Assembly (NCBI RefSeq): GCF_021379005.1
Contig: NZ_CP075171.1
Coordinates: 5,146,001-5,210,000 of the forward strand
Length of the DNA: 64,000 nt
From: Leptodesmis sichuanensis A121
GTDB taxonomy: Bacteria > Cyanobacteriota > Cyanobacteriia > Leptolyngbyales > Leptolyngbyaceae
Direction of reading: 5' to 3'
Shown: positions 1-64,000 of the stretch, in pieces
Layout: the number at the start of each line of letters is the position of its first letter
Numbering within the stretch: the first letter of the stretch is position 1
The notes under the pieces: generated by a model
Databases searched by the model: none
Told to the model about the DNA's origin: nothing
Seen by the model: the letters and a program-made list of their open reading frames with translations, nothing else
Program-made: the position numbers and the translations under genes

Positions 1-111
1 CTTATGGCTGCTTAAACAAACCAGTTAGATCCTTCAAACTAAGACTGAACTATGCTTTTTGTCCTGTACGACATCAGACAGAAGCCGTCAGGCAGTGCTA
101 GGCTGGACAGT

Positions 112-1002
112 ATGTTAACTCCTCTGACTCGCAAAGCTTTTGAACAACTCGTTCCGGCAGTAGCTACGGGAGCGCAATATGCCTATTGCTGGGGAAAGCT
201 GCCAGATTTGCTCAGCCGCTTACTGATCTCAGTAGTCGGAATGTTCGCTGTGCTACTGGTGCGGCTGCTGATTCTCCAGGAAGGATTTGATGAGATTCTC
301 CTGACAATTGGGATTACGGTAGGACTGTACTGGCTTTGGGGGCCTGTGTTATGGGCCAGCCTGCGTAACCGTGAATATCGTAAATATGGCTATTGTGGCT
401 TCTGGCAAGGTACGGTGCTGGATGTTTTCATCTCAGAAGAATTAGTTGGGACAGAAGAAACCGTCAATAAACGGGGCGATCTGGTGGTGGTAGAGAACCG
501 GGAACGCTGTCTGAATCTGGTTGTAGGAGATGAAAGTGGCTTTTCTACAGAGCTGCGCGTACCGTTGAAACGGAGCCATCGTGCGATCGACATTGGCGAT
601 CATGCCGAAATGCTGGTGTTCTCAAATCGGGGAGATCTGGGCCGCATTTCCCGCACCTCAGATATTTACTTGCCCGATCACAATCTTTGGGTAAGTGACT
701 ATCCTGCCGTGCAACGAGAGGCGTTTGTAGAGATCAGCCGTCGCCTGGATACTTATCAACCCATGGATGAACCGCTTCCCAGAACAGAACGACCCGCCCA
801 GAAGCGAACTCCCAGAACCTCAGCCGCATCCAAACCTTCCAGTTCCAGTTCTTCCCTGGCCAGACGAGACGACAGCCGCTCACGCGAGTTTGTGAACCCG
901 GCCAGATCAGATTGGGAGTATGACCGGGATGAGGAGCAGTTTTATCAAGACCGCGATCGCCCCAGCCGGCCATCCCGCCGTCGCCCCAAAACTGATTGGT
1001 AG
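112..1002 (+). CDS. uncharacterised cyanobacterial membrane protein
   Basis: I do not recognise a characterised function. The frame is open from an ATG at 52, but the ATG at 112 (MLTPLTRKAFEQL) looks like the natural N-terminus because the preceding 20 residues look random; this gives 296 aa. Two hydrophobic segments near residues 35-80 form a membrane hairpin. A soluble domain of about 120 residues follows, then a disordered Ser/Arg/Pro-rich tail with repeated Ser and Arg-Pro runs. Similar cyanobacterial proteins are, from memory, often labelled phosphate ABC transporter permease; nothing here supports a transporter. The stop codon lies at the edge of a degenerate palindromic repeat (999-1026), so the last codons may have been shaped by that element. 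Confidence 0.7.
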   Translation: MLTPLTRKAFEQLVPAVATGAQYAYCWGKLPDLLSRLLISVVGMFAVLLVRLLILQEGFDEILLTIGITVGLYWLWGPVLWASLRNREYRKYGYCGFWQGTVLDVFISEELVGTEETVNKRGDLVVVENRERCLNLVVGDESGFSTELRVPLKRSHRAIDIGDHAEMLVFSNRGDLGRISRTSDIYLPDHNLWVSDYPAVQREAFVEISRRLDTYQPMDEPLPRTERPAQKRTPRTSAASKPSSSSSSLARRDDSRSREFVNPARSDWEYDRDEEQFYQDRDRPSRPSRRRPKTDW

Positions 1003-1026
1003 AGACGTTCTGGCGGACAGTTCTAC
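999..1026. repeat. degenerate copy of GTAGAGACGTTC palindrome
   Basis: The first half, GTAGAGACGTTC, matches the left arm of the palindrome at 7289-7317; the right arm is decayed. The element begins within the last two codons of the upstream gene and supplies its TAG stop. Confidence 0.5.
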
Positions 1027-1030
1027 GGGG

Positions 1031-1660
1031 TTAACCCATCCCATTGCGGTTCTGACCATACGCCTGCCAGGCCAAGTCAATTAACCCATTGACGATCGCC
1101 GCTGCCACTACCGCACTCCCTTTACGCCCCTCTACCCGAATATGGGGAATCAGGGATTCGGCCAACTGCTCTTTTGCTGCTTCCACTCCCACAAATCCTG
1201 AAGGAGTGCCAATTACCAGGGCTGGACGAATTTCCTCGGTTCTAATTAGCTCTGCGATCGCGGTTAAAGCCGTCTGAGCTTCCCCCACCACAAAGATTCC
1301 CTCTGGATACCGCCGAGCCAGGGTTTCCATCCCCCAGGCTGCCCGACTTTTGTCTTTTTGCGGACGGGTAATTGCCTCCATGCTGCAGTACACCGGGTTC
1401 GCAAACGTACTTTGAATATGGGATGCAATCCCCACCTGCACCATTGGGACATCCACGACGATCGTGGTACGGGCGGCCAGAGCCGCAGCTCCAGACTGTA
1501 GTGCCAGGTCAGAAAAGCGAATTAAGGACTTATATTCAAAGTCTGCCGTCGCATAAATGACCCGCCGGACAATTTCATACTCGGCGGGAGAGAAGGAGTG
1601 ATCGCCAATTTCACGATCAATGATGGCGAGACTTTGGGCATCGGTCACATGCCATTCCAT
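1031..1660 (-). CDS. cobH: precorrin-8X methylmutase CobH/CbiC
   Basis: This enzyme moves a methyl group from C-11 to C-12 of precorrin-8X to give hydrogenobyrinate (or the cobalt form) in cobalamin synthesis; it is cytosolic. The 209-aa length fits the family. Family features are visible: the GDHSF region near residue 20, the VDVPMVQVGI strand, the GMETLARRYPEGI block and the C-terminal GTPSGFVGVEAAKE and RKGSAVVAAAIVNGL blocks that line the substrate site. It stands alone on the minus strand with no other cob gene next to it. I see no cobalamin riboswitch in the 135 bp upstream, although a distal element cannot be excluded. Confidence 0.93.
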   Translation of the reverse strand: MEWHVTDAQSLAIIDREIGDHSFSPAEYEIVRRVIYATADFEYKSLIRFSDLALQSGAAALAARTTIVVDVPMVQVGIASHIQSTFANPVYCSMEAITRPQKDKSRAAWGMETLARRYPEGIFVVGEAQTALTAIAELIRTEEIRPALVIGTPSGFVGVEAAKEQLAESLIPHIRVEGRKGSAVVAAAIVNGLIDLAWQAYGQNRNGMG

Positions 1661-1795
1661 ACGGCTGCAAAGGTTGGGGCGTTACATTAGCACTAACGCA
1701 TCCTACCTCTAAATTCCGTCCATCTACTTAAGAACTGAAAATTTAGACCTTAAAACTCAAAACTTACCTGCGACCTTCTGCCTTCACAAAAACAA

Positions 1796-2650
1796 TTAGG
1801 TCTCAGACGGCGCAGACCGATTGAAGGTCGGAGATAAATAGGCCACTAATGCCCCGATCGCGAATCCCGCAAAGTTACGGAATAAAGGCAGCCAATCGGA
1901 CGTGCGAGAAACCACTGGTCCAATTCCGAAGGCAATGAACAACATGGCCCACAGGGGAGAAAAGATCAGTGCCCATTGCCAGGAAAACACCTGCCCTTCT
2001 TTGCGGGGATGACCTGCAAATCCAAAAACAATGCCCCCTGCGATCGACGTAACCAAGGTGAGAATCCACTGTTCTCTGGGCAAACCGGGAACCACTCGGC
2101 AGCCTCCCTGCCGGATGCAGGTTTTAATAGATTCGATCGCCCGGATGATCGCCTGATCTTCACCGTGATCTCGGACATAGAACTGATTGCCATAGCGAGT
2201 TTGCAGTTCAATCCAGAACACTCGTGGCATGAGGGGATAGAAATCATCGCCCACGCTGAAGTTGAGAATGTTACCGCCACGAGGGTCGGCTACCAGTAGG
2301 GTGCTGTGATTATCGAGTCCCCAATAATCCTTAACGGCCAGTCCTGGAGTGCGATCAAACTGCGTTAACACACGCAATTTCCAGCCCGTCTGCTGCTCAA
2401 ATTCTTCCAGATCCTTGGCCAGAGCCGCCTCTTGATCACTGTTCAAAAACTTGGCCAGATCGATGACTGTGGTTTTTTCCGCTGGTAACAGGTCGGGATT
2501 ATCAAAGGCATAGGCGGTTGAAGTTCCTGAAATGGCTCCAGAGTAAACCCAGGTGCATACAGCCAGAAGGCAGGCCAGGGAATAGATCACCCATTTCTGA
2601 GAAAAGTAGGAGCACGATCGCAATTTTGCGGCAAGTTCAGGGTTCAACAT
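1796..2650 (-). CDS. TPM-domain membrane protein (Psb32-like)
   Basis: A 284-aa protein with an N-terminal hydrophobic segment (about residues 24-48) that is likely a signal or anchor, followed by a TPM domain (about 60-180) and two or three C-terminal membrane helices (about 198-275). TPM domains occur in the thylakoid lumen proteins TLP18.3 and Psb32, which are linked to photosystem II repair and acid phosphatase activity. The C-terminal helices make this longer than typical Psb32, so it may be a paralogue rather than the true orthologue. The domain should face the lumen or periplasm. It lies back-to-back with the queD-like gene, with about 210 bp between the two starts. Confidence 0.75.
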   Translation of the reverse strand: MLNPELAAKLRSCSYFSQKWVIYSLACLLAVCTWVYSGAISGTSTAYAFDNPDLLPAEKTTVIDLAKFLNSDQEAALAKDLEEFEQQTGWKLRVLTQFDRTPGLAVKDYWGLDNHSTLLVADPRGGNILNFSVGDDFYPLMPRVFWIELQTRYGNQFYVRDHGEDQAIIRAIESIKTCIRQGGCRVVPGLPREQWILTLVTSIAGGIVFGFAGHPRKEGQVFSWQWALIFSPLWAMLFIAFGIGPVVSRTSDWLPLFRNFAGFAIGALVAYLSPTFNRSAPSET

Positions 2651-2859
2651 AAGCGGGCTGAATCAGCGAGAAGGACTAACAGACGAGCAAGTACAACAAG
2701 AAACTTTTCTTAACACTTGTTAAACATAATCTAATACTAAAAACCTGGGGCATACCCGTCAATGGCTTGGAGATTTTGCGATCGCCTCTGGTCGTCTGGA
2801 TAGTTTATGCTGAGATTGGTATTCTTAGCAGAACTTTACACTTCACCCTCGCCCTCCCT

Positions 2860-3732
2860 ATGAAATGCATCATCAATCGCCGTGCCCAGTTCTCTGCCAG
2901 TCATCGCTACTGGCTCCCGGAACTGAGCGATGCCGAAAACATGGCGCGATTTGGTGCCTGTACCCGTTTTCCTGGCCACGGCCATAACTATGTCTTGTAT
3001 GTATCAATGGTCGGTGAGTTGGATGAGTATGGCATGGTGCTGAACCTGTCGGATGTGAAACACGTCATCAAGCGGGAAGTCACTAGCCAGCTTGACTTTT
3101 CTTACCTGAATCAGGTCTGGGAAGAATTTCAGCACACTTTACCGACCACGGAAAATATTGCACGGATCATCTGGCAACGGTTGGCCCCTCACCTGCCACT
3201 GGTTCGTATTCAACTCTTTGAACACCCTGACCTCTGGGCCGATTACTACGGAAATTCCATGGAAGCTTACTTAACGATCAGTACCCATTTCAGTGCGGCC
3301 CACCGCCTTGCCCGTCCTGACCTCAGTTATGAGGAGAATTGTGAAATCTATGGCAAGTGCGCTCGTCCCAATGGACATGGCCACAATTACCATCTAGAAG
3401 TCACCATTAAGGGCAATATCGACCCCCGGACGGGCATGATCGCCGACTTGGTGGCTTTCCAAAAAGCGGTTGATGATTACGTTGTAGAGCCGTTTGACCA
3501 TACGTTCTTAAATAAGGACATTCCTTACTTTGCTGAAGTGGTTCCTACCGCCGAGAATATCGCCGTGTATATTCGTGACCTGCTGCAAGCCCCCATTCGG
3601 GAGATCGGAGCGCAGTTACATAAGGTGAAGTTGATCGAAAGTCCGAATAACTCCTGTGAAGTCTACTGCGTTGAGCCTCAGATCCCGGAGATGGTTGCTC
3701 ATGCTGGAGAGCCTGCTTTAGCTCAAGTTTGA
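2860..3732 (+). CDS. tandem-domain 6-pyruvoyl/6-carboxy-tetrahydropterin synthase (QueD-like)
   Basis: QueD/PTPS enzymes convert dihydroneopterin triphosphate to tetrahydropterins; QueD leads to queuosine. The open frame begins at 2767, but MKCIINRRAQFSASH at 2860 is the natural family start, giving 290 aa. Two PTPS domains are fused. Domain 1 (about 1-130) has zinc-ligand-like H15, H40 and H42 and Cys34. Domain 2 (about 133-275) has H149, H173 and H175, with Cys167 in KCARPNGHGHNY. Domain 2 keeps the FDH motif that carries the triad histidine; domain 1 has LDF at the equivalent place, so it lacks that histidine. Domain 1 may therefore be structural or altered in activity. No other queuosine gene adjoins it. 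Confidence 0.85.
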   Translation: MKCIINRRAQFSASHRYWLPELSDAENMARFGACTRFPGHGHNYVLYVSMVGELDEYGMVLNLSDVKHVIKREVTSQLDFSYLNQVWEEFQHTLPTTENIARIIWQRLAPHLPLVRIQLFEHPDLWADYYGNSMEAYLTISTHFSAAHRLARPDLSYEENCEIYGKCARPNGHGHNYHLEVTIKGNIDPRTGMIADLVAFQKAVDDYVVEPFDHTFLNKDIPYFAEVVPTAENIAVYIRDLLQAPIREIGAQLHKVKLIESPNNSCEVYCVEPQIPEMVAHAGEPALAQV

Positions 3733-3859
3733 GAAGGCAGAAAAAAGTGTTTTCAGGGCTTGCCGGATGAGAGAAGCTGCCGTAGACTAAGGGGCTTAAC
3801 GAGGGAAAATTCTTTCCCTTCTGATTCAACCTTCTCCGTCTCACTCTGCTCCTGTTGCC

Positions 3860-5062
3860 GTGAATCTGCGCCAATTCATCCCATTTTTTGACACGACTGC
3901 TCAGGATTGGGCGATCGAAGCCCGCCTCTTGCGCTGGATTACTTTCGTTTGGCTGTTCATCGGTCTGGCGATGGTGTTTTCAGCCTCCTATGCGATCGCT
4001 GATGCGGAGAACGGAGATGGACTGCATTACTTTAAACTTCAGATTGGCTGGATTCTGGTCGGTCTGGTGGGGTTTAATCTGATGGTGCATACTCCCATTC
4101 GCTTCATCTTGGGAGTTGCCGATTGGGGGTTGCTGCTGATTCTAGGAATGATTCTGGTGACGCTGATTCCGGGGATTGGCATTCAGGTGAATGGTTCCAC
4201 CCGCTGGTTATTCATTGGGCCGATTCCGTTACAGCCCTCCGAATTGATTAAACCATTTCTCGTTCTGCAAAGTGCCCGTATCTTTGCCCAGTGGAACCGC
4301 CTCACCTGGACAATCCGCCTGATTTGGTTAGGCATCTTTGCTGTGGTCGTAGGCGGAATTTTGATTCAACCCAACCTGAGTACAGCTGCCCTCTGTGGCA
4401 TGATGCTGTGGCTGATTGCGCTAGGAGGAGGCTTACCCTATACCCAATTGGGCGGAACGGCTCTGGCAGGGCTGGTGGTTGCGACCCTGAGTGTGAGTCT
4501 GCGTTCCTACCAACTCAAGCGGATTCTGTCCTTTTTGAACCCCTGGTCAGATCCGACTGGGAATGGCTATCAGTTAATTCAAAGTATGCTGGCTGTTGGG
4601 TCTGGAGGCTGGTTCGGAAGCGGATTTGGGCTGTCTCACCAAAAGCTCTTCTATTTGCCAATTCAGTACACTGACTTTATCTTTGCTGTCTTTGCTGAGG
4701 AATTTGGGTTCGTCGGTTGCCTGTTGCTGCTCCTGATGCTGGTGGTTTATGCAACGCTGGCCCTCAAAGTGGTTTTGAAAGCCCGTTATCCCGTTCATCG
4801 ATTGGTGGCGATCGGCATCATGGTGCTCCTCATCGGTCAATCCCTGCTCAACATTGGGGTGGCTACGGGAGTCTTGCCCACAACTGGCCTACCATTTCCC
4901 TTCTTAAGTTATGGGGGGAGTTCGATGATTTCCAGTTTGATTGCCGCTGGATTGTTGATTCGGGTGGCCCGGGAAAGCAGTGAGGCCAAGGTGGTGAACC
5001 TGGACGATCGCCGTCCAGCGACTGCCTCCACTAATCAACGCATCACCCGACGAGCTACTTAG
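3860..5062 (+). CDS. ftsW: peptidoglycan glycosyltransferase FtsW (SEDS family)
   Basis: A polytopic SEDS protein of 400 aa that polymerises lipid II at the division septum with its partner class B PBP. About ten membrane helices are visible. Family hallmarks include GSTRWLFIGPIPLQPSELIKP, the loop with NPWSDPTGNGYQLIQS, and C-terminal PFLSYGGSSM. The start is GTG at 3860 (frame MNLRQFIPFF); no upstream ATG in frame is better placed. RodA is the alternative, but the C-terminal region and length fit FtsW. ccdA follows after 69 bp, so the two may be cotranscribed. Confidence 0.88.
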   Translation: MNLRQFIPFFDTTAQDWAIEARLLRWITFVWLFIGLAMVFSASYAIADAENGDGLHYFKLQIGWILVGLVGFNLMVHTPIRFILGVADWGLLLILGMILVTLIPGIGIQVNGSTRWLFIGPIPLQPSELIKPFLVLQSARIFAQWNRLTWTIRLIWLGIFAVVVGGILIQPNLSTAALCGMMLWLIALGGGLPYTQLGGTALAGLVVATLSVSLRSYQLKRILSFLNPWSDPTGNGYQLIQSMLAVGSGGWFGSGFGLSHQKLFYLPIQYTDFIFAVFAEEFGFVGCLLLLLMLVVYATLALKVVLKARYPVHRLVAIGIMVLLIGQSLLNIGVATGVLPTTGLPFPFLSYGGSSMISSLIAAGLLIRVARESSEAKVVNLDDRRPATASTNQRITRRAT

Positions 5063-5131
5063 AAGTGAAGAGGAGGACTCCTATCGTTAGGATAGAGATG
5101 GCCCCAGGCGATCGCAATTCCCAATACACTC

Positions 5132-5866
5132 ATGCTTGACACGCTGCAAATCCAACTCTATCAACTGGCTCACTTTGCCAATACCCTGGTTTCCGCCCAG
5201 TTATCCCATCTCACGCCTGTCAGTGTGGCTATCATTGCGCTGGCGGGCTTGTTGACCAGTTTGACTCCCTGTATGCTCTCCATGCTGCCGATCACGATCG
5301 GGTATATGGGTGGCTATGAAACCAAAACCCGTCTACAAGCGGCGGCTCAGTCCACCTGGTTTGCCTTGGGATTAGCGACGACGTTAGCAGCCTTGGGACT
5401 TCTGGCCGGGGTGCTGGGACAAATTTATGGGCAAATCGGGTTTGGCCTCCCCATCGTCGTCAGTGTGATTGCCATTCTCATGGGTCTGAACCTGCTGGAA
5501 GCCCTCCCTTTAAGCTTGCCATCCACGGGGGGGATCGATTGGATTTCCCAGGAACTGCCAGCGGGGGTCAAGGCGTATCTGATTGGCTTAACCTTCGGCG
5601 TTGTGGCCTCTCCTTGCAGTACTCCCGTTTTGGCTACCCTGCTGGCCTGGATTTCCAGCACCAAAGATCCGATGCTCGGCAGTGTTATGCTGCTGGCCTA
5701 CACTGTGGGCTATGTGGCTCCTCTGGTACTGGCAGGCACCTTTACCGCTTCAGTCAAAAAGTTGCTGGAATTACGCCGCTGGTCGGGCTGGATTACACCT
5801 GCCAGTGGCGTGTTGTTGATTGGCTTTGGCCTCTTTTCCTTGCTATCCAGAGTCACAAGTTTTTGA
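5132..5866 (+). CDS. ccdA: cytochrome c biogenesis protein CcdA
   Basis: CcdA carries electrons from cytosolic/stromal thioredoxin across the membrane to lumenal thiol proteins that keep apocytochrome c cysteines reduced for haem attachment (system II). The 244-aa protein has six membrane helices. The two redox-active cysteines are visible in LTPCMLS (helix 1) and ASPCSTP (helix 4), both in the proline-flanked family context. The downstream ccsB start is 15 bp away, so ccdA-ccsB is almost certainly an operon. The gene faces a VKOR-Trx locus just beyond ccsB. Confidence 0.95.
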   Translation: MLDTLQIQLYQLAHFANTLVSAQLSHLTPVSVAIIALAGLLTSLTPCMLSMLPITIGYMGGYETKTRLQAAAQSTWFALGLATTLAALGLLAGVLGQIYGQIGFGLPIVVSVIAILMGLNLLEALPLSLPSTGGIDWISQELPAGVKAYLIGLTFGVVASPCSTPVLATLLAWISSTKDPMLGSVMLLAYTVGYVAPLVLAGTFTASVKKLLELRRWSGWITPASGVLLIGFGLFSLLSRVTSF

Positions 5867-5881
5867 GCGGCCTGAAATTAC

Positions 5882-7285
5882 ATGAATGCCAAAAGTTTTT
5901 CCTCTCACCTTACCTCCGTCCTTACCGTTCCCCAAGTTTTTTTTAAGCGTGAACTGATCCCCTTTCTGGCCGATCTGCGATTGGCGATCGTCCTGCTGCT
6001 ACTCATCGCCCTCTTCAGCATCACCGGAACCGTCATCGAACAGGGACAGTCTGCCGCGTTTTATCAGGCCAACTATCCAGAACAACCAGCCCTGTTTGGC
6101 TTTCTCACCTGGAAAGTGATCCTGCAGACGGGCTTGGATCATGTCTATCGCACCTGGTGGTTTCTGGCCCTGCTGATCCTGTTTGGCTCCAGTCTCACAG
6201 CCTGCACTTTCAAACGGCAGCTTCCGGCCCTGCGCTGGTTTTCTCGCACCTGGAATTTCTATACTCAACCGCGCCAGTTTCAGAAATTTGCTCTCAGTGC
6301 TGAGTTCAATCAAGGCTCGGTGGACGATCTGGTTCCTTTATTAGAACAGCGGCGATACAGGGTGTTTCGTCAGGATAATTCTCTGTATGCTCACAAAGGA
6401 ATTGTCGGGCGAGTGGGGCCGATCGTGGTGCATATCGGTATTCTGGTGATTCTGCTAGGAGGGATTTGGGGGGCCATGACTGGATTCATCGCCCAGGAGA
6501 TGATCCCCAGTGGTGCCACCTTCCAGATTCGTAATATTACCGATGCTGGCCCTTTCGCAGAACGGCAGGTGCCTAAAGATTGGGCGGTGAAAGTGAATCG
6601 TTTCTGGATTGATTACACGCCAGATGGGACGATCGACCAGTTCTACTCCGATATGTCCGTTTTGGATCAAGATGGACAGGAGGTAAAGCGGAAGACGATC
6701 CATGTGAATGAACCCCTGCGCTATCGAGGTGTGACCCTATATCAGGCTGATTGGGCGATCGCAGGTGTGCGGGTACGACTGAACAACAGTCCCATTTTTC
6801 AACTGCCAATGGCTCAACTGGATACAGGCGGCAAAGGACGGCTCTGGGGCACCTGGATTCCCACCAAACCGGACTTGAGCGAAGGCGTTTCCCTAATTGC
6901 CAAAGATTTGCAGGGAACGGTGATTGTTTATGATGCAGCAGGCAAATTGGTAGCTACGGTGCGATCGGGGATGGCCACTGAGGTAAACGGAGTCACACTG
7001 AAAGTACTTGACCTGATTGGCAGTACAGGATTACAGATCAAAGCGGATCCCGGCATTCCGATCGTCTACGCTGGATTTGCCCTACTGATGCTGGGGGTAA
7101 TCATGAGTTACATCTCCCATTCCCAAATCTGGGCACTGCAAGTAAATGGCCAGTGCTTTGTCGGCGGCAAAACAAATCGCGCTCAGGTGGCCTTTGAGCG
7201 CGAAATGATTGGCATCCTCGATCAGTTTGGCCAGCCTGATGACACCATTCCAGCATCACCTGGCAATTTGCTGAAATCAACCTGA
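5882..7285 (+). CDS. ccsB: cytochrome c biogenesis protein CcsB (Ccs1/ResB)
   Basis: Subunit of the system II haem-ligation complex with CcsA; it accepts haem and presents apocytochrome on the lumen side. The 467-aa protein shows the ResB layout: membrane helices near residues 33-50, 85-100 and 172-195, a large lumenal domain (about 200-385), and a final helix (about 390-410). The GTVIEQGQS and [16 protein letters not shown] segments are typical of the family. No ccsA is present in the window. The gene ends at a palindrome shared with the convergent VKOR gene. Confidence 0.93.
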
Positions 7286-7288
7286 TGT

Positions 7289-7317
7289 GTAGAGACGTTC
7301 CACCGGAACATCTCTAC
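7289..7317. terminator. palindrome between convergent ccsB and VKOR genes
   Basis: GTAGAGACGTTCC and GGAACATCTCTAC form a 13-bp stem with one mismatch around a 3-nt loop. It lies 3 bp after the ccsB stop and 15 bp beyond the stop of the opposing gene, so it could end both transcripts. It lacks a clear T-run, and related sequence at 999-1026 suggests it is also a dispersed repeat. Confidence 0.55.
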
Positions 7318-7331
7318 TCTACGGGTTAAAA

Positions 7332-8330
7332 TCACGAACCATTCTTAAAGTTTCGAGGTCCCTGATAGCCTGAATTATTGGCAAGGTCAGTCAGAGTTTG
7401 GGTGCCAATATAAAACTTGCCTTTGATTTCCCAGGTGGGAAAGCCAACCGTATCCGTCTGATTCTGCTTCTTAGCCTTTTCCAGAACCTGCTGACAAAGC
7501 TCTGTCTGAGGATTTACCCCACCGGGATCACACTCAACATAGTTAATAATCGCCGCTGCTTCCTTCCCAAAGACTTCCTTCTCATCGTGGCAGTGGGGAC
7601 ACCAGTACGCCCCGTACATCTTGGCTCCAATCTTCTTCAAATGCTTGGCTAATTCAATCTCAGCCGTTGAAGATGTCGTGGTGATCGGATACTCAATTCC
7701 CTGAGCCGGACTACCGGATGCGGTGGGTTGCGGAGTGAGTTTAGCGTTGATGGGAGCATAGATGGCCAGAGTCCCAATCAGCGTCACCATCAGCGTGATC
7801 ACCCCGATAAAAGCCAGTTGCCCCAGATCATCCCAATCACGGCCCAACAAGGTCAGCACCAGCATACTGAAGGCAAATACGGCGGAGGCAATACAGAAGA
7901 AACACACCCCGTCCATGCCGAACTTCGTCACAAACTGGGAGGTCATGATGTACATCAGATAGCCACTGAACACGGTCATCGCCGTGGCCCCGATGAAGAG
8001 CAAGGGCCAGGTCTTGTTCTCTAAATTCGTGCGCAGGGCTTTATTGGTTTCCTTATTGACCAGCAGCGGACTGAGCGCCAGAACCGCCATCGCAATGTAG
8101 GCCAGCAAACCAAACAAGGAAAGCGGTAGCCCAAAAACGGTGGCATAATCACTTTCTAACACCCGCTCGCAACCCTCAGTAGGACAGATCGCGGTGGTTC
8201 TGGTTAATTTGCTGAGGGTGATATAGCCAGTGTTGAGAATTCCCAGAACGGCGATCGCGCCAATCAGGGGGCGGGACCAGCGATGGATCCAGGGAGTATT
8301 ACGGCGGCGACTGGCAAGACTTTTAGACAT
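7332..8330 (-). CDS. VKOR-thioredoxin fusion (lumenal disulfide-forming enzyme)
   Basis: A vitamin K epoxide reductase homologue fused to a Trx-like domain. It oxidises lumenal/periplasmic protein thiols and passes electrons to quinone, as established for the Synechococcus homologue. In the 332-aa product the VKOR part (about 20-190) has loop cysteines C49 and C54 and the quinone-site pair C143-F-F-C146. The Trx part (about 222-332) has W-C244-P-H-C247 plus C267 and C279, as in the structurally studied homologue. At least four membrane helices are visible. The Trx part closely resembles the next gene on the strand, a stand-alone copy. It converges on the ccdA-ccsB operon, which works in the reductive direction. 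Confidence 0.93.
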   Translation of the reverse strand: MSKSLASRRRNTPWIHRWSRPLIGAIAVLGILNTGYITLSKLTRTTAICPTEGCERVLESDYATVFGLPLSLFGLLAYIAMAVLALSPLLVNKETNKALRTNLENKTWPLLFIGATAMTVFSGYLMYIMTSQFVTKFGMDGVCFFCIASAVFAFSMLVLTLLGRDWDDLGQLAFIGVITLMVTLIGTLAIYAPINAKLTPQPTASGSPAQGIEYPITTTSSTAEIELAKHLKKIGAKMYGAYWCPHCHDEKEVFGKEAAAIINYVECDPGGVNPQTELCQQVLEKAKKQNQTDTVGFPTWEIKGKFYIGTQTLTDLANNSGYQGPRNFKNGS

Positions 8331-8397
8331 AAACCATCCCTACGGTTTAAGGGGTTTTCTGTAATCAAGGATCATGCTCCATTCTGCCTTATCTCTG

Positions 8398-8850
8398 CTA
8401 GAAATTGCTGGAGCCTGAATAGCCAGACAATTTAGCCAGGTCTTCTAAAGACTGGGTTCCTGGATAGAGTTTCCCTTTGATCTCCCAGGTCGGGTAGCCC
8501 GTAATTTTAGCGCTTTTACACAGGGCGGGTCTGCCATTCGCTCCAGCGGGATCGCATTCCACATAGTCAATACTGCGAAAGGCCGCACCAAACAATTCTT
8601 TTTGTTGACTACAGTGGGGACACCAATAAGCGCCATACATCTTGGCCCCAATCTTCCTCAGATGGGCAGCCAGGCTAGCAATGGAACGATTATCGGCGAT
8701 CGACATAGATGGCATGGTTGATCGCAACGTCTCTGCCCTGGCAATCAGGGGATGGCCAAGGGGAATGACAAAACTGGTTCCAACTATCGTGAGCGCGATC
8801 GCGGCCAGCACCGTTGTCCTCCGATCAAAGGGCTGAAACCATCTGTTCAT
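8398..8850 (-). CDS. stand-alone thioredoxin-like protein, paralogue of the VKOR Trx domain
   Basis: 150 aa: a hydrophobic N-terminal segment (about residues 11-38, signal peptide or anchor) followed by a Trx-like domain with W-C77-P-H-C80, C99 and C111. Runs such as IGAKMYGAYWCPHC and GYPTWEIKGKLYPGTQSL are nearly identical to the C-terminal domain of the VKOR fusion 67 bp downstream on the same strand. This points to duplication of that domain. All four cysteines are conserved, so it is probably an active lumenal or periplasmic thiol oxidoreductase that exchanges with VKOR or its substrates. That partnership is inferred from similarity and adjacency. Confidence 0.85.
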   Translation of the reverse strand: MNRWFQPFDRRTTVLAAIALTIVGTSFVIPLGHPLIARAETLRSTMPSMSIADNRSIASLAAHLRKIGAKMYGAYWCPHCSQQKELFGAAFRSIDYVECDPAGANGRPALCKSAKITGYPTWEIKGKLYPGTQSLEDLAKLSGYSGSSNF

Positions 8851-8894
8851 GCTGCATCAATCCTCTTATGGTTATGTTTATGTGTAATCGTTGA

Positions 8895-9743
8895 TTAGGA
8901 GTGCAGCTTGACTGAAGAAACGGATTGGAGTTCTACCTTAGCGGCTGCACTCCGACGGGCTGCCTCCACAAACCGACTCACCCGAATGGGATCGACCGGT
9001 TGATCTCGCCGACCGCGCCGTTTCAAAGAACTGCAAGCAATTACTCCATCTGCCGCCTGCATCAGGGTAGAGATATTTTCCCAGTCTGCCCCACTACCAA
9101 TAAAAACCGGTGTGTCGTTGGCCGCTGTCTTGGCCAGTTCCAGGTCTTCCAGATCCGGTGGACTGCCCGTGGCCCATCCCGAAAGAATGATCGCATCGGC
9201 TAATCCCCGTTCGATCGTGTCCTGAACTGCCACGGTCAAATTGGGAGAACTTAGGGGACGAGCGTGCTTCACCAGCACATCCGCCAGAATTTTGACATCG
9301 CTGCCCAGTTCCCGCCGATAGCGCAGCAACTCATGGGCACGGCCTTCAATCAAACCCTGATCGGTGGCCATGACCCCAGTGAGGACGTTAACGCGGATAA
9401 ATTGAGCCTGGGTACAGGTGGCGATCGCCATCGCACTCTGAGCATCATTCCGCAACACATTGATCCCGATCGGGATTGTGACCATCTGCATCAGTCGCTG
9501 CACAATCAGGCTCATCGAACTGATCACCGAGGGATCAACCTGATCCTTGGTAAATGGAGCATCAAAAAAATTTTCCACGATAATGCCATCGACACCACCG
9601 GAGGCAAGAGCCACGGCTTCCTGTTCGGCGCGATCGATCACAGCTTTCAGGCTGCCTCCCCACCGGGGTGACGTAGGTAGAGGCAGAAGATGAACAACAC
9701 CAATGATCGGATTGGGAGTTTTAAAAATCTGGATTAAGTCCAC
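8895..9743 (-). CDS. btpA: BtpA/SgcQ family protein, photosystem I biogenesis factor
   Basis: BtpA is a peripheral thylakoid protein needed to stabilise photosystem I reaction-centre proteins in Synechocystis. The fold is a TIM barrel related to the SgcQ family. The 282-aa product has the family N-terminus IIGVVHLLPLPTSPR, the block GGVDGIIVENFFDAPF, the ADVLVKHA strand and the C-terminal GSGADWENI phosphate-site-like loop. The start is a GTG at 9743. An open frame on the same strand (9721-9918) runs into this start. The enzymatic activity of the family is not established. Confidence 0.9.
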   Translation of the reverse strand: MDLIQIFKTPNPIIGVVHLLPLPTSPRWGGSLKAVIDRAEQEAVALASGGVDGIIVENFFDAPFTKDQVDPSVISSMSLIVQRLMQMVTIPIGINVLRNDAQSAMAIATCTQAQFIRVNVLTGVMATDQGLIEGRAHELLRYRRELGSDVKILADVLVKHARPLSSPNLTVAVQDTIERGLADAIILSGWATGSPPDLEDLELAKTAANDTPVFIGSGADWENISTLMQAADGVIACSSLKRRGRRDQPVDPIRVSRFVEAARRSAAAKVELQSVSSVKLHS

Positions 9744-9918
9744 GTTTCTTTTGCTTCGGACTCATCTGAGCAAGGGTCAATACTTCCAGATCATACCGTC
9801 TTAGCGTCTCTCTATTGACGGCAAAGTAAATTTCACCCCTTGGATCGCGCCAACCCTTCAGAGTTCTTAACGGAATCTTTATTAAAAAGCAGGAGAAAAC
9901 GCTGACAGCACCGAGTTT
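9721..9918 (-). pseudogene. possible small-ORF remnant overlapping the btpA start
   Basis: The frame is open between a TGA at 9919-9921 and a TAA ending at 9721, and overlaps the first 23 nt of btpA. It has no ATG or GTG near its 5' end, but the text reads like a protein: GWRDPRGEIYFAVNRETL and YDLEVLTLAQMSPKQKK. I do not recognise the family. It may be the end of a decayed gene, an unconventional-start small protein, or chance. The rest of the 9744-10030 gap is AT-rich with no other gene. Confidence 0.25.
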
Positions 9919-10030
9919 TCAAAATAAGTCGGCCTGAGAAAATGCTGAATTTAAATACGCTTAAAAAATAATAATTAGCGGCTTAACGCTCCTGGGCACT
10001 CTACAGCCACGTTGCTCATCACTCTCCAAT

Positions 10031-11179
10031 ATGCGAATTACCTTTGTCACACCTGAATTCAACTTGTCTGGCGGAATGCGGATCATCGCTATGTATGCAA
10101 ACCGCTTGCAGCAGCGGGGCCATCAGGTCACTGTTGTTGCGGCGGCCATCAACAAACCCAGTCTGGTGCGGCAGACAAAGAGTGTACTTAAAGGACAAGG
10201 GTTAATCTCTCCTCCTGTAAAGCAACCCTCCCACTTTGATGGGGTGAAATTTGAATGTCGTTCCCTCGATCGCTTTGGCCCTGTTACCGATGCGGATGTC
10301 CCCGACGCTGATGTGGTGATTGCAACCTGGTGGGAGACGGCAGAATGGGTGGCAAAACTCTCTAAATCAAAGGGGGCAAAGGCTTATTTAATTCAGCATT
10401 ACGAAATCTTTGACTACCTGCCCAAGGAACGGGTGAAACGTACCTGGTCTTTGCCCATGCACAAGATTGTGATTGCTCAATGGTTAGCTGATATCGCAGC
10501 CCAAGAATATAGTGATCATCATGTTTCCTGCGTTCCCAATGGGATTGATACTCAACAATTCCATGGGATCCCCCGTGGCAAGCAATCGGTTCCGACGATC
10601 GGCATGATGTATGCCGAACCGTATTGGAAAGGGTGTGATATCAGTTTAAAGGCATTTTCCCTAGCGGCAGAGCAAATTCCAGGACTTCGTTTAGTGGCAT
10701 TTGGTCATTGTCCTCCTTTGGATCAATTGCCGCTCCCAGCAGGGGCAGAGTATATCCAATGTCCACCCCAGGCGATGATGAAGGATATCTACGGTAAATG
10801 TGATGCCTGGTTATTTGGCAGTCGGTTTGAAGGATTTGGCCTACCTATTTTAGAAGCCATGGCTTGCCGCACTCCGGTCATTGGCACCCCTGCAGGAGCT
10901 GCTCCCGAACTGCTGGCGAAAGGGGGTGGCCTGTTGGTTCCGTCAGAAGATCCTGAAGCCATGGCTGCCGCGATCGTGAAAGTTTGCCGATCCTCAGAGG
11001 CAGAGTGGCGAGCCATGTCTCACCAGGCTCATGCAACGGCTCTGCAGCACAGTTGGGGAGAAACGACAGAATTATTTGAGGCTGCTTTGCATACAGCGAT
11101 TCAGCGATCGCATGACCTACGATTACGGATCCAGCCACAACGGAAATTCATGAATCTCAATCTGCGTTGGGCTTCCTGA
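10031..11179 (+). CDS. glycosyltransferase family 4 protein
   Basis: A GT-B fold glycosyltransferase, probably retaining, using a nucleotide- or dolichol-type sugar donor; the acceptor is unknown. The 382-aa product begins with the donor-fold motif FVTPEFNLSGGMRI. The C-terminal domain has the GT4 signature SRFEGFGLPILEAMACRTPV followed by GTPAGAAPELL, including the E-x7-E pattern. There is no membrane segment, so it should be cytosolic or peripheral. It is a single gene with no cell-wall or exopolysaccharide cluster next to it. A strong hairpin lies 130 bp downstream. Confidence 0.88.
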   Translation: MRITFVTPEFNLSGGMRIIAMYANRLQQRGHQVTVVAAAINKPSLVRQTKSVLKGQGLISPPVKQPSHFDGVKFECRSLDRFGPVTDADVPDADVVIATWWETAEWVAKLSKSKGAKAYLIQHYEIFDYLPKERVKRTWSLPMHKIVIAQWLADIAAQEYSDHHVSCVPNGIDTQQFHGIPRGKQSVPTIGMMYAEPYWKGCDISLKAFSLAAEQIPGLRLVAFGHCPPLDQLPLPAGAEYIQCPPQAMMKDIYGKCDAWLFGSRFEGFGLPILEAMACRTPVIGTPAGAAPELLAKGGGLLVPSEDPEAMAAAIVKVCRSSEAEWRAMSHQAHATALQHSWGETTELFEAALHTAIQRSHDLRLRIQPQRKFMNLNLRWAS

Positions 11180-11552
11180 GCCAATTTGGGATTGCGGACT
11201 TGCGATTTTCGCTTGCCAACCCTTGCTATTTGAGGGTTTAGATATTCGACGTTCTACGATCCAGACTGGCTAATCCAAAATGCTTTGAATCACCGCCTCC
11301 GTCTTACCTTAATGACTGCTGTGGCAGGGCTGGATGACCAGTGGCTACGGCAGTCATCAATTATTTTTGTAAAAATTCGTAATATTTGCTTTTTTGCGTT
11401 ACTATGGTTTACAGAATGTGTCTGGGCGATTGCACTGGACAGTAGCACTCAACTGCGGCTACTGAATTTAAGCGAGGGACTGATCCGTCGCACGAGCGAT
11501 CGCTACGGCTTTGCTGACGACGTCCTTAACTAGCGAACTGAATTATTACTGC
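11180..11552. other. intergenic region before rimO
   Basis: A 373-bp gap. It holds one long hairpin (11312-11358) and an AT-rich stretch that could carry the rimO promoter. An open frame at 11285-11533 covers the hairpin and has no protein-like character, so I do not call it. Confidence 0.5.
11312..11358 (+). terminator. long stem-loop followed by T-rich tract
   Basis: The arms 11312-11325 (ATGACTGCTGTGGC) and 11345-11358 (GCTACGGCAGTCAT) pair over 14 positions with two G-U wobbles. The loop contains a nested CTGG-ATGA-CCAG stem. The run TTATTTTTG follows. It most likely ends the glycosyltransferase transcript, but could also be a stable leader or small RNA upstream of rimO. Confidence 0.6.
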
Positions 11553-12908
11553 ATGGGCAACAAGCCAACAATTGCTGTCTCACACCTGGGATGCGAGAAA
11601 AATCGGGTTGATACAGAACATATGCTGGGTCTACTGGTACAAGCCGGATACTCAGTCGATACGAACGAAGATCTCGCAGATTATGTCATTGTCAATACTT
11701 GTAGCTTTATCCAGGCAGCCCGTGAAGAATCGGTGCGTACCCTGGTGGAACTGGCAGAAGCCCATAAGCGAATTGTGATTACCGGGTGTATGGCCCAACA
11801 CTTTCAGGAAGAACTGTTAGAAGAGATTCCTGAAGCGGTTGCCCTGGTAGGAACCGGGGATTATCACAAAATCGTCGAGGTGATTGAACGGGCAGAGTCC
11901 GGCGAGCGGGTTAAGGAAGTTTCTCCTGAACCCACTTATATTGCTGACGAAACCACTCCTCGTTATCGCACGACCACTGAGGGTGTTGCTTATCTGCGGA
12001 TTGCCGAAGGCTGTGACTATCGCTGTGCCTTCTGTATCATCCCTCACCTGCGGGGAAATCAACGATCGCGCACAATTGAGTCGATCGTGACCGAAGCCCA
12101 ACAATTGGCCACAGAAGGAGTGCAGGAGCTGATCCTGATCTCCCAGATTACGACCAATTACGGACTGGATATTTACGGTAAGCCCCAACTGGCCGAGTTG
12201 CTGCGTGCTCTTGGTGAGGTGGATATTCCCTGGATCCGGATGCATTACGCTTATCCCACGGGCCTCACCCCCGACGTGATCGCCGCGATTCGAGAAACCC
12301 CGAATGTCTTGCCCTACCTCGACTTGCCCTTGCAGCACTCTCACCCTGAAGTGTTAAGGGCCATGAATCGTCCCTGGCAGGGGCAGGTGAATGACCAGAT
12401 TATTGAACGTATCAAAGCCGCGATCCCCAATGCCGTGCTGCGAACCACTTTCATTGTGGGATTTCCTGGTGAAACGGAGAAGCACTTCGAGCATTTGATG
12501 CAGTTTGTTCAGCGTCACGAGTTTGATCATGTAGGCGTATTTACTTTTTCTCCAGAAGAGGGAACCCCGGCCTACAACTTACCCCAGCAATTGTCTCAAG
12601 CCGTTATGGAGTCCCGGCGGGAGGCACTGATGCAGATTCAACAACCTATTTCTCTAAAACGAAATCGTTTGGAGATTGGCAAAGTTGTGAATGTGCTGAT
12701 TGAACAAGAAAACCCAGAAACAGGCGAGTTAATTGGTCGCTCGGCCCGGTTTTCTCCAGAAGTTGATGGACTCGTATACGTATCGGGAGAGGCACAATTG
12801 GGGACTTTAGTTCCGGTTGTGATTCAGGATGCCGATGTGTATGACCTCTATGGTCGTGTTGCTGTCGCAGCAGATTTGTTTCGCGCTCCCCCCCTGACTG
12901 TGCCATAA
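11553..12908 (+). CDS. rimO: ribosomal protein uS12 methylthiotransferase RimO
   Basis: A radical SAM enzyme that adds a methylthio group to an aspartate of ribosomal protein uS12. The frame opens at 11511, but [17 protein letters not shown] at 11553 is the family N-terminus, giving 451 aa. Domains: UPF0004 (about 5-95) with cluster cysteines in LGCEKN, NTCSF and TGCMAQ; radical SAM (about 138-365) with C-x3-C-x2-C in GCDYRCAFC; and a C-terminal TRAM domain (about 375-440). An RNA helicase gene follows after 107 bp. In Synechocystis 6803 rimO and crhR form a processed dicistronic operon, and the same order is seen here. Confidence 0.95.
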
Positions 12909-12922
12909 GGTGACTACCAACC

Positions 12923-12945
12923 CAGCGATCCCCGTGGCATCGCTG
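12923..12945 (+). promoter_or_regulatory. stem-loop between rimO and crhR
   Basis: CAGCGAT and ATCGCTG pair perfectly over 7 bp around a 9-nt loop, 15 nt after the rimO stop. There is no T-run, so it is not an obvious terminator. It may be a processing or stability element, because the Synechocystis rimO-crhR transcript is cut between the cistrons. That role is an inference here. Confidence 0.4.
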
Positions 12946-13015
12946 TCCCTCGTCAGGTTTCCACTGACCCGTTCTTATCGTGTAACTACATAATCCCTAT
13001 CCTTAAGGAGATTCA

Positions 13016-14488
13016 ATGACCCTTTCTTTTCACAGCTTGGGCCTTTCTGAAACCCGTACCCGTCATTTAGAACAACTTGGTTTTACAACGCCAACGCCAA
13101 TTCAAGCCCAGGCCATTCCCCACCTCCTGTCTGGCCGGGATGTGGTTGGTCAGGCCCAAACTGGAACAGGTAAGACCGCAGCTTTTTCGCTCCCGATTCT
13201 GGAACGTATTGATATCAAGTCAAATGCGGTTCAGGCATTGATTCTGACCCCCACGCGAGAATTGGCTCTGCAGGTTTGCCAGGCCATTCGTAGCTTTATT
13301 GACGATCGCCGCTTAAAAGTCGTCACTCTGTACGGTGGACAGGCGATCGAAACTCAAATTGGTCGGTTGCAACGGGGTGCCCAAATTGTTGTGGGAACGC
13401 CCGGACGGATTCTGGACTTACTCAGCCGGGGAGACCTGAAACTGAATCAGGTCAACTGGCTGGTGCTGGATGAAGCCGATGAGATGCTGAATATGGGCTT
13501 TATTCAGGATGTAGAAAAGATCCTGAGTCAGGCTCCTACGGAACGGCAAACTGCTTTCTTCTCGGCCACGATGGATCCCTCGATCCGGAAGCTGGTCACT
13601 AAGTTTCTGCGATCGCCCGTAACAGTGACGATCGAACAACCCAAAGCGGCTCCGACCCGAATTAATCAAGTAGCCTACATCATTCCCAGAGGGTGGACGA
13701 AAGCCCGTGCTCTGCTGCCGATTCTGGAACTGGAAGATCCCGATTCAGCACTGATCTTTGTGCGGACTCGTAAATCGGCGGCGGAACTGACCAGCCAACT
13801 GCAAGCCGCTGGCCATAGCGTGGATGAGTATCATGGCGACCTCAGCCAGACCCAGCGGGAACGGTTGTTGCTGCGCTTACGTCAGCGCCAGGTGCGCTGG
13901 GTAGTAGCCACTGATATTGCCGCCCGAGGTATTCATGTGGATGACCTGACCCATGTGATCAACTACGATCTACCCGATAGTGTGGAGAACTATGTCCATC
14001 GGATTGGCCGTACTGGACGGGCAGGCAAGGAAGGAACAGCGATTTCAATTATTCATCCCCTCGATCGCCGTAAACTGCGGGATATTGAGCACCACATCCG
14101 GCAGCGTCTGGCAATCGCCTCCATTCCCACCCGTGCCCAGATTGAAGCTCGTCAGTTAGAAAAACTGCAGGCTCAACTGAAAGAAGCTCTGGCTGGAGAA
14201 CGGATGGCCTCCTTCCTGCCGATCGTGGCCCAACTGTCGGAAGAGTATGAACCTCATGCGATCGCGGCGGCGGCCTTACAGATGGCTTACGATCAAACCC
14301 GTCCGTCCTGGATGCGCACCAGCCAGGATGCGGCAGATTATGCGGATGAGGTGGCTCCCCGATATGACTCGCCCAGACACTCCTCTGGCCCCAAACCAAA
14401 ACCTGTAAAGCGGCAAGCGAAAACGGGCAATTCCTCCCAGAGCAAGACTCAGTCTGGCAGTGAGGTTTCATCTTCAGCTGATCGTTAA
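13016..14488 (+). CDS. crhR: DEAD-box RNA helicase, CrhR-like
   Basis: An ATP-dependent RNA helicase that rearranges duplex RNA; the cyanobacterial CrhR is induced by cold and by reduction of the electron transport chain. All core motifs are visible in the 490-aa product: Q motif (GFTTPTPIQ), I (AQTGTGKT), Ia (PTRELA), II (DEAD), III (SAT), V (ATDIAARGIHVDD) and VI (HRIGRTGRAGK). A Ser/Lys/Gly-rich tail follows the helicase core. A strong Shine-Dalgarno sequence AAGGAG lies just before the ATG. Position directly after rimO supports orthology with CrhR rather than another DEAD-box paralogue. Confidence 0.9.
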   Translation: MTLSFHSLGLSETRTRHLEQLGFTTPTPIQAQAIPHLLSGRDVVGQAQTGTGKTAAFSLPILERIDIKSNAVQALILTPTRELALQVCQAIRSFIDDRRLKVVTLYGGQAIETQIGRLQRGAQIVVGTPGRILDLLSRGDLKLNQVNWLVLDEADEMLNMGFIQDVEKILSQAPTERQTAFFSATMDPSIRKLVTKFLRSPVTVTIEQPKAAPTRINQVAYIIPRGWTKARALLPILELEDPDSALIFVRTRKSAAELTSQLQAAGHSVDEYHGDLSQTQRERLLLRLRQRQVRWVVATDIAARGIHVDDLTHVINYDLPDSVENYVHRIGRTGRAGKEGTAISIIHPLDRRKLRDIEHHIRQRLAIASIPTRAQIEARQLEKLQAQLKEALAGERMASFLPIVAQLSEEYEPHAIAAAALQMAYDQTRPSWMRTSQDAADYADEVAPRYDSPRHSSGPKPKPVKRQAKTGNSSQSKTQSGSEVSSSADR

Positions 14489-14519
14489 CGCTGAAACTCT
14501 CTAGATTAGATTGACTTCC

Positions 14520-14586
14520 AGATCTCCGACTTCTTTAAATGGATTTGCCGCATTTTGCGCTAACTCCCAGAAGAAGCCGGAGATCT
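14520..14586. repeat. imperfect inverted repeat, TCTCCGACTTCT family (copy 1)
   Basis: AGATCTCCGACTTCTT at 14520-14535 is mirrored by AAGAAGCCGGAGATCT at 14571-14586 with one mismatch and a 35-bp loop. It is related to the next pair 50 bp downstream. Confidence 0.7.
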
Positions 14587-14636
14587 TTAACGAATTGCGA
14601 GCGCGGCTTTGTCTGTCTTTAGCATCATTTCACTCG

Positions 14637-14699
14637 AAATCTCCGACTTCTCAAGGAAACCCCTAACGCTTAGGAAGATACTGGAGAAGTCGGAGATTT
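14637..14699. repeat. perfect 16-bp inverted repeat, TCTCCGACTTCT family (copy 2)
   Basis: AAATCTCCGACTTCTC at 14637-14652 and GAGAAGTCGGAGATTT at 14684-14699 are exact reverse complements. A shortened third right arm (CTTCGGAGATTT) follows at 14708-14719 and runs into the pilQ stop. The tandem hairpins lie between convergent crhR and pilQ and may block read-through. Confidence 0.75.
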
Positions 14700-14718
14700 A
14701 GGTCAAGTCTTCGGAGAT

Positions 14719-17112
14719 TTACTTACTCAGAACTCTCTGAACCTCGGGGCCAGGAGTATAGCTGTAGCCAAAGGCGCTGCGATCGGAATCATCCAGCACT
14801 CTGGGAGTCACCAGCACAATGACTTCCCGACGCTGATTTTGCCTGTCTGTACGGCGGAAGAGGGCACCCAGGATGGGAATATCCCCCAGAATCGGAACTT
14901 TGGTAACAGTGGTTCGGTCTTCATCCTGAATAATTCCAGACAAGACCAGAGTCTGACCATCTCTTAAGCGGAACTGACCCGATTCAACCCGGCGCTCTGA
15001 GAGGAGAGTGATCAGGTTACTACTGGTAGGGCTGCCGCCAGTGCCAGGAAGGTTAAGTTGGAAGGAACTATCAGGACGGGCGATCGACGGTGCGATCGAC
15101 AGCGAAATAAATCCATTGTCATCAATCCGATCCACTTGAACCGGAAGAATCAGCCCGGCAGATGCTTTTTGCACTGTAATGGTGACTGTAGCAGGAGTGT
15201 TGCCCGTACCTCCCGTAACATTTTGCACAATGTTAGTCACCACTTCCTGAGTCAGTCTCACTTCTGCTTTCTGGCCCTCTTGAACCACCAGGGTAGGATC
15301 CGTCAGGATTTTGGCAGACCCATTCGTCACCGCTGCCTGTAGCTGCAGGAAGAAGTTATTCACAAAACCTCCTGTCGGAAATTGGCCTGCCGGGAATCCA
15401 AAGAAATTCTGTGGAGTGCCAATAGTTGTGTTCGTTAAGTCCGCTGTTATCCCAGTTGTAGCAGGCGTGCGCGTGCCAAAGTTAACCACCCCAATGCCAC
15501 CCTGATTGATTACCTGGGTGTCATTCACGCCAAAGGAAAAACTGACACCCAGGCGATCGAGGGCTAGCAGGTTAATGTCAATCACCCGCACATTGACCGC
15601 GACCTGACGGCGACGGATATCCAGTTGAGTGAGTTGGCCGATCGCTACATCAACTTTCCTGGCTTCGCCAATAATCGTAATCGTATTTGTCCGCTCATCC
15701 CCTGCTACCTGCACCCCTCGCAGTAGCGGTGTCGAGTCCTGGAAGTTGACCCGTTGCGTTTCCACCCGCGTCTCTGTTGTAGTCTGAGTTTGCGTGATTG
15801 CCGAGGCCGCTGCCGCACCCTGCAACTGAGTGACCGGCACCGCATTTACACTGGTTACCAGGCGTTCTCGACTAATTGAACTTTCGGCACCCAGTCCTAC
15901 CAGGAAATTCAATGCATTGGAAACGGGGATTTGATTCAAGCGCAAACTTCTGACCACCAGATTGCGAGCCGAATTGGGCAGCCGGGGGCCAACGAAAATG
16001 GTATTCCCGCGACGGCTGGCCTCTAATCCGGTTACTTGCAGAACATAGTTGAAAACATTCTGAACAGGCTCATTCACAATATCCAGGGTAACCTTGGGGC
16101 CATCTTGGGCGGATGGCTGTCCCGGTTGCTGCCCCGGTTGCTGTCCACCCGGTTGTTGCCCTGCTTGATCCGCCGTGAAGACAATATTCAGTCCAGCAGA
16201 CCGAGCCAGCAGGGAGAGGACTTCCCGTGAGGAGGCATCTCTGAGTACTAACCGAGGAATCCGCTCTGCGGTACCCAGGTCAATATAGCCAGGAGACGCA
16301 TCGATCTGGCCCGTGGCGATATCTCCCACTGGAGGGGCGATCGCACGAGGTAAGGGGTTGGGAGCCTGGGGTGGCGAAGGAATAGGACGAGTATTCGGAT
16401 TCGGCTGGTACTTCACTTGCGGAGCGGGCACCATAGGAGTCGCTCCTTGAAAAGGAGGAAGCGGGCTAGGCACCTGAGCTACTTGGGAGGGAGCCGTTGG
16501 CTTCACCTGTGGGAGAGAAGGTTTTGAACCTGGGGTTACCGAAGGGGTAACTTGGGGGGCTGCCCCGGTCTGGGCAACAGATAGAGGCAGAGCGGGTGAT
16601 GAAGCAGGGTTTTCGCTGCGTAACGCATTAATACGAGAGGGCTGAGCCACTGTTGAAGCAGAGGCATTAGCCGCAGAAGAAGCTTTCGCAGAACCAGATA
16701 CCGATTGAGCGAGATTGAATACTAGCTTGCCATCTTCGGAACGGCTAATTTTACCTACAGGGGCAGACTTGTGCCCGGTAACAGTGACCCGCACACTATT
16801 ACCATCCAGGGGAGCTACCGTAATCATGGCAATTCCCGTAGCTGGGTTCGCCTGCCGGAAAGTTCCTTGCGGCAGCTTGAGTTGCGTGTTGATGATGTCG
16901 GCTGTCCAGGTATTGCCTTTGTTAACGGAGAAAACCTGGGGCCGATCGCCGCCTTTGGTCTGCAATAAAATATCTACCCCGGACGCGGTAGAACTTACCT
17001 TAACATCCGTCACCTGGGCGGCTGCCTGTACCACTTGTGCTGCCATTAAAATGGCGGCTCCACCCATCACTCCACTGAGCCAGATTCCATTCAATCCCTG
17101 AGCCGATTTCAC
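14719..17112 (-). CDS. pilQ: type IV pilus secretin PilQ
   Basis: Outer-membrane channel through which the type IV pilus emerges; needed for motility and natural transformation. The 797-aa product has an N-terminal hydrophobic signal segment (about 12-32) and an AMIN domain (about 35-135) that binds peptidoglycan. A long Pro/Gln/Ser-rich linker (about 160-270) follows, then secretin N-domains (about 285-500) and the C-terminal secretin beta-domain (about 540-780) with VPILGDIPILGALFR near its end. A short Gln/Gly/Pro repeat (about 320-335) lies in the first N-domain. It is the last gene of the pilM-N-O-Q operon, 39 bp after pilO. Confidence 0.95.
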   Translation of the reverse strand: MKSAQGLNGIWLSGVMGGAAILMAAQVVQAAAQVTDVKVSSTASGVDILLQTKGGDRPQVFSVNKGNTWTADIINTQLKLPQGTFRQANPATGIAMITVAPLDGNSVRVTVTGHKSAPVGKISRSEDGKLVFNLAQSVSGSAKASSAANASASTVAQPSRINALRSENPASSPALPLSVAQTGAAPQVTPSVTPGSKPSLPQVKPTAPSQVAQVPSPLPPFQGATPMVPAPQVKYQPNPNTRPIPSPPQAPNPLPRAIAPPVGDIATGQIDASPGYIDLGTAERIPRLVLRDASSREVLSLLARSAGLNIVFTADQAGQQPGGQQPGQQPGQPSAQDGPKVTLDIVNEPVQNVFNYVLQVTGLEASRRGNTIFVGPRLPNSARNLVVRSLRLNQIPVSNALNFLVGLGAESSISRERLVTSVNAVPVTQLQGAAAASAITQTQTTTETRVETQRVNFQDSTPLLRGVQVAGDERTNTITIIGEARKVDVAIGQLTQLDIRRRQVAVNVRVIDINLLALDRLGVSFSFGVNDTQVINQGGIGVVNFGTRTPATTGITADLTNTTIGTPQNFFGFPAGQFPTGGFVNNFFLQLQAAVTNGSAKILTDPTLVVQEGQKAEVRLTQEVVTNIVQNVTGGTGNTPATVTITVQKASAGLILPVQVDRIDDNGFISLSIAPSIARPDSSFQLNLPGTGGSPTSSNLITLLSERRVESGQFRLRDGQTLVLSGIIQDEDRTTVTKVPILGDIPILGALFRRTDRQNQRREVIVLVTPRVLDDSDRSAFGYSYTPGPEVQRVLSK

Positions 17113-17151
17113 AGTACCCTCCTCACAATCATGAGACTAATGCATAAACTC

Positions 17152-18015
17152 TTACTTCTGCGGTTGACTTGCCTGAGGAGGCGGAGCCACCTGCGCTGCT
17201 TCCTCTGGGGTCAATGGCAAGAGAGCCTCCAACTGAAACTTAGTCGTAATTTTGGGTTCAGGCTGGCAAGCCGATAGCCGCGCAAAATTGCCTGTCCCCG
17301 AAAAGAACGTTACATTCTTCGACTTATCATCCAGGCCCGATGTCAGTTGGCGAATGACTAATAAAGGCTGCAAACGTTCAATACTTTGAAGAATGGCGGC
17401 AGTTTGGTCAAAGTTACCAACCAACTCAACCGAAACCGCCTGCCGCTTCAACTTGTTGTTGACCTGCGGGCCATAGGAACTATCCTTGATAATCCCAGAG
17501 GTATCTTTGTTCGGCTCAAACCTTTTGAGTTCTGCCCTGGTGGCCAGATCCCCATACTTGTCTTCAAATTCACGAACATTCCGTTGTACCTCTGGAGGGC
17601 ATTGGGCTAACCGTTGCTCTTTACGTCTCGCTAAATCTGCATTCCGAGCATCGATTTGGCGGTTCAAATCCAACAGCAAGGTGTCCAAAGCCGACTCGTT
17701 GGCAAACAGGGTCAGTACATCCTGTCGCTGTTGCTTGGCCGTTTCCAGGTCCCGCTTTGCCGTATCAATCTGCCGGACGATCGCCTCTTGCTGCTGAATA
17801 TCTGCTTCGGTTTGATCAACCTTGGCTTTCAGTTCCTGGTATTGCTCCCACTCTGGTAAAGCCAGGTAGTACAGCAAGGCTCCTGCTCCCAAGAGTCCCA
17901 AAAGGGCTAACAAAATCCCACTGACCCTGGGAGTTAACCGTACGCCAAACACTACTGGGTAATCTGGTGCAGCCTCAAAGGTTTGATCTGGAATAAAATC
18001 TCCGCCAATGGTCAT
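17152..18015 (-). CDS. pilO: type IV pilus inner-membrane protein PilO
   Basis: Bitopic protein of the pilus alignment complex that pairs with PilN and links PilM to PilQ. The 287-aa product has a short cytosolic N-terminus, one membrane helix (about 31-52), a periplasmic coiled coil (about 55-100) and a ferredoxin-like C-terminal domain. The protein ends in a Pro/Gln-rich tail. Its ATG overlaps the pilN stop by 4 bp (ATGA), so translation is coupled. The call rests on position and architecture, since PilO sequences are poorly conserved. Confidence 0.88.
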   Translation of the reverse strand: MTIGGDFIPDQTFEAAPDYPVVFGVRLTPRVSGILLALLGLLGAGALLYYLALPEWEQYQELKAKVDQTEADIQQQEAIVRQIDTAKRDLETAKQQRQDVLTLFANESALDTLLLDLNRQIDARNADLARRKEQRLAQCPPEVQRNVREFEDKYGDLATRAELKRFEPNKDTSGIIKDSSYGPQVNNKLKRQAVSVELVGNFDQTAAILQSIERLQPLLVIRQLTSGLDDKSKNVTFFSGTGNFARLSACQPEPKITTKFQLEALLPLTPEEAAQVAPPPQASQPQK

Positions 18016-18845
18016 GGCTTGACGACCCCCTTCTGTTGTAATGCTTCAATCCGCGTTACCAGCCCTGTTGCCTTCTTGCTCTCCAGTTCCTGTAGCAATT
18101 CAGAGGCAGGCACATCATTGAGTACGGTTTGAATCGTGAACTCAACTTCAGCAGGCAACTTGATCTTGTCTCTGGCCGCTGGGGCACCGCCTCCCACTTG
18201 AATGGGTTGGGGCGATCGAGGTTGACCTAACTCTGCCTTCACAATCCGTGTCTTCTCTGGTTTCAAAAACTTCGATTTTTGCAGTACTAGCAAAAAGTCA
18301 TTCACATCATTAAAACTGGTGGCTGTTCCAGAAATTTGGATCACCCCTGACGGGGGTGGAGCCGGAGCCGCCGCTGCACCCGGAGACGGACTGGGACTAG
18401 GAGACGATCTATCAACCGGCACCTCATTAGGCGGCAGTTCACGAATTTGGACAATTCGGACTTTTGGTGGCGTACGGCTACTGATGTCATTAAACGTGGC
18501 AGACCAGGGCTTGATCGTATTAAATACTCCTGCCAGAGCAGCGGTTTCTTCCTTAATCTGCTTTGTTTGATTGGTAATCTGGGTGAGTTTAGCTTGTTCC
18601 GCCTTCAAAGTACCCAGTCGAGCGTCTAACTGGGCCTGCCGATCTCTTAAAGCTGCATTCTGACTCTGTAAGAAGAGCCATGCTCCCGCCGATAAACCAA
18701 CCAGCACTAACCCCGTCAGCAAACCCAAAATCAGGGGCTGCCGACTTTCGGGGGCGGCGGCTCCGCCTCTGGGTCTCCGGCGATCGACGGTTTGCGATCG
18801 ATACTCCGGGCGTTCCTTCAGAAAATTGATGTCTAAGCCATACAT
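18012..18845 (-). CDS. pilN: type IV pilus inner-membrane protein PilN
   Basis: Partner of PilO; its cytosolic N-terminus docks into PilM. The 277-aa product begins MYGLDINFLKERPEYR, matching the conserved (I)NLLP-type PilM-binding segment in position. One membrane helix (about 38-61) is followed by a coiled coil and a periplasmic domain. A Pro/Ser/Ala-rich insertion (about 147-165) sits in the periplasmic part. One base separates its start from the pilM stop, and it overlaps pilO by 4 bp. Confidence 0.88.
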   Translation of the reverse strand: MYGLDINFLKERPEYRSQTVDRRRPRGGAAAPESRQPLILGLLTGLVLVGLSAGAWLFLQSQNAALRDRQAQLDARLGTLKAEQAKLTQITNQTKQIKEETAALAGVFNTIKPWSATFNDISSRTPPKVRIVQIRELPPNEVPVDRSSPSPSPSPGAAAAPAPPPSGVIQISGTATSFNDVNDFLLVLQKSKFLKPEKTRIVKAELGQPRSPQPIQVGGGAPAARDKIKLPAEVEFTIQTVLNDVPASELLQELESKKATGLVTRIEALQQKGVVKP

Positions 18846-18846
18846 A

Positions 18847-19962
18847 TCAAAGTGCCTCCCGCAACCCTAGACCTAATACCACACTTAACCCAGGCCGTTG
18901 AGTTGGAGGAATTTCCTGATCTACTTCCAACCCTAATGCGGTAACTGGATCCACCTGACTGCAAGGCAGGCTTAGTCGCTGGGTAAAAAACTCATCTAAT
19001 TGACCGATCGCGGCCCCTGGCCCTGCTAACAGCAACTGTGCAACTTCCAGGTTTTCTCCCTGATTCAGGTAGAAATCAATGGAACGTCGTAACTCGTCCG
19101 CTAACTCACCAATAATCCGGAGCATCGCCGCTGACCCTGGATTGGTGCCGCCCATCTTACTGGTACTGCCGATCGTGTCAGAAGGAATGATCGGAATAGT
19201 CATTCCTTGCAACAAGTCAGTACTCCGAGAGGGTGGCAGGTTCATCGCCCGCGATAGAGCACTTTGAATCTGGTAGGTGCCAATGGGAACCGCCCGTGAA
19301 AACTCTGGTACGCCGTCTACTGCGATCGAAATTTCGGTACTTTCAAATTCAATATCGACGATCGCGACAGCTTCTTGAGCAGAGAACTGACGCAATTGAT
19401 CGCGAATGGTGCGAATCAAGGAAAAACTGGCAATCTCCAGGACATCTAACTTGAGGCCAGCCGCTTCAAAGGTGCGAATATAGGCATCGGTTACTTCCTT
19501 GCGAGTTGCTACTAGCAATACCCGAAACTTTTCAATGCCATCATCATCTACAAATAAGCCCAATTTCTGATAGTCAACATCAGCTTCCTCGCGAGGAAAA
19601 GGCAGATAAAGCCCGGCTTCCTGGTTTAACACCATTTCCCGCAATTCAATATCATCTAATTCTGCGGGAACTGGAATAATTCGGGTGACTGTATCTCGCC
19701 CACCTAAAACGGCAGATGCAACTTGCCTGGTTTTAATTTTTTGCTCTGTCAGAACCTCCTGCAATAGCTCAGCCATTCCTGGAGGATCCAGAATCTGCCC
19801 CTCCTGAAACATTCCCTCTGGTACGGGAGTAGAGGCTAGAGTGACCAGCTTTAGTGCCTGCCCCTGCTTCCGTAGCTGTGCTACGTTGATTCGGTCTGGA
19901 GCAAGCTCAACACCGATCCCTTTTGATTTACCAGACAGTAGACCACTTAGAGCTTTAACCAC
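18847..19962 (-). CDS. pilM: type IV pilus assembly ATPase-fold protein PilM
   Basis: Cytosolic actin/FtsA-like protein that binds the PilN tail at the base of the pilus machine. The 371-aa product shows the N-terminal phosphate-1-like segment GIGVELAPDRINVAQ, the VASAVLGGRDTVTRIIPVP strand, the conserved VAIVDIEFESTEI block and the LLLAGPGAAI loop near the C-terminus. In the usual GDIG position of the family the sequence is VDIEFES. First gene of the operon; its promoter should lie in the 570-bp gap above 19962. Confidence 0.93.
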   Translation of the reverse strand: MVKALSGLLSGKSKGIGVELAPDRINVAQLRKQGQALKLVTLASTPVPEGMFQEGQILDPPGMAELLQEVLTEQKIKTRQVASAVLGGRDTVTRIIPVPAELDDIELREMVLNQEAGLYLPFPREEADVDYQKLGLFVDDDGIEKFRVLLVATRKEVTDAYIRTFEAAGLKLDVLEIASFSLIRTIRDQLRQFSAQEAVAIVDIEFESTEISIAVDGVPEFSRAVPIGTYQIQSALSRAMNLPPSRSTDLLQGMTIPIIPSDTIGSTSKMGGTNPGSAAMLRIIGELADELRRSIDFYLNQGENLEVAQLLLAGPGAAIGQLDEFFTQRLSLPCSQVDPVTALGLEVDQEIPPTQRPGLSVVLGLGLREAL

Positions 19963-20534
19963 AATGTTGCTGACTCAACTAAAGGTTTAGGAATACAAAA
20001 CGGGCAAAACCAGTCAACTTAATCCTGCTGAAACCATTTGAACGCTAATGTATGGTACTCAATTTTAGGAAGAATGATGACGTTTGAAAAAAGATGTAAT
20101 CCTTTAAGAAACTGGCTTCAGGCGAAACCAATTTACAGGGGAATTCTACGGTAATCAAAAAAACAATTATAGATGCGATCGCTGAAATTGAATCACTTTC
20201 AGAAAAAACTCCAATCTTTGATCTCGTACTGAAAAAACACACCGAGAAACCACTATGGGATACCAAAACTTTTTAGTCAGGGACTACCCTGAAATAAAAC
20301 TTTGCTTTGGCATCTCTATCTCCAACAAAAATCTCCTTTACTCGAAGAAGTTAGCTGAAACTCCTCTCACACTGCTTTTAACGGGGTTCTTTACAGCGAT
20401 GGTACACACAATTTAGAAAAATGAGCACAAATTTTTTACCGACATTTTCCAGCAGGCTTCCCCAGGTTGCCATTCTGTAGGGTCGCATACTTGCTACTGT
20501 CCGCTGTTCTGGTTGCTATTTTTGAAACGGAGCT
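19963..20534. other. intergenic region between divergent pilM and sensor kinase genes
   Basis: 572 bp that must hold the promoters of the pilMNOQ operon and the sensor kinase. The only protein-like stretch is a start-less open frame at 20100-20276. I see no convincing terminator, tRNA or hairpin. Confidence 0.45.
20100..20276 (+). pseudogene. possible degraded gene fragment
   Basis: A 58-codon stretch is open from a TAA at 20097-20099 to a TAG at 20274-20276, without an ATG or GTG start. Its text (ASGETNLQGNST, IDAIAEIESLSEKTP) looks protein-like, and just upstream an ATG-led frame (from 20074) shifts out by one base. A frameshifted relic is possible. I do not recognise the family. Confidence 0.2.
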
Positions 20535-22091
20535 ATGTTTCAGGCTACTCGTCGTCGTTTAGCACTCTGGTATACCACAATCACAGCCATACTGCTGTTG
20601 TTCTTTGCCAGTGGTGTTTATTTATATGTTCGCAGTACGTTAATTGAGCGGGTGGACGACACCCTCAACCATGTGGTGGAGGTAGTGCGCCGATCGCTCG
20701 TGATCGAACTCATTGATCCGCACTCTGAAGGGGGGCCACTGCGCGTCAACATCGAAGCCAGTTTTCGCGGTAATCAGGCCACTACGGAGGACGATCGCAT
20801 TGATATTGAATGGTTCAGTCCCACGGGGGAACTGATCTGGTCAACACTTGAGCAACCCCTGGACGTTCCTCTGCATCCGAATTCAAATGGAGAGACGGTG
20901 AGAGCAGGGAGATGGGGGAGTGGGGGAGTGGGAGAGTGGGAGAGTGGGAGAGGTAGGGAAGATGGGAAAAGTGGGGGAGATCAGGAAGATAGGGAAATGA
21001 GGGCAAATAAAACTCTTTCCTCACCCCCCCCCTCATCTACTCATCCACCCATCTACCCATCCCCGCAAAATTCCCTGGTGTTACGACAAATCACTCAACG
21101 CATCGAAGTTGGGCATTCGGTGCTGGGCTACTTACGAGTCAGTCATCCCTGGTTTGAGGTGACGAAGCCCAGTCGAGAATTTTTTGTCGATCTGGCGCTG
21201 GGCATTGGGGCCATGGTGGCGGCTGTGGGAGCGATCGGCTGGTTCCTCTCCGGTCTGGCGATGGAACCCGTGAGAGAGTCCTACCAGCGATTGAAGCAAT
21301 TTACGGCGGATGCCTCCCATGAATTACGTAGTCCGATCGCGGTCATTCAAACTAATGTTCAGGTCGCGCTGGCCGATCCGGACCCCGATCCCCAATCGTT
21401 GCTGCAGCATTTACGGGTCGTGGAACGGCTGACACGACGACTGGGACGCTTGGTTGATGACTTGCTGTTTCTGGCTCGTCAGGACAGCGGTATTGTGCAA
21501 TCTCGCTGGCGAGCGATCGCGCTGGATAAGTTGCTTCAGGAAGTGATAGAAGAACAGCAAACTCTCTCTGCCGAGAAGGGAATCCAGATTACGCTGACAG
21601 TGTTGCCGCCTAATTCCATCCCTGCTGTCAGCCCTTCTGTGTTCCTGGATGATCAACCCGATGGCAGGGCCGCGATCGCGCTTGTGCCATCCCAATCTCC
21701 CTCCGATCTGTGGACGCTGACGGCAGACCGGGATCAATTAGTCCGCCTCTTTACCAATCTGGTTGGTAATGCCGTGCAATATACACCTGCTCAGGGACAG
21801 GTCAGTCTGGAACTGCAACGGGTTGGCCGCGTGGGAGGCTATGCCTTGCAGGTGAAGGTGAAAGATACCGGAGTGGGCATTCCTCCCGACGCCATTCCCC
21901 ACTTATTTGACCGTTTCTACCGCGTCGATCCTGCTCGTAGCCAAACGTCTAACTCTGGGTCGGGGCTGGGACTGGCGATCGCCCAGGCGATCGTCCAGAA
22001 TCATCAGGGACAGATTCAGGTTGAGAGCGAATTAAATCAGGGCACGACGGTAACGGTGACGCTGCCGCAACGGGAGGAAGGGACGGGGTGA
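20535..22091 (+). CDS. sensor histidine kinase with in-frame low-complexity insert
   Basis: A membrane-bound two-component sensor of 518 aa; its signal is unknown. Helix 1 (about 10-31) and helix 2 (about 222-243) flank a periplasmic sensor domain. Then come HisKA with DASHELRSPIAVIQ (phospho-His) and HATPase_c with N, G1 (DTGVGIPPDAI), F (LFDRFYRVDP) and G2 (GSGLGLAIAQ) boxes. Residues about 116-181 of the sensor domain are Gly/Arg/Glu-rich and then Pro/Ser-rich, encoded by purine-rich tandem DNA of a type found in intergenic regions here. No response regulator gene adjoins it, so the partner is unknown. Confidence 0.9.
   Translation: MFQATRRRLALWYTTITAILLLFFASGVYLYVRSTLIERVDDTLNHVVEVVRRSLVIELIDPHSEGGPLRVNIEASFRGNQATTEDDRIDIEWFSPTGELIWSTLEQPLDVPLHPNSNGETVRAGRWGSGGVGEWESGRGREDGKSGGDQEDREMRANKTLSSPPPSSTHPPIYPSPQNSLVLRQITQRIEVGHSVLGYLRVSHPWFEVTKPSREFFVDLALGIGAMVAAVGAIGWFLSGLAMEPVRESYQRLKQFTADASHELRSPIAVIQTNVQVALADPDPDPQSLLQHLRVVERLTRRLGRLVDDLLFLARQDSGIVQSRWRAIALDKLLQEVIEEQQTLSAEKGIQITLTVLPPNSIPAVSPSVFLDDQPDGRAAIALVPSQSPSDLWTLTADRDQLVRLFTNLVGNAVQYTPAQGQVSLELQRVGRVGGYALQVKVKDTGVGIPPDAIPHLFDRFYRVDPARSQTSNSGSGLGLAIAQAIVQNHQGQIQVESELNQGTTVTVTLPQREEGTG
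20885..21065. repeat. low-complexity repeat inside the kinase coding sequence
   Basis: The plus strand runs through GGGAGTGGG and GGGAGAGTG tandem units, then switches to a C-rich arm with CATCTACTCATCCACCC units. The arms could fold back on each other. The frame stays open throughout. Confidence 0.75.
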
Positions 22092-22200
22092 GGGAGTGAA
22101 GGGGTGGAGGGATGGAGGGGGGGGAGGAGAAGGGAAGGAAAGTGGGTGAGTAGGTGTGACCCACTCACTCACCGATCCCCCTTCCCCCCATCACCTCTTC
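22080..22200. repeat. purine-rich low-complexity repeat between convergent genes
   Basis: GGGAGTGAAGGGG-type units followed by a C-rich arm containing CACTCACTCACC. It resembles the insert at 20885-21065 and extends into the 3' end of the convergent gene, encoding its final residues GGRGIGE. Confidence 0.65.
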
Positions 22201-23184
22201 ATAGGCCGCGAGTTGCAGCTTCAGGGATTGATTCTGGTCTTCGATCGCTTTCAGTTCTGCCAGTCGTTCTACGATCGTGCGAGTAAAGTTTTCTGCTTCC
22301 GGCAGTTGGTCGGCAACCCAGGAGGTGTCAATTTCAATTTCGATCATTTTCTGGGTGCGCTTATATTCCCGAACCAAACGGTGAATGTTGGCGATTTGTT
22401 GCTTCAGGATAGTGATCGCTGTGGTGGAGCGATAGATGCGGGTAGCATACAGCCCTGGATCCAGATTCGCCATTTTTTGTTTCAGGGCTTCGAGCTGCTC
22501 AATTAACAGTTGGCTGGCCTTGTCCTCGTGTTGCAACTCGGTAATCCGGTGTTCAATCCGGCGTTGCTGGGCGATTAATTGTTGGTCAGCCAGCAACCGC
22601 CTGCCAACATGTCGTTCTGTCTCCAGGGAAGGCTGGGTTAGTTGAACCGCGGAAATCAGTTTCAGATAAGATAGAACGCCTACAGCCCCTGTAACAGAAA
22701 CCAGAAACAGATCCAGACCCGCAAACACAGAAAAGGTGATAAAGCCAACCAGCAGGATCACCAGAGTGGTCATTTTGCGATTGACGCTGGGAATGGGAGC
22801 GGGCAACACATAACGTTTACCCGTTGTGTGGTTTGCGATCGCCACCAGCTTATTCATCACATAGCCCTGCATGGTATACAGCACCGAAACCACATCGCCC
22901 TGATGTACAGGAATCACATCGACTTTGCCGGGAATGGAAAATTGCAGGTTGGTGAGAGTGCGATCGGGAGTAATGATTTGAAAAGTGTAATGGCGTTTGT
23001 AAAAGCTGGGTAGTTTCGCGCTCAGGTAGAGCATCGCTTCTTGAATAGAAGTCAATCTAGATAACTTGCCGTACAACACCCCATAGTGACGACCACAGGA
23101 CGGGCAATCAATTTCTGTCTGGAAAGAGCGATTGGCAGGTGAAATTGGGCGATCGCAGGCCGGACAGTGCAAGGAGAGTTTCAT
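22165..23184 (-). CDS. uncharacterised zinc-ribbon, membrane, coiled-coil protein
   Basis: I do not recognise a named family. The 339-aa product starts with a zinc ribbon (C7-P-A-C10 and C27-P-S-C30). A beta-rich segment (about 60-130) follows, then two adjacent membrane helices (about 138-178), and a long predicted coiled coil (about 190-330) rich in Gln, Glu and Leu. The ribbon and the coiled coil would both be on the cytosolic side if the helices form a hairpin. The last seven residues come from an invading low-complexity repeat. It is convergent with the sensor kinase; no functional link is visible. Confidence 0.65.
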   Translation of the reverse strand: MKLSLHCPACDRPISPANRSFQTEIDCPSCGRHYGVLYGKLSRLTSIQEAMLYLSAKLPSFYKRHYTFQIITPDRTLTNLQFSIPGKVDVIPVHQGDVVSVLYTMQGYVMNKLVAIANHTTGKRYVLPAPIPSVNRKMTTLVILLVGFITFSVFAGLDLFLVSVTGAVGVLSYLKLISAVQLTQPSLETERHVGRRLLADQQLIAQQRRIEHRITELQHEDKASQLLIEQLEALKQKMANLDPGLYATRIYRSTTAITILKQQIANIHRLVREYKRTQKMIEIEIDTSWVADQLPEAENFTRTIVERLAELKAIEDQNQSLKLQLAAYEEVMGGRGIGE

Positions 23185-23392
23185 CAGAATACAGCGTGAG
23201 GAGCGGGGATGAGCAGTCTCAAGTACATTTCAGACACCCTGAACTTCAGTAATAGCTATAAACAACGGATTTCCAGGGTCTTCCTTAAGAGAGTGCCTTC
23301 TATTCTGACAGGAATTTCAGCCTCTTGCGATCGTGCCCACACCTGAGATAATGAAGCCTGACCCCTTGTAAATCCTGGTACTGATATCCGTT

Positions 23393-24472
23393 ATGACTGC
23401 GACTGCTGCTCCCACCCTGGCTTCTCGCCTTGTTAATGGGGTTCTGTCGATTAAACCCCTGGCCAAGCTCGCCAAAAATCGCGCTCGTAACATGATGATC
23501 AAGCGGGCAGAATCCATTGGCGTGTACTGGCGGCAGGAAGTCGCAGCCCTGAAAGCGCGGGATTGGAGCACCGATCTGGCTGCCGTCCAAAATCCCAACC
23601 TGCAACATCCAGAGCAGTATCCCGATTATTACGTCACTTCCTTCCACGCCTATGAAGAAGGCAATCTTGGCTGGGAACCTGCCTTAGAAGTGGAAGTGGC
23701 CGCTTATGCCGTTCATGCCCGCATCTGGCCGGAAGCTGGAGCCGCTGGAGATAGCCAACTCCGCCAGAGTTATCACGATGTCCTCAAAGCTCAACTTCCC
23801 GAAGCCCCCAAGGAGATTGTGGATCTAGGCTGTAGCGTAGGCATGAGTACCTTTGCCCTGCAAACGACTTTCCCAGAGGCCAATTTGACGGGAGTGGATC
23901 TGTCTCCCTATTTTCTGGCAGTGGCGAAGTATCGATCGGACGAGAGGCAGGGGAGATCAGGGATCAGGGATCAGGGATCGGGGATTAGGGATTGGGGATT
24001 AGGGATTGGGGAAGCTGAGGAAAATCAGAACTCACCAGCCACGAGCCACGACCTACAAACCAACCGATCAATCGAAAATCCAAAATCTACAATCCAAAAT
24101 CCTTCCTTCCCAACCTGGGTTCACGCCGCGGCTGAAGCGACTGGCCTGCCTGCGGCCTCTTACGATCTCGTGTCGGCCTGTTTGGTGTTTCATGAGTTGC
24201 CACAGTCAGCCGCGATCGCCATTCTCCAGGAGGCTCGGCGGTTGCTGCGTCCGAATGGGCATCTGGCGATTATGGATATGAATCCCCGGTCAGAGGTATT
24301 TGCCAGAATGCCGCCCTATATCCTGACGCTGTTGAAAAGTACAGAACCCTATCTGGATCAATACTTTGCGCTGGATATAGAACAGGCAATTGACGATGCT
24401 GGCTTTGAGCGACCGACAATCACCTGTAACAGTCCCCGCCATCGGACGATCGTGGCGAAGGTCAGAAGTTAG
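23393..24472 (+). CDS. class I SAM-dependent methyltransferase with in-frame repeat insert
   Basis: A cytosolic methyltransferase of unknown substrate, 359 aa. Motif I is VDLGCSVGMSTFAL (about 143-156), followed by GVDLSPYFLAVAKYR (acidic motif II). Motif post-II to III runs through SYDLVSACLVFHELP and RLLRPNGHLAIMDMNP. Between the two halves, residues about 185-240 are a low-complexity insert (GIRDQGSGIRD, then ENPKSTIQNP) encoded by GGGATCAG/GGGATTAG and AATCCAAAATC units. Without this insert the length would be about 305 aa. The Rossmann core on either side is intact, so the enzyme may still fold. Confidence 0.85.
   Translation: MTATAAPTLASRLVNGVLSIKPLAKLAKNRARNMMIKRAESIGVYWRQEVAALKARDWSTDLAAVQNPNLQHPEQYPDYYVTSFHAYEEGNLGWEPALEVEVAAYAVHARIWPEAGAAGDSQLRQSYHDVLKAQLPEAPKEIVDLGCSVGMSTFALQTTFPEANLTGVDLSPYFLAVAKYRSDERQGRSGIRDQGSGIRDWGLGIGEAEENQNSPATSHDLQTNRSIENPKSTIQNPSFPTWVHAAAEATGLPAASYDLVSACLVFHELPQSAAIAILQEARRLLRPNGHLAIMDMNPRSEVFARMPPYILTLLKSTEPYLDQYFALDIEQAIDDAGFERPTITCNSPRHRTIVAKVRS
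23945..24110. repeat. low-complexity repeat inside the methyltransferase coding sequence
   Basis: Tandem GGGATCA and GGGATTAGGGATTGG units occupy the 5' half, and AATCCAAAATC units occupy the 3' half. The frame is kept. The complementary unit AATCCCTAATCCC occurs in the intergenic region near 28120. Confidence 0.75.
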
Positions 24473-24564
24473 GGATTTGCCGTTAAATCATGTACTGGCT
24501 GTAGGATGTGTTAGGCGTTAGCCGTAACGCATCGTAGGGATTTTATTTTGGCACCAGCCCCTTA
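24472..24564. repeat. dispersed ~92-bp repeat, copy 1
   Basis: It begins GGGATTTGCCGTTAAATCAT and ends near CCCCTTA. About nine in ten bases match 42111-42202. An internal imperfect palindrome is formed by GATGTGTTAGGC and GCCGTAACGCATC. It starts at the stop codon of the methyltransferase gene. Confidence 0.85.
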
Positions 24565-24616
24565 GGTGTGAGTAGTCTTTGTAGGATGACAATAACCAGC
24601 ACCTGATTGTTCTGTT

Positions 24617-25189
24617 ATGAAGCCTGCCATCCATCTTCCAGAAGCGTTTACAGTCACTCAAGAACAATTTGAGCAACTGGTTTGGGCAAATCGGAATGTG
24701 GCAATGGAACGCACAGCGGAAGGAGTCTTAATCATTACGTCTCCTACGGGAGGAAACACTGGCAGACGAAATGCTGGACTAACCGCCCAGTTGTGGAACT
24801 GGAATCAGGAAAGCGAACTAGGAGAAGTGTTTGATGCTTCCACCATCTTTTGTTTACCGAACGGGGCCGATCGCTCTCCTGATACGGCTTGGGTCGCCTT
24901 GGAGCGATGGCAGGCTTTAACGCCAGAAGAGCAGGATGGATTCCCACCGTTGTGTCCTGATTTTGTCGTGGAGTTACGCTCTAAAACAGACTCCTTAAAA
25001 GAACTGCAAAACAAAATGCAGGAGTATCTGGAGAATGGCTGTCGCTTAGGATGGTTGATTAACCCTCAGAACCAACAGGTAGAAATTTATCGACCGTGGC
25101 AACCGGTTGAGATTTTGCGATCGCCCCAGACGCTTTCGGGGGAGGATGTCTTACCGGGCTTTGTGATTGAGGTCAACCAGTTGTTCTGA
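24617..25189 (+). CDS. Uma2 family (DUF820) putative endonuclease
   Basis: Uma2 proteins have a PD-(D/E)XK nuclease-like fold and are very numerous in cyanobacteria; their biological role is unproven. The 190-aa product shows the family blocks: FEQLVWANRNVAMERTAEG, the ASTIFCLPNGADRSPDTAWV block with the catalytic-type aspartate, FVVELRSKTDSLKELQ (E-x-K-like), the NGCRLGWLINP block and the QVEIYRPWQ strand. Its last 39 bp overlap the 3' end of the opposing GDSL hydrolase gene. It stands alone. Confidence 0.9.
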   Translation: MKPAIHLPEAFTVTQEQFEQLVWANRNVAMERTAEGVLIITSPTGGNTGRRNAGLTAQLWNWNQESELGEVFDASTIFCLPNGADRSPDTAWVALERWQALTPEEQDGFPPLCPDFVVELRSKTDSLKELQNKMQEYLENGCRLGWLINPQNQQVEIYRPWQPVEILRSPQTLSGEDVLPGFVIEVNQLF

Positions 25190-26239
25190 TTCCAGGGGAT
25201 CGATCGCAATTGCTGCTTTCCGTTTCCGTTTGAGGGCGGTTAATCCAGCTAGAAAGGCTCCAAACAGGACTAAACCCGCGGTTGCGGGAGGTTCAGGAAT
25301 GGCGGAAGCACTGATGGCTTCATAGGCAGTTTCAGCCACAAATTGATGCGTCACCGTTGTCGGATGCAAACTATCCCAAAACACATACTGATTGGGATTG
25401 GAACAAATAGTGACAGGGCCAGCAGGGAAGAACAGCGGCGACGGGAAGAGGCAGGCATCGGCGGTATTGGTAAACCCATACTTGCTGGGATTGTCGATCG
25501 CATCGTTAAACAGTGAATTCACATCCAGGGAAATCAGTGTCACTCCTTGAGGAGCCAGTTGCGGCCCCAAGGCTGTCAAAGTTTGTGCCAACAGAGTGTT
25601 ATGGCCCTGAACAAAACCAGACACCGCACCAGATACCTCTGGCCCACGACCTGCTACCAGTGGCGTTCTACCCAGGTCGGGCAGGTTAGCTACCAAAATA
25701 TTTTTGGCTCCCACGTTAGACAGAGCCGCGATCGCGTTAGCCAAATTTGCCACCGGAATAGTTGGATCGGTTTGACCAATCACATCCAGATAATCATTGG
25801 ATCCTGCCCAGACGACATAAAGGGCATTCGGATCAGCGTGAGGGTTGGCTAAAGTGAATCCAGCAATTTCCTGCTGTAAACCCGGTAATCCAGGAATTGC
25901 TGAGTTTTGGCCACCCGTAGTGGCTCCACCGATTGCAAAGTTGGTTTGAGTTGTGGAAGGAGGAAGACCCAGTTCAACCGCCAGATAATCGATCCAGTTG
26001 GGGCCATTGGTGAACCGACCGTCAAAATACCCCAGTTGGCCTGGAGGCAATAACCCACCTGTAGCTTTGGAGAATTGGCCGACATCAGATAAGCTATCTC
26101 CAAAAACATAGAGGTTGGAGAACTGAAAGGCATGGGCGACGGAGGGGGTGAGGGTGACGAGAGCGATCGGCAGCGTGCTGGTTGCTAAAATCGTTTGAAT
26201 TTTGGCAGTAATCTTATGAGCAACCATTTTGACCATCAC
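25151..26239 (-). CDS. PEP-CTERM GDSL-type esterase/lipase (SGNH hydrolase)
   Basis: A secreted SGNH hydrolase of 362 aa with esterase or lipase chemistry and unknown substrate. A signal peptide covers about residues 1-37. Block I is FGDSLSDVG with the nucleophilic Ser, block II/III includes the Gly and WAGSNDYLD with the conserved Asn, and block V is WDSLHPTTVTHQ with the Asp-x-x-His pair. The C-terminus has a PEP-CTERM sorting signal: IPEPPATAGLVLFG, a hydrophobic helix, then KRKRK. Exosortase should process it at the membrane. The gene overlaps the Uma2 gene tail-to-tail by 39 bp. Confidence 0.9.
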   Translation of the reverse strand: MMVKMVAHKITAKIQTILATSTLPIALVTLTPSVAHAFQFSNLYVFGDSLSDVGQFSKATGGLLPPGQLGYFDGRFTNGPNWIDYLAVELGLPPSTTQTNFAIGGATTGGQNSAIPGLPGLQQEIAGFTLANPHADPNALYVVWAGSNDYLDVIGQTDPTIPVANLANAIAALSNVGAKNILVANLPDLGRTPLVAGRGPEVSGAVSGFVQGHNTLLAQTLTALGPQLAPQGVTLISLDVNSLFNDAIDNPSKYGFTNTADACLFPSPLFFPAGPVTICSNPNQYVFWDSLHPTTVTHQFVAETAYEAISASAIPEPPATAGLVLFGAFLAGLTALKRKRKAAIAIDPLESEQLVDLNHKAR

Positions 26240-26499
26240 AATATAAAAATCCGGTAAGCAAATAGTGGCATAGCCTCTTCACTGGAGATGCAGCTTTTCA
26301 GTAACTTTACGGATTTCCTGCTTGAGAAAACTGAGTGTGATCGCCTGAAACCAAGAAAACCCAGTAAATTGCCAGTCCTGTTTGTAAATCTTCAATAAAG
26401 TTTATATAAAGCTTTGATGAAGTTCCCCGGCTAATCAGAGATCAATAACTGCTGACTCCGGCTCCCCGACTACGAGGTGTTACCCAACTCACCTGTTCC

Positions 26500-27876
26500 T
26501 TACCGCTCCATTTCGTTGACATAATTCACCATGATCGAATGTAGTCGATAAGGAGCCATAGTCGTTTCCAGAAGCGATCGCCGCGCCAAAGAGAGCAGCA
26601 CTTCCAGCACACGATCGCGTGCGAGATGTTGCGTGGTCAACTGCTGTTGCAAGTCTTCCAGGGTGACAGGAATTTGAGTTTGAGCCAGCGTTTCCATCAG
26701 GATTCGCTCTGGTTCAGATAAGCGCCCTAATTGTTGGGCCATCAGTGTCCGAATGTCTCCCACAAACATGGGTTTATTGGGTTGTAGAGCGAGAAAGCGA
26801 GTAATATCTCGGCCACAGATATTGGCGATCGTGGTGGCAATTTGCTGCAAGAAAGCAGGATTCCCGTCGTATTGTCGATTTAATAAACTCCAGTCCTGTT
26901 CTGAACCGGAGAAGGATCCTTTAGTTGCGAACATAGCCTGGGCTTCTGCTTCCCCAACCCCCCGTAACTTGCGCGATCGTACCGGAGCATATTCTCCTTC
27001 TCCTTCCCTGGCCTCTACCTCTCTTGGCTTCTCCCGACTGGTCAGCACGATGCAACTGGCATGATAGGCATCACTGATCTGACGCAGTAACTCACCATAC
27101 CCCTGGTAAGCATTCAGATAATTGCCACTCAGGGATCCCTGCTGAAAAACGGCTTCAAATCCATCCAGAACTAACAAACAGCGGTTGTCCCGCAGATAGC
27201 TCAGCAAAGTTGGCAAGTCTGGTTGAGGGGGAGACTGTCCAGCAATCAAGACGATCCAATCTGTGAGCAATGTGGATAAGAGCGGAGGAGCGTGTCCCAG
27301 GCGGGAAACATCCAGCGATCGCCAGATGACTACCTCAAACTGATCACGCAACTGCTCGGCTAACCGGACGGAGAGAGCCGTTTTGCCTATTCCTGCCATG
27401 CCATACAGGGTGATCAAGCGGCAACCATCGACTTCCACCCATTGCTGTAATTCTGCCAACTCCTGTGTACGCCCTTGAAACAGGGTAGTGTCGGGGGCCA
27501 GTCCCCAATCTTGCAAACGGTTCTGGGAAGGAGGCTGCGGGAAATCTGGCCAGGGTGGAGGGGGGGCATCAGGTAAGGATGGCGGAGACGGGCGATCGCG
27601 CAACCGCTCGATCACTCCTTGCAAGTAATCTTTTCTGATCTCTACAGTTTCACCCAGTTCGTCACTCAATACAGTGCTTAAAAGTTTCCAAAGTCCAGGC
27701 CCCACATTTCGCATCAAGTGTTCCCGGGTGACATGATTGCAATCCTGATGAATTTCTTTGTAGCCTTTGCCCTGCCAGGACCCCTTAAACAGGATTCGCT
27801 GCAAATCGCTCAAGGGTGGTTTTCCAGATTTACGGATTAAATTTTCGACCAGTCGCAAAGCCTCTTCAGCATCCAT
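26500..27876 (-). CDS. STAND NTPase (NB-ARC) without C-terminal repeats
   Basis: Signal-transduction ATPase of 458 aa. Residues 1-95 form an alpha-helical N-terminal domain of the kind found in many cyanobacterial NB-ARC/WD40 proteins. A Pro-rich linker (about 97-118) precedes the NTPase core with the P-loop GMAGIGKT (159-166) and Walker B CLLVLDGFEAV (233-243). A winged-helix segment (about 395-445) with RSLLETT and a C-terminal YRLHSIMVNYV follows. Typical relatives continue with WD40 or TPR sensor repeats; here the gene stops and no repeat-coding frame follows. It may be naturally short, truncated, or work with a separate sensor. Confidence 0.85.
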   Translation of the reverse strand: MDAEEALRLVENLIRKSGKPPLSDLQRILFKGSWQGKGYKEIHQDCNHVTREHLMRNVGPGLWKLLSTVLSDELGETVEIRKDYLQGVIERLRDRPSPPSLPDAPPPPWPDFPQPPSQNRLQDWGLAPDTTLFQGRTQELAELQQWVEVDGCRLITLYGMAGIGKTALSVRLAEQLRDQFEVVIWRSLDVSRLGHAPPLLSTLLTDWIVLIAGQSPPQPDLPTLLSYLRDNRCLLVLDGFEAVFQQGSLSGNYLNAYQGYGELLRQISDAYHASCIVLTSREKPREVEAREGEGEYAPVRSRKLRGVGEAEAQAMFATKGSFSGSEQDWSLLNRQYDGNPAFLQQIATTIANICGRDITRFLALQPNKPMFVGDIRTLMAQQLGRLSEPERILMETLAQTQIPVTLEDLQQQLTTQHLARDRVLEVLLSLARRSLLETTMAPYRLHSIMVNYVNEMER

Positions 27877-28189
27877 GAATATTCTCTAGTAGATGTTATG
27901 GAACAGTTTAAGCTGAACTTTGCTGAATAAAGCTGTAGTTTCCTGTACTTTCCTGAGATTCAGTTTATTTCATCCAAATAAAAAAACTGCAGTTCCCTGC
28001 ATTGGTTTCTCCATAGGGGTTTGAGACACTAAAGTCAAGAATTGCTTAGTTGCCCCCTGGCTCTTCCCCCGGTTTCTCCGTTTCCGTGGCGCAAAACGTT
28101 CACCAAAACGTCTCTATCCAATCCCTAATCCCTAATCCCCAATTCCTCTGAACCGAGTTCCAAAAATCCTCATTGGAGACACAACCACA
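27877..28189. other. intergenic region with AATCCCTAATCCC repeats
   Basis: 313 bp between divergent genes. It holds AATCCCTAATCCC-type tandem units at about 28118-28145 and a stray ACGTCTCTA repeat arm near 28109. No gene is seen. Confidence 0.5.
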
Positions 28190-28462
28190 ATGCATAGAAA
28201 AGATGATTCATTTTTCGTAATCGTTTTCGGCGGCAAACCAGGGGGGGATGATGAAAACGGCCCCGCTGGTCTGTTTTTGGGACTGCTGGCGATTGCCCTG
28301 GCCATGATTTTCTTCGCAGCGCTGCTCCGCGATGCCGAACGCCGACAGCAGAACTTCTATCCCCAGAACTATTCCCCCCGCAGTTATTACTCCCCTACTC
28401 CATCAAACCCATTGCAACCTGCTACTGGGAACACTTTCGGGCCTTGTTCTAGAGGGTTGTAG
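28190..28462 (+). CDS. small single-pass membrane protein, hypothetical
   Basis: 90 aa, not recognised. A Gly/Asp-rich N-terminus (GGKPGGDDENGPAG) precedes one membrane helix (about 27-45), then a charged RDAERRQQ stretch and a Tyr/Pro/Ser-rich tail. A possible ribosome site GGAG (28173-28176) lies upstream of the ATG. The small secreted-protein gene follows after about 50 bp on the same strand. Confidence 0.5.
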   Translation: MHRKDDSFFVIVFGGKPGGDDENGPAGLFLGLLAIALAMIFFAALLRDAERRQQNFYPQNYSPRSYYSPTPSNPLQPATGNTFGPCSRGL

Positions 28463-28509
28463 GGTCTTAGGGAGTAGCTTTGAGCTTTTTTATTTGTTGG
28501 AGAACTTGT

Positions 28510-28881
28510 ATGCAGCCCCCCATGCCTCTGTTCATTGGTACGGCTTTAGCGTCCTTGATTGTGCAATCGAGCGCGATCGCCCAGGTTCTAGCTTGCCGTC
28601 CTCCTGCTTTGCCTGATCAGGCAGACGCTAGAGACTGTTTTCCCCGTTTTGGGCGAACGAATCAAGGAAATTGTTTGCGGTTAGATGCCTGTTCCTTGCA
28701 TATCACTCCGAATCGAGTGGAGTTTATTTACCTGCTTGATGGCCAGCCTGTGCGAGGGTGGACAAATTGCCTGGATCCTGGCTGGATTGTGGGCAGGCGT
28801 TATATTCCAGCCAGTTCTCCGGCTGCCCGATCGATGCTGGACTATATCTGTCGATCGCGGCAAACTACCCATTTTTGGTAA
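28510..28881 (+). CDS. small secreted Cys-rich hypothetical protein
   Basis: The frame opens at 28480, but MQPPMPLFIGTALASL at 28510 gives a clean signal peptide ending near SSAIA, so I choose it (123 aa). The mature part has seven cysteines (LACRPP, RDCFPR, GNCLRL, DACSLH, TNCLDP, YICRS), consistent with disulfides in the periplasm. The family is not recognised. Its stop is 3 bp from the stop of the opposing ferredoxin-like gene. Confidence 0.5.
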   Translation: MQPPMPLFIGTALASLIVQSSAIAQVLACRPPALPDQADARDCFPRFGRTNQGNCLRLDACSLHITPNRVEFIYLLDGQPVRGWTNCLDPGWIVGRRYIPASSPAARSMLDYICRSRQTTHFW

Positions 28882-28884
28882 AAC

Positions 28885-29163
28885 TTACCAGCGGGGATGA
28901 AAACGAGGATGGAGCAACCGTTCCACAGGTTCTCCATCTTTGATGTGATGGTGAATAATGTCCAACACATCCTCTGGCTTCACTCGACTGTACCAGATCT
29001 CATCCGGCAGCACCCGCACGGTTGGCCCCATGTTGCATTGTCCCTGGCACTCGCTGGGGATAACTTCAAAGTCTGGCATCTGATGCACCTGGAAAGCTTC
29101 CAAAACTTCTTTGGAACCATTCGCACAACAGTTAATGTACTGACAAACAAGCACTTGTTTCAT
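28885..29163 (-). CDS. thioredoxin-like [2Fe-2S] ferredoxin
   Basis: A 92-aa protein with the thioredoxin-fold [2Fe-2S] ferredoxin layout: QVLVCQYINCCANGS at the N-terminus and SECQGQCNMGP in the middle supply the four cluster cysteines. A GPTVRVLPDEIWYSRVKPEDV segment follows, as in the NuoE/shy1-type family. It should act as a cytosolic electron carrier or sensor; the partner is unknown. Upstream on the same strand, beyond a palindromic repeat and a heptamer hairpin, lies the COG0523 GTPase gene. Confidence 0.85.
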   Translation of the reverse strand: MKQVLVCQYINCCANGSKEVLEAFQVHQMPDFEVIPSECQGQCNMGPTVRVLPDEIWYSRVKPEDVLDIIHHHIKDGEPVERLLHPRFHPRW

Positions 29164-29169
29164 AAGTTC

Positions 29170-29241
29170 TAAACCTTGTCTAAGTCCAGACCGTAGTTTC
29201 TCTGATTGGAAAACGACCGTTCTCTCGCTGGACTTGGTTTA
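29170..29241. repeat. palindromic repeat family, copy A
   Basis: 72 bp. It begins TAAACCTTGTCTAAGTCCAG, has a core AGTTTCTCTGAT, and ends GCTGGACTTGGTTTA. Its two ends are partly complementary. It matches the reverse complement of 51461-51538 over the whole length, with shorter matches at 35493-35555 and 43566-43626. Confidence 0.75.
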
Positions 29242-29249
29242 AATGCTAC

Positions 29250-29307
29250 GTTTTAAGTGTTGAGTAGAGTTCCCTGAACTCAACACTCAACACTCAACAC
29301 TTAAAAC
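29250..29307. repeat. 16-bp inverted repeat with CTCAACA heptamers
   Basis: GTTTTAAGTGTTGAGT (29250-29265) and ACTCAACACTTAAAAC (29292-29307) are exact reverse complements. The loop carries tandem CTCAACA heptamers of the cyanobacterial short-repeat type. It lies just after the COG0523 GTPase gene and may end its transcript. Confidence 0.7.
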
Positions 29308-29313
29308 TTAAAA

Positions 29314-30444
29314 CTATCTACCCAATCCTTTGCCCCGGTTTTCGGTGGAGGTGCCCAGGCAGTGTTCGATCTGCGATCGCAGCTTCTCGTGGTCGAGATC
29401 CTGACCAATCAGCACCAACTGGTTTTTGGGAGTGCCTTTCCACTCATCATCATCCAGGGAGAAGCGTTTGCCGCTCAGGTGGAAGATGTGGCGCTTGGGA
29501 CTTTCGTTAAACCAGAGGATACCTTTGGCGCGGAAGACCTTTTCCGGTAACTGATGATCCAGGAAGTATTGGAATTTCTTGATGTCGAAGGGGCGATCGC
29601 TCTGGAAGGACACTGACGTAAAGCCATCCTCTTCTAAGTGGTTGGAGTGATGGTGGTGATGATGGTCGTGGTCATGCACACACTGACCATGATCGTGATC
29701 GCAAGCTGAGTGATCGTGCTGATCATGGTCATGATGATGCTCATGCTCGTGGTCGTGATCATGACCGTGCCCCGATGCTTCTTCCGCATCAAAATATTTA
29801 TCCGACTCAAACAATCCCACGCTCAGCAGTACTCCCAGCGGCACTTCCCCCCGTACCGTTCGCAGAATCCGGGCACCCTCCTTCATTTCTCGAATCCGGT
29901 CTTCCAGATTGGTTAACTTGGCCTCATCCACCAGATCCGCTTTATTCAACAAAATGATGTCTCCGTAAGTGATCTGACTGTAGGCCGCCTGACTGTTGAA
30001 CAAATCCAGACTGAAGTTTTCGGCATCGACGACAGTGACAATGGAGTCAAGCCGGGTCATATCCCGCAGTTCCGTCCCCAGGAAGGTGAGGGCAACGGGC
30101 AGGGGATCGGCCAGTCCCGTGGTTTCTACCACCAGATAGTCGATCGCCTCCTGCCGCTCCAGAATTTTGTAGACGGCTTCCACCATATCGTTGTTGATGG
30201 TGCAGCAGATACAGCCATTGCTCAACTCCACCATGTCATCGTCGGTCGAGATGATCAGTTCATTATCAATTCCGATTTCGCCAAACTCATTCACCAACAC
30301 AGCCGTCTTCAGTCCCTGTTGATTGGTGAGAATATGGTTCAATAAAGTCGTTTTGCCGCTGCCCAAAAAGCCCGTGATGATGGTAACGGGAAGACCAACC
30401 TTGGGCGCATCCATTGTGGATTCAGTAGTCGCTGCTGATTGCAT
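29314..30444 (-). CDS. COG0523 (CobW/ZNG1-like) metal-chaperone GTPase with His-rich loop
   Basis: G3E-family GTPase, 376 aa, that likely inserts or delivers a metal (zinc is the best-studied cargo) using GTP hydrolysis. Visible motifs are the P-loop GFLGSGKTT (about 24-32), the metal site SNGCICC, ETTGLADP (switch/Walker B) and LNKADLV (base specificity). A His/Asp-rich loop at about 224-270 has over 20 histidines and two Cys and should bind or buffer metal. A C-terminal CobW_C domain ends the protein. Zinc regulation by Zur is common for such genes, but I cannot identify a Zur box. Confidence 0.92.
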   Translation of the reverse strand: MQSAATTESTMDAPKVGLPVTIITGFLGSGKTTLLNHILTNQQGLKTAVLVNEFGEIGIDNELIISTDDDMVELSNGCICCTINNDMVEAVYKILERQEAIDYLVVETTGLADPLPVALTFLGTELRDMTRLDSIVTVVDAENFSLDLFNSQAAYSQITYGDIILLNKADLVDEAKLTNLEDRIREMKEGARILRTVRGEVPLGVLLSVGLFESDKYFDAEEASGHGHDHDHEHEHHHDHDQHDHSACDHDHGQCVHDHDHHHHHHSNHLEEDGFTSVSFQSDRPFDIKKFQYFLDHQLPEKVFRAKGILWFNESPKRHIFHLSGKRFSLDDDEWKGTPKNQLVLIGQDLDHEKLRSQIEHCLGTSTENRGKGLGR

Positions 30445-30567
30445 GGCGTAGTTATGCGATAACGTCAGAAAATATCAGGAGGGGATGGGTAGTTAAGACT
30501 GATCATGATAGAGTCAGCCTCTACTTCCTCCCATTATTGCCGATCTGTGATTGGATGAACTTGCCCT

Positions 30568-32016
30568 ATGTCCTTGATGATTTACAACACCCTGACCCGC
30601 CGCAAAGAACCCTTTGAAACCCTGGAACCGGGGAAGGTGCGGATGTACGTCTGTGGCGTGACGGTGTATGACTACTGCCATCTGGGACACGCCCGCTCTT
30701 ACATCGTTTGGGATACGGTACGCCGTTACCTCACCTGGCGCGGCTATCAGGTGCGCTATGTGCAGAACTTCACCGACATTGATGACAAAATCATCCGGCG
30801 ATCGCAGGAATCAGGACTGCCCTGGCAGGAAATCACCCACAAATATATCGATGCCTACCTGGAAGACATGGGACGGCTGAATATTCTGCCTGCCGATGCC
30901 TATCCCAAAGCCACCGAGGTCATCCCCCAGATTATCAACATGATTCAAACCTTGATTGATCAAGGCTATGCCTACGCTGCTGGGGGAGATGTGTATTACG
31001 CTGTGGAGCGCTTTCCCCAGTACGGCAAACTCTCAGGCCGCAAACTGGAGCAGATGGAAGCGGGAGCCAGTGGCCGGGTGGAAGACGAAGCGGAAGCGAA
31101 AAAACGTCATCCCTTAGATTTTGCTCTCTGGAAAGCCGCGAAACCGGGGGAACCAGAGTGGGATTCTCCCTGGGGTAAAGGTCGTCCGGGTTGGCACATT
31201 GAATGCTCGGCAATGGTGAAAGAGTTGCTAGGCGATCGCATCGACCTGCATGCTGGCGGCGAGGATCTGATCTTTCCCCACCATGAGAACGAAATTGCCC
31301 AATCGGAAGCCGCCCTCTCCAAACCTCTCGCGAACTACTGGATGCACAACGGCTTTGTGAAGATTCGGGGCGACAAAATGTCTAAATCCCTGAAAAACTT
31401 CACCACCATTCGATCGCTCTTGGAAACCACCGATCCGATGGTGGTGCGCCTGTTTGTCCTGCAAGCCCATTATCGTAGCCCGATCGATTTCACCGACGAG
31501 GCGATCGCGGCTGCCGAAAATGGCTGGAGAACTTTAAAGGAAGCTCTCCTGTTTGGCCATGACTTTGGCGTGCAACTGGCCTGGATTCCCGATCCCTCTG
31601 GTGCGAAAGCTACGGCATCCCCCTGGGCAGAAGATTTTCAAACTGCAATGGATGACGACTTCAACACCTCGGAAGCGCTGGCGGTGCTGTTTGCGATCGC
31701 CAAGATCCTGCAGCGAGAACGTAACCTGCTAACCCACGCAGGCAAGACCGAAACCGATGCTAACCAACTGGAAAGCCTCTGGCACGAACTGGTAGACCTG
31801 GCTCAAGTTCTCGGCCTGGAAGCCCAACCCGCCGCTGAACCCGAACCTGCCAGCGGCCTGCGAGTTTCCCAAATCGAAGCCCTGATTCAACAACGCCAGG
31901 AAGCCCGCAAAGCCAAGAATTTTGCCGAGGCCGATCGTATCCGCAATGAACTCCAGACCCATGGCATTACTCTCGTCGATCAAGCAGGCGGCGAAACCCG
32001 CTGGTATCGGAGCTAA
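30568..32016 (+). CDS. cysS: cysteinyl-tRNA synthetase
   Basis: Class I synthetase that charges tRNA-Cys; 482 aa, close to the usual 460-490. The HIGH-type motif is CHLGHARSY (about 36-44) and the KMSKS motif is DKMSKSLKN. Zinc ligands fit the family: the Cys in MYVCGVTVYDYCHLGHAR, the Cys of HIECSAM, and the His/Glu in FPHHENEIAQSE. The anticodon-binding DALR-like helical domain occupies the C-terminus. A DUF4258 relic starts 2 bp after the stop, so that module was probably read from the same transcript. Confidence 0.96.
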   Translation: MSLMIYNTLTRRKEPFETLEPGKVRMYVCGVTVYDYCHLGHARSYIVWDTVRRYLTWRGYQVRYVQNFTDIDDKIIRRSQESGLPWQEITHKYIDAYLEDMGRLNILPADAYPKATEVIPQIINMIQTLIDQGYAYAAGGDVYYAVERFPQYGKLSGRKLEQMEAGASGRVEDEAEAKKRHPLDFALWKAAKPGEPEWDSPWGKGRPGWHIECSAMVKELLGDRIDLHAGGEDLIFPHHENEIAQSEAALSKPLANYWMHNGFVKIRGDKMSKSLKNFTTIRSLLETTDPMVVRLFVLQAHYRSPIDFTDEAIAAAENGWRTLKEALLFGHDFGVQLAWIPDPSGAKATASPWAEDFQTAMDDDFNTSEALAVLFAIAKILQRERNLLTHAGKTETDANQLESLWHELVDLAQVLGLEAQPAAEPEPASGLRVSQIEALIQQRQEARKAKNFAEADRIRNELQTHGITLVDQAGGETRWYRS

Positions 32017-32018
32017 AC

Positions 32019-32285
32019 ATGCAGATCGTGTGGACAAAGCACGCTGAAGAAAGGCTAGAACAGTGGCAGGAGCGGTTAAAAATTACCAGAGAAGAGGTGG
32101 AAGCGGTGGTTACTGCTCCTCAACAGACTATCCTGGAAGGAGATATTTGGGTGGCCCAGGTTCGAAGAGGTAACGGTTTTTTGTGAGTACCCTATGTTGA
32201 TATTGGCAGAATTAGACGAATCTTGACTTTGTATGGGACGAATCAAGTTAAGTGATATTGGCAGGAGGATCTTAATGAGAATTAA
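32019..32285 (+). pseudogene. DUF4258 protein interrupted by two in-frame TGA codons
   Basis: Reading from the ATG at 32019 gives MQIVWTKHAEERLEQW and an otherwise continuous DUF4258-type protein of about 88 codons that ends at a TAA (32283-32285). TGA codons fall at 32184-32186 and 32253-32255. The text resumes in the same frame after each one: VPYVDIGRIRRILTLYG after the first and YWQEDLNEN after the second. From what I remember of the family, arginine (or lysine) is expected at both places, and CGA to TGA is a single transition. A 55-aa product may still be made. The 3' end overlaps the DUF2283 start by 11 bp, so the two were once translationally coupled. Confidence 0.85.
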
Positions 32286-32475
32286 GTCTGATCCAGAATC
32301 AGATATTTTGATCTTCCTTCTCAAGGACATTCCTCCCAGTAATGCTATCTCTGAACCAGGAGGAATCATTGTCAGCTATGACGAAAGCGATGAACCGATT
32401 AGCATTGAGAAACTCAATGCTTCCAAACGCCAACTGTTTAATCCTCAAGATCCAAAACTAACCATCACCCTGTAG
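32275..32475 (+). CDS. DUF2283 protein, partner of DUF4258
   Basis: 66 aa beginning MRIKSDPESDILIFLL, with the family blocks GGIIVSYDESDEP and ISIEKLNAS. An upstream in-frame ATG (32233) exists, but it lies inside the DUF4258 frame and the family starts at 32275. DUF2283 and DUF4258 genes are often neighbours and have been discussed as a possible toxin-antitoxin-like pair; function is not established. Here the DUF2283 frame is intact while its partner is broken. Confidence 0.85.
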   Translation: MRIKSDPESDILIFLLKDIPPSNAISEPGGIIVSYDESDEPISIEKLNASKRQLFNPQDPKLTITL

Positions 32476-32668
32476 CTAATTCGTCTGAGTTGACCCATGG
32501 CCCGTGCGATCGATCAACCCCTACAAGAAAAGTCCCTCAGCACTGATATGCCCTGTAAACATCGGTATGACTGCCTTTCGACCGGATGTTACCGTGGCCG
32601 ATCGCACTCGACTCACCCATAAACCGCTATGGCCTGAGTAGTCAATCCTCACCCAGGGCAGTTCGATG

Positions 32669-32938
32669 CTAAATGGCCTGAATCCACTCTTTTACGTCGT
32701 ACTCCGTCCAGATGCCGTTTTGCCAGTAAGGGTCGGATTCAATCAGTTGACGAACGATCGCTTCGGCATCCGCTTCATAAATACCAAAACATTGAGTCAG
32801 ATCTTTGGTTGGCCCAATGGTAATTAGAACTCCTGCTGCTTTTTGTTGGGCGAGTCCGTCTAAATGAGCTTGGCGGTAAGGAGCACGTTTCTCAACAACG
32901 TTGTCACAATAAGTGCTCCACATGATGTACTTTGGCAT
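32669..32938 (-). CDS. YciI family protein
   Basis: A small 89-aa protein with the YciI fold, a dimeric ferredoxin-like alpha/beta barrel. Family features include the conserved RxxH-type segment (RQAHLDGLAQQ), the GP motif ITIGPTKD and the C-terminal DPYWQNGIWTEYDV. Some family members have hydrolase or dehydrochlorinase activity, but most are uncharacterised; a role cannot be assigned here. The 193 bp between this gene and DUF2283 holds no gene I can support. Confidence 0.85.
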   Translation of the reverse strand: MPKYIMWSTYCDNVVEKRAPYRQAHLDGLAQQKAAGVLITIGPTKDLTQCFGIYEADAEAIVRQLIESDPYWQNGIWTEYDVKEWIQAI

Positions 32939-32964
32939 ATCGATTAGTTTTGAGTTTTAAGTTT

Positions 32965-32998
32965 TGAGTTATGAATTCAATTTAAAATTCATAACTCA
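32965..32998. repeat. 13-bp inverted repeat with heptamer-like flanks
   Basis: TGAGTTATGAATT and AATTCATAACTCA are exact reverse complements around an 8-nt loop. TTTTGAG/TTTTAAG units flank it on one side. It lies between the YciI and pheT genes on the minus strand and may act as a terminator for pheT. Confidence 0.6.
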
Positions 32999-33015
32999 TC
33001 ATTCATCATTTCAGC

Positions 33016-35454
33016 TTAGCTGCGTAAATCAACGCGGAATTTTTCTACGAGTGATTCACGAACTTTCTGATGGACGGGTTCGATGTCTTCTTCGGTAAGG
33101 GTGCGATCGCTAGCCCGATACACCAGCCGAAATGCGAGACTGCGCTGACCTTCAGGGACGTTCTTGCCGCGATATTCATCAAACAACTCCACTGATTCCA
33201 GTAAGGTGCCGCCCGCTTTGCGGATCACCCGTTCGATGTCGGCTTCTGAGAATTGGGTGGGAATGAAGAAAGCAATGTCGCGATCGGAGGCAGGGTAGGC
33301 GGAGTACGGTTGGAAGATAGGCACTCGCAATTCATCCTGATCCAGGGCACTGAAGAGGACATTGATATCCAGTTCAAAGGCGTACACTTCATCGGGAAAG
33401 CCCCGTTCCAGGCGCAGTTGGGGATGCAGTTGACCAAAGGTACCCAGGCGATCGCCCCGCAACCAGAGGGAGGCTGTCCGGCCCGGATGCAGACGGGCAT
33501 CGCGGCGATCGGGTTGATACTCCACTACCAGCCCTAACCGACAAAATACACTGTCCAGATAGCCTTTTGCTTCAAACCAGGTTAGAGGGTTTTCCTTGCC
33601 ACCTTGAATCCACTTGCCCTGAGTCGGATCACCGCCAAAGATGCCCGCGATCGACTCGGCTTCACTCAGCCCTTCTTCTTCAGACCAGAAGATGCGTCCG
33701 ATTTCAAAGGCATTGAGTGGCCCATTTCCCTGTTCCAGATTGTACTGAAAGGCTTCAATCAGACCAGCCAGCAGATCTGTCCGCAGTGCCGAGTAGTCAG
33801 GGAACAGGGGATTACTCAGGACAATTTGTCGCTCCTGGTTTGGCTTCACCAGGGAATAATGCATCACTTCCGTTAAGCCGATCGCCCGGAAGGCTTCCCG
33901 CAGTTTCCGGGACAGGGCTTGTTCGGCCGATAAATAGCCCGGTTCAGTTTTTTCCGGCAAAGTTTCACAGAAGTTGTTATAGCCATGCAAGCGGGCAATT
34001 TCTTCAATCAAATCAATTTCCCGCTCCAGGTCGCGATAGCGGTAGGGTGGAACAGTGACAGTCCAGACTCCATCCTTATTAATGGTGGAAATATCACACC
34101 CCAACGCTTTGAGGATGCGTTCGATCGCTGCTGGTTCCAGTTCGGCCACTTCATCTCCCACACTGATTGGCCCCAGGATTTGATTCACTCGATCAAGTCG
34201 CAGTTCAATCGAGCGAGTCATACTGGTCTGACTACCGCGAGCCGCTGCCGTTGCTTGAGCCACGATCGTCCCGCCAGCCAGGTCAGTCATCAACGCCAGG
34301 GCACGACGGCAGGCGATTTCTAACTCTGCCTGGTTAATTCCCCGTTCATAGCGGGCGGAGGCTTCCGTGCGTAGTCCCTGAGAGCGGGCCGAGCGACGAA
34401 TGGCCGCAGAGTCAAACAAGGCGGCTTCCAGAACCAGATTTAGCGTCTCGGAATGCACCTCTGTCTCTTCTCCTCCCATGACTCCAGCCAGGGCAACGGG
34501 TTTGTCATTGGCCGTAATCAGGAGGACTTGATCGCTGAGGGTGCGGTTCTGACCATCCAGGGTTTGCAAGGTTTCTCCGGCCTCGGCAAAGCGAACACCA
34601 ATTTGCAAAGTCTTACTACCACCAACTTGGAGCAAGCGATCGCGATCAAAGGCGTGTAACGGTTGTCCCCACTCCAGCAGGATGTAGTTGGTGACATCGA
34701 CGACATTATTAATCGGACGGATACCAGACGCTTGTAACCGTTGTTGCAACCAGAGAGGGGAAGGAGCGATCGTCACCTGCTCAATGACCGTGCCGATGTA
34801 GGTGGGGCAGGCTTGCGGCTCTGAAATTTTCAAGGTCAAGGCTTTGGCATCTGAAGTGGTTGCGATCGTTGGTGGTTGGGGTAAACGCAACGGTACTCCT
34901 GTGATAGCCGCCACTTCCCGCGCAATACCCACCATACTCAGCGCATCGGCCCGGTTTGCTGTGGACGTCAGATCCAGAATCACATCATCCAGCCCCAGGT
35001 AAGGACGGGCATCACTCCCCACCTGTAAATCCTCCTGGGGAAAAATATGAATTCCTTCGGATTCTTTAGTCAACCCCAACTCTGCCAGGGAGCAGATCAT
35101 GCCTTCTGAAGGGACATCCCGCAGTTTTCGGGGTTTGATCTTCAAATCCACTTTGGGCAAATAGGTGCCCAAAGTGGCGACAGGCACAAAAATATCAGCC
35201 CGCACATTGGCGGCTCCACAAACAATGGTGGAAGGTTGTTTAGCTCCAATATCGACCGTACAAACACTAAGCTTATCGGCATTGGGATGGGGTTCCCGTT
35301 GCAGCACTCGCCCAATCACCACCCCATCTGCCCAGGTGCGCCGATCTTCGATGTCTTCAACTTCAAACCCCGCCATTGTTAACATCTCTGCCAACTCCTC
35401 CGGAGAAGGGGGGAGGTCAACCAGTTCTCGCAACCAGTTCAATGAAATACGCAT
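33016..35454 (-). CDS. pheT: phenylalanyl-tRNA synthetase beta subunit
   Basis: Large subunit of the alpha2-beta2 enzyme that charges tRNA-Phe; 812 aa, the normal length. Domains in order: N-terminal [13 protein letters not shown] segment, OB-fold tRNA-binding domain (about 40-150), B3/B4 editing domain (about 210-385), B5 (about 410-490), catalytic-like core (about 495-700), and C-terminal FDX-ACB anticodon-binding domain (about 715-810) with [16 protein letters not shown]. pheS is not next to it, as in many cyanobacteria where the subunits are unlinked. Confidence 0.96.
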
Positions 35455-35963
35455 GAATGACTTGCCTTACTCTGCCCGCTAAATTAAATCGTGTCCAAGT
35501 TCAGAACGGGAGTTTCTGCAGGAGAAGCCCCTACTGTCTAGCTGAACTTGGTTTATTCTATCGTTTACCCTGCCTGCCTCCGTTGCGATCGCCGTCCTAA
35601 AAATCCGTTGGTAGACAAAACGGTCTGGTCAAAAAATATTTTCACTCTTCCTGTTGGCCTCTTTCTGTGAATATTCGCAAGTTTTCCTATCCTGAGGAAG
35701 ATAGGTTTAGGTAGGATGGAAGCAACCGTTACCGCTCTGGGAGTTTTGGGCACATTAAGGCAGGGAGTGTATCCTAACGAGCTACGAATGTCCGTGAATG
35801 TATGGGTATTCACACTGGCTTGAATCTCAGAGTTCCACGGCTTTAGTATTTCTTTAAAGGGCTTCCCGCAGGAATGACATTCTAGATTTGGCGTTCCTCT
35901 CTGGATAATAGAGAATAGGACAACCACCGTTCCCGCATTTGATGATAGAGCGAGTGAAGCTGA
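35455..35963. other. intergenic region between pheT and the kinase
   Basis: 509 bp separating divergent genes. It holds copy D of the palindromic repeat (35493-35555) and a small CCTATC...GATAGG inverted repeat near 35690. An open frame on the minus strand (35565-35927) has no protein-like character. Promoters for both genes must lie here but are not clear by eye. Confidence 0.45.
35493..35555. repeat. palindromic repeat family, copy D (diverged)
   Basis: Starts GTCCAAGTTCAGAAC, keeps AGTTTCT in the core and ends TCTAGCTGAACTTGGTTTA. The outer arms pair (CAAGTTCAG with CTGAACTTG). It is the most diverged of the four copies. Confidence 0.6.
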
Positions 35964-37589
35964 ATGAGCTACTGCTTAAACCCAGCCTGTACTAATCCAC
36001 AAAATCTTACTCATACGGAGCTATGTCAGGCATGCGGCTCTAAGCTGTTGTTGCGCGATCGCTACCGAATCATTCAGGCCCTGGGACAGGGGGGGTTTGG
36101 AGCTACATTCCTGGCCATGAATGAGAGTTTGCCAGGTAAACCCAGTTGCGTGATTAAGCAATTGCGTCCTAATGCCAGTGCTCCTCACATCATGGATATG
36201 GCTCGTGAGTTGTTTAAGCGAGAAGCGGAAACCCTGGGGCGAATTGGCACTCATCCGCAGATTCCTTCTCTGCTGGATTATTTTGAAGAGAATGAAACCT
36301 TTTATCTGGTTCAAGAATATGTCAGTGGTTCTACGCTTCAGCAGGAGATTAAGCGTTCCGGGCCATTGAGCGAACTGGAAGTCAAAAAGTTTTTGAGCGA
36401 AATTTTACCCTTACTGGCCTATATTCACGAAAAGCAGGTAATCCATCGGGATATTAAGCCTGCCAATATTATTCGTCGCGCCCAGGATAATAAGCTGGTG
36501 CTGATTGATTTCGGGGCTGTGAAATATCAAAGCGCTCAACCCTCCAATGCTTCGGATCAAACCGCATTGACTTCCTATGCGATCGGTACTCCCGGTTTTG
36601 CGCCTCCCGAACAGATGAATATGCGCCCCGTCCCGGCCAGCGACATTTATGCGTTAGGCATTAGTTGCCTCTATTTGCTGACAGGTAAATCTCCGAAAGA
36701 TATGGATTATGACCCCACTACTGGGGAACTCAACTGGAAAAAGTATATTTACGTCAGCGACCATTTCGCCGGAGTGCTGGCCAAGATGATGGAGATCTCG
36801 GTGAAGCAGCGCTATAAGTCGGCACTTGAGGTTTATCGGGCGTTAGATCTGGAAGATCACCTGGAAAGTTTAGCCAACAGTATTAATAATGTGGAATCCA
36901 GAGCTAATGCCATGCCGCGTGCCAATGTCGGCTATCGAGATGGGGATTCCGAGGGGCCTGCCTCTTCCCGGTTGGCGCGTCAGGCGATGGCCATTCGTTC
37001 CCGTAAACAAACCCGCATGGATTCGACTGGATTATATGCCGGACTGACCCGCAGTCGGGCGATCGATTCCAACCGCTTGAACACAGGCATCGCATCAAGG
37101 GGTAGAAATTCGGCGGGTCGGGGGAAAGATACGGGTGGAAATGAGAAGCAGAAAATTCCCGTGCGGCTGGATGCGGAGGGTTTGCAAACCTATTACGCGA
37201 AAGGCAAACGGGATTTTGCCAGCCATGATTTGCACGCCCTTGCTTTACAAAAAGTCAATTTATCTGGGGCCAATTTTCACCAATCCAATCTCAGCAAAAT
37301 CAACCTCCAGGGCGCGAACCTGTACAACGTCAATCTGGGTCGCGCCAGTTTGAACCACGCCAATTTGAAAAATGCCAATCTGAGTAAAGCCTATTTGAGT
37401 TACGCTGATCTGGAAAGTGCAGATTTACGGGGTGCGGATTTGACGGAAGCGTATTTGTTAAATGCCAACTTGCGGGGCGCAAATCTGTGCGGTGCGAATC
37501 TGGCGGGCGCGAGGATGAGTGAGGAGCAACTGGCAATGGCCCGCACCAACTGGATGACGATTCGACCCAACGGCAAGCGAGGACTTTAG
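35964..37589 (+). CDS. spkB: Ser/Thr protein kinase with Cys motif and pentapeptide repeats (SpkB-like)
   Basis: A Hanks-type kinase of 541 aa. An N-terminal Cys motif (C4, C9, C21, C24 in MSYCLNPACTNP and LCQACG) precedes the kinase domain (about 33-295). That domain has the glycine loop GQGGFGATF, the lysine in VIKQLRP, HRD in VIHRDIKPANI and DFG in LIDFGAVK. A Ser/Arg-rich linker leads to tandem pentapeptide repeats of the A(D/N)Lxx type (about 430-525). The same architecture defines SpkB of Synechocystis, whose cysteines make it redox-sensitive. glgX starts 8 bp after the stop, so the two are probably cotranscribed. Confidence 0.85.
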   Translation: MSYCLNPACTNPQNLTHTELCQACGSKLLLRDRYRIIQALGQGGFGATFLAMNESLPGKPSCVIKQLRPNASAPHIMDMARELFKREAETLGRIGTHPQIPSLLDYFEENETFYLVQEYVSGSTLQQEIKRSGPLSELEVKKFLSEILPLLAYIHEKQVIHRDIKPANIIRRAQDNKLVLIDFGAVKYQSAQPSNASDQTALTSYAIGTPGFAPPEQMNMRPVPASDIYALGISCLYLLTGKSPKDMDYDPTTGELNWKKYIYVSDHFAGVLAKMMEISVKQRYKSALEVYRALDLEDHLESLANSINNVESRANAMPRANVGYRDGDSEGPASSRLARQAMAIRSRKQTRMDSTGLYAGLTRSRAIDSNRLNTGIASRGRNSAGRGKDTGGNEKQKIPVRLDAEGLQTYYAKGKRDFASHDLHALALQKVNLSGANFHQSNLSKINLQGANLYNVNLGRASLNHANLKNANLSKAYLSYADLESADLRGADLTEAYLLNANLRGANLCGANLAGARMSEEQLAMARTNWMTIRPNGKRGL

Positions 37590-37597
37590 CAGTAGCA

Positions 37598-39685
37598 ATG
37601 GCAGCTTTAAATCAGGATACACTCCCTGGTCGAAGTTTTCCGTTAGGAGCCAAGGTTTACCCGGAGGGGGTGAACTTTTGCATTTTTTCCAAAAGCAGTA
37701 CGGCTGTCGAACTGTTGCTTTTTGATGCGGCAGACGATCCCAAACCCAGCCGCGTCATCCAGTTAGATCCCCAGCAAAATCGCACCTCGTATTACTGGCA
37801 TGTCTTTGTTCCTGGAGTGACGGCCGGACAGGTGTATGCCTACCGGGTGTATGGGCCGTTTGCCCCCGATCGCGGTCATCGCTTTGATGGCAATAAAGTC
37901 CTGCTTGATCCCTATGCCAGCGCTGTCGTGGGGTGGGAGCATTACAGTCGGGAAGCAGCCATTCGTCCGGGTGATAACTGTGCTCAGGCACTCCGGGGGG
38001 TGGTTCTCGATCCAACCACCTACGATTGGGAAGGAGATGTGCCACTGGGCATTCCCTATACCAAAACCGTCATTTATGAAATGCATGTGGCAGGCTTCAC
38101 CCGCCATCCCAATTCTGGTGTTGCTGAACATAAGCGGGGAACCTATGCCGGATTAATCGAGAAAATTCCCTACCTGAAACAATTGGGTATTACCGCCGTT
38201 GAACTGATGCCCATCCATGAATTTGATGAGCAGGATGCCCGACCGGGATTGAAGAACTATTGGGGCTATAGCACCCTGGCCTTTTTTGCGCCCCACCGGG
38301 CCTACAGTTCAAATCGCGATCCGCTGGGGCCAGTGAATGAATTCCGGGATATGGTGAAGGCATTCCACAAAGCCGGGATTGAGGTGATTCTGGATGTGGT
38401 GTTTAACCACACGGCGGAAGGCAATGACGAAGGTCCAACCCTGTCGTTTAAGGGATTGGAGAACCGGGCGTATTACATTCTGGAAAAAAATCCAGCCTTG
38501 TATGTCAATTACAGTGGTTGCGGCAACACGATCAAAGCCAATCATGAAGTTGTTACCCGTCTGATTCTGGATTGCTTGCGGTACTGGGTAGATGTCATGC
38601 ATGTGGACGGCTTCCGGTTTGACCTGGCCTCCGTCCTATCTCGTGGTAAGTTGGGCCATCCCTTAGAGGATCCGCCCCTGCTCTGGTCGATCGACTCTGA
38701 TCCAGTCCTGGCCGGCACTAAGCTAATTGCGGAAGCCTGGGATGCTGGGGGATTGTATCAGGTGGGATCGTTTATTGGCGATCGCTTTGCCGAATGGAAT
38801 GGCCCGTTTCGGGACGATGTGCGGCGCTTCATCAAAAGTGATGCCGGTATGGTAAATCAGTTGGCTTCCCGGATTCTTGGCAGTCCCGATATTTATCCTG
38901 ATCCGGATCATGAACCGCACCGCAGCATCAACTTTGTCACCTGCCATGATGGGTTTACCCTCAACGATCTGGTGTCTTACAACGAGAAACACAATCAGGA
39001 TAATGGGGAAGACAACCAGGATGGCAGTAACGATAACCATAGCTGGAATTGCGGCGTTGAAGGACCAACCGATGATCCAGAAGTAGAAGCGCTCCGCCAG
39101 CGGCAGATCAAGAATTTTATTACTACCCTGTTAATCTCTCAGGGCACGCCCATGTTGTTGATGGGGGATGAAGTGCGTCGCACTCAGCAGGGCAACAACA
39201 ATGCTTACTGCCAAAACAATGAACTGAGCTGGTTTGATTGGAGCCTGGTGGAAAAACATGGCGATCTGTTGGACTTTGTGCGGGGCATGATTCATTTCAT
39301 TCAATCTCTGGAACTGTTTCAGCATGAAGAACGCCTGGAAACATCCAGCAGCCACAAGCCATACATTAACTGGCATGGAATGAAACTCGGTAAGCCGGAT
39401 TGGAGTGATGAATCCCGCTGTCTTGCCTTCACTCTGTATCATCCTGATGCGAAAGAGCATCTGCATGTGATTTTTAACGCCCACTGGGAAGCCCATACCT
39501 TTGAACTGCCGACGCTGCATCCCGGCAAAGGCTGGTATCGCATAGTAGACACTACTTTGAAGGCCCCAGATGACTATCGGCAACCGGACACCGCTCCTCG
39601 CTGGCCAGAAAGTACGTACCCTGTGGAGCCACGATCGGCAGTAATTTTGATGGCACTACCCACTACCATTGATTTCAGTCAATGA
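37598..39685 (+). CDS. glgX: glycogen debranching enzyme GlgX (isoamylase type)
   Basis: GH13 enzyme that cuts alpha-1,6 branches of glycogen limit dextrin, freeing maltooligosaccharides. The 695-aa product has an N-terminal CBM48 (about 10-130) and the catalytic (beta/alpha)8 barrel with region I DVVFNHTAEG, region II GFRFDLASVL (nucleophile Asp), region III LIAEAWDAGG (acid Glu) and region IV FVTCHDGFTLND. It lies 8 bp downstream of the SpkB-like kinase gene and 88 bp upstream of a phosphoketolase gene, all on the same strand. Confidence 0.95.
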   Translation: MAALNQDTLPGRSFPLGAKVYPEGVNFCIFSKSSTAVELLLFDAADDPKPSRVIQLDPQQNRTSYYWHVFVPGVTAGQVYAYRVYGPFAPDRGHRFDGNKVLLDPYASAVVGWEHYSREAAIRPGDNCAQALRGVVLDPTTYDWEGDVPLGIPYTKTVIYEMHVAGFTRHPNSGVAEHKRGTYAGLIEKIPYLKQLGITAVELMPIHEFDEQDARPGLKNYWGYSTLAFFAPHRAYSSNRDPLGPVNEFRDMVKAFHKAGIEVILDVVFNHTAEGNDEGPTLSFKGLENRAYYILEKNPALYVNYSGCGNTIKANHEVVTRLILDCLRYWVDVMHVDGFRFDLASVLSRGKLGHPLEDPPLLWSIDSDPVLAGTKLIAEAWDAGGLYQVGSFIGDRFAEWNGPFRDDVRRFIKSDAGMVNQLASRILGSPDIYPDPDHEPHRSINFVTCHDGFTLNDLVSYNEKHNQDNGEDNQDGSNDNHSWNCGVEGPTDDPEVEALRQRQIKNFITTLLISQGTPMLLMGDEVRRTQQGNNNAYCQNNELSWFDWSLVEKHGDLLDFVRGMIHFIQSLELFQHEERLETSSSHKPYINWHGMKLGKPDWSDESRCLAFTLYHPDAKEHLHVIFNAHWEAHTFELPTLHPGKGWYRIVDTTLKAPDDYRQPDTAPRWPESTYPVEPRSAVILMALPTTIDFSQ

Positions 39686-39773
39686 TTGGGGCAGGAGTTT
39701 GAATTACCTGACTCACAGTTTTTGACCCACTGGCTGTGTACTATAGGGTATTGATTGATCAGGTATCTCAAGC

Positions 39774-41984
39774 ATGACTGCAGTTACTCCCAACCCCAAG
39801 TCCGTCCCGGCATTTTGTGAAGGCATTCAATATTTCGGCGATCGCATCCCTGAATTTGAAACCTATGGCAAAACTCCGGTGATTGCCGCTGGGAAAACCG
39901 CAATCGCAGACCCCACCGACCCTTCAGCCGCTTATCAGACCCTTCTATATGCCGATGCACTGCGGTATCTGGTGTTGCAAATCACGGGCAGTAAAGCATC
40001 CGGCCATCCGGGTGGATTTGCCAGTCAGGCAGAAGCTTATGCGGCAATGGTGATGCTGGGGCATAAGAATTTCATTACCGAAGTCGGCCACCATGCTCCT
40101 GGCTTCTACAGCGCCATGTTTCTGGATCGTTCGCTGGAAGATATGGGCATTGAAACGGTGCAGCAGATGCGCGATCGGTTTCGGGAACGACATGGATTGT
40201 TAGGACATCTCTCCGGCCAAATTCCGGGCCTCCTGGCTCCTGCTGGCCCCCTTGGACAGGGACAACACTTTGCGATGGCCTGCGCCCTGCTCCATCGGGA
40301 TAAGCTCTTTCCCTTCACGGTTGGCGATGGTGGTTTAGGCGAACCCTACGTGATGAGTGCCTTTGGTCACTTCCACACGGCCTACCCCACCATTACCAAC
40401 TTCCTGCCCATCCTGGTCTGGAATGGTTACTCGCAGGAACACCACAGTATGGTGTCCACCCAGTCCAATGAGCAAATGATGGCCTACTGGCATGGCAACG
40501 GCTTTGAGGAAGTGGTGCTGGTGGATGCCAAGGACTTTGATGATCAGAATCAGCCGGGAGCGTTTGTAGACAGTACAGCTTTCTCCTTTGAGCAACGATT
40601 GGAATTTACCAAAGCGGTCTTAGTGGCGGCAGATGAAGCCGCGCGATCGGCACTCAACGGCAAACTCACGGTCTTTATCATCAAGCAATTGAAAGGAGCT
40701 GGAGTTCATGCCAGAGGCGCTAAATCTCACAATCTGTACGCTCAACACACGCTGGATAATCCCGATATTGTGAATGCCCTGAAAACCCGTGCTCTGCCAA
40801 CTGAAGCCTGGGAACTGGTACGCACCAACTGCGAACGTGCTGGAGGTGGCCCTGCCAGCAAAACGGTGGTGACCGAATTTGTTCTGCCCTTACCCGATCT
40901 GGGTGCGTTGCCGCTGGAAGAATTCCCCGTAGGTGGCGATCCCAAAGTTTCAACGACAGCAATGGGTAAATTAGTTGCTGCCGTGGGACAGGCTGATCCT
41001 GGCTATCTTGTCTCCAATGCAGATGGGAATGAAGCCTCTGGGATAGCCAACATTAACCAGGCATTGAAGATTATTCATCCGATCGAAGATCCGCTGTATA
41101 ACCAGAAACCGGGTGGTCAGGTGTATGAGCCGCTGAGTGAAGATGCCTGTGCCGGATTAGCGGCCAGCTTATCCTTAATGGGATCCCGTACCCTCTGGTG
41201 TTCCTATGAGTCCTTTGCGATCAATGGCTTACCCATCTGGCAAACCGTAACGCAGGCAATGGCAGAACTGCGCCGCCCTACGCCGTCCACCATCACCCTA
41301 TTTACCGCTGGTGCATTGGAACAGGGACGCAACGGCTGGACTCATCAACGCCCCGAAATCGAAGCCTACTTTGCCGCGATGATGCGGAATGGCAATGTCT
41401 TTCCCGTTTTCCCACCGGATGCCAACAGCATTCAGGTTTGTTATGACTGGGCACTGACAACGAAGAATAAAGGTGTGGTGATCACCGCCAGCAAATCGCC
41501 GCTGCCCATTCGTACCACCTTTGAGCAAACCCGGCAGGCGCTTCGAGAAGGAGCAGTAGTTTTACATGAAAGCCAGGGCGGTAAGAAAGTAGTCTTTGCC
41601 GTGATTGGCGACATGATTTTGCTGCCCGTGTTTGAGGCGGCTCAATGTCTGGAAGCGGATGGCATTGGGGTGCGAATTGTGTCAGTCGTGAATCCCCGTC
41701 GCCTTTACCGTCCTACCGATGTGGCCTGGGATATTTGTTCTGAACCGGATGGCGATTTTCTGGATGATGCCGGGTTCGATCGCCTGTTCAGTGCCGATGC
41801 CTTAATTGGAGTTATCGGAGGAGCCAGTGCCATGCTCGAACCTGTGATGCTCCGGAGTACCGCCAAACGCGACACCTTTGCCTGGAAGCGGGGCGAAACC
41901 ACGGCCTCGGCTGGCGAACTGATGGCGGTGAATGGCATTACAGCGGAGGCCATTGCAAAGCGATCGCAAGAGTTACTGGCTTAA
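39774..41984 (+). CDS. phosphoketolase family protein (short, divergent)
   Basis: A thiamine-diphosphate enzyme expected to split xylulose 5-P and/or fructose 6-P into acetyl-P and an aldose phosphate. At 736 aa it is shorter than the classical 790-820-aa enzymes. Visible sites are SKASGHPGGF, GHHAPGF, the ThDP/Mg motif GDGGLGEP with WNGY, and the C-terminal half with LSEDACAGL, SYESF (Glu), NGWTHQRPE (His) and PPDANSI, which follow phosphoketolase rather than transketolase. It resembles the second, less studied phosphoketolase-like protein of cyanobacteria (Sll0529 type). Catalytic identity should be treated as probable. An intrinsic terminator follows. Confidence 0.8.
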   Translation: MTAVTPNPKSVPAFCEGIQYFGDRIPEFETYGKTPVIAAGKTAIADPTDPSAAYQTLLYADALRYLVLQITGSKASGHPGGFASQAEAYAAMVMLGHKNFITEVGHHAPGFYSAMFLDRSLEDMGIETVQQMRDRFRERHGLLGHLSGQIPGLLAPAGPLGQGQHFAMACALLHRDKLFPFTVGDGGLGEPYVMSAFGHFHTAYPTITNFLPILVWNGYSQEHHSMVSTQSNEQMMAYWHGNGFEEVVLVDAKDFDDQNQPGAFVDSTAFSFEQRLEFTKAVLVAADEAARSALNGKLTVFIIKQLKGAGVHARGAKSHNLYAQHTLDNPDIVNALKTRALPTEAWELVRTNCERAGGGPASKTVVTEFVLPLPDLGALPLEEFPVGGDPKVSTTAMGKLVAAVGQADPGYLVSNADGNEASGIANINQALKIIHPIEDPLYNQKPGGQVYEPLSEDACAGLAASLSLMGSRTLWCSYESFAINGLPIWQTVTQAMAELRRPTPSTITLFTAGALEQGRNGWTHQRPEIEAYFAAMMRNGNVFPVFPPDANSIQVCYDWALTTKNKGVVITASKSPLPIRTTFEQTRQALREGAVVLHESQGGKKVVFAVIGDMILLPVFEAAQCLEADGIGVRIVSVVNPRRLYRPTDVAWDICSEPDGDFLDDAGFDRLFSADALIGVIGGASAMLEPVMLRSTAKRDTFAWKRGETTASAGELMAVNGITAEAIAKRSQELLA

Positions 41985-42063
41985 AAGGTATTCAACAACT
42001 GAATGTTCTTGAATTAGTCCATCACAAGTCTTGATCGCGACGGCTGATGACTTCAATAAATAG

Positions 42064-42096
42064 ACTGCTCGAAGGAATTCTTCTGAGCAGTTTTTT
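42064..42096 (+). terminator. intrinsic terminator after the phosphoketolase gene
   Basis: ACTGCTC pairs with GAGCAGT, extended by GAAG/CTTC with one bulged T. The run TTTTTT follows directly. This is a textbook rho-independent terminator 80 bp after the stop codon. Confidence 0.85.
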
Positions 42097-42110
42097 ATGC
42101 CCAGAGGTAA

Positions 42111-42202
42111 GGGATTTGCCGTTAAATCATGTACCGACTGTAGGATGTGTCAGGCGCTAGCCGTAACGCATCGTAAGGATTTTATTTTCGCGCAAGTCCT
42201 TA
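42111..42202. repeat. dispersed ~92-bp repeat, copy 2
   Basis: Begins GGGATTTGCCGTTAAATCAT, exactly as copy 1 at 24472, and keeps the CCGTAACGCATCGTA palindrome arm. Differences are mostly transitions. It lies between a terminator and the ocp promoter region. Confidence 0.85.
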
Positions 42203-42481
42203 CCCTGAAGACCCAGTAGAAAAATGAGCAACCAAAAATATTAATAAATGCAACAAGTATAAGAGAGAACGAGGGGGCTGTACGTCCAGACTTGGCTAAA
42301 AAGCGAGTTTTAACTGATCTGCTCCATCTATCACTGAATCTGCCAAATGAGAATAGGAAAATAATTATTTACTTTAGTTAACATTCTGCGGTACTGTGAA
42401 AAGCGTGAAGTAAAGTTTTGTTTCCTGAGGGTTTCATTCGTCACTTCCGCACTGTGCCCAATTCGTAAGGAGGATTGCCCT

Positions 42482-43441
42482 ATGTCGTTTACGATTGATT
42501 CAGCTCGTAACATTTTTCCGAATACGCTAACGGCTGATGCTGTTCCAGCAACGACAGCCCGGTTCAATCAACTGAGTGCAGAAGATCAACTGGCATTAAT
42601 CTGGTTTGCCTACCTGGAAATGGGTAGGGCCATTACGATCGCGGCTCCTGGAGCGGCTAATATGCAGTTTGCTGAAGCGACTCTAGAGCAAATTCGGCAA
42701 ATGAACTTCCGGGAACAATCTCAAGTGATGTGTGACCTGGCAAACCGGGCGGACACTCCCATTTGCCGCACCTATGCCACTTGGTCTCCCAACATCAAGT
42801 TAGGCTTCTGGTATCAGTTAGGAAAGTGGATGGAACAGGGCCTTGTCGCTCCCATTCCTGAAGGCTATAAATTGTCTGCCAATGCTTCTGCCGTGTTGCA
42901 GGCGATTAGAGAATTAGAGGCCGGGCAGCAAATTACGGTATTACGCAATGCAGTTGTTGATATGGGCTTTGATCCTAGCAAACTCGGCAACTATACTCGT
43001 GTCGCTGAACCCGTTGTGGTGCCCAAAGAAATGTCTCAGCGAACCAAAGTTACCATTGAGGGCATCGATAATGCTACCGTGTTGAGCTACATGGACAACC
43101 TGAATGCCAACGACTTTGATGCCCTGATTCAATTATTTACACCCGATGGGGCGCTTCAACCGCCTTTCCAAAAACCGATTGTAGGCAAAGACGCAGTTTT
43201 ACGGTTCTTCCGGGAAGAATGCCAGAACCTGAAGTTGATGCCAGAGCGTGGTGTGGCTGAACCTGCGGCTGATGGTTATACCCAGATTAAAGTGACGGGG
43301 AAAGTGCAAACCCCCTGGTTTGGTGCAGGCGTTGGCATGAATATGTCCTGGCGGTTCCTGCTCGATCCCAACGACAAGATTTTCTTTGTCGCGATCGATT
43401 TGCTGGCTTCTCCCAAAGAGTTGCTGAACCTGGTTCGCTAA
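42482..43441 (+). CDS. ocp: orange carotenoid protein (OCP1 type)
   Basis: Blue-light-activated photoprotective protein that binds a keto-carotenoid and quenches phycobilisomes. The 319-aa product has the all-helical N-terminal domain (about 15-165), a linker, and an NTF2-like C-terminal domain (about 190-315). Carotenoid and function residues are in place: Y44, W110, R155 (salt bridge to the C-domain), and Y203 and W290, which match Y201 and W288 of Synechocystis OCP with a 2-residue longer linker. Overall similarity to the Synechocystis protein and the adjoining frp gene support type OCP1 rather than OCP2 or OCPX. Confidence 0.97.
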   Translation: MSFTIDSARNIFPNTLTADAVPATTARFNQLSAEDQLALIWFAYLEMGRAITIAAPGAANMQFAEATLEQIRQMNFREQSQVMCDLANRADTPICRTYATWSPNIKLGFWYQLGKWMEQGLVAPIPEGYKLSANASAVLQAIRELEAGQQITVLRNAVVDMGFDPSKLGNYTRVAEPVVVPKEMSQRTKVTIEGIDNATVLSYMDNLNANDFDALIQLFTPDGALQPPFQKPIVGKDAVLRFFREECQNLKLMPERGVAEPAADGYTQIKVTGKVQTPWFGAGVGMNMSWRFLLDPNDKIFFVAIDLLASPKELLNLVR

Positions 43442-43477
43442 AAGTTTTTTAGCATCAGAGCGTTGATGATTGTGCAT

Positions 43478-43502
43478 GAGCGCTCTCTTTGCGAGGGCGC
43501 TC
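43478..43502 (+). terminator. stem-loop after ocp
   Basis: GAGCGCTCTC pairs with GAGGGCGCTC (one G-U) around a 5-nt loop, 36 bp after the ocp stop. The tail TACTTTTG is only weakly T-rich, so it may reduce rather than stop transcription into frp. Confidence 0.6.
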
Positions 43503-43565
43503 TACTTTTGCCTGGGAAGGGACGATTGGATAACTTGGATTAAGTGGACAGGTATAGTGAACTCC

Positions 43566-43626
43566 TGGATCAGGGTTGCAGTTTTTCTATCAGAGAAACT
43601 ACGGTTCTGGACTTGGGCAAGGTTTA
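43566..43626. repeat. palindromic repeat family, copy C (partial)
   Basis: Reads in the same sense as copy B: core ATCAGAGAAACT, then GGTTCTGGACTTGGGCAAGG and TTTA. The far half is degenerate. It sits between ocp and frp, just upstream of the frp start. Confidence 0.65.
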
Positions 43627-43667
43627 ATTCATTAACAGAACAGCATAGACTTCACATTTAACGATTC

Positions 43668-43997
43668 ATGCAAGTGACGGATACAGATTGGTCTAAAACA
43701 GAAAAGAAAATCGCTCAAGCCGCTTTTGAACAAGCATATCAACGAGAAATTGCGGCATTGATTCAGCAAGTTCGTGAAGGAGCAGGCGCGATCGCATCTT
43801 TAGAGGATCTCTGGCAGCTACATGACTTTCTGAGTGCTCGACGACACGAGATCGATGGTAAGTACGATTACCGCTACTCAGTATTAATTTTTGTATTTTC
43901 CCGCTTAATTCGCGAGGGCTGGTTACATCTGGATGAACTAGCTGGATTGGCCCCCGATAAATTGACCAAGATTACAGTGCTGGCCAATATGGGATAG
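43668..43997 (+). CDS. frp: fluorescence recovery protein
   Basis: FRP speeds return of active OCP to its dark form and so ends phycobilisome quenching. The 109-aa all-helical protein has the signature LWQLHDFLSARRHEIDGKYD, with W49, H52, D53 and R59 matching the functional W50, H53, D54 and R60 of Synechocystis FRP. It lies 226 bp after ocp in the same direction. A hairpin and a palindromic repeat lie between them, so frp may have its own promoter. Confidence 0.95.
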   Translation: MQVTDTDWSKTEKKIAQAAFEQAYQREIAALIQQVREGAGAIASLEDLWQLHDFLSARRHEIDGKYDYRYSVLIFVFSRLIREGWLHLDELAGLAPDKLTKITVLANMG

Positions 43998-44138
43998 AAC
44001 TGAGCGATCGTCGCCCATAGCAACGTCTGCCATGCTTAACATCTGTATCATTTCGGTAAATTCATGACTCCGCGAATTGACAGGCAGTTTTCTTCAAGTG
44101 AAGATTACTGAAACCGCGTAGGTTTACGGAGAGAGAAT

Positions 44139-47100
44139 GTGAAAAAACAGAAGTGGACGGGATGGCTTTTCGGTTTGGGGGCGATCGCGCTACTGACTCC
44201 AACTAACGCTCATACGGCTGAACCCAATTCTTCCTATCCATCCTTTCCGCTTTCCTCCAAAACAATTAACCTGGCGCAAACGGATGCGCTCCCTGCCTCT
44301 GTTTCGTCCAAAGCCGCTGATCTGATTATCCCGGCACGGGCTGGGGCTGGCTACAACACTTCTAGTGGTGGCTACGAAGGCTTTGGCAGTTTTCAGGGTT
44401 TTATTCCGCTCTATCAAACGCCAGGAAAAGATCTGGTGTATTTGATTGGACGACTGCTGCTGGATAATGATGCCAATTTAGGCGGCAATTTGATGCTTGG
44501 CTACCGGGTTTACAATCCTGCCGCTAATCGGATTTATGGGGCGTATCTGTCCTACGACAACCGCGATACGGGTTCTAATGTTTTCTCTCAGTTAGGGGTC
44601 GGCGTGGAAACCCTGGGAGATGTCTGGGATGCCCGGTTAAATGCTTACATTCCCCTGGGAGATCCACGCCAAACTGTCAGCGAGCGTGTTTTCAACGCAG
44701 GAACTCAAATAACTGGGTTGCAGTTTCAAAATAACTTTTTGTTGGTGTCCAGCACCCAGTTTCAACAAATCGTTCGCGATGTGGAGGCGCTGGCTGCTGG
44801 CTTTGATGGAGAAGTGGGAGCCAGACTGCTGCAGTTCTCCAATGGAGGAGACTTACGCGGGTATGCTGGCTTCTACTATTTGGCCGCCGGAGACACGTCC
44901 TTTGGTGTGCGCGGTCGGTTAGAAGCCCGTCCCCTGGGCAACTTGACCCTGGGATTAGGCGTACAACATGATGGCATCTTCGGCACCAATGTCTTTGCCA
45001 GTGTGGCTCTGAGTTTTCCCGGAAGCCGATCGCGGGGAGCCGATCGCACCTCTGTTCTGGCACGCATGGGAGAAGATCCAGTTCGCATCAACGCGATCGC
45101 CATTGATCGACAACAGGAAAGCAAAACGACCAGCAGTATATTTAATGTGTTTCTGACCAATCCGGTGACAGGTCAGCCCTATGTGTTTCAGCACGTCACG
45201 CTAGGCAATACGGGCGGCAATGGCACGTTTGAAAATCCTTTTGGCACAGTCCAATCTGCTTTAAACGCGATCCGATCAGATGGCAATGCAATCGTCTATG
45301 TGCAGGCGGGTAGCAATTCCGGCATTCCAGCATTCACGATTCCCGATCGGGTGCAAGTTCTTTCTAGTGGCCCAATTCAACCCTTAATTGCCAGTTTAAA
45401 CGGACAAATTCTGCCTGGATTCCAGATTCCCCTCTCTGGCAGTGGAGCCTTTCCCACCATTAACGGTACCGTTGCGATGGGAAGTGACACCGTGTTATCG
45501 GGCTTTACGATCACCAGTGCAACTGGCCCTGGCGTGACCTTTACCAATGTCAATGGAGTTGAAATTCGGGATAACTTCATCCGCAACACAGCAGAGGCTG
45601 GCATATCGGGGAATGGATTCGCGATCGCCACTCTCACCCGCAACCAGATCACCTCAACAGGTGCTCAGGGCATCGTCGTGCAAAATGGCGGCACGCTCAC
45701 AGTGGCGAATAGTCTTGTCAGCAATACTCAGGGTGCAGGGGTTGCTTTTACCAACGTTAACATCACCGAAATTCGGGATACCACGATTCAGACCACGGCT
45801 GGGGCTGGGATTCTGGGCAATGGCGGTACGAGGACTAATCTCACCCGCAATCAGATTACCGCTGCCCAGGATCAAGGAATTTACCTGCAAAATGGGGGAA
45901 CGATCACTGTCACAGATAGCAGCATAGCCAACACTCGCGCTGGCACGACCACGATCGGAAATCCGATTACTGGTGACATCACGATCGGTTCCATCACGAT
46001 TCCCAATCCCGGCAGTATTATTCCCTTACCCAGTGGTCAGGGGATTGTGATTGCCACGACGAGCGGAGATGCCACCGTTGCCCGCAATACCGTCACAGGT
46101 ACTGGAACTCAGGGGATTGTGCTGCTGAATGCGAGAGGCAATGCCACGATTACCGATAACAGTGTCGCCAATACGATCGGCAATGATTTCACGGTCAACG
46201 TCCCGACGATCGGCAATGTGACGGTCATAACCGGGCAGGGGATTGTGGCTTCCGGTATCACAGGGAATCTGGAGGTCAGCCGCAACACGGTTAACGCGGT
46301 GCGAGGACAGGGCATTACCGTTGCCGGAGTGACCAATGGGACAACCACGATGGTCAATAACACCGTCCGCAATACAGTGGATCAGGGCATGGTGGTGGCT
46401 GGGACATCTGGCACCACGACGATCGCCAATAACCAGATCAGCGATGTCACCACTCGCAACATTAACATCACCAATCCCACAGGCATTGGCCCCGCAACAC
46501 TCACCGTTCCCACCGGACAGGGACTGCTGTTGATTAATTCCATCGGCACCGTTAATGTGACTGGCAACACGATCGAGCGAGTCAATGGTGCTCAGTCGCC
46601 CACACCTCCCGCGCCTGATAGTGGCCAGGGAATTGCGATCGCCAATTTTGTCGGGCAGGTTGATCTGAATCTGACAAGTAACCAGATTCGCAGCAACTTT
46701 AACGATGGCATTCTGATTGGTTTAGCGGGTAGACCGAGTGGCACGACAACGGCAGCGAACGCGAATATCACGATTAGTGGTAATACGATCGAAAATAATG
46801 GCGGGGCAACTCCGGTGCGGGGCGATGGCATCGCGATCGGTTTAGAACAAGATGCTGTCGTCAATAATCTGCTGATTGAAAACAACACAATCCGCAACAA
46901 CGGGGATGAAGGCATCGATATTCGCCTGGGTCTGCAAGCGATTCCAATTATCAATCCCACTACAGCAAGGCTAGCTGGAACGATCCGCAACAACACGATT
47001 ACTGGCAATGCTCAACATGGCATTCAGGTACAAGCCCTCGGCCCAACGCAGGCTAACATAACCATCAACAATAACCAGATTGCGAGTGTTGGGTTTCCAG

Positions 47101-47390
47101 GTATCCGCCTCGATACGTTTAATACCGCTCAACTAACTGCCCTTGTGCAGCAAAACACGATCACTGGCCTGAGTGCTCCCGCCAACTTTTTTGCCTTAAC
47201 TAACGCTGGTTTACCTTCCAGGATCTGCCTTGACCTAAGACAAAATACGATAGGCAGTGTCAGTCTGCAAAATACAGCGGGAAATACGTTCCAATACGTC
47301 GGTGCTAATCTGTTCAATGTCTTCAGTAACAACACGATCAGTACTCTCATCTTTAGCGGAATTCAGTCGCCTGTGCCAGCCTGCCCGTAG
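44139..47390 (+). CDS. secreted beta-helix repeat protein with N-terminal barrel-like domain
   Basis: 1,083 aa, start GTG at 44139 after a GGAGAGAG ribosome site. A signal peptide covers about residues 1-27. Residues about 55-305 are Gly/aromatic-rich with alternating polarity, resembling the beta-barrel of inverse autotransporters. Residues about 345-1070 are a right-handed parallel beta-helix with many N-x-I and GQGI turns. Two consecutive 69-residue units (DNA from about 45541 and 45748) are clear duplicates. It could be a surface-anchored adhesin or a polysaccharide-active protein. No catalytic residues can be identified by eye. Confidence 0.75.
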   Translation: MKKQKWTGWLFGLGAIALLTPTNAHTAEPNSSYPSFPLSSKTINLAQTDALPASVSSKAADLIIPARAGAGYNTSSGGYEGFGSFQGFIPLYQTPGKDLVYLIGRLLLDNDANLGGNLMLGYRVYNPAANRIYGAYLSYDNRDTGSNVFSQLGVGVETLGDVWDARLNAYIPLGDPRQTVSERVFNAGTQITGLQFQNNFLLVSSTQFQQIVRDVEALAAGFDGEVGARLLQFSNGGDLRGYAGFYYLAAGDTSFGVRGRLEARPLGNLTLGLGVQHDGIFGTNVFASVALSFPGSRSRGADRTSVLARMGEDPVRINAIAIDRQQESKTTSSIFNVFLTNPVTGQPYVFQHVTLGNTGGNGTFENPFGTVQSALNAIRSDGNAIVYVQAGSNSGIPAFTIPDRVQVLSSGPIQPLIASLNGQILPGFQIPLSGSGAFPTINGTVAMGSDTVLSGFTITSATGPGVTFTNVNGVEIRDNFIRNTAEAGISGNGFAIATLTRNQITSTGAQGIVVQNGGTLTVANSLVSNTQGAGVAFTNVNITEIRDTTIQTTAGAGILGNGGTRTNLTRNQITAAQDQGIYLQNGGTITVTDSSIANTRAGTTTIGNPITGDITIGSITIPNPGSIIPLPSGQGIVIATTSGDATVARNTVTGTGTQGIVLLNARGNATITDNSVANTIGNDFTVNVPTIGNVTVITGQGIVASGITGNLEVSRNTVNAVRGQGITVAGVTNGTTTMVNNTVRNTVDQGMVVAGTSGTTTIANNQISDVTTRNINITNPTGIGPATLTVPTGQGLLLINSIGTVNVTGNTIERVNGAQSPTPPAPDSGQGIAIANFVGQVDLNLTSNQIRSNFNDGILIGLAGRPSGTTTAANANITISGNTIENNGGATPVRGDGIAIGLEQDAVVNNLLIENNTIRNNGDEGIDIRLGLQAIPIINPTTARLAGTIRNNTITGNAQHGIQVQALGPTQANITINNNQIASVGFPGIRLDTFNTAQLTALVQQNTITGLSAPANFFALTNAGLPSRICLDLRQNTIGSVSLQNTAGNTFQYVGANLFNVFSNNTISTLIFSGIQSPVPACP

Positions 47391-47446
47391 CTGAATGAAC
47401 TGAATCTATGGAAAGAAAAGCGTGCTACCAACCGTTGAAAAACTGG

Positions 47447-49747
47447 CTACCTTTTTGCCAGTGTGGTTGTGGGCAGTCGAGAGATTTGTCCTTTAACAGA
47501 GGTGTATTGCTGAGGGAGTTGAGATGGGGGGATGACCGCGATCGGAACTTCTCCAGTACTGGCGTTAATTTCTCCATACTTCAGATAAATTCGTGGGCAA
47601 TTCACTCGTTGATTGTTTTCAAGTCTGCACTGACCTGCTGCTTGAGTGAGCACAGCATTGGTTAAGGAGAAGATTTCAATGGGTGTATTGGTATCTCCTA
47701 AAAAATGAGTAATTTTAATGTTGTACTGCCTCTGCTTGGTAGCCATATCATTATCTTCAAAATAAATCACTTTATTTTTAGTATCTAATCCGACTGTGAA
47801 AAGAGCATCCTGGCTAAGATCCATCGTCTCAACTTCAAAAATATAGCCACCAACTCGATTTTGCCGATCGAGTTGCTGATCAACTGCAAATACCAATTTT
47901 GGAGATTTGGTACTAAATTGGTTGGTCGTAAAGGACAGTTTTACCTGATCTTCCTGCCCCTGAATTGTCATTCTTGAAACTTTTCCTGATGCAGGCCGAA
48001 TTCCTTCAGCCGCTGCGATAAATCCTGGCCCTGTAATCGCTACATTGGCTCCTTCTGGTGCTCCTGTTCCAGAAGCATTCTGATTCGCATAGGGCATCTG
48101 AATGTCCGAAACAGTGATGGTATAGGAAGTATTTTGGCGATAAGGAACCTGATAGCTTGGTGGCGTTCTTTTTCCCTGTCCCCCCTTATATGGTTTAGCA
48201 ACAGTTTCTTGAATGGCCTGATTGCGATCGCCAGTCACAGTTAGCTTTCCCTGACCAATCAGAGAAATTCCTAGACCAGAATTTGTTTGGCAAAATGGGC
48301 AACTGAAAGGGGGACTTTGTGCTTTAAACAGCAACGGGTTGGTACGAGAAGAGAGGGAGGTTAGTTCTAGATTCTGGCTGCTGCGATCGCCAGAATACAC
48401 CTCATTCATTGGAGTTTTATAGCGCCAGGTATTGTTATTCAGATCAAATTCAATGGTTTGAACGGTGTGGGGAAAGTTGCTGTCATACACTCGCACCAGC
48501 ATTTTCCCTTGCCCATGATCTTCAATTGCAAATGGTGTTAACACATAGCCTGCGGTTAGAACTAGATTACCCAGATGATCTCGCTCTAATTGATAAAGTC
48601 CCAGCGTATAAGCCCGTTGATTTTGTAATCCATTTTTCAGAATGGCTAAAATCTCTGATGGACTTTTCTGGCGAATTTCTCGATTTTGATTGGTGATTTC
48701 ATCGACTCTTTGCAGCGTTGTATAACGAGCAATCAAATGGCTCCAGGCTGGAGTGAGAGCTGCGGCACTCAATCGTTTTGCATCCTGATGATCAATCTGA
48801 TGACTGGTTAACCAACTTTGGGACTGTTGCAAAGTGCGCTGCAGTTCAGGCGTATTTTCAGTAAATAGCAGACTGGCAACTCCCAATCCTTCACTGTGAC
48901 CATCTTGCTGCAAAAGCTTTGACTGCTGGTTGAGCCACGTTTGCGCGATCGCCTTGGGAATGCAAGGAACTTGGCTATAGTCGTCGCTGCGGTTATAGCA
49001 AATATTATCTGCGCCAAAGAAATCGATTAAGTCGTAAAGGCTGAGGGCATTCTTGGTCGCGACAGGATACTTGCCGCCAGAGTAGTTCCCCAAGCCGAAG
49101 TCTTGAATTTTTGGGTAAAATCCCTTTAGTTCTGCGACGGTGTTGGTTGCTGTAGGAGCCAGAAACTCTGTGGTCACCCAGCCACCCCCGGATAACTTTG
49201 CCCAGAGTTGGCCATTGCGATCGCGTTGCTCTTCCACAACCGAAACCACTGTGCCATTCGGCAGGCTATTCAGAATTGGGAAACTTGCTCCGGCTCCCTG
49301 GCGAATGTTCAACCCAGTGTACTGAGGGGGAAGATCGATAAAATACAGGTTTTCTGTATAGGAAGTCGGTTGGCTGACAGAAGTAATTTCCAAGGCGTTT
49401 GAGGTTTGGGGGCCAACAATCCCGTCTACCTGTAAACCATGCTGGCGCTGAAAATTACGGACAGCCTGTTGCGTTTGATGGCCAAAGATTCCATCCACGG
49501 GAATGCTCAACAGGCGTTGCAACTCAGCAACCCGAGGCCCTCGATCGCCACATTGTAAAGCCGCATAAATGGCTGAAGCCTGTCCCCCCAACACCGACAG
49601 TACTGCCACCAGCCCCGCACAACAAAGCCAGATTGAGCGCCAGATGGGAAAAGTTTTGCCAGGTCGATCGCCGAATCCTCTGAAAGCAATGGGAGGAGAA
49701 GACTCGTCACAGGCACTCGCATAGTGAAGCCATGCCAGCGTTTCCAT
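47447..49747 (-). CDS. secreted peptidoglycan-binding / SH3 protein with large unknown C-terminal region
   Basis: The frame is open from 49888, but METLAWLHYA at 49747 matches the usual start of cyanobacterial peptidoglycan-binding proteins, giving 766 aa. One membrane helix (about 37-60) is followed by a PG_binding_1 domain (about 66-120: LQCGDRGPRVAELQRLL, VDGIFGHQTQQAV). A bacterial SH3-like domain follows (about 135-200: LNIRQGAGASFPILNSLPNG). The remaining 560 residues are unrecognised; the first part has helical and strand segments resembling a papain-like or hydrolase region (YVLTPFAIEDHGQGKMLVRVYDSN), then a beta-rich domain with one CPFC pair. It is divergent from the transglutaminase-like gene. 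Confidence 0.75.
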   Translation of the reverse strand: METLAWLHYASACDESSPPIAFRGFGDRPGKTFPIWRSIWLCCAGLVAVLSVLGGQASAIYAALQCGDRGPRVAELQRLLSIPVDGIFGHQTQQAVRNFQRQHGLQVDGIVGPQTSNALEITSVSQPTSYTENLYFIDLPPQYTGLNIRQGAGASFPILNSLPNGTVVSVVEEQRDRNGQLWAKLSGGGWVTTEFLAPTATNTVAELKGFYPKIQDFGLGNYSGGKYPVATKNALSLYDLIDFFGADNICYNRSDDYSQVPCIPKAIAQTWLNQQSKLLQQDGHSEGLGVASLLFTENTPELQRTLQQSQSWLTSHQIDHQDAKRLSAAALTPAWSHLIARYTTLQRVDEITNQNREIRQKSPSEILAILKNGLQNQRAYTLGLYQLERDHLGNLVLTAGYVLTPFAIEDHGQGKMLVRVYDSNFPHTVQTIEFDLNNNTWRYKTPMNEVYSGDRSSQNLELTSLSSRTNPLLFKAQSPPFSCPFCQTNSGLGISLIGQGKLTVTGDRNQAIQETVAKPYKGGQGKRTPPSYQVPYRQNTSYTITVSDIQMPYANQNASGTGAPEGANVAITGPGFIAAAEGIRPASGKVSRMTIQGQEDQVKLSFTTNQFSTKSPKLVFAVDQQLDRQNRVGGYIFEVETMDLSQDALFTVGLDTKNKVIYFEDNDMATKQRQYNIKITHFLGDTNTPIEIFSLTNAVLTQAAGQCRLENNQRVNCPRIYLKYGEINASTGEVPIAVIPPSQLPQQYTSVKGQISRLPTTTLAKR

Positions 49748-49903
49748 AGGAATTTTTAACGGGGAACAGCAAAAAATGCCATGATCATAGGTGACTGGGG
49801 TCAATTGGGGACAAATGGTGTGACAGTTTTGGGGTGGGAGCTTCTTCTTGCCACAGTAAGTGATGAGTTTGGGAATTGTTGGAGGCAATTATTGGAGGCG
49901 ATT

Positions 49904-50686
49904 ATGCGACTCAAAGTGGAGTGTCAACTTGCATTTAAGACGGAAACCCCTACCCCCGCCATTTTCATGCTGCGACCTCGAAGTGGCTATGGGCAGTGGG
50001 TCATGCGAGAAGAGTATCTACTGGAACCAAGTGTTCCGGTAGTGGAATACACCGATAGTTACGGGAATCTGTGCCAGCGCCTGGTGGTGCCCACTGGGGA
50101 ATTTAAAATCTACACCTCGGCTACAGCAGATGCAGCGGATGAAATTGATGTGGCTCCGGGAGTCCCCTTTGTTCCAGTGGAAAAGCTACCAGAATCGGTT
50201 ATTCAGTTTTTGCTGCCCAGTCGCTACTGTCAGGCTGATCTGGTGGGCGATCGTGCTTTAGAAATCGTGGGTGATGCGCTGCCCGGTTATGACCAGGTGG
50301 AAACAATTCGCCGCTGGATTCACGACAATATTGAGTACCGCTATGGCACCAGTGATGCTTCAACCTCGGCGGTAGATACGATCAAGCAACAGGTCGGAGT
50401 TTGCCGCGATTTTGCCCATCTAGGAATTTCCCTCTGCCGTAGTCTCAATATTCCGGCCCGGATGGTTGTTGGCTATCTGTATCAACTCGATCCTATGGAT
50501 CTCCATGCCTGGTTTGAAGCCTATGTGGGCGATCGCTGGTATACCTTTGATGCCACTCAAGACAAGCCGCGAGGTAACCGAATTGCGATCGCCTATGGCC
50601 GGGATGCGGCTGATGTCGCCCTATCCACTCAATTCGGCCCCATGCAATTACTGGAAATGAAAGTAGGGGTCGATGCGGTCAAATAA
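49904..50686 (+). CDS. transglutaminase-like cysteine protease-fold protein
   Basis: The ATG at 49904 (MRLKVECQLAF) is the family start; the open frame from 49781 adds unlikely residues. The 260-aa product has an N-terminal beta domain (about 1-90) and a transglutaminase core with the triad C167 (GVCRDFAHL), H201 (DLHAWFEAY) and D216 (WYTFDATQD). Family members act as peptidases or amidases; the substrate is unknown. No signal peptide is seen, so it is probably cytosolic. It is divergent from the peptidoglycan-binding gene, with 156 bp between starts. Confidence 0.88.
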   Translation: MRLKVECQLAFKTETPTPAIFMLRPRSGYGQWVMREEYLLEPSVPVVEYTDSYGNLCQRLVVPTGEFKIYTSATADAADEIDVAPGVPFVPVEKLPESVIQFLLPSRYCQADLVGDRALEIVGDALPGYDQVETIRRWIHDNIEYRYGTSDASTSAVDTIKQQVGVCRDFAHLGISLCRSLNIPARMVVGYLYQLDPMDLHAWFEAYVGDRWYTFDATQDKPRGNRIAIAYGRDAADVALSTQFGPMQLLEMKVGVDAVK

Positions 50687-50780
50687 ATGAGAATGTCATT
50701 AGCCATTTGTCCTGTGTCATTTGTAAACCCTGCTTCCTAATGAGCAATGACCAATGACTAATGACGATTCTTCTGCCTTT

Positions 50781-51245
50781 CTACTTCGGCAACTTACCAA
50801 TGATCTGGTTCTTAATTTCGTCTATTTCCTGCGCTAACTCCTGGCGGTTAGAAGCTCGCAGTAAATAGCGGTAGACAAACCAGATGCTATATCCGAAGCC
50901 AATTAGCTGTAACGAGGGAGCCAGTAAGGGGATATCATCCACGGCATCCAGCAGGGCCAGAGTCATCTTCACTGCAACAATGCCACCGAAGATTAGCCCT
51001 AAGGTAACGAGAGGCCGTTTGTATTCGCCAAAGAAGTCTCCCAGATATTCAGGCAAGCCGGATAGGAAATTGTAAATACGTTCTCCAATCTGCCGCAATT
51101 GCTCACTGGTCTGGTTGGTCTGGTTTGTGGGAGGCAACAGCAGCGGTTCACTACTGTTACCCGTGGCTGTTGACTGCGGCTCTGCAAAGTCGGTAGAGCT
51201 AGTCTTAGGAGTTTCGGTATCTTTAACTTCAGGATTCATAGTCAT
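50781..51245 (-). CDS. CAAD-domain (CURT1-like) thylakoid membrane protein
   Basis: 154 aa: a Ser/Thr/Asn/Glu-rich N-terminus (about 1-55) and a CAAD domain (about 60-150) with an amphipathic helix, two close membrane helices (about 88-108 and 112-132) and a C-terminal charged helix. CAAD domains anchor some cyanobacterial aminoacyl-tRNA synthetases to thylakoids, and stand-alone versions are related to CURT1, which bends thylakoid membrane. This copy is stand-alone, so a membrane-shaping role is more likely. The short gap after it holds AATGACC-type heptamers (about 50746-50766). Confidence 0.85.
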   Translation of the reverse strand: MTMNPEVKDTETPKTSSTDFAEPQSTATGNSSEPLLLPPTNQTNQTSEQLRQIGERIYNFLSGLPEYLGDFFGEYKRPLVTLGLIFGGIVAVKMTLALLDAVDDIPLLAPSLQLIGFGYSIWFVYRYLLRASNRQELAQEIDEIKNQIIGKLPK

Positions 51246-51733
51246 AACCTGGGAGTAACAATCTGAGCAACGCTGGTAAGCAAAATATGAGCCAGCAATC
51301 AGAACCTAGAGTAGTAACGAGACTATTCTGGTCAACCTTGTGATGCCTAACAACAACCTTGGGATAGGTATTAGGTCAGATAGATATGTACCCTATCTGA
51401 ACCCAGATGTAAATGGTTGCTGTGACGCTATAAGAAATCTGCAAGTTGTTAGGACAGGTCTAAACCAAGCCCAGCTAGAGAACGGTCGTTTTCCGATCAG
51501 AGAAACTCCGGTTGTGGACTTGGACAAGGTTCGGTTTACTGATCAAGTTGCTGAATTGTACCTTTAAGCGAAATATCGATCACCTGTGGAGACCCTATCT
51601 GTTAGCCATTATTTTTACTTATGGTGGTGACTACGTTCGCTGTAGGTGCCAGACTGCTTTAGGGGACTATATTTGCTCTCATAGGCAATCAGGTTTAACT
51701 ATATGTAAAAAAATATGTAGAAACTGTGTCACA
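51246..51733. other. intergenic region with palindromic repeat copy B
   Basis: 488 bp. The only structure is repeat copy B. The open frame at 51340-51567 covers that repeat and is rejected. The rest is AT-rich with no gene seen. Confidence 0.5.
51461..51538. repeat. palindromic repeat family, copy B
   Basis: Full-length copy in the opposite sense to copy A. It begins TAAACCAAGCCCAGCTAGAG, has the core ATCAGAGAAACT and ends TGGACTTGGACAAGGTTCGG plus TTTA. It is bounded by TAAACC at one end and GGTTTA at the other. Confidence 0.75.
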
Positions 51734-52048
51734 CTATGCACGGGACTGGCGCACCTGTTTGACTGGTGGAGGTAAGGCATGGGTGCGGGTGGTGTAAATT
51801 TCTTCCTGGGCATACCAGATGGAAATTTCATAGGCACCTACGATGATCCAGGCGTAGCGGCAGAGATGATCGATTTGGGCGATTAAATCATCTACCAGCC
51901 AGGGTTCGGAGCAGTGAATGGCCAGCGTGTAGCTGCGATCCAGGAACAGGAAACACAAGGGTAGGGTATCTAGAAAATGGGATCGAAAGCGCTCCAGGCG
52001 GAGTACTTCAAGAATGAGCAGGTCATTATCTGTCAGTTCTAAAGCCAT
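51734..52048 (-). CDS. hypothetical protein, ~104 aa
   Basis: Not recognised. A compact mixed alpha/beta protein beginning MALELTDNDLLILEVL, with no signal or membrane segment; it is fairly rich in Trp, Tyr and Leu (WIIVGAYEISIWYAQ). Amino-acid use and codon pattern look like a real cyanobacterial gene. It lies 126 bp downstream (minus strand) of the disrupted histidine kinase gene, so it could have been cotranscribed with it. Confidence 0.55.
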   Translation of the reverse strand: MALELTDNDLLILEVLRLERFRSHFLDTLPLCFLFLDRSYTLAIHCSEPWLVDDLIAQIDHLCRYAWIIVGAYEISIWYAQEEIYTTRTHALPPPVKQVRQSRA

Positions 52049-52174
52049 ATAAATTCTTTCTGGAAGATGATGACTTGATTTAACTGGAACCTGACCATAA
52101 ACCCCTACGGTGTAAACTCAGGATCTTTAATCCCCCCCTTGCAGTTCTCTGAGGAAAAATACGTAAATGGGGAA

Positions 52175-54800
52175 TTATCCCTGGGTTAATGGGATGCTCA
52201 GGGGCAAAAGTTTTACTGTAAAGGTTGTCCAACCCTGATGGCTGGTGACTTGGATGGTTCCACCTAGCTCCGTCACCATGCGTTGTACCAGGGCCAGTCC
52301 TAAGCCTGTCCCCCCTTGCTTCCACCGATCGCCATTAGGAACCCGGTAGAATTTGTCAAATATTCTTGACAATTCTGCGGAGGGAATTTCTGCCTGATTA
52401 CGGATGGTCATGGTAATCCCGGCTGTTTGGGCTGGGGGGGCTGGGTTGTGCTCCTGGATGCTTAAGACAATTTCTCCTGCGGGGGAAGTGTATTTGCAGG
52501 CGTTATTTAGCAGTTCTGCAATGATTCGTTCCAGAGTGTTGCGGTCTGTCGTAATCGGGGGTAGATCGGGAGATAGCTCGATCTGCAGATGCTGCTGGCG
52601 ATCGCGGGCACGGGATTGAAACGGCTCGATCAGGTTCATGACGCAGGATTGCAAGTCCACTACGACGGGTGAAAGGGAGTAGGAAGCGGCTTCCAACCGC
52701 TGCAAATCCAGTAAATCATTAATTAATTCAATTTCCCGAACACACTCGGCCTGCAGAATGTTGAGATACTGCTGCTGGCGCTCTGGCGAATTCATGTTTT
52801 GTAGCATATGAATTGCCATTTTCATGTTAGACATGGGGGTTCGCAGTTCATGAGAAACGGTGCTGAGAAAGTCATCCTTAAGCAGGTTAAGTTCTTCCAG
52901 CGCTGTAACCTGAGCCTGGGTTGCCTGATATAAGCGTGCCTGACGGATGGCGATCGCACATTGGTTAGCAACCTGCTGCACCAGACGAATTTCTAATTCT
53001 GTAAATGCCTCACTGGCCTGCTGAAACAGCCACAAATCCCCCATGACGGATTGATCATCCACGATCGGACAGACGAAACAGGCTACTTTGCGAGGAGAGG
53101 GACGGAATGGATTGGGGATCACTGGGCAGAACTGGAAATATTGGCCCTGAAGCAACTGAGCATACTGGTCGGAATTTTCCGACATGGGAATACAGGTTCC
53201 TTTGGCTGGCGGAATCCCGGTGCAAATGTATTCATAGCGAATGGTTGAAGTTTCTTGCTGCAGGTCGTACATGGCTGTATCGCAGCCCTCTACATCCAGT
53301 CCTAAAGCCAATTCTTGTACCGCATTTTGCAGGATCTGATCCTCATCTAAACTATCGCGTACAGAGTCTGTAATCCGCTTCAGCATGGCCTCGTAATGCA
53401 GGGCCTGCTCCAATTGAGTGGTGCGTTCCTGCACCTGTATCTCCAGATTGGTGTTGAGCCGCTGAACCTGGCCATAAAGCTCTGACTGTTGAATGGCGAT
53501 CGCGACTTGAGTGGCCAGTTGTTCTAATAACCCGATCTCATAAGATTCCCAGTGGCGAGGGGCGTTGCATTGATGGGCAACCAGCATGCCCCAGAACTGA
53601 TTCCCATGCAGAATGGGGACAGACAGAAATGCCTGTACCTGAAGCTCACGCATAGCCTGCTGAAATTGGGTAAAGTCTGCTAATCGCTGGACGTCATCCA
53701 CCACTAAAGGTTTTCCCTGACGGTAAGCATTATGCTGCTGCTCAATGAGGTGATCCTGCCGCTTGAAGCCCAGGATAGAGCGACAACCTGGCTCAACAGA
53801 TTCAGCTATCACGGTGCGATCGCCGTTGGCATTGCAGCAATAAATGACGACCCGATCAACATTCAAAAACTGCCGTACTTCAGAAACCGTTGTATTCAGA
53901 ATTTCTGTAAAATTCAGCGATTGTCGGATGCGATGAGCGATGCCAGCCGACAGCTTGGCTAATCCAGCCATTAAACGTTCTCGCTCGGCCTGTTGCCGCA
54001 GGGCTGCTTCAGCCGTTTTCCGTTCAGTAATATCCCGTGTGAAGCAGTGGTGTCCCAAAAACTGGTCGTACCAATCGTAAGCCGCCACGATGACCACTTC
54101 GTTGTAGAAGATAGAACCATCCTTGCGGAGCGCACGGACTTCTACTTCCGCTTTGCCATCTTGCAGCATCTGTTGGTAAGCGACCGTAATGATCTCTAAA
54201 TCGTCTGGGTGAATAGTTTGGTTCCACGATAGGCCAATCATTTCTGCCTGCTCATAACCCAATGCTTCTGCATAGGCTCGGTTCAAAGCAATAAAGCGGC
54301 CTGCTGTATCCAGGCGAGCGATCCCTTCTACCGCATTACCCAGTGCTGTACTCATTTCTAAAAGTTCTGCCTGGGCTTGCTGGCGTTCGGTGACATCCAC
54401 AAAGAAAACTGACAGCCCCTCTGCAGCTGGGAAGATTCTCACCTCAAACCAGGTTTTCAGAAATGGATAAAACTCCTCAAACGTCGCTGGGGTTTGCTGT
54501 TGCAGAGAACGGCGGCATTCTCGCTCCAGGATCGTTCCTACCAATTCGGGAAAAATTTCCCATAGGTTTTGTTTGAGAACCTCTTCCTGGGTACGGCGGA
54601 TGAGTTGGGCAGCCCGTTGATTCAAATAAGTCAACCGCCACTCATTATCCAGGGAGAGAAATGCATCGGTGATGCTTTCTAAGATATTGAAAATTTGTCG
54701 ATTGGCTGCTCTCAGTGCTTCTTCAACTTTTTTGCGATCAGTGATATCGTGGCAATTGACGACCACTCCTCCAATCGCTGGATCATCCAGTAAACTGGTC
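52175..54800 (-). pseudogene. 3' part of PAS/GAF sensor histidine kinase split by an IS
   Basis: This holds most of a cytosolic-type sensor kinase. Joined to the part at 56228-56586, after removal of the IS and one target copy, it makes one frame of 992 codons. The piece carries the end of a first PAS/PAC (VNCHDITDRKKVEEAL), a second PAS (about residues 25-130 of this part), a third PAS (about 140-250, HPDDLEI), a GAF domain (about 275-435), a linker coiled coil and a second GAF (about 465-620). It ends with HisKA (FLSTVSHELRTPMSNMKM) and HATPase_c (IFDKFYRVPNGD, GGTGLGLALVQ). An 863-codon frame with an internal GTG remains and could give a protein lacking the first PAS. The signal is unknown. 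Confidence 0.9.
54792..54800. repeat. 9-bp target-site duplication (left copy)
   Basis: AAACTGGTC directly precedes the left IS end and is repeated exactly at 56228-56236. Confidence 0.93.
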
Positions 54801-56227
54801 CAGCAATTCTAAATTCAAAAAGCTAAGAGGAATCAGCAGTTTGAGCAGGCGGGGAATCAGAGAGCATGAAATTGAGGAGATGCTGCCAACTTTCAAACCA
54901 GAGGTATTTGGTGAGCGCCAAAATATCTTGGAAAAAGCCCCTGCGCGTCCCTCGCTTGTGGCGAATCTGCTGATAGGAGAGGTCAACGAGATGCAAGACG
55001 GTATGAAAGAGGAATGCCAAGAGATTGAGGGTGAGCAGAGTAGCAGCTAGATGGTGTTGACCATGGCCAAAGTTATGTTCGAGATGATAGCCCTTGGTCT
55101 TGAGGACGTTATGATTTTCGTTCTCAGTCTTCCACCGACTTCTGCCAGCGCTGACCACGTGGGGCACCGTTGCGGGAGTCAGGTCGTGGTCAGTCACCCA
55201 GGCATTGGTGTAGAGGACTTTGCCGTCTGATTCGCGCACCACTGTGAGTTCACACCAGTTGACTTGCAAAGCAGGTTGGGTGTCGCGCAGCGGAATTTGA
55301 TTGACATAGCGGTAGCGATAAATTTCTTTCGTGCGTTTGTTCCACTGCGCTTGTTCTAAGGTTTTGACTTCGCCGTTGGCATCCAAATAGCCCAGCCAGT
55401 CGTAGAGGGCAGGGTGCGACTGTGGCAGACACGTAAAAATAAAGCTGAATTGATGCTGTAAGCAGTGTTCGCACAGGGGTTGATGGCTATAGAGGTCATC
55501 TCCAAGCAGGGTTATCCCTTGAGTTCCAAACCGAGCCGCATGAGTGCTGATCCACCGTTTGGCGGCTGCCACTTCACAGTCTTGCTTCTCATGCCCATCT
55601 TGCGGGGTGACAAACTCTGGGACTAACGCAATCACCTGCGGTTGATCAGGCGCGACAATCGCTGGCAAAATCGCCTGATGAACGTAAGTGACCTTGCCAT
55701 TCTTGTGGGTTCGACTCGAACAGTACTGACAGTGAATCTTCTGCGACTTGAAGTACTCCGTGCCATCCAATGCCACCAACAAATCTCCATTCCATTGCTG
55801 ATAGGATTTGAAATATCCCCCTCGCATCAAAGCGGCATAAACCTGGAAAAACACGGCAAACAATCCCACCGCTGCCACTTCATCCAACAAATTGCGGATT
55901 TGCGCTGAACTCGGAATCTGGGCAATCCCAAACAAACTTTGGGCGTTGTCTTTGCCCCGCTGACTTTGCATCTGCCGCTGATGCTCTAGAAACGATTCAC
56001 ATTGCATGAAGAACACCGAAAACGCCCCCAAAATCCCATCGCTCAGCTTGTAGCGCGTTCCATTGCTCGGCTGTCGCGGGTCAGCAATCTGTTCCACGAC
56101 TTGACGTAGATAGCTCAGCAACACAGCAAAACTCAGGGGCAGACTCTCCATGTTTCGGCTCTCGCGTAGGAATCTCTATCCTCTCTTCAGTTGTTCTTCC
56201 TGTCAAAATCTGAATTTGGAATTGCTG
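54801..56227 (-). mobile_element. complete insertion sequence, 1,427 bp
   Basis: The two ends read inward as CAGCAATTCTAAATTCA (from 54801) and CAGCAATTCCAAATTCA (from 56227 on the other strand). That is a 17-bp terminal inverted repeat with one mismatch. A perfect 9-bp target duplication flanks it. One full-length transposase fills it. It interrupts a histidine kinase gene, in the same orientation. The exact ends, exact duplication and restored frame point to a recent insertion. Confidence 0.95.
54823..56151 (-). CDS. DDE transposase (IS4/ISNCY-like)
   Basis: 442 aa, apparently intact, encoded inside the IS with 76 bp of leader. Candidate DDE residues are D in ALDGTEYFKSQ, D in LLGDDLYSHQP and E in RWKTENENHNVLKTKGYHLEH, with the second-half Y/E/K pattern of IS4-like enzymes. 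A Cys/His set (HCQYCSSRTHKNG, CEHCLQHQ) could bind metal. Exact family assignment (IS4 or an unclassified ISNCY group) needs a database. The 9-bp target duplication is consistent with IS4-like elements. Confidence 0.9.
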   Translation of the reverse strand: MESLPLSFAVLLSYLRQVVEQIADPRQPSNGTRYKLSDGILGAFSVFFMQCESFLEHQRQMQSQRGKDNAQSLFGIAQIPSSAQIRNLLDEVAAVGLFAVFFQVYAALMRGGYFKSYQQWNGDLLVALDGTEYFKSQKIHCQYCSSRTHKNGKVTYVHQAILPAIVAPDQPQVIALVPEFVTPQDGHEKQDCEVAAAKRWISTHAARFGTQGITLLGDDLYSHQPLCEHCLQHQFSFIFTCLPQSHPALYDWLGYLDANGEVKTLEQAQWNKRTKEIYRYRYVNQIPLRDTQPALQVNWCELTVVRESDGKVLYTNAWVTDHDLTPATVPHVVSAGRSRWKTENENHNVLKTKGYHLEHNFGHGQHHLAATLLTLNLLAFLFHTVLHLVDLSYQQIRHKRGTRRGFFQDILALTKYLWFESWQHLLNFMLSDSPPAQTADSS

Positions 56228-56586
56228 AAACTGGTCGCCACCGCTTCAAAAAAACGCCAGGAGCCGTTAAGATGCCGCACCCGATATTCAATTTTGGGCT
56301 GGCTAAGGCGAGGAGCTTGAATGGCGTTGTGCAGAACCTGCAGAATGAGATGAATGTCATCTGGATGGACGAGTTCTGCGGCGGGTCGCCCTTCGACATC
56401 CTCCAGGCGGTAGCCCAGGACTCGTTCAGCAGAAGGGCTACAGTACTGGAAAACCCCATTCTGATCCAGAATCACAATAATATCGGTGGAGTTTTCAATC
56501 AATAAGCGAAATCTACGGGAGGCATAGTCAGACCCTTCAGGATTGCCCCCGTGTAATGCTGTTTCGGTCTGCTTACCATTTGCCAT
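56203..56586 (-). pseudogene. 5' part of the IS-split sensor histidine kinase
   Basis: 127 codons from the native ATG (MANGKQTETAL) through most of a PAS_3 domain (FRLLIENSTDIIVILD, GYRLEDVEGRPAAELVHPDD, HLNGSWRFFEAVATS). It then runs into the IS at 56227 and stops at 56203-56205. The last eight or so residues (SNSKFRF) are IS-encoded. Restoring the junction gives ATSLLDDPAIGGVVV, which is a normal PAC ending. A short PAS-only protein may still be produced. Confidence 0.9.
56228..56236. repeat. 9-bp target-site duplication (right copy)
   Basis: AAACTGGTC follows the right IS end and is identical to 54792-54800. Confidence 0.93.
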
Positions 56587-56867
56587 CTTGATTGACTGCT
56601 ATGTATACACCACCCAGATTACTCGCGACCTTCGAGATTAAAGAGCCGCTCAAAAATTTTAAGGTTGATCACTCCAGATGCTGATGTCGGAGGGGTTAGC
56701 CCAGCGTAACGCATCAAAGCCTCAAGGGGATGGGTTACGGTAATCACCTAACTCATCCTACAAAATTCTGTCATTAGTCATTCGTTCTTTGTCGTTCATT
56801 CGCTGAAGTGCTTGAAAAAACAAGTCGTGTCATAGGGCACTCTGCAAGGCATCCTTGCTTCTGGTTC

Positions 56868-58070
56868 TCAGATACCCGGATTGAGTAGTGGTAACGAATG
56901 ATGCCAGTATTTACAGGCAGCATAAGCAAGAGTGACTACCCCAGTCACGATCGCGGATTCATCCACTTCAAACTGAGGATGATGCAGGGGCGGATTGGGC
57001 CGATCTCGATACCCCACTCCTAACCGAAACATACTGCCGGGTGCATATTGCAGGTAGACGGAAAAGTCCTCTGCACCTAAGGAGGGTTCCTGAATAATTT
57101 GCACGCCACTGTCTCCCCAGGATTCTCTGGCTGCCAATTCTAGAAGTTGGGTCAGGGTGACATCGTTCTGAACGGAAGGTACACCGCGCCGATATTTGAA
57201 TTCATACCGGGCACCAAAGGAGTGACATACCCCAGCCACAATGTTTTCAATCCATTCCGGGAGAGACTCGCTGGTGTCGGGATACAGCGATCGCACCGTT
57301 CCTAATAACCGCACCTGATCGGCAATTACGTTGGGTGCCCGTCCGCCTTGAATTTGCCCGATCGTCAGTACCAGAGGATGTAAGGGATTTTGGGTGCGGC
57401 TGATTGCCTGTTGCAGGGTGGTGATGACTTGAGCCGCGATCCACACAGCATCGATCGCCTCGTGGGGCCGAGCGCCATGCCCCGACTCCCCCATAATGAC
57501 AATTTCCAGATCATCTGCCGCTGCCGTCAACGCCCCATATCGGATGCCTACCACTCCTGCTGGAATTGACGGAAACACATGCACTGACAGAATTCCAGAT
57601 ACCCCCTCCATCACGCCGTCCTGTACCATCCAGTTAGCCCCCTGGGCAATTTCCTCTGCCGACTGAAACAGAAATCGCACATTTCCGGGGAGGGCTTCCG
57701 GTAGCTGGGACAAAACCATGGCCGTGCCCAATCCCACCGTGCTGTGAACATCATGACCACAGGCGTGCATCACTCCAGCTTGCCGTGAGGCAAAGTCTAA
57801 TCCAGACCGTTCCTGAATCGGTAGGGCATCCATATCGGTGCGAATGGCCAGTAGCCTGGAATCAGTTCCCTGTCCTCGCAGTTCCCCTACTACTCCCACC
57901 TTGCCAATTCCTTCTTTAACCTGTAAGCCACAGGAGGAGAGTACGCCCGCTACATAAGCGGCTGTCTGATATTCCTGGCCACTCAGTTCTGGGTGACTGT
58001 GCAAGTGACGACGAATCTCAATCAGGCGAGGAGCAAGGTTAGCCGCAAGGTCTTTGATTTGACTCAACAT
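56868..58070 (-). CDS. M20 family amidohydrolase (N-acyl amino acid / IAA-conjugate type)
   Basis: A metal-dependent amidohydrolase of 400 aa that releases an amino acid from an N-acyl or similar conjugate. Ligand motifs of the M20D group are present: HACGHDVH (Cys and His ligands), SAEEIAQGA (Glu pair), and the C-terminal GAEDFSVYLQ and HHPQFEVDE segments. A dimerisation insert occupies about 185-300. Substrate cannot be told from sequence. The 281-bp gap to the kinase fragment contains short heptamer-type repeats and a GCGTAACGCATC palindrome arm related to the 92-bp repeat. Confidence 0.92.
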   Translation of the reverse strand: MLSQIKDLAANLAPRLIEIRRHLHSHPELSGQEYQTAAYVAGVLSSCGLQVKEGIGKVGVVGELRGQGTDSRLLAIRTDMDALPIQERSGLDFASRQAGVMHACGHDVHSTVGLGTAMVLSQLPEALPGNVRFLFQSAEEIAQGANWMVQDGVMEGVSGILSVHVFPSIPAGVVGIRYGALTAAADDLEIVIMGESGHGARPHEAIDAVWIAAQVITTLQQAISRTQNPLHPLVLTIGQIQGGRAPNVIADQVRLLGTVRSLYPDTSESLPEWIENIVAGVCHSFGARYEFKYRRGVPSVQNDVTLTQLLELAARESWGDSGVQIIQEPSLGAEDFSVYLQYAPGSMFRLGVGYRDRPNPPLHHPQFEVDESAIVTGVVTLAYAACKYWHHSLPLLNPGI

Positions 58071-58150
58071 GAAGATTAGTGTGTTGTGCTTTACCTCATG
58101 ATAAGAGTTGTTAAGCTTACTCTGATCCCGAATCCCGATCCGCGCCTAGT

Positions 58151-59044
58151 ATGTTTACAGAACGCAAACACTGGTTTCGCATGGCACTGCAGCTAAAAGG
58201 CTCTGTGATTCCTTCTATTTTGGGGCGTACCCTGCTGTGTGGTGTGTTTGGGGTGTTCGTTTCACTTCTGCTTCATATTCGGGTTCCCGTTGCTCTGCCG
58301 ATTCTGGCCAGCCTGATTCCTAATATTGTGTTGGGATTGTTGCTGGTATTTCGCACCAACACAGCCTATGAGCGGTTTTGGGAAGGTCGCAAAATTTGGG
58401 GAACGTTAGTCAACACCTCTCGTAATCTGGCCCGACAAATCTGGATTATGATTCCGGCTCGATCGCTGGAAGGCCGTGATCAGAAGGCTATGGTATTGCA
58501 CCTGTTAGTCGCCTTTGCCGTCGCCACGAAGTTGCATTTAAGGCAGGAGCGGATTAATGAGGAGTTGGAAGCCCTGATGCCTGCAGACCAATTTCAGAAA
58601 TTGCAGGGAATGCATCATCCGCCTCTCAAGATTGCCTTTTGGATTGGCGATTATTTGCAGCAACAGTATGAGCGGAGGTTATTAGATAGTTATCAACTGA
58701 TGTCTCTGCAAAATCTGTTAAACACTCTGGTGGATTGTGTTGGTGGTTGTGAACGAATTCTCAAAACTCCAATGCCTTTAGCCTATGCTATTCACCTGAA
58801 GCAGTTGTTGCTGTTGTATTGTCTGTCACTTCCGTTTCAGGTTGTTGGCACTTTGGGCTGGTGGACAGGCCCGATCGTGATGCTGATTAGCTTTACGTTG
58901 TTTGGCATTGAAGAAATTGGGATTGAGATTGAAAATCCCTTTGGTCACGATCCCAACGACCTGCCGTTGGATACGATTTGTGACACCATGCTTCTCAATA
59001 TTAATGACTTAATGACCCTGCCTCCCTGCACAGAAATTCTTTAG
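58151..59044 (+). CDS. bestrophin-like channel protein
   Basis: A bestrophin-family anion (or cation) channel of 297 aa. Helices lie at about 23-45, 48-68, 208-230 and 235-255. The family segments FRTNTAYERFWEGRKIWGTL and IENPFGHDPNDLPLD are clear; the latter corresponds to the conserved acidic loop of eukaryotic bestrophins. It forms pentamers in known structures. In phototrophs, relatives act at the thylakoid as chloride or bicarbonate channels; location here is not shown. An 8-bp inverted repeat (59059-59090) follows. Confidence 0.9.
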   Translation: MFTERKHWFRMALQLKGSVIPSILGRTLLCGVFGVFVSLLLHIRVPVALPILASLIPNIVLGLLLVFRTNTAYERFWEGRKIWGTLVNTSRNLARQIWIMIPARSLEGRDQKAMVLHLLVAFAVATKLHLRQERINEELEALMPADQFQKLQGMHHPPLKIAFWIGDYLQQQYERRLLDSYQLMSLQNLLNTLVDCVGGCERILKTPMPLAYAIHLKQLLLLYCLSLPFQVVGTLGWWTGPIVMLISFTLFGIEEIGIEIENPFGHDPNDLPLDTICDTMLLNINDLMTLPPCTEIL

Positions 59045-59058
59045 CGGCAGCGGTGATT

Positions 59059-59090
59059 ACCTGATCGCCCTCACCCTTTACAGATCAGGT
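59059..59090 (+). terminator. stem-loop after the bestrophin gene
   Basis: ACCTGATC and GATCAGGT form a perfect 8-bp stem with a 16-nt loop, 15 bp after the stop. There is no T-run, so terminator function is uncertain. Confidence 0.4.
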
Positions 59091-59113
59091 GTATCATAAT
59101 CTCAAAAAACCTC

Positions 59114-60286
59114 ATGCCCCTCAAACCCTCCCAAATCCTCGCGCTACTGAAGGCCAAACGATCGCACTTTCAAACCTTCGATCAGACGGCTTTACAAGCT
59201 TTACAGAAATATCGGGCCGCCCTGGCAGCAGCCTCTCAGGACTCTGAAAAGCCTCTGCTGGAGCAACTGAGCAGCTTTAATCCCGACGATCGCGGAGCAG
59301 AACCACTAGAACCTCTAGGAGATTATCCCAATTGGGTGATTCGGTCTGGATTAGTGTGGCAGAGTCGGGAAGAGAGCTATCAGTGGGTGCGCGATCGCCT
59401 CACAGGAATTTCCACCTTTGCCGTTGATGGCTCCCAAATTTATCCGGGTAAGGATTTGTCGATTCCTGTGGCACTGGTGCAAATTGGTTGGTTTGAAAAC
59501 CTGCACCGCACAGATGGCCACTACGAAAAGGACATTGACCTGGATGTGATGACCCCAACCGATTTGCAGGTGAATAGCAGTGCTGATCCCGTTGATCGGC
59601 GGGTGAATATGCGCCGCTTTGAGATGGAAACTGAACGGCTGATCCAGTACATGGACGATCGCTCTGGGTGTAACAATTGTCTGGCCTTTCTGGATGGCTC
59701 CCTGGTTGCTACATTTGCCGAAGCTTTTGATGAAGAAACCCGTCGCTTTTACGTCAACTGCATTGTGGAGTTGTTGCAGGCCAGTAAGCAGTACCGCGTC
59801 CCCCTGGTGGGTTACATCGATACTACCTATGCCCGTGATTTAACGATCATGTTGCAACGGTTGTTTACCTTGCCTGAAGCGCCCTCTATTCATGACGCTC
59901 CATTACTGGGAAAGCTGATGCACTGGGGCGATCGCACACCTTTATTTCGTTGTCGGCGATCGGGCATTCTCAAAAGTTACCCTCCCAGCATTTCTGACCA
60001 GATTGGCTTTACTTACTTGAAAGCTCATGAAGGTTATCCGGTACGTCTGGAAGTGCCTCTCTGGGTGTACGAAGCCAATTTACTGGAAACGGTACTGGAT
60101 TGGGTACGCGGCGAAATTATTATTGGCGGTGGCTATCCTTACGTGATTGAAACGGCGGATCAGACAGCGGTGTTAAAAGCTGAGGATCGTCAGATGTTTT
60201 TCCGGCTTCTACAAGATTGGGCCGACTCGGAAGACTTGAATCTGCGTCTCTCCCGCAAAATGGTTAGTAAAGTCCGCCGCCGCTAG
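59114..60286 (+). CDS. NurA-domain nuclease-like protein
   Basis: 390 aa with a NurA domain (about 95-370). NurA is a single- and double-strand-specific nuclease that works with HerA in archaeal end resection; cyanobacterial copies usually lack a clear HerA neighbour, as here. The key acidic residue is in FAVDGSQIYPGK, followed by VALVQIGWF. A second acidic site is in LAFLDGSLV, and a later YIDTTYARDL segment may complete the metal centre. The N-terminal helical part carries MPLKPSQILALLKAKR. It is convergent with tkt across a perfect palindrome. Confidence 0.85.
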   Translation: MPLKPSQILALLKAKRSHFQTFDQTALQALQKYRAALAAASQDSEKPLLEQLSSFNPDDRGAEPLEPLGDYPNWVIRSGLVWQSREESYQWVRDRLTGISTFAVDGSQIYPGKDLSIPVALVQIGWFENLHRTDGHYEKDIDLDVMTPTDLQVNSSADPVDRRVNMRRFEMETERLIQYMDDRSGCNNCLAFLDGSLVATFAEAFDEETRRFYVNCIVELLQASKQYRVPLVGYIDTTYARDLTIMLQRLFTLPEAPSIHDAPLLGKLMHWGDRTPLFRCRRSGILKSYPPSISDQIGFTYLKAHEGYPVRLEVPLWVYEANLLETVLDWVRGEIIIGGGYPYVIETADQTAVLKAEDRQMFFRLLQDWADSEDLNLRLSRKMVSKVRRR

Positions 60287-60294
60287 TCCATAAC

Positions 60295-60332
60295 AACCAG
60301 GATGGGCAGATTTAAATCTGCCCATCCTGGTT
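60295..60332. repeat. perfect 38-bp palindrome between nurA and tkt
   Basis: The left half is AACCAGGATGGGCAGATTT and the right half is its exact reverse complement, with no spacer. It starts 9 bp after the nurA stop and can fold as a 17-19-bp stem on either strand. It may act as a bidirectional terminator. Confidence 0.9.
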
Positions 60333-60397
60333 ACTGATTGGCAATGGACACGGATTGGTATCCTTGGCCCATCCTCCGGATTTTTAGAGATGAGTGA

Positions 60398-62410
60398 TTA
60401 GCCTAACAGGGCTTTGGCTTTGGCAACCACGTTTTCTACCGTGAAGCCAAATTTCTCCATACAAACTCCACCGGGAGCCGAGGCCCCGAAGCGATCGACG
60501 CTGATGGTTGTGCCTTCATCGCCGACGAACTTGCACCAACCGAAGCTAATCCCTGCTTCTACCGCCAACCGCTTCTTCACGGCTTTGGGCAGTACGGATT
60601 CCTGATAAGCGGCATCCTGAGCTGAAAACAGTTCCCAGGAAGGCATGGATACGACCCGGACTTTTTTGCCTTCGGCTTTCAGTTGGTCTGCTGCCTTGAC
60701 GCAAAGGCCGACTTCCGATCCGGTACCGATCAGAATCAGGTCAGGAGTGCCTTCGCAATCCACTACCGCATAGGCGCCTTTTTCCACCCCTTCAATGGAG
60801 GAACCCGCCAGGTTGGGCAGGTTTTGCCGGGAGAGAGCCAGCAGCGTAGGACGATTTTGCTTGGCATACTCGATCGCCACTTTGTAAGCTCCAGAGGTTT
60901 CCGTACCATCGGCTGGACGCAGAACAGTCAGGTTAGGAATGGCTCGTAAAGAGGCGATTGTTTCCACGGGTTGGTGGGTGGGGCCGTCTTCACCGAGGGC
61001 GATCGAGTCGTGGGTCATCACCCAGATCACGCCCACGCGAGACAGGGCTGAGAGGCGGATGGAAGCCCGCATATAATCGGTGAAGACCAGGAAGGTGGCA
61101 CCGTAGGGGATCAGACCAGACCCATGCAGAGCAATGCCATTACAGATAGCTCCCATGCCGTGTTCCCGTACCCCAAACCGGATGTTGCGGTTTTGATATT
61201 GGCCCTTTTGGAAGTCGCCAAAACCTTTCAGTTCCGTGAGGTTGGAGTGGGTCAGGTCGGCGGAACCACCAAACAACTCAGGCAGGACGGGAGCCAGGGC
61301 ATTCAGGCAGTTTTCCGAATGCTTCCGGGAGGCCAGTTCCTTGTCTTCAGGCTTGTAAGTGGGTAGCACCTTATCCCAGCCATCCGGCAGTTTGCCACTG
61401 ATTAAGCGCTCAAATTCAGCCGCTTCCTGAGGATATTTCGTTTTGTATTGCGCCCAGGTTTCTTGCCATTCGGCTTCGTTGCTGGCTCCCCGTTCTACCG
61501 CCTGCCGCATATGATTGAGGGCATCTTCGGGAATGACAAAGGGTTCGTAGCTCCAGCCCAGTTGTTCACGGGTCAACTTCACTTCATCGGCACCGAGGGC
61601 CGCTCCGTGAACGCCAGCAGTATTGGCTTTGTTGGGGGAACCGTAACCAATGGTTGTTGTCACTTTAATCATCGAAGGCCGATCGGTAACGGCTTTGGCT
61701 TCGGCGATCGCTTTGGCAATTCCCTCTAAATCGGTGTTGCCATTGGGAACATGCAGTACATGCCAGCCGTAGGCTTCAAACCGCTTCGAAACATCTTCAG
61801 TAAAGGCAATGTCGGTGGAGCCATCGATCGAAATATGGTTGTCGTCGTACAGGGCGATCAGTTTACCCAGCCCTAAGTGACCAGCCAGGGAGCAGGCTTC
61901 GCCAGATACCCCTTCCATGTTGCAGCCATCACCCAGGATGACATAGGTATAGTGGTCAACCAGGGTCAGATCAGGTTTATTAAACCTGGCAGCCATGTGC
62001 GCTTCTGCCATTGCCAGCCCAACGGCATTAGCAATTCCCTGTCCGAGGGGGCCAGTGGTGACTTCTACCCCTGGGGTTTCAAAGTTTTCGGGGTGTCCTG
62101 GCGTTCTGGATTCCCACTGACGGAACTGTTTAATGTCATCCAGCGTCACGCTGTCGTAGCCAGTCAGGTACATCAGGGCGTACTGCAACATACAGCCGTG
62201 ACCTGCAGAGAGCACAAAGCGATCGCGGTTATACCATTTGGGATTTTTCGGGTTAAACCGCATAAATTGATCCCACAGCACAAAGGCCATCGGAGCCGCG
62301 CCCATCGGTAGCCCTGGGTGGCCAGACTTGGCTTTCTCAACAGCGTCAATTGCCAGAAAGCGAATCGAATTAATGCACAGTTCTTCAAGTGTTTGAGTTG
62401 CGACAGCCAT
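60398..62410 (-). CDS. tkt: transketolase
   Basis: ThDP-dependent enzyme of the Calvin-Benson cycle and pentose phosphate pathway that moves two-carbon ketol units between sugar phosphates. The 670-aa product has the classic sites: [18 protein letters not shown], the ThDP/Mg motif [13 protein letters not shown] with DDNHISIDG, and in the second half GVREHGMGA with the catalytic Glu. The C-terminal domain has GTGSEVGLC. It lies downstream of fabF on the same strand, separated by 217 bp that include an intrinsic terminator. The order fabF-tkt is commonly conserved in cyanobacteria. Confidence 0.97.
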
Positions 62411-62462
62411 ATTCCTAGTTGGTGACGGGTTGTTGGAGACGGGTTAATGCAAACCTGAGATC

Positions 62463-62491
62463 TAAAAATCGGGTAGATAGACCACCCGATT
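62463..62491 (-). terminator. intrinsic terminator between fabF and tkt
   Basis: On the minus strand AATCGGGT and ACCCGATT form a perfect 8-bp stem with a 9-nt loop, extended by TTTAG. It lies 137 bp after the fabF stop and 53 bp before the tkt start, so it could act as a terminator or as a leader attenuator for tkt. Confidence 0.75.
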
Positions 62492-62627
62492 GCTACTAAG
62501 CCTATCATCCCATTATCAGAGGGAATAGGCAATAATCCCTATTGAAAAAACTAATAAGAGGTGGTTAATCCCCTTTCGTTGCATTCAAAGGGCAGAACAG
62601 AGACGAGAGCAGGGAGGATGAGGGCTA

Positions 62628-63881
62628 CTATTCAACGAACTTCTTGAATACCAAGGTGACGTTGTGACCGCCAAACCCAAAGGAATTGGACAGTGCCACG
62701 GTCACGGTTTGCTCACGGCTGGTATTGGGCACGTAATCCAGATCGCAATCAGGGTCAGGATTCTGCAAATTAATCGTGGGCGGGACGCGATCGTTCGCGA
62801 TCGCCATCACGGTTGCCACGGCTTCAATGCCGCCCGACCCGCCTAACAGGTGGCCCGTCATCGACTTGGTTGAACTAATGGCGACTTGATAGGCGTGTTG
62901 ACCCAACGCTTTCTTAATTGCAGCGGTTTCGGTAGAGTCGTTGGCGGGGGTACTGGTGCCATGAGCATTAATGTAACTCACCTGCTCTGGAGTGATATTG
63001 GCATCCTTCAAGGCCAGAGAAATGGCTCTGGCGGCTCCTTCACCACCAGGTACCGGGGAGGTCATGTGGTAAGCATCACAAGTCATCCCATAGCCGACGA
63101 TTTCGCCATAGATGCGGGCACCCCGTGAAAGGGCGTGTTCTAGAGACTCCAGTACCAGAATGCCGACCCCTTCACCCATGACAAAGCCATCCCGGTCTTG
63201 ATCAAAGGGACGGCTGGCATGGGTGGGATCATCGTTACGGGTGGACAGCGCCTTACAGGCGGCAAAGCCAGCCAGGGAAAGGGGAGTCACGGCTGCTTCC
63301 GTACCGCCACAAATCATGGCCTGGGCATACCCTTGCTGAATCAGACGAAAGGCATCCCCGATCGCATTGGATCCGGCAGCACAGGCCGTGACAGAACAGG
63401 AATTTGGCCCTTTTGCTCCCAAATGAATCGCCGTCAGACCAGCGGCCATATTGGCGATCATCATGGGAATCATGAACGGGCTACAGCGATCCGGCCCCTT
63501 GGTGAGATACACTTCCTGCTGGTCTTCTAGCACTTTCAGGCCGCCAATTCCCGTCCCAATCAAGACACCGATTTGCTCGGCGTTCAGGTCGTTGATCGTT
63601 AATTGGGCATCTGCGATCGCCTGCTTACTGGCGGATACTGCAAACTGGGCAAACCGATCCATCCGTTTCGCTTCCTTCCGATCCAGGTAAAGCAACGGGT
63701 CGTAACCTTTGACCTCCCCAGCAAACCGACAGTCATGCCGGGAAGCATCAAATAACGTAATCGGGCCAATACCATTGCGCCCACTCATCAACCCCTGCCA
63801 ATACTCGGCCAGGGTGTTTCCAATTGGTGTAATCGCGCCCAGTCCAGTGACGACAACGCGCTTACGATCAACATTTGCCAT
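62628..63881 (-). CDS. fabF: 3-oxoacyl-[ACP] synthase II
   Basis: KAS II elongates fatty acids by condensing malonyl-ACP with acyl-ACP. The frame is open from 63923, but [19 protein letters not shown] at 63881 is the usual start (417 aa). The catalytic triad is visible: Cys in [11 protein letters not shown], His in [11 protein letters not shown] and His in [10 protein letters not shown]. The C-terminal NSFGFGGHN loop is also typical. In cyanobacteria acpP usually precedes fabF; it should lie just past the right edge of the window. Confidence 0.96.
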
Positions 63882-64000
63882 GATTTCAACGTCAGAAAGT
63901 GGAATACCGGGAACGCAAAACAAGTGCTAAGTGATGAGTTCTAAGCTTTAAGCCGAAGTCCTTAAGCAATAAACTTAAAACTCAAAAATTTAAACCTTGC

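Follow-up and report, generated by a model that had tools for sequence, protein, structure and literature searches.

When a small gene is interrupted by in-frame stop codons and its downstream neighbour is intact, the question is whether the interrupted frame is recoded, yields a functional shortened protein or has decayed, and, in the last case, what the survival of the neighbour says about the two proteins. This question is raised by a DUF4258/DUF2283 gene pair of the cyanobacterium Leptodesmis sichuanensis A121, located within the 64,000-nucleotide stretch of DNA analysed here (the window), at which the following features were recognised:

30568..32016, + strand: cysS (cysteinyl-tRNA synthetase), ending 2 nt ahead of the module
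32019..32285, + strand: DUF4258 pseudogene, an 88-codon family frame with two internal TGA codons (profile, alignment)
32019..32186, + strand: 55-aa open reading frame left ahead of the first TGA (reading of the frame; predicted fold of an intact relative)
32184..32186, + strand: codon 56 as TGA; every aligned relative encodes Arg here, the six closest by AGA
32235..32237, + strand: GGG (Gly73), a third damaged invariant position, TGG (Trp) in intact relatives
32253..32255, + strand: codon 79 as TGA; every aligned relative encodes Arg here, the six closest by CGA
32263..32268, + strand: AGGAGG, Shine-Dalgarno-like site for DUF2283 within the last DUF4258 codons (sequence; equivalent stretch retained in deleted copies)
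32275..32475, + strand: intact DUF2283 gene (66 aa), putative antitoxin (PF10049, 31.8 bits against a cut-off of 23)

The DUF4258 frame is terminated by TAA at 32283-32285, and the translation of 32019-32285 on the + strand, with stops as asterisks, is MQIVWTKHAEERLEQW...RRGNGFL*VPYVDIGRIRRILTLYGTNQVK*YWQEDLNEN*. As the first-pass annotation had proposed, alignment to DUF4258 homologues shows that homology persists in the same frame past the first TGA, where 21 of 27 residues are shared with the intact relatives L026/L027, as are 40 of the 55 residues ahead of it; in a genome search with our own profile, the match covers the whole frame at 99 bits with both TGA codons inside. The two stops lie, again as proposed, where Arg is expected, codons 56 and 79 being Arg in 23/23 aligned relatives. 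Of the two CGA-to-TGA transitions originally postulated, only the second is clear, because in the six closest relatives (L090-L095) codon 56 reads AGA and codon 79 reads CGA; the first TGA is more simply explained as AGA-to-TGA. The invariant Trp73 (TGG) has been replaced by Gly (GGG), and the window copy violates 5 of 35 conserved columns, a number exceeded only by L113 (55% identical). When read through, the copy scores 14.8 bits against PF14076 (DUF4258), below the Pfam cut-off of 25, and it is a decayed relative of the PF14076 members, not a working one; with two internal stops and Trp73Gly, no functional toxin is encoded by the frame. Pairwise dN/dS between the window copy and intact relatives is still ~0.13, which indicates that the decay is recent relative to the divergence, a value that over 66-84 codons is too coarse for dating the decay beyond "recent". 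The window DUF4258 gene is, in short, a recent pseudogene.

The partner frame, whose integrity had also been noted at first pass, ends with the stop at 32473-32475, and its start is most likely the ATG at 32275 behind AGGAGG (32263-32268), rather than 32233. The two genes overlap by 11 nt, as in the intact relatives. At the 3' end of DUF4258, codons for Tyr-Trp-Arg (TAT TGG AGG) or Tyr-Trp-Gln-Glu hold the GGAGG-type ribosome-binding site of DUF2283; DUF4258 copies that have suffered deletions (see below) retain this 3' stretch with the Shine-Dalgarno site, which was partly the criterion by which such copies were recognised. On the upstream side, the cysS end is 2 nt from the DUF4258 start (32014-32021), so that cysS and the module are probably transcribed together in the window genome. 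In none of the other family loci fetched does the module lie beside cysS, so that the same-site comparison yielded no empty-site junction, and the DNA downstream of cysS gave no alignment between the loci compared.

The nature of the lost protein is indicated by its intact relatives. PF14076 is matched by L090 (25.3 bits), L012 (27.8 bits) and L013 (40.4 bits) and just missed by L095 (23.8 bits). The model of the intact DUF4258 relatives in the named-genome alignment (pLDDT 94.7) has the order E-H-H-E-E-E (beta-alpha-alpha-beta-beta-beta), and nearly all of the 50 solved structures listed for it by VIA-align are RelE/YoeB/ParE/HigB/YafQ/BrnT-type toxins, with a best Z of 7.9 over 72 residues, below the aligner's caution line of 8. 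A RelE/ParE-like (BECR) fold is thus confidently predicted for DUF4258 here, and Arg56, invariant and lost in the window copy, lies in a strand that may resemble that of the catalytic Arg in RelE/YoeB. With the DUF4258 model alone, Foldseek found nothing at E <= 0.001. For the DUF2283 protein, the model is of moderate quality (pLDDT 81) and has no convincing solved relative, its Foldseek matches being weak and scattered and therefore not used. Sequence search of the PDB returned nothing convincing, PADLOC and NCBIfam contained no useful family for either protein, and no relative was found on viral contigs.

DUF4258 copies scoring at least 70 bits with our own profile were counted in 386 cyanobacterial genomes. 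All of the 32 copies have DUF2283 directly downstream, usually with an overlap of 4 or 11 nt, and show the layout of type II toxin-antitoxin systems, namely two small, adjacent, co-oriented and usually overlapping genes. Weaker DUF4258 hits, belonging to another subfamily (L150-L155) and devoid of DUF2283, were not counted. Five of the 32 copies are broken by stops or frameshifts beside an intact DUF2283 (the window, G237, G106 and both G061 copies, in one of which the loss is confined to the last few codons). A deletion accounts for each of seven more independent losses, in which a few 3' codons of DUF4258 still precede DUF2283 (the second copy of G000, G119, G298, G202+G290, G280+G282, G170 and G128), which brings the independent DUF4258 losses with DUF2283 intact to 12 in this sample. 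Three others occur in the family sample (G004:C41, by a TGA; G432, by a frameshift; G431, by deletion) and five among the named genomes, where Trp has become TGA in L102, a stop stands at codon 5 in L104, and the N-terminal part is gone in L115, L116 and L119. Over all samples, 20 losses with differing stop positions or junctions were thus collected, some of the broken copies coming from draft genomes or metagenome bins, and an intact DUF4258 beside a broken or missing DUF2283 was found in none of these samples. Under a null in which losses fall on the two genes in proportion to their length, which is simple and ignores other mutational biases, p is ~0.001 for 12/12 and ~1e-5 for 20/20.

Left out of this count were L112, L117 and L118, in which both genes are damaged, as well as the possible start-codon losses L035, L099 and L108, where an open DUF4258 frame has CTG, ATA or AAG in place of the ATG of its relatives and DUF2283 is intact. 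In Limnofasciculus baicalensis, a 16-codon DUF4258 fragment (L093, 1788-1835) is identical to the intact copy 1.2 kb downstream and is perhaps the remnant of a second copy. A second, divergent DUF2283-like open reading frame (KIYYEPEMELLTVFWQ...) lies near several modules (L008 2010-2156, L052 749-895, L032 2234-2380, L101 3734-3880).

The window genome itself contains a sibling of the decayed module. At G000:C1:2507266-2507466 (L050), a DUF2283 gene sharing ~90% DNA identity with its counterpart in the intact pairs L008/L012 is preceded by a DUF4258 remnant, in which MDFKFSSHAL is followed by a deletion that removed most of the gene and then by a frame-shifted tail with TGGAGGAACC just ahead of the ATG. 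Since this module and the one at 32019 have both decayed, different mutations have cost the genome two DUF4258 genes, and both partners have been kept; a third, divergent DUF4258/DUF2283 pair (1602126-1602517) is intact. In the same genome (L076 1001-1201 and 2334-2483; G000:C1:1602356-1603838), a partial second copy of a DUF2283 gene lies ~1.3 kb from the first and shares with it an identical 40-aa C-terminal part and identical downstream text; a PIN-like and a HicB-like open reading frame are found in between. Elsewhere in the window (52175-56586, - strand), a transposase-like open reading frame (54823-56151) has a PAS-domain fragment (56203-56586) on one side and, on the other, a PAS/GAF histidine kinase frame (52175-54766) whose start reads as mid-domain text; a kinase gene was apparently split by an insertion element.

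What do these losses say about the two proteins? The idea, already put forward in the first-pass annotation, that the loss of one member tells which protein is harmful is borne out by the comparison of lone copies, in which DUF4258 has been lost repeatedly, in many lineages, and DUF2283 alone never; some twenty one-sided losses suggest that DUF4258 is the harmful protein and the surviving DUF2283 the antidote. The first gene would encode a member of the RelE/ParE superfamily that most likely inhibits growth as an RNase, and the second a partner that neutralises it and whose translation starts from the ribosome-binding site within the toxin gene's final codons; toxicity, RNase activity and neutralisation are what we infer here. 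In such a toxin-first module of the addiction type, the antidote would have to remain translatable; loss of the toxin would be tolerated and that of the antidote would not, so that an orphan antidote remains. It is likely that the window locus is a decayed toxin-antitoxin-like module of this type, in which the toxin-like gene was recently inactivated in the window lineage by the changes of Arg56 and Arg79 to stops and of Trp73 to Gly. With somewhat less assurance, we favour the wider view that DUF2283 is an antitoxin family paired toxin-first with DUF4258 RNase-like toxins across cyanobacteria, where the toxin is lost repeatedly and the antidote is kept translatable through the site in the toxin's last codons.

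The main rival to a toxin and its antidote is that DUF4258 is non-toxic and merely dispensable, and that DUF2283 is kept by selection for a cellular function of its own. A useful role of this kind would likewise result in one-sided loss, and lone DUF2283 genes without a detectable DUF4258 remnant (G180, G260, G220, G097 and others) indicate that the protein can persist alone. It fails, however, to account for the fact that intact DUF4258 never occurs without DUF2283 (0/32), as well as for the RelE-like predicted fold, and we regard it as unlikely.

A sequencing or assembly error at both TGA sites is very improbable, in that three invariant sites are hit (two nonsense, one missense) without any frameshift, the genome is a single contig rated 99.9% complete, and the sibling modules show the same kind of decay. 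The recoding of TGA is without support, because TGA is an ordinary stop that ends 12 of the 40 window genes checked and the Rfam search for tRNA-Sec gave no match above the cut-off, only sub-threshold matches such as were also found in control genomes. The 55-aa form, which had initially been considered a possible new variant, is unlikely to function, as it would end within the central strand of the predicted fold (strand 53-62, which contains the first stop), thereby lacking that strand, the conserved Arg56 and the C-terminal strands, with half the sheet removed. In favour of a functional product, the 5' part of the frame has a low dN/dS against relatives (~0.1), but the part past the stop has one as well. 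That either this product or a readthrough protein is functional can be dismissed as extremely unlikely, given that Trp73Gly affects an invariant residue and that the DUF4258 breaks of other genomes fall at quite different codons (5, 27, 32, 56, 73 and 81).

The preferred interpretation, a toxin-first module reduced to its antidote, can be set against systems already described. DUF4258 (PF14076) has been assigned to the RelE/ParE superfamily, its activity being unknown (PMC11980606), and the intact relatives of the window gene resemble the members of that study in their PF14076 matches and predicted RelE/ParE-like fold. The systems reported there comprise an antitoxin-first order and DUF4258-MqsA fusions, whereas in the window type the toxin-like gene comes first and its partner is DUF2283. 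In E. coli, the partners of DUF4258 are strictly downstream (PMC10790755), as in the window-type module. A cyanobacterial DUF4258 has already been predicted as a toxin, the Synechocystis slr1421, whose partner is the HicB protein ssr2377 (PMC4963859) and stands first in the order, while in the window type DUF2283 stands second.

BrnT/BrnA and HigB/HigA have in common with the window-type module the toxin-first order and the RelE-like fold. BrnA and HigA differ as proteins from DUF2283, which is predicted to be a small beta protein with no recognised DNA-binding domain. We know of no function for DUF2283, and a literature search, beyond the reach of which lay most subscription journals, nowhere found it named as an antitoxin.

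Pseudogenised toxins and orphan antitoxins are of an already known kind, having been reported in Klebsiella and E. coli (PMC7192599, PMC10790755), where, as here, the antitoxin-like gene outlives a lost or decayed toxin. The E. coli study contains orphans of both kinds, whereas orphan toxins were not seen among our modules, and within one module family the decay of the window type can be followed through remnants that carry nonsense codons, frameshifts or deletions. The part worth testing is the DUF4258/DUF2283 pairing. The natural series of losses, about twenty in one gene versus none in its partner, points out the candidate toxin and the candidate antidote for such tests, and it offers intact pairs along with natural knock-outs, of which two lie in the window genome.
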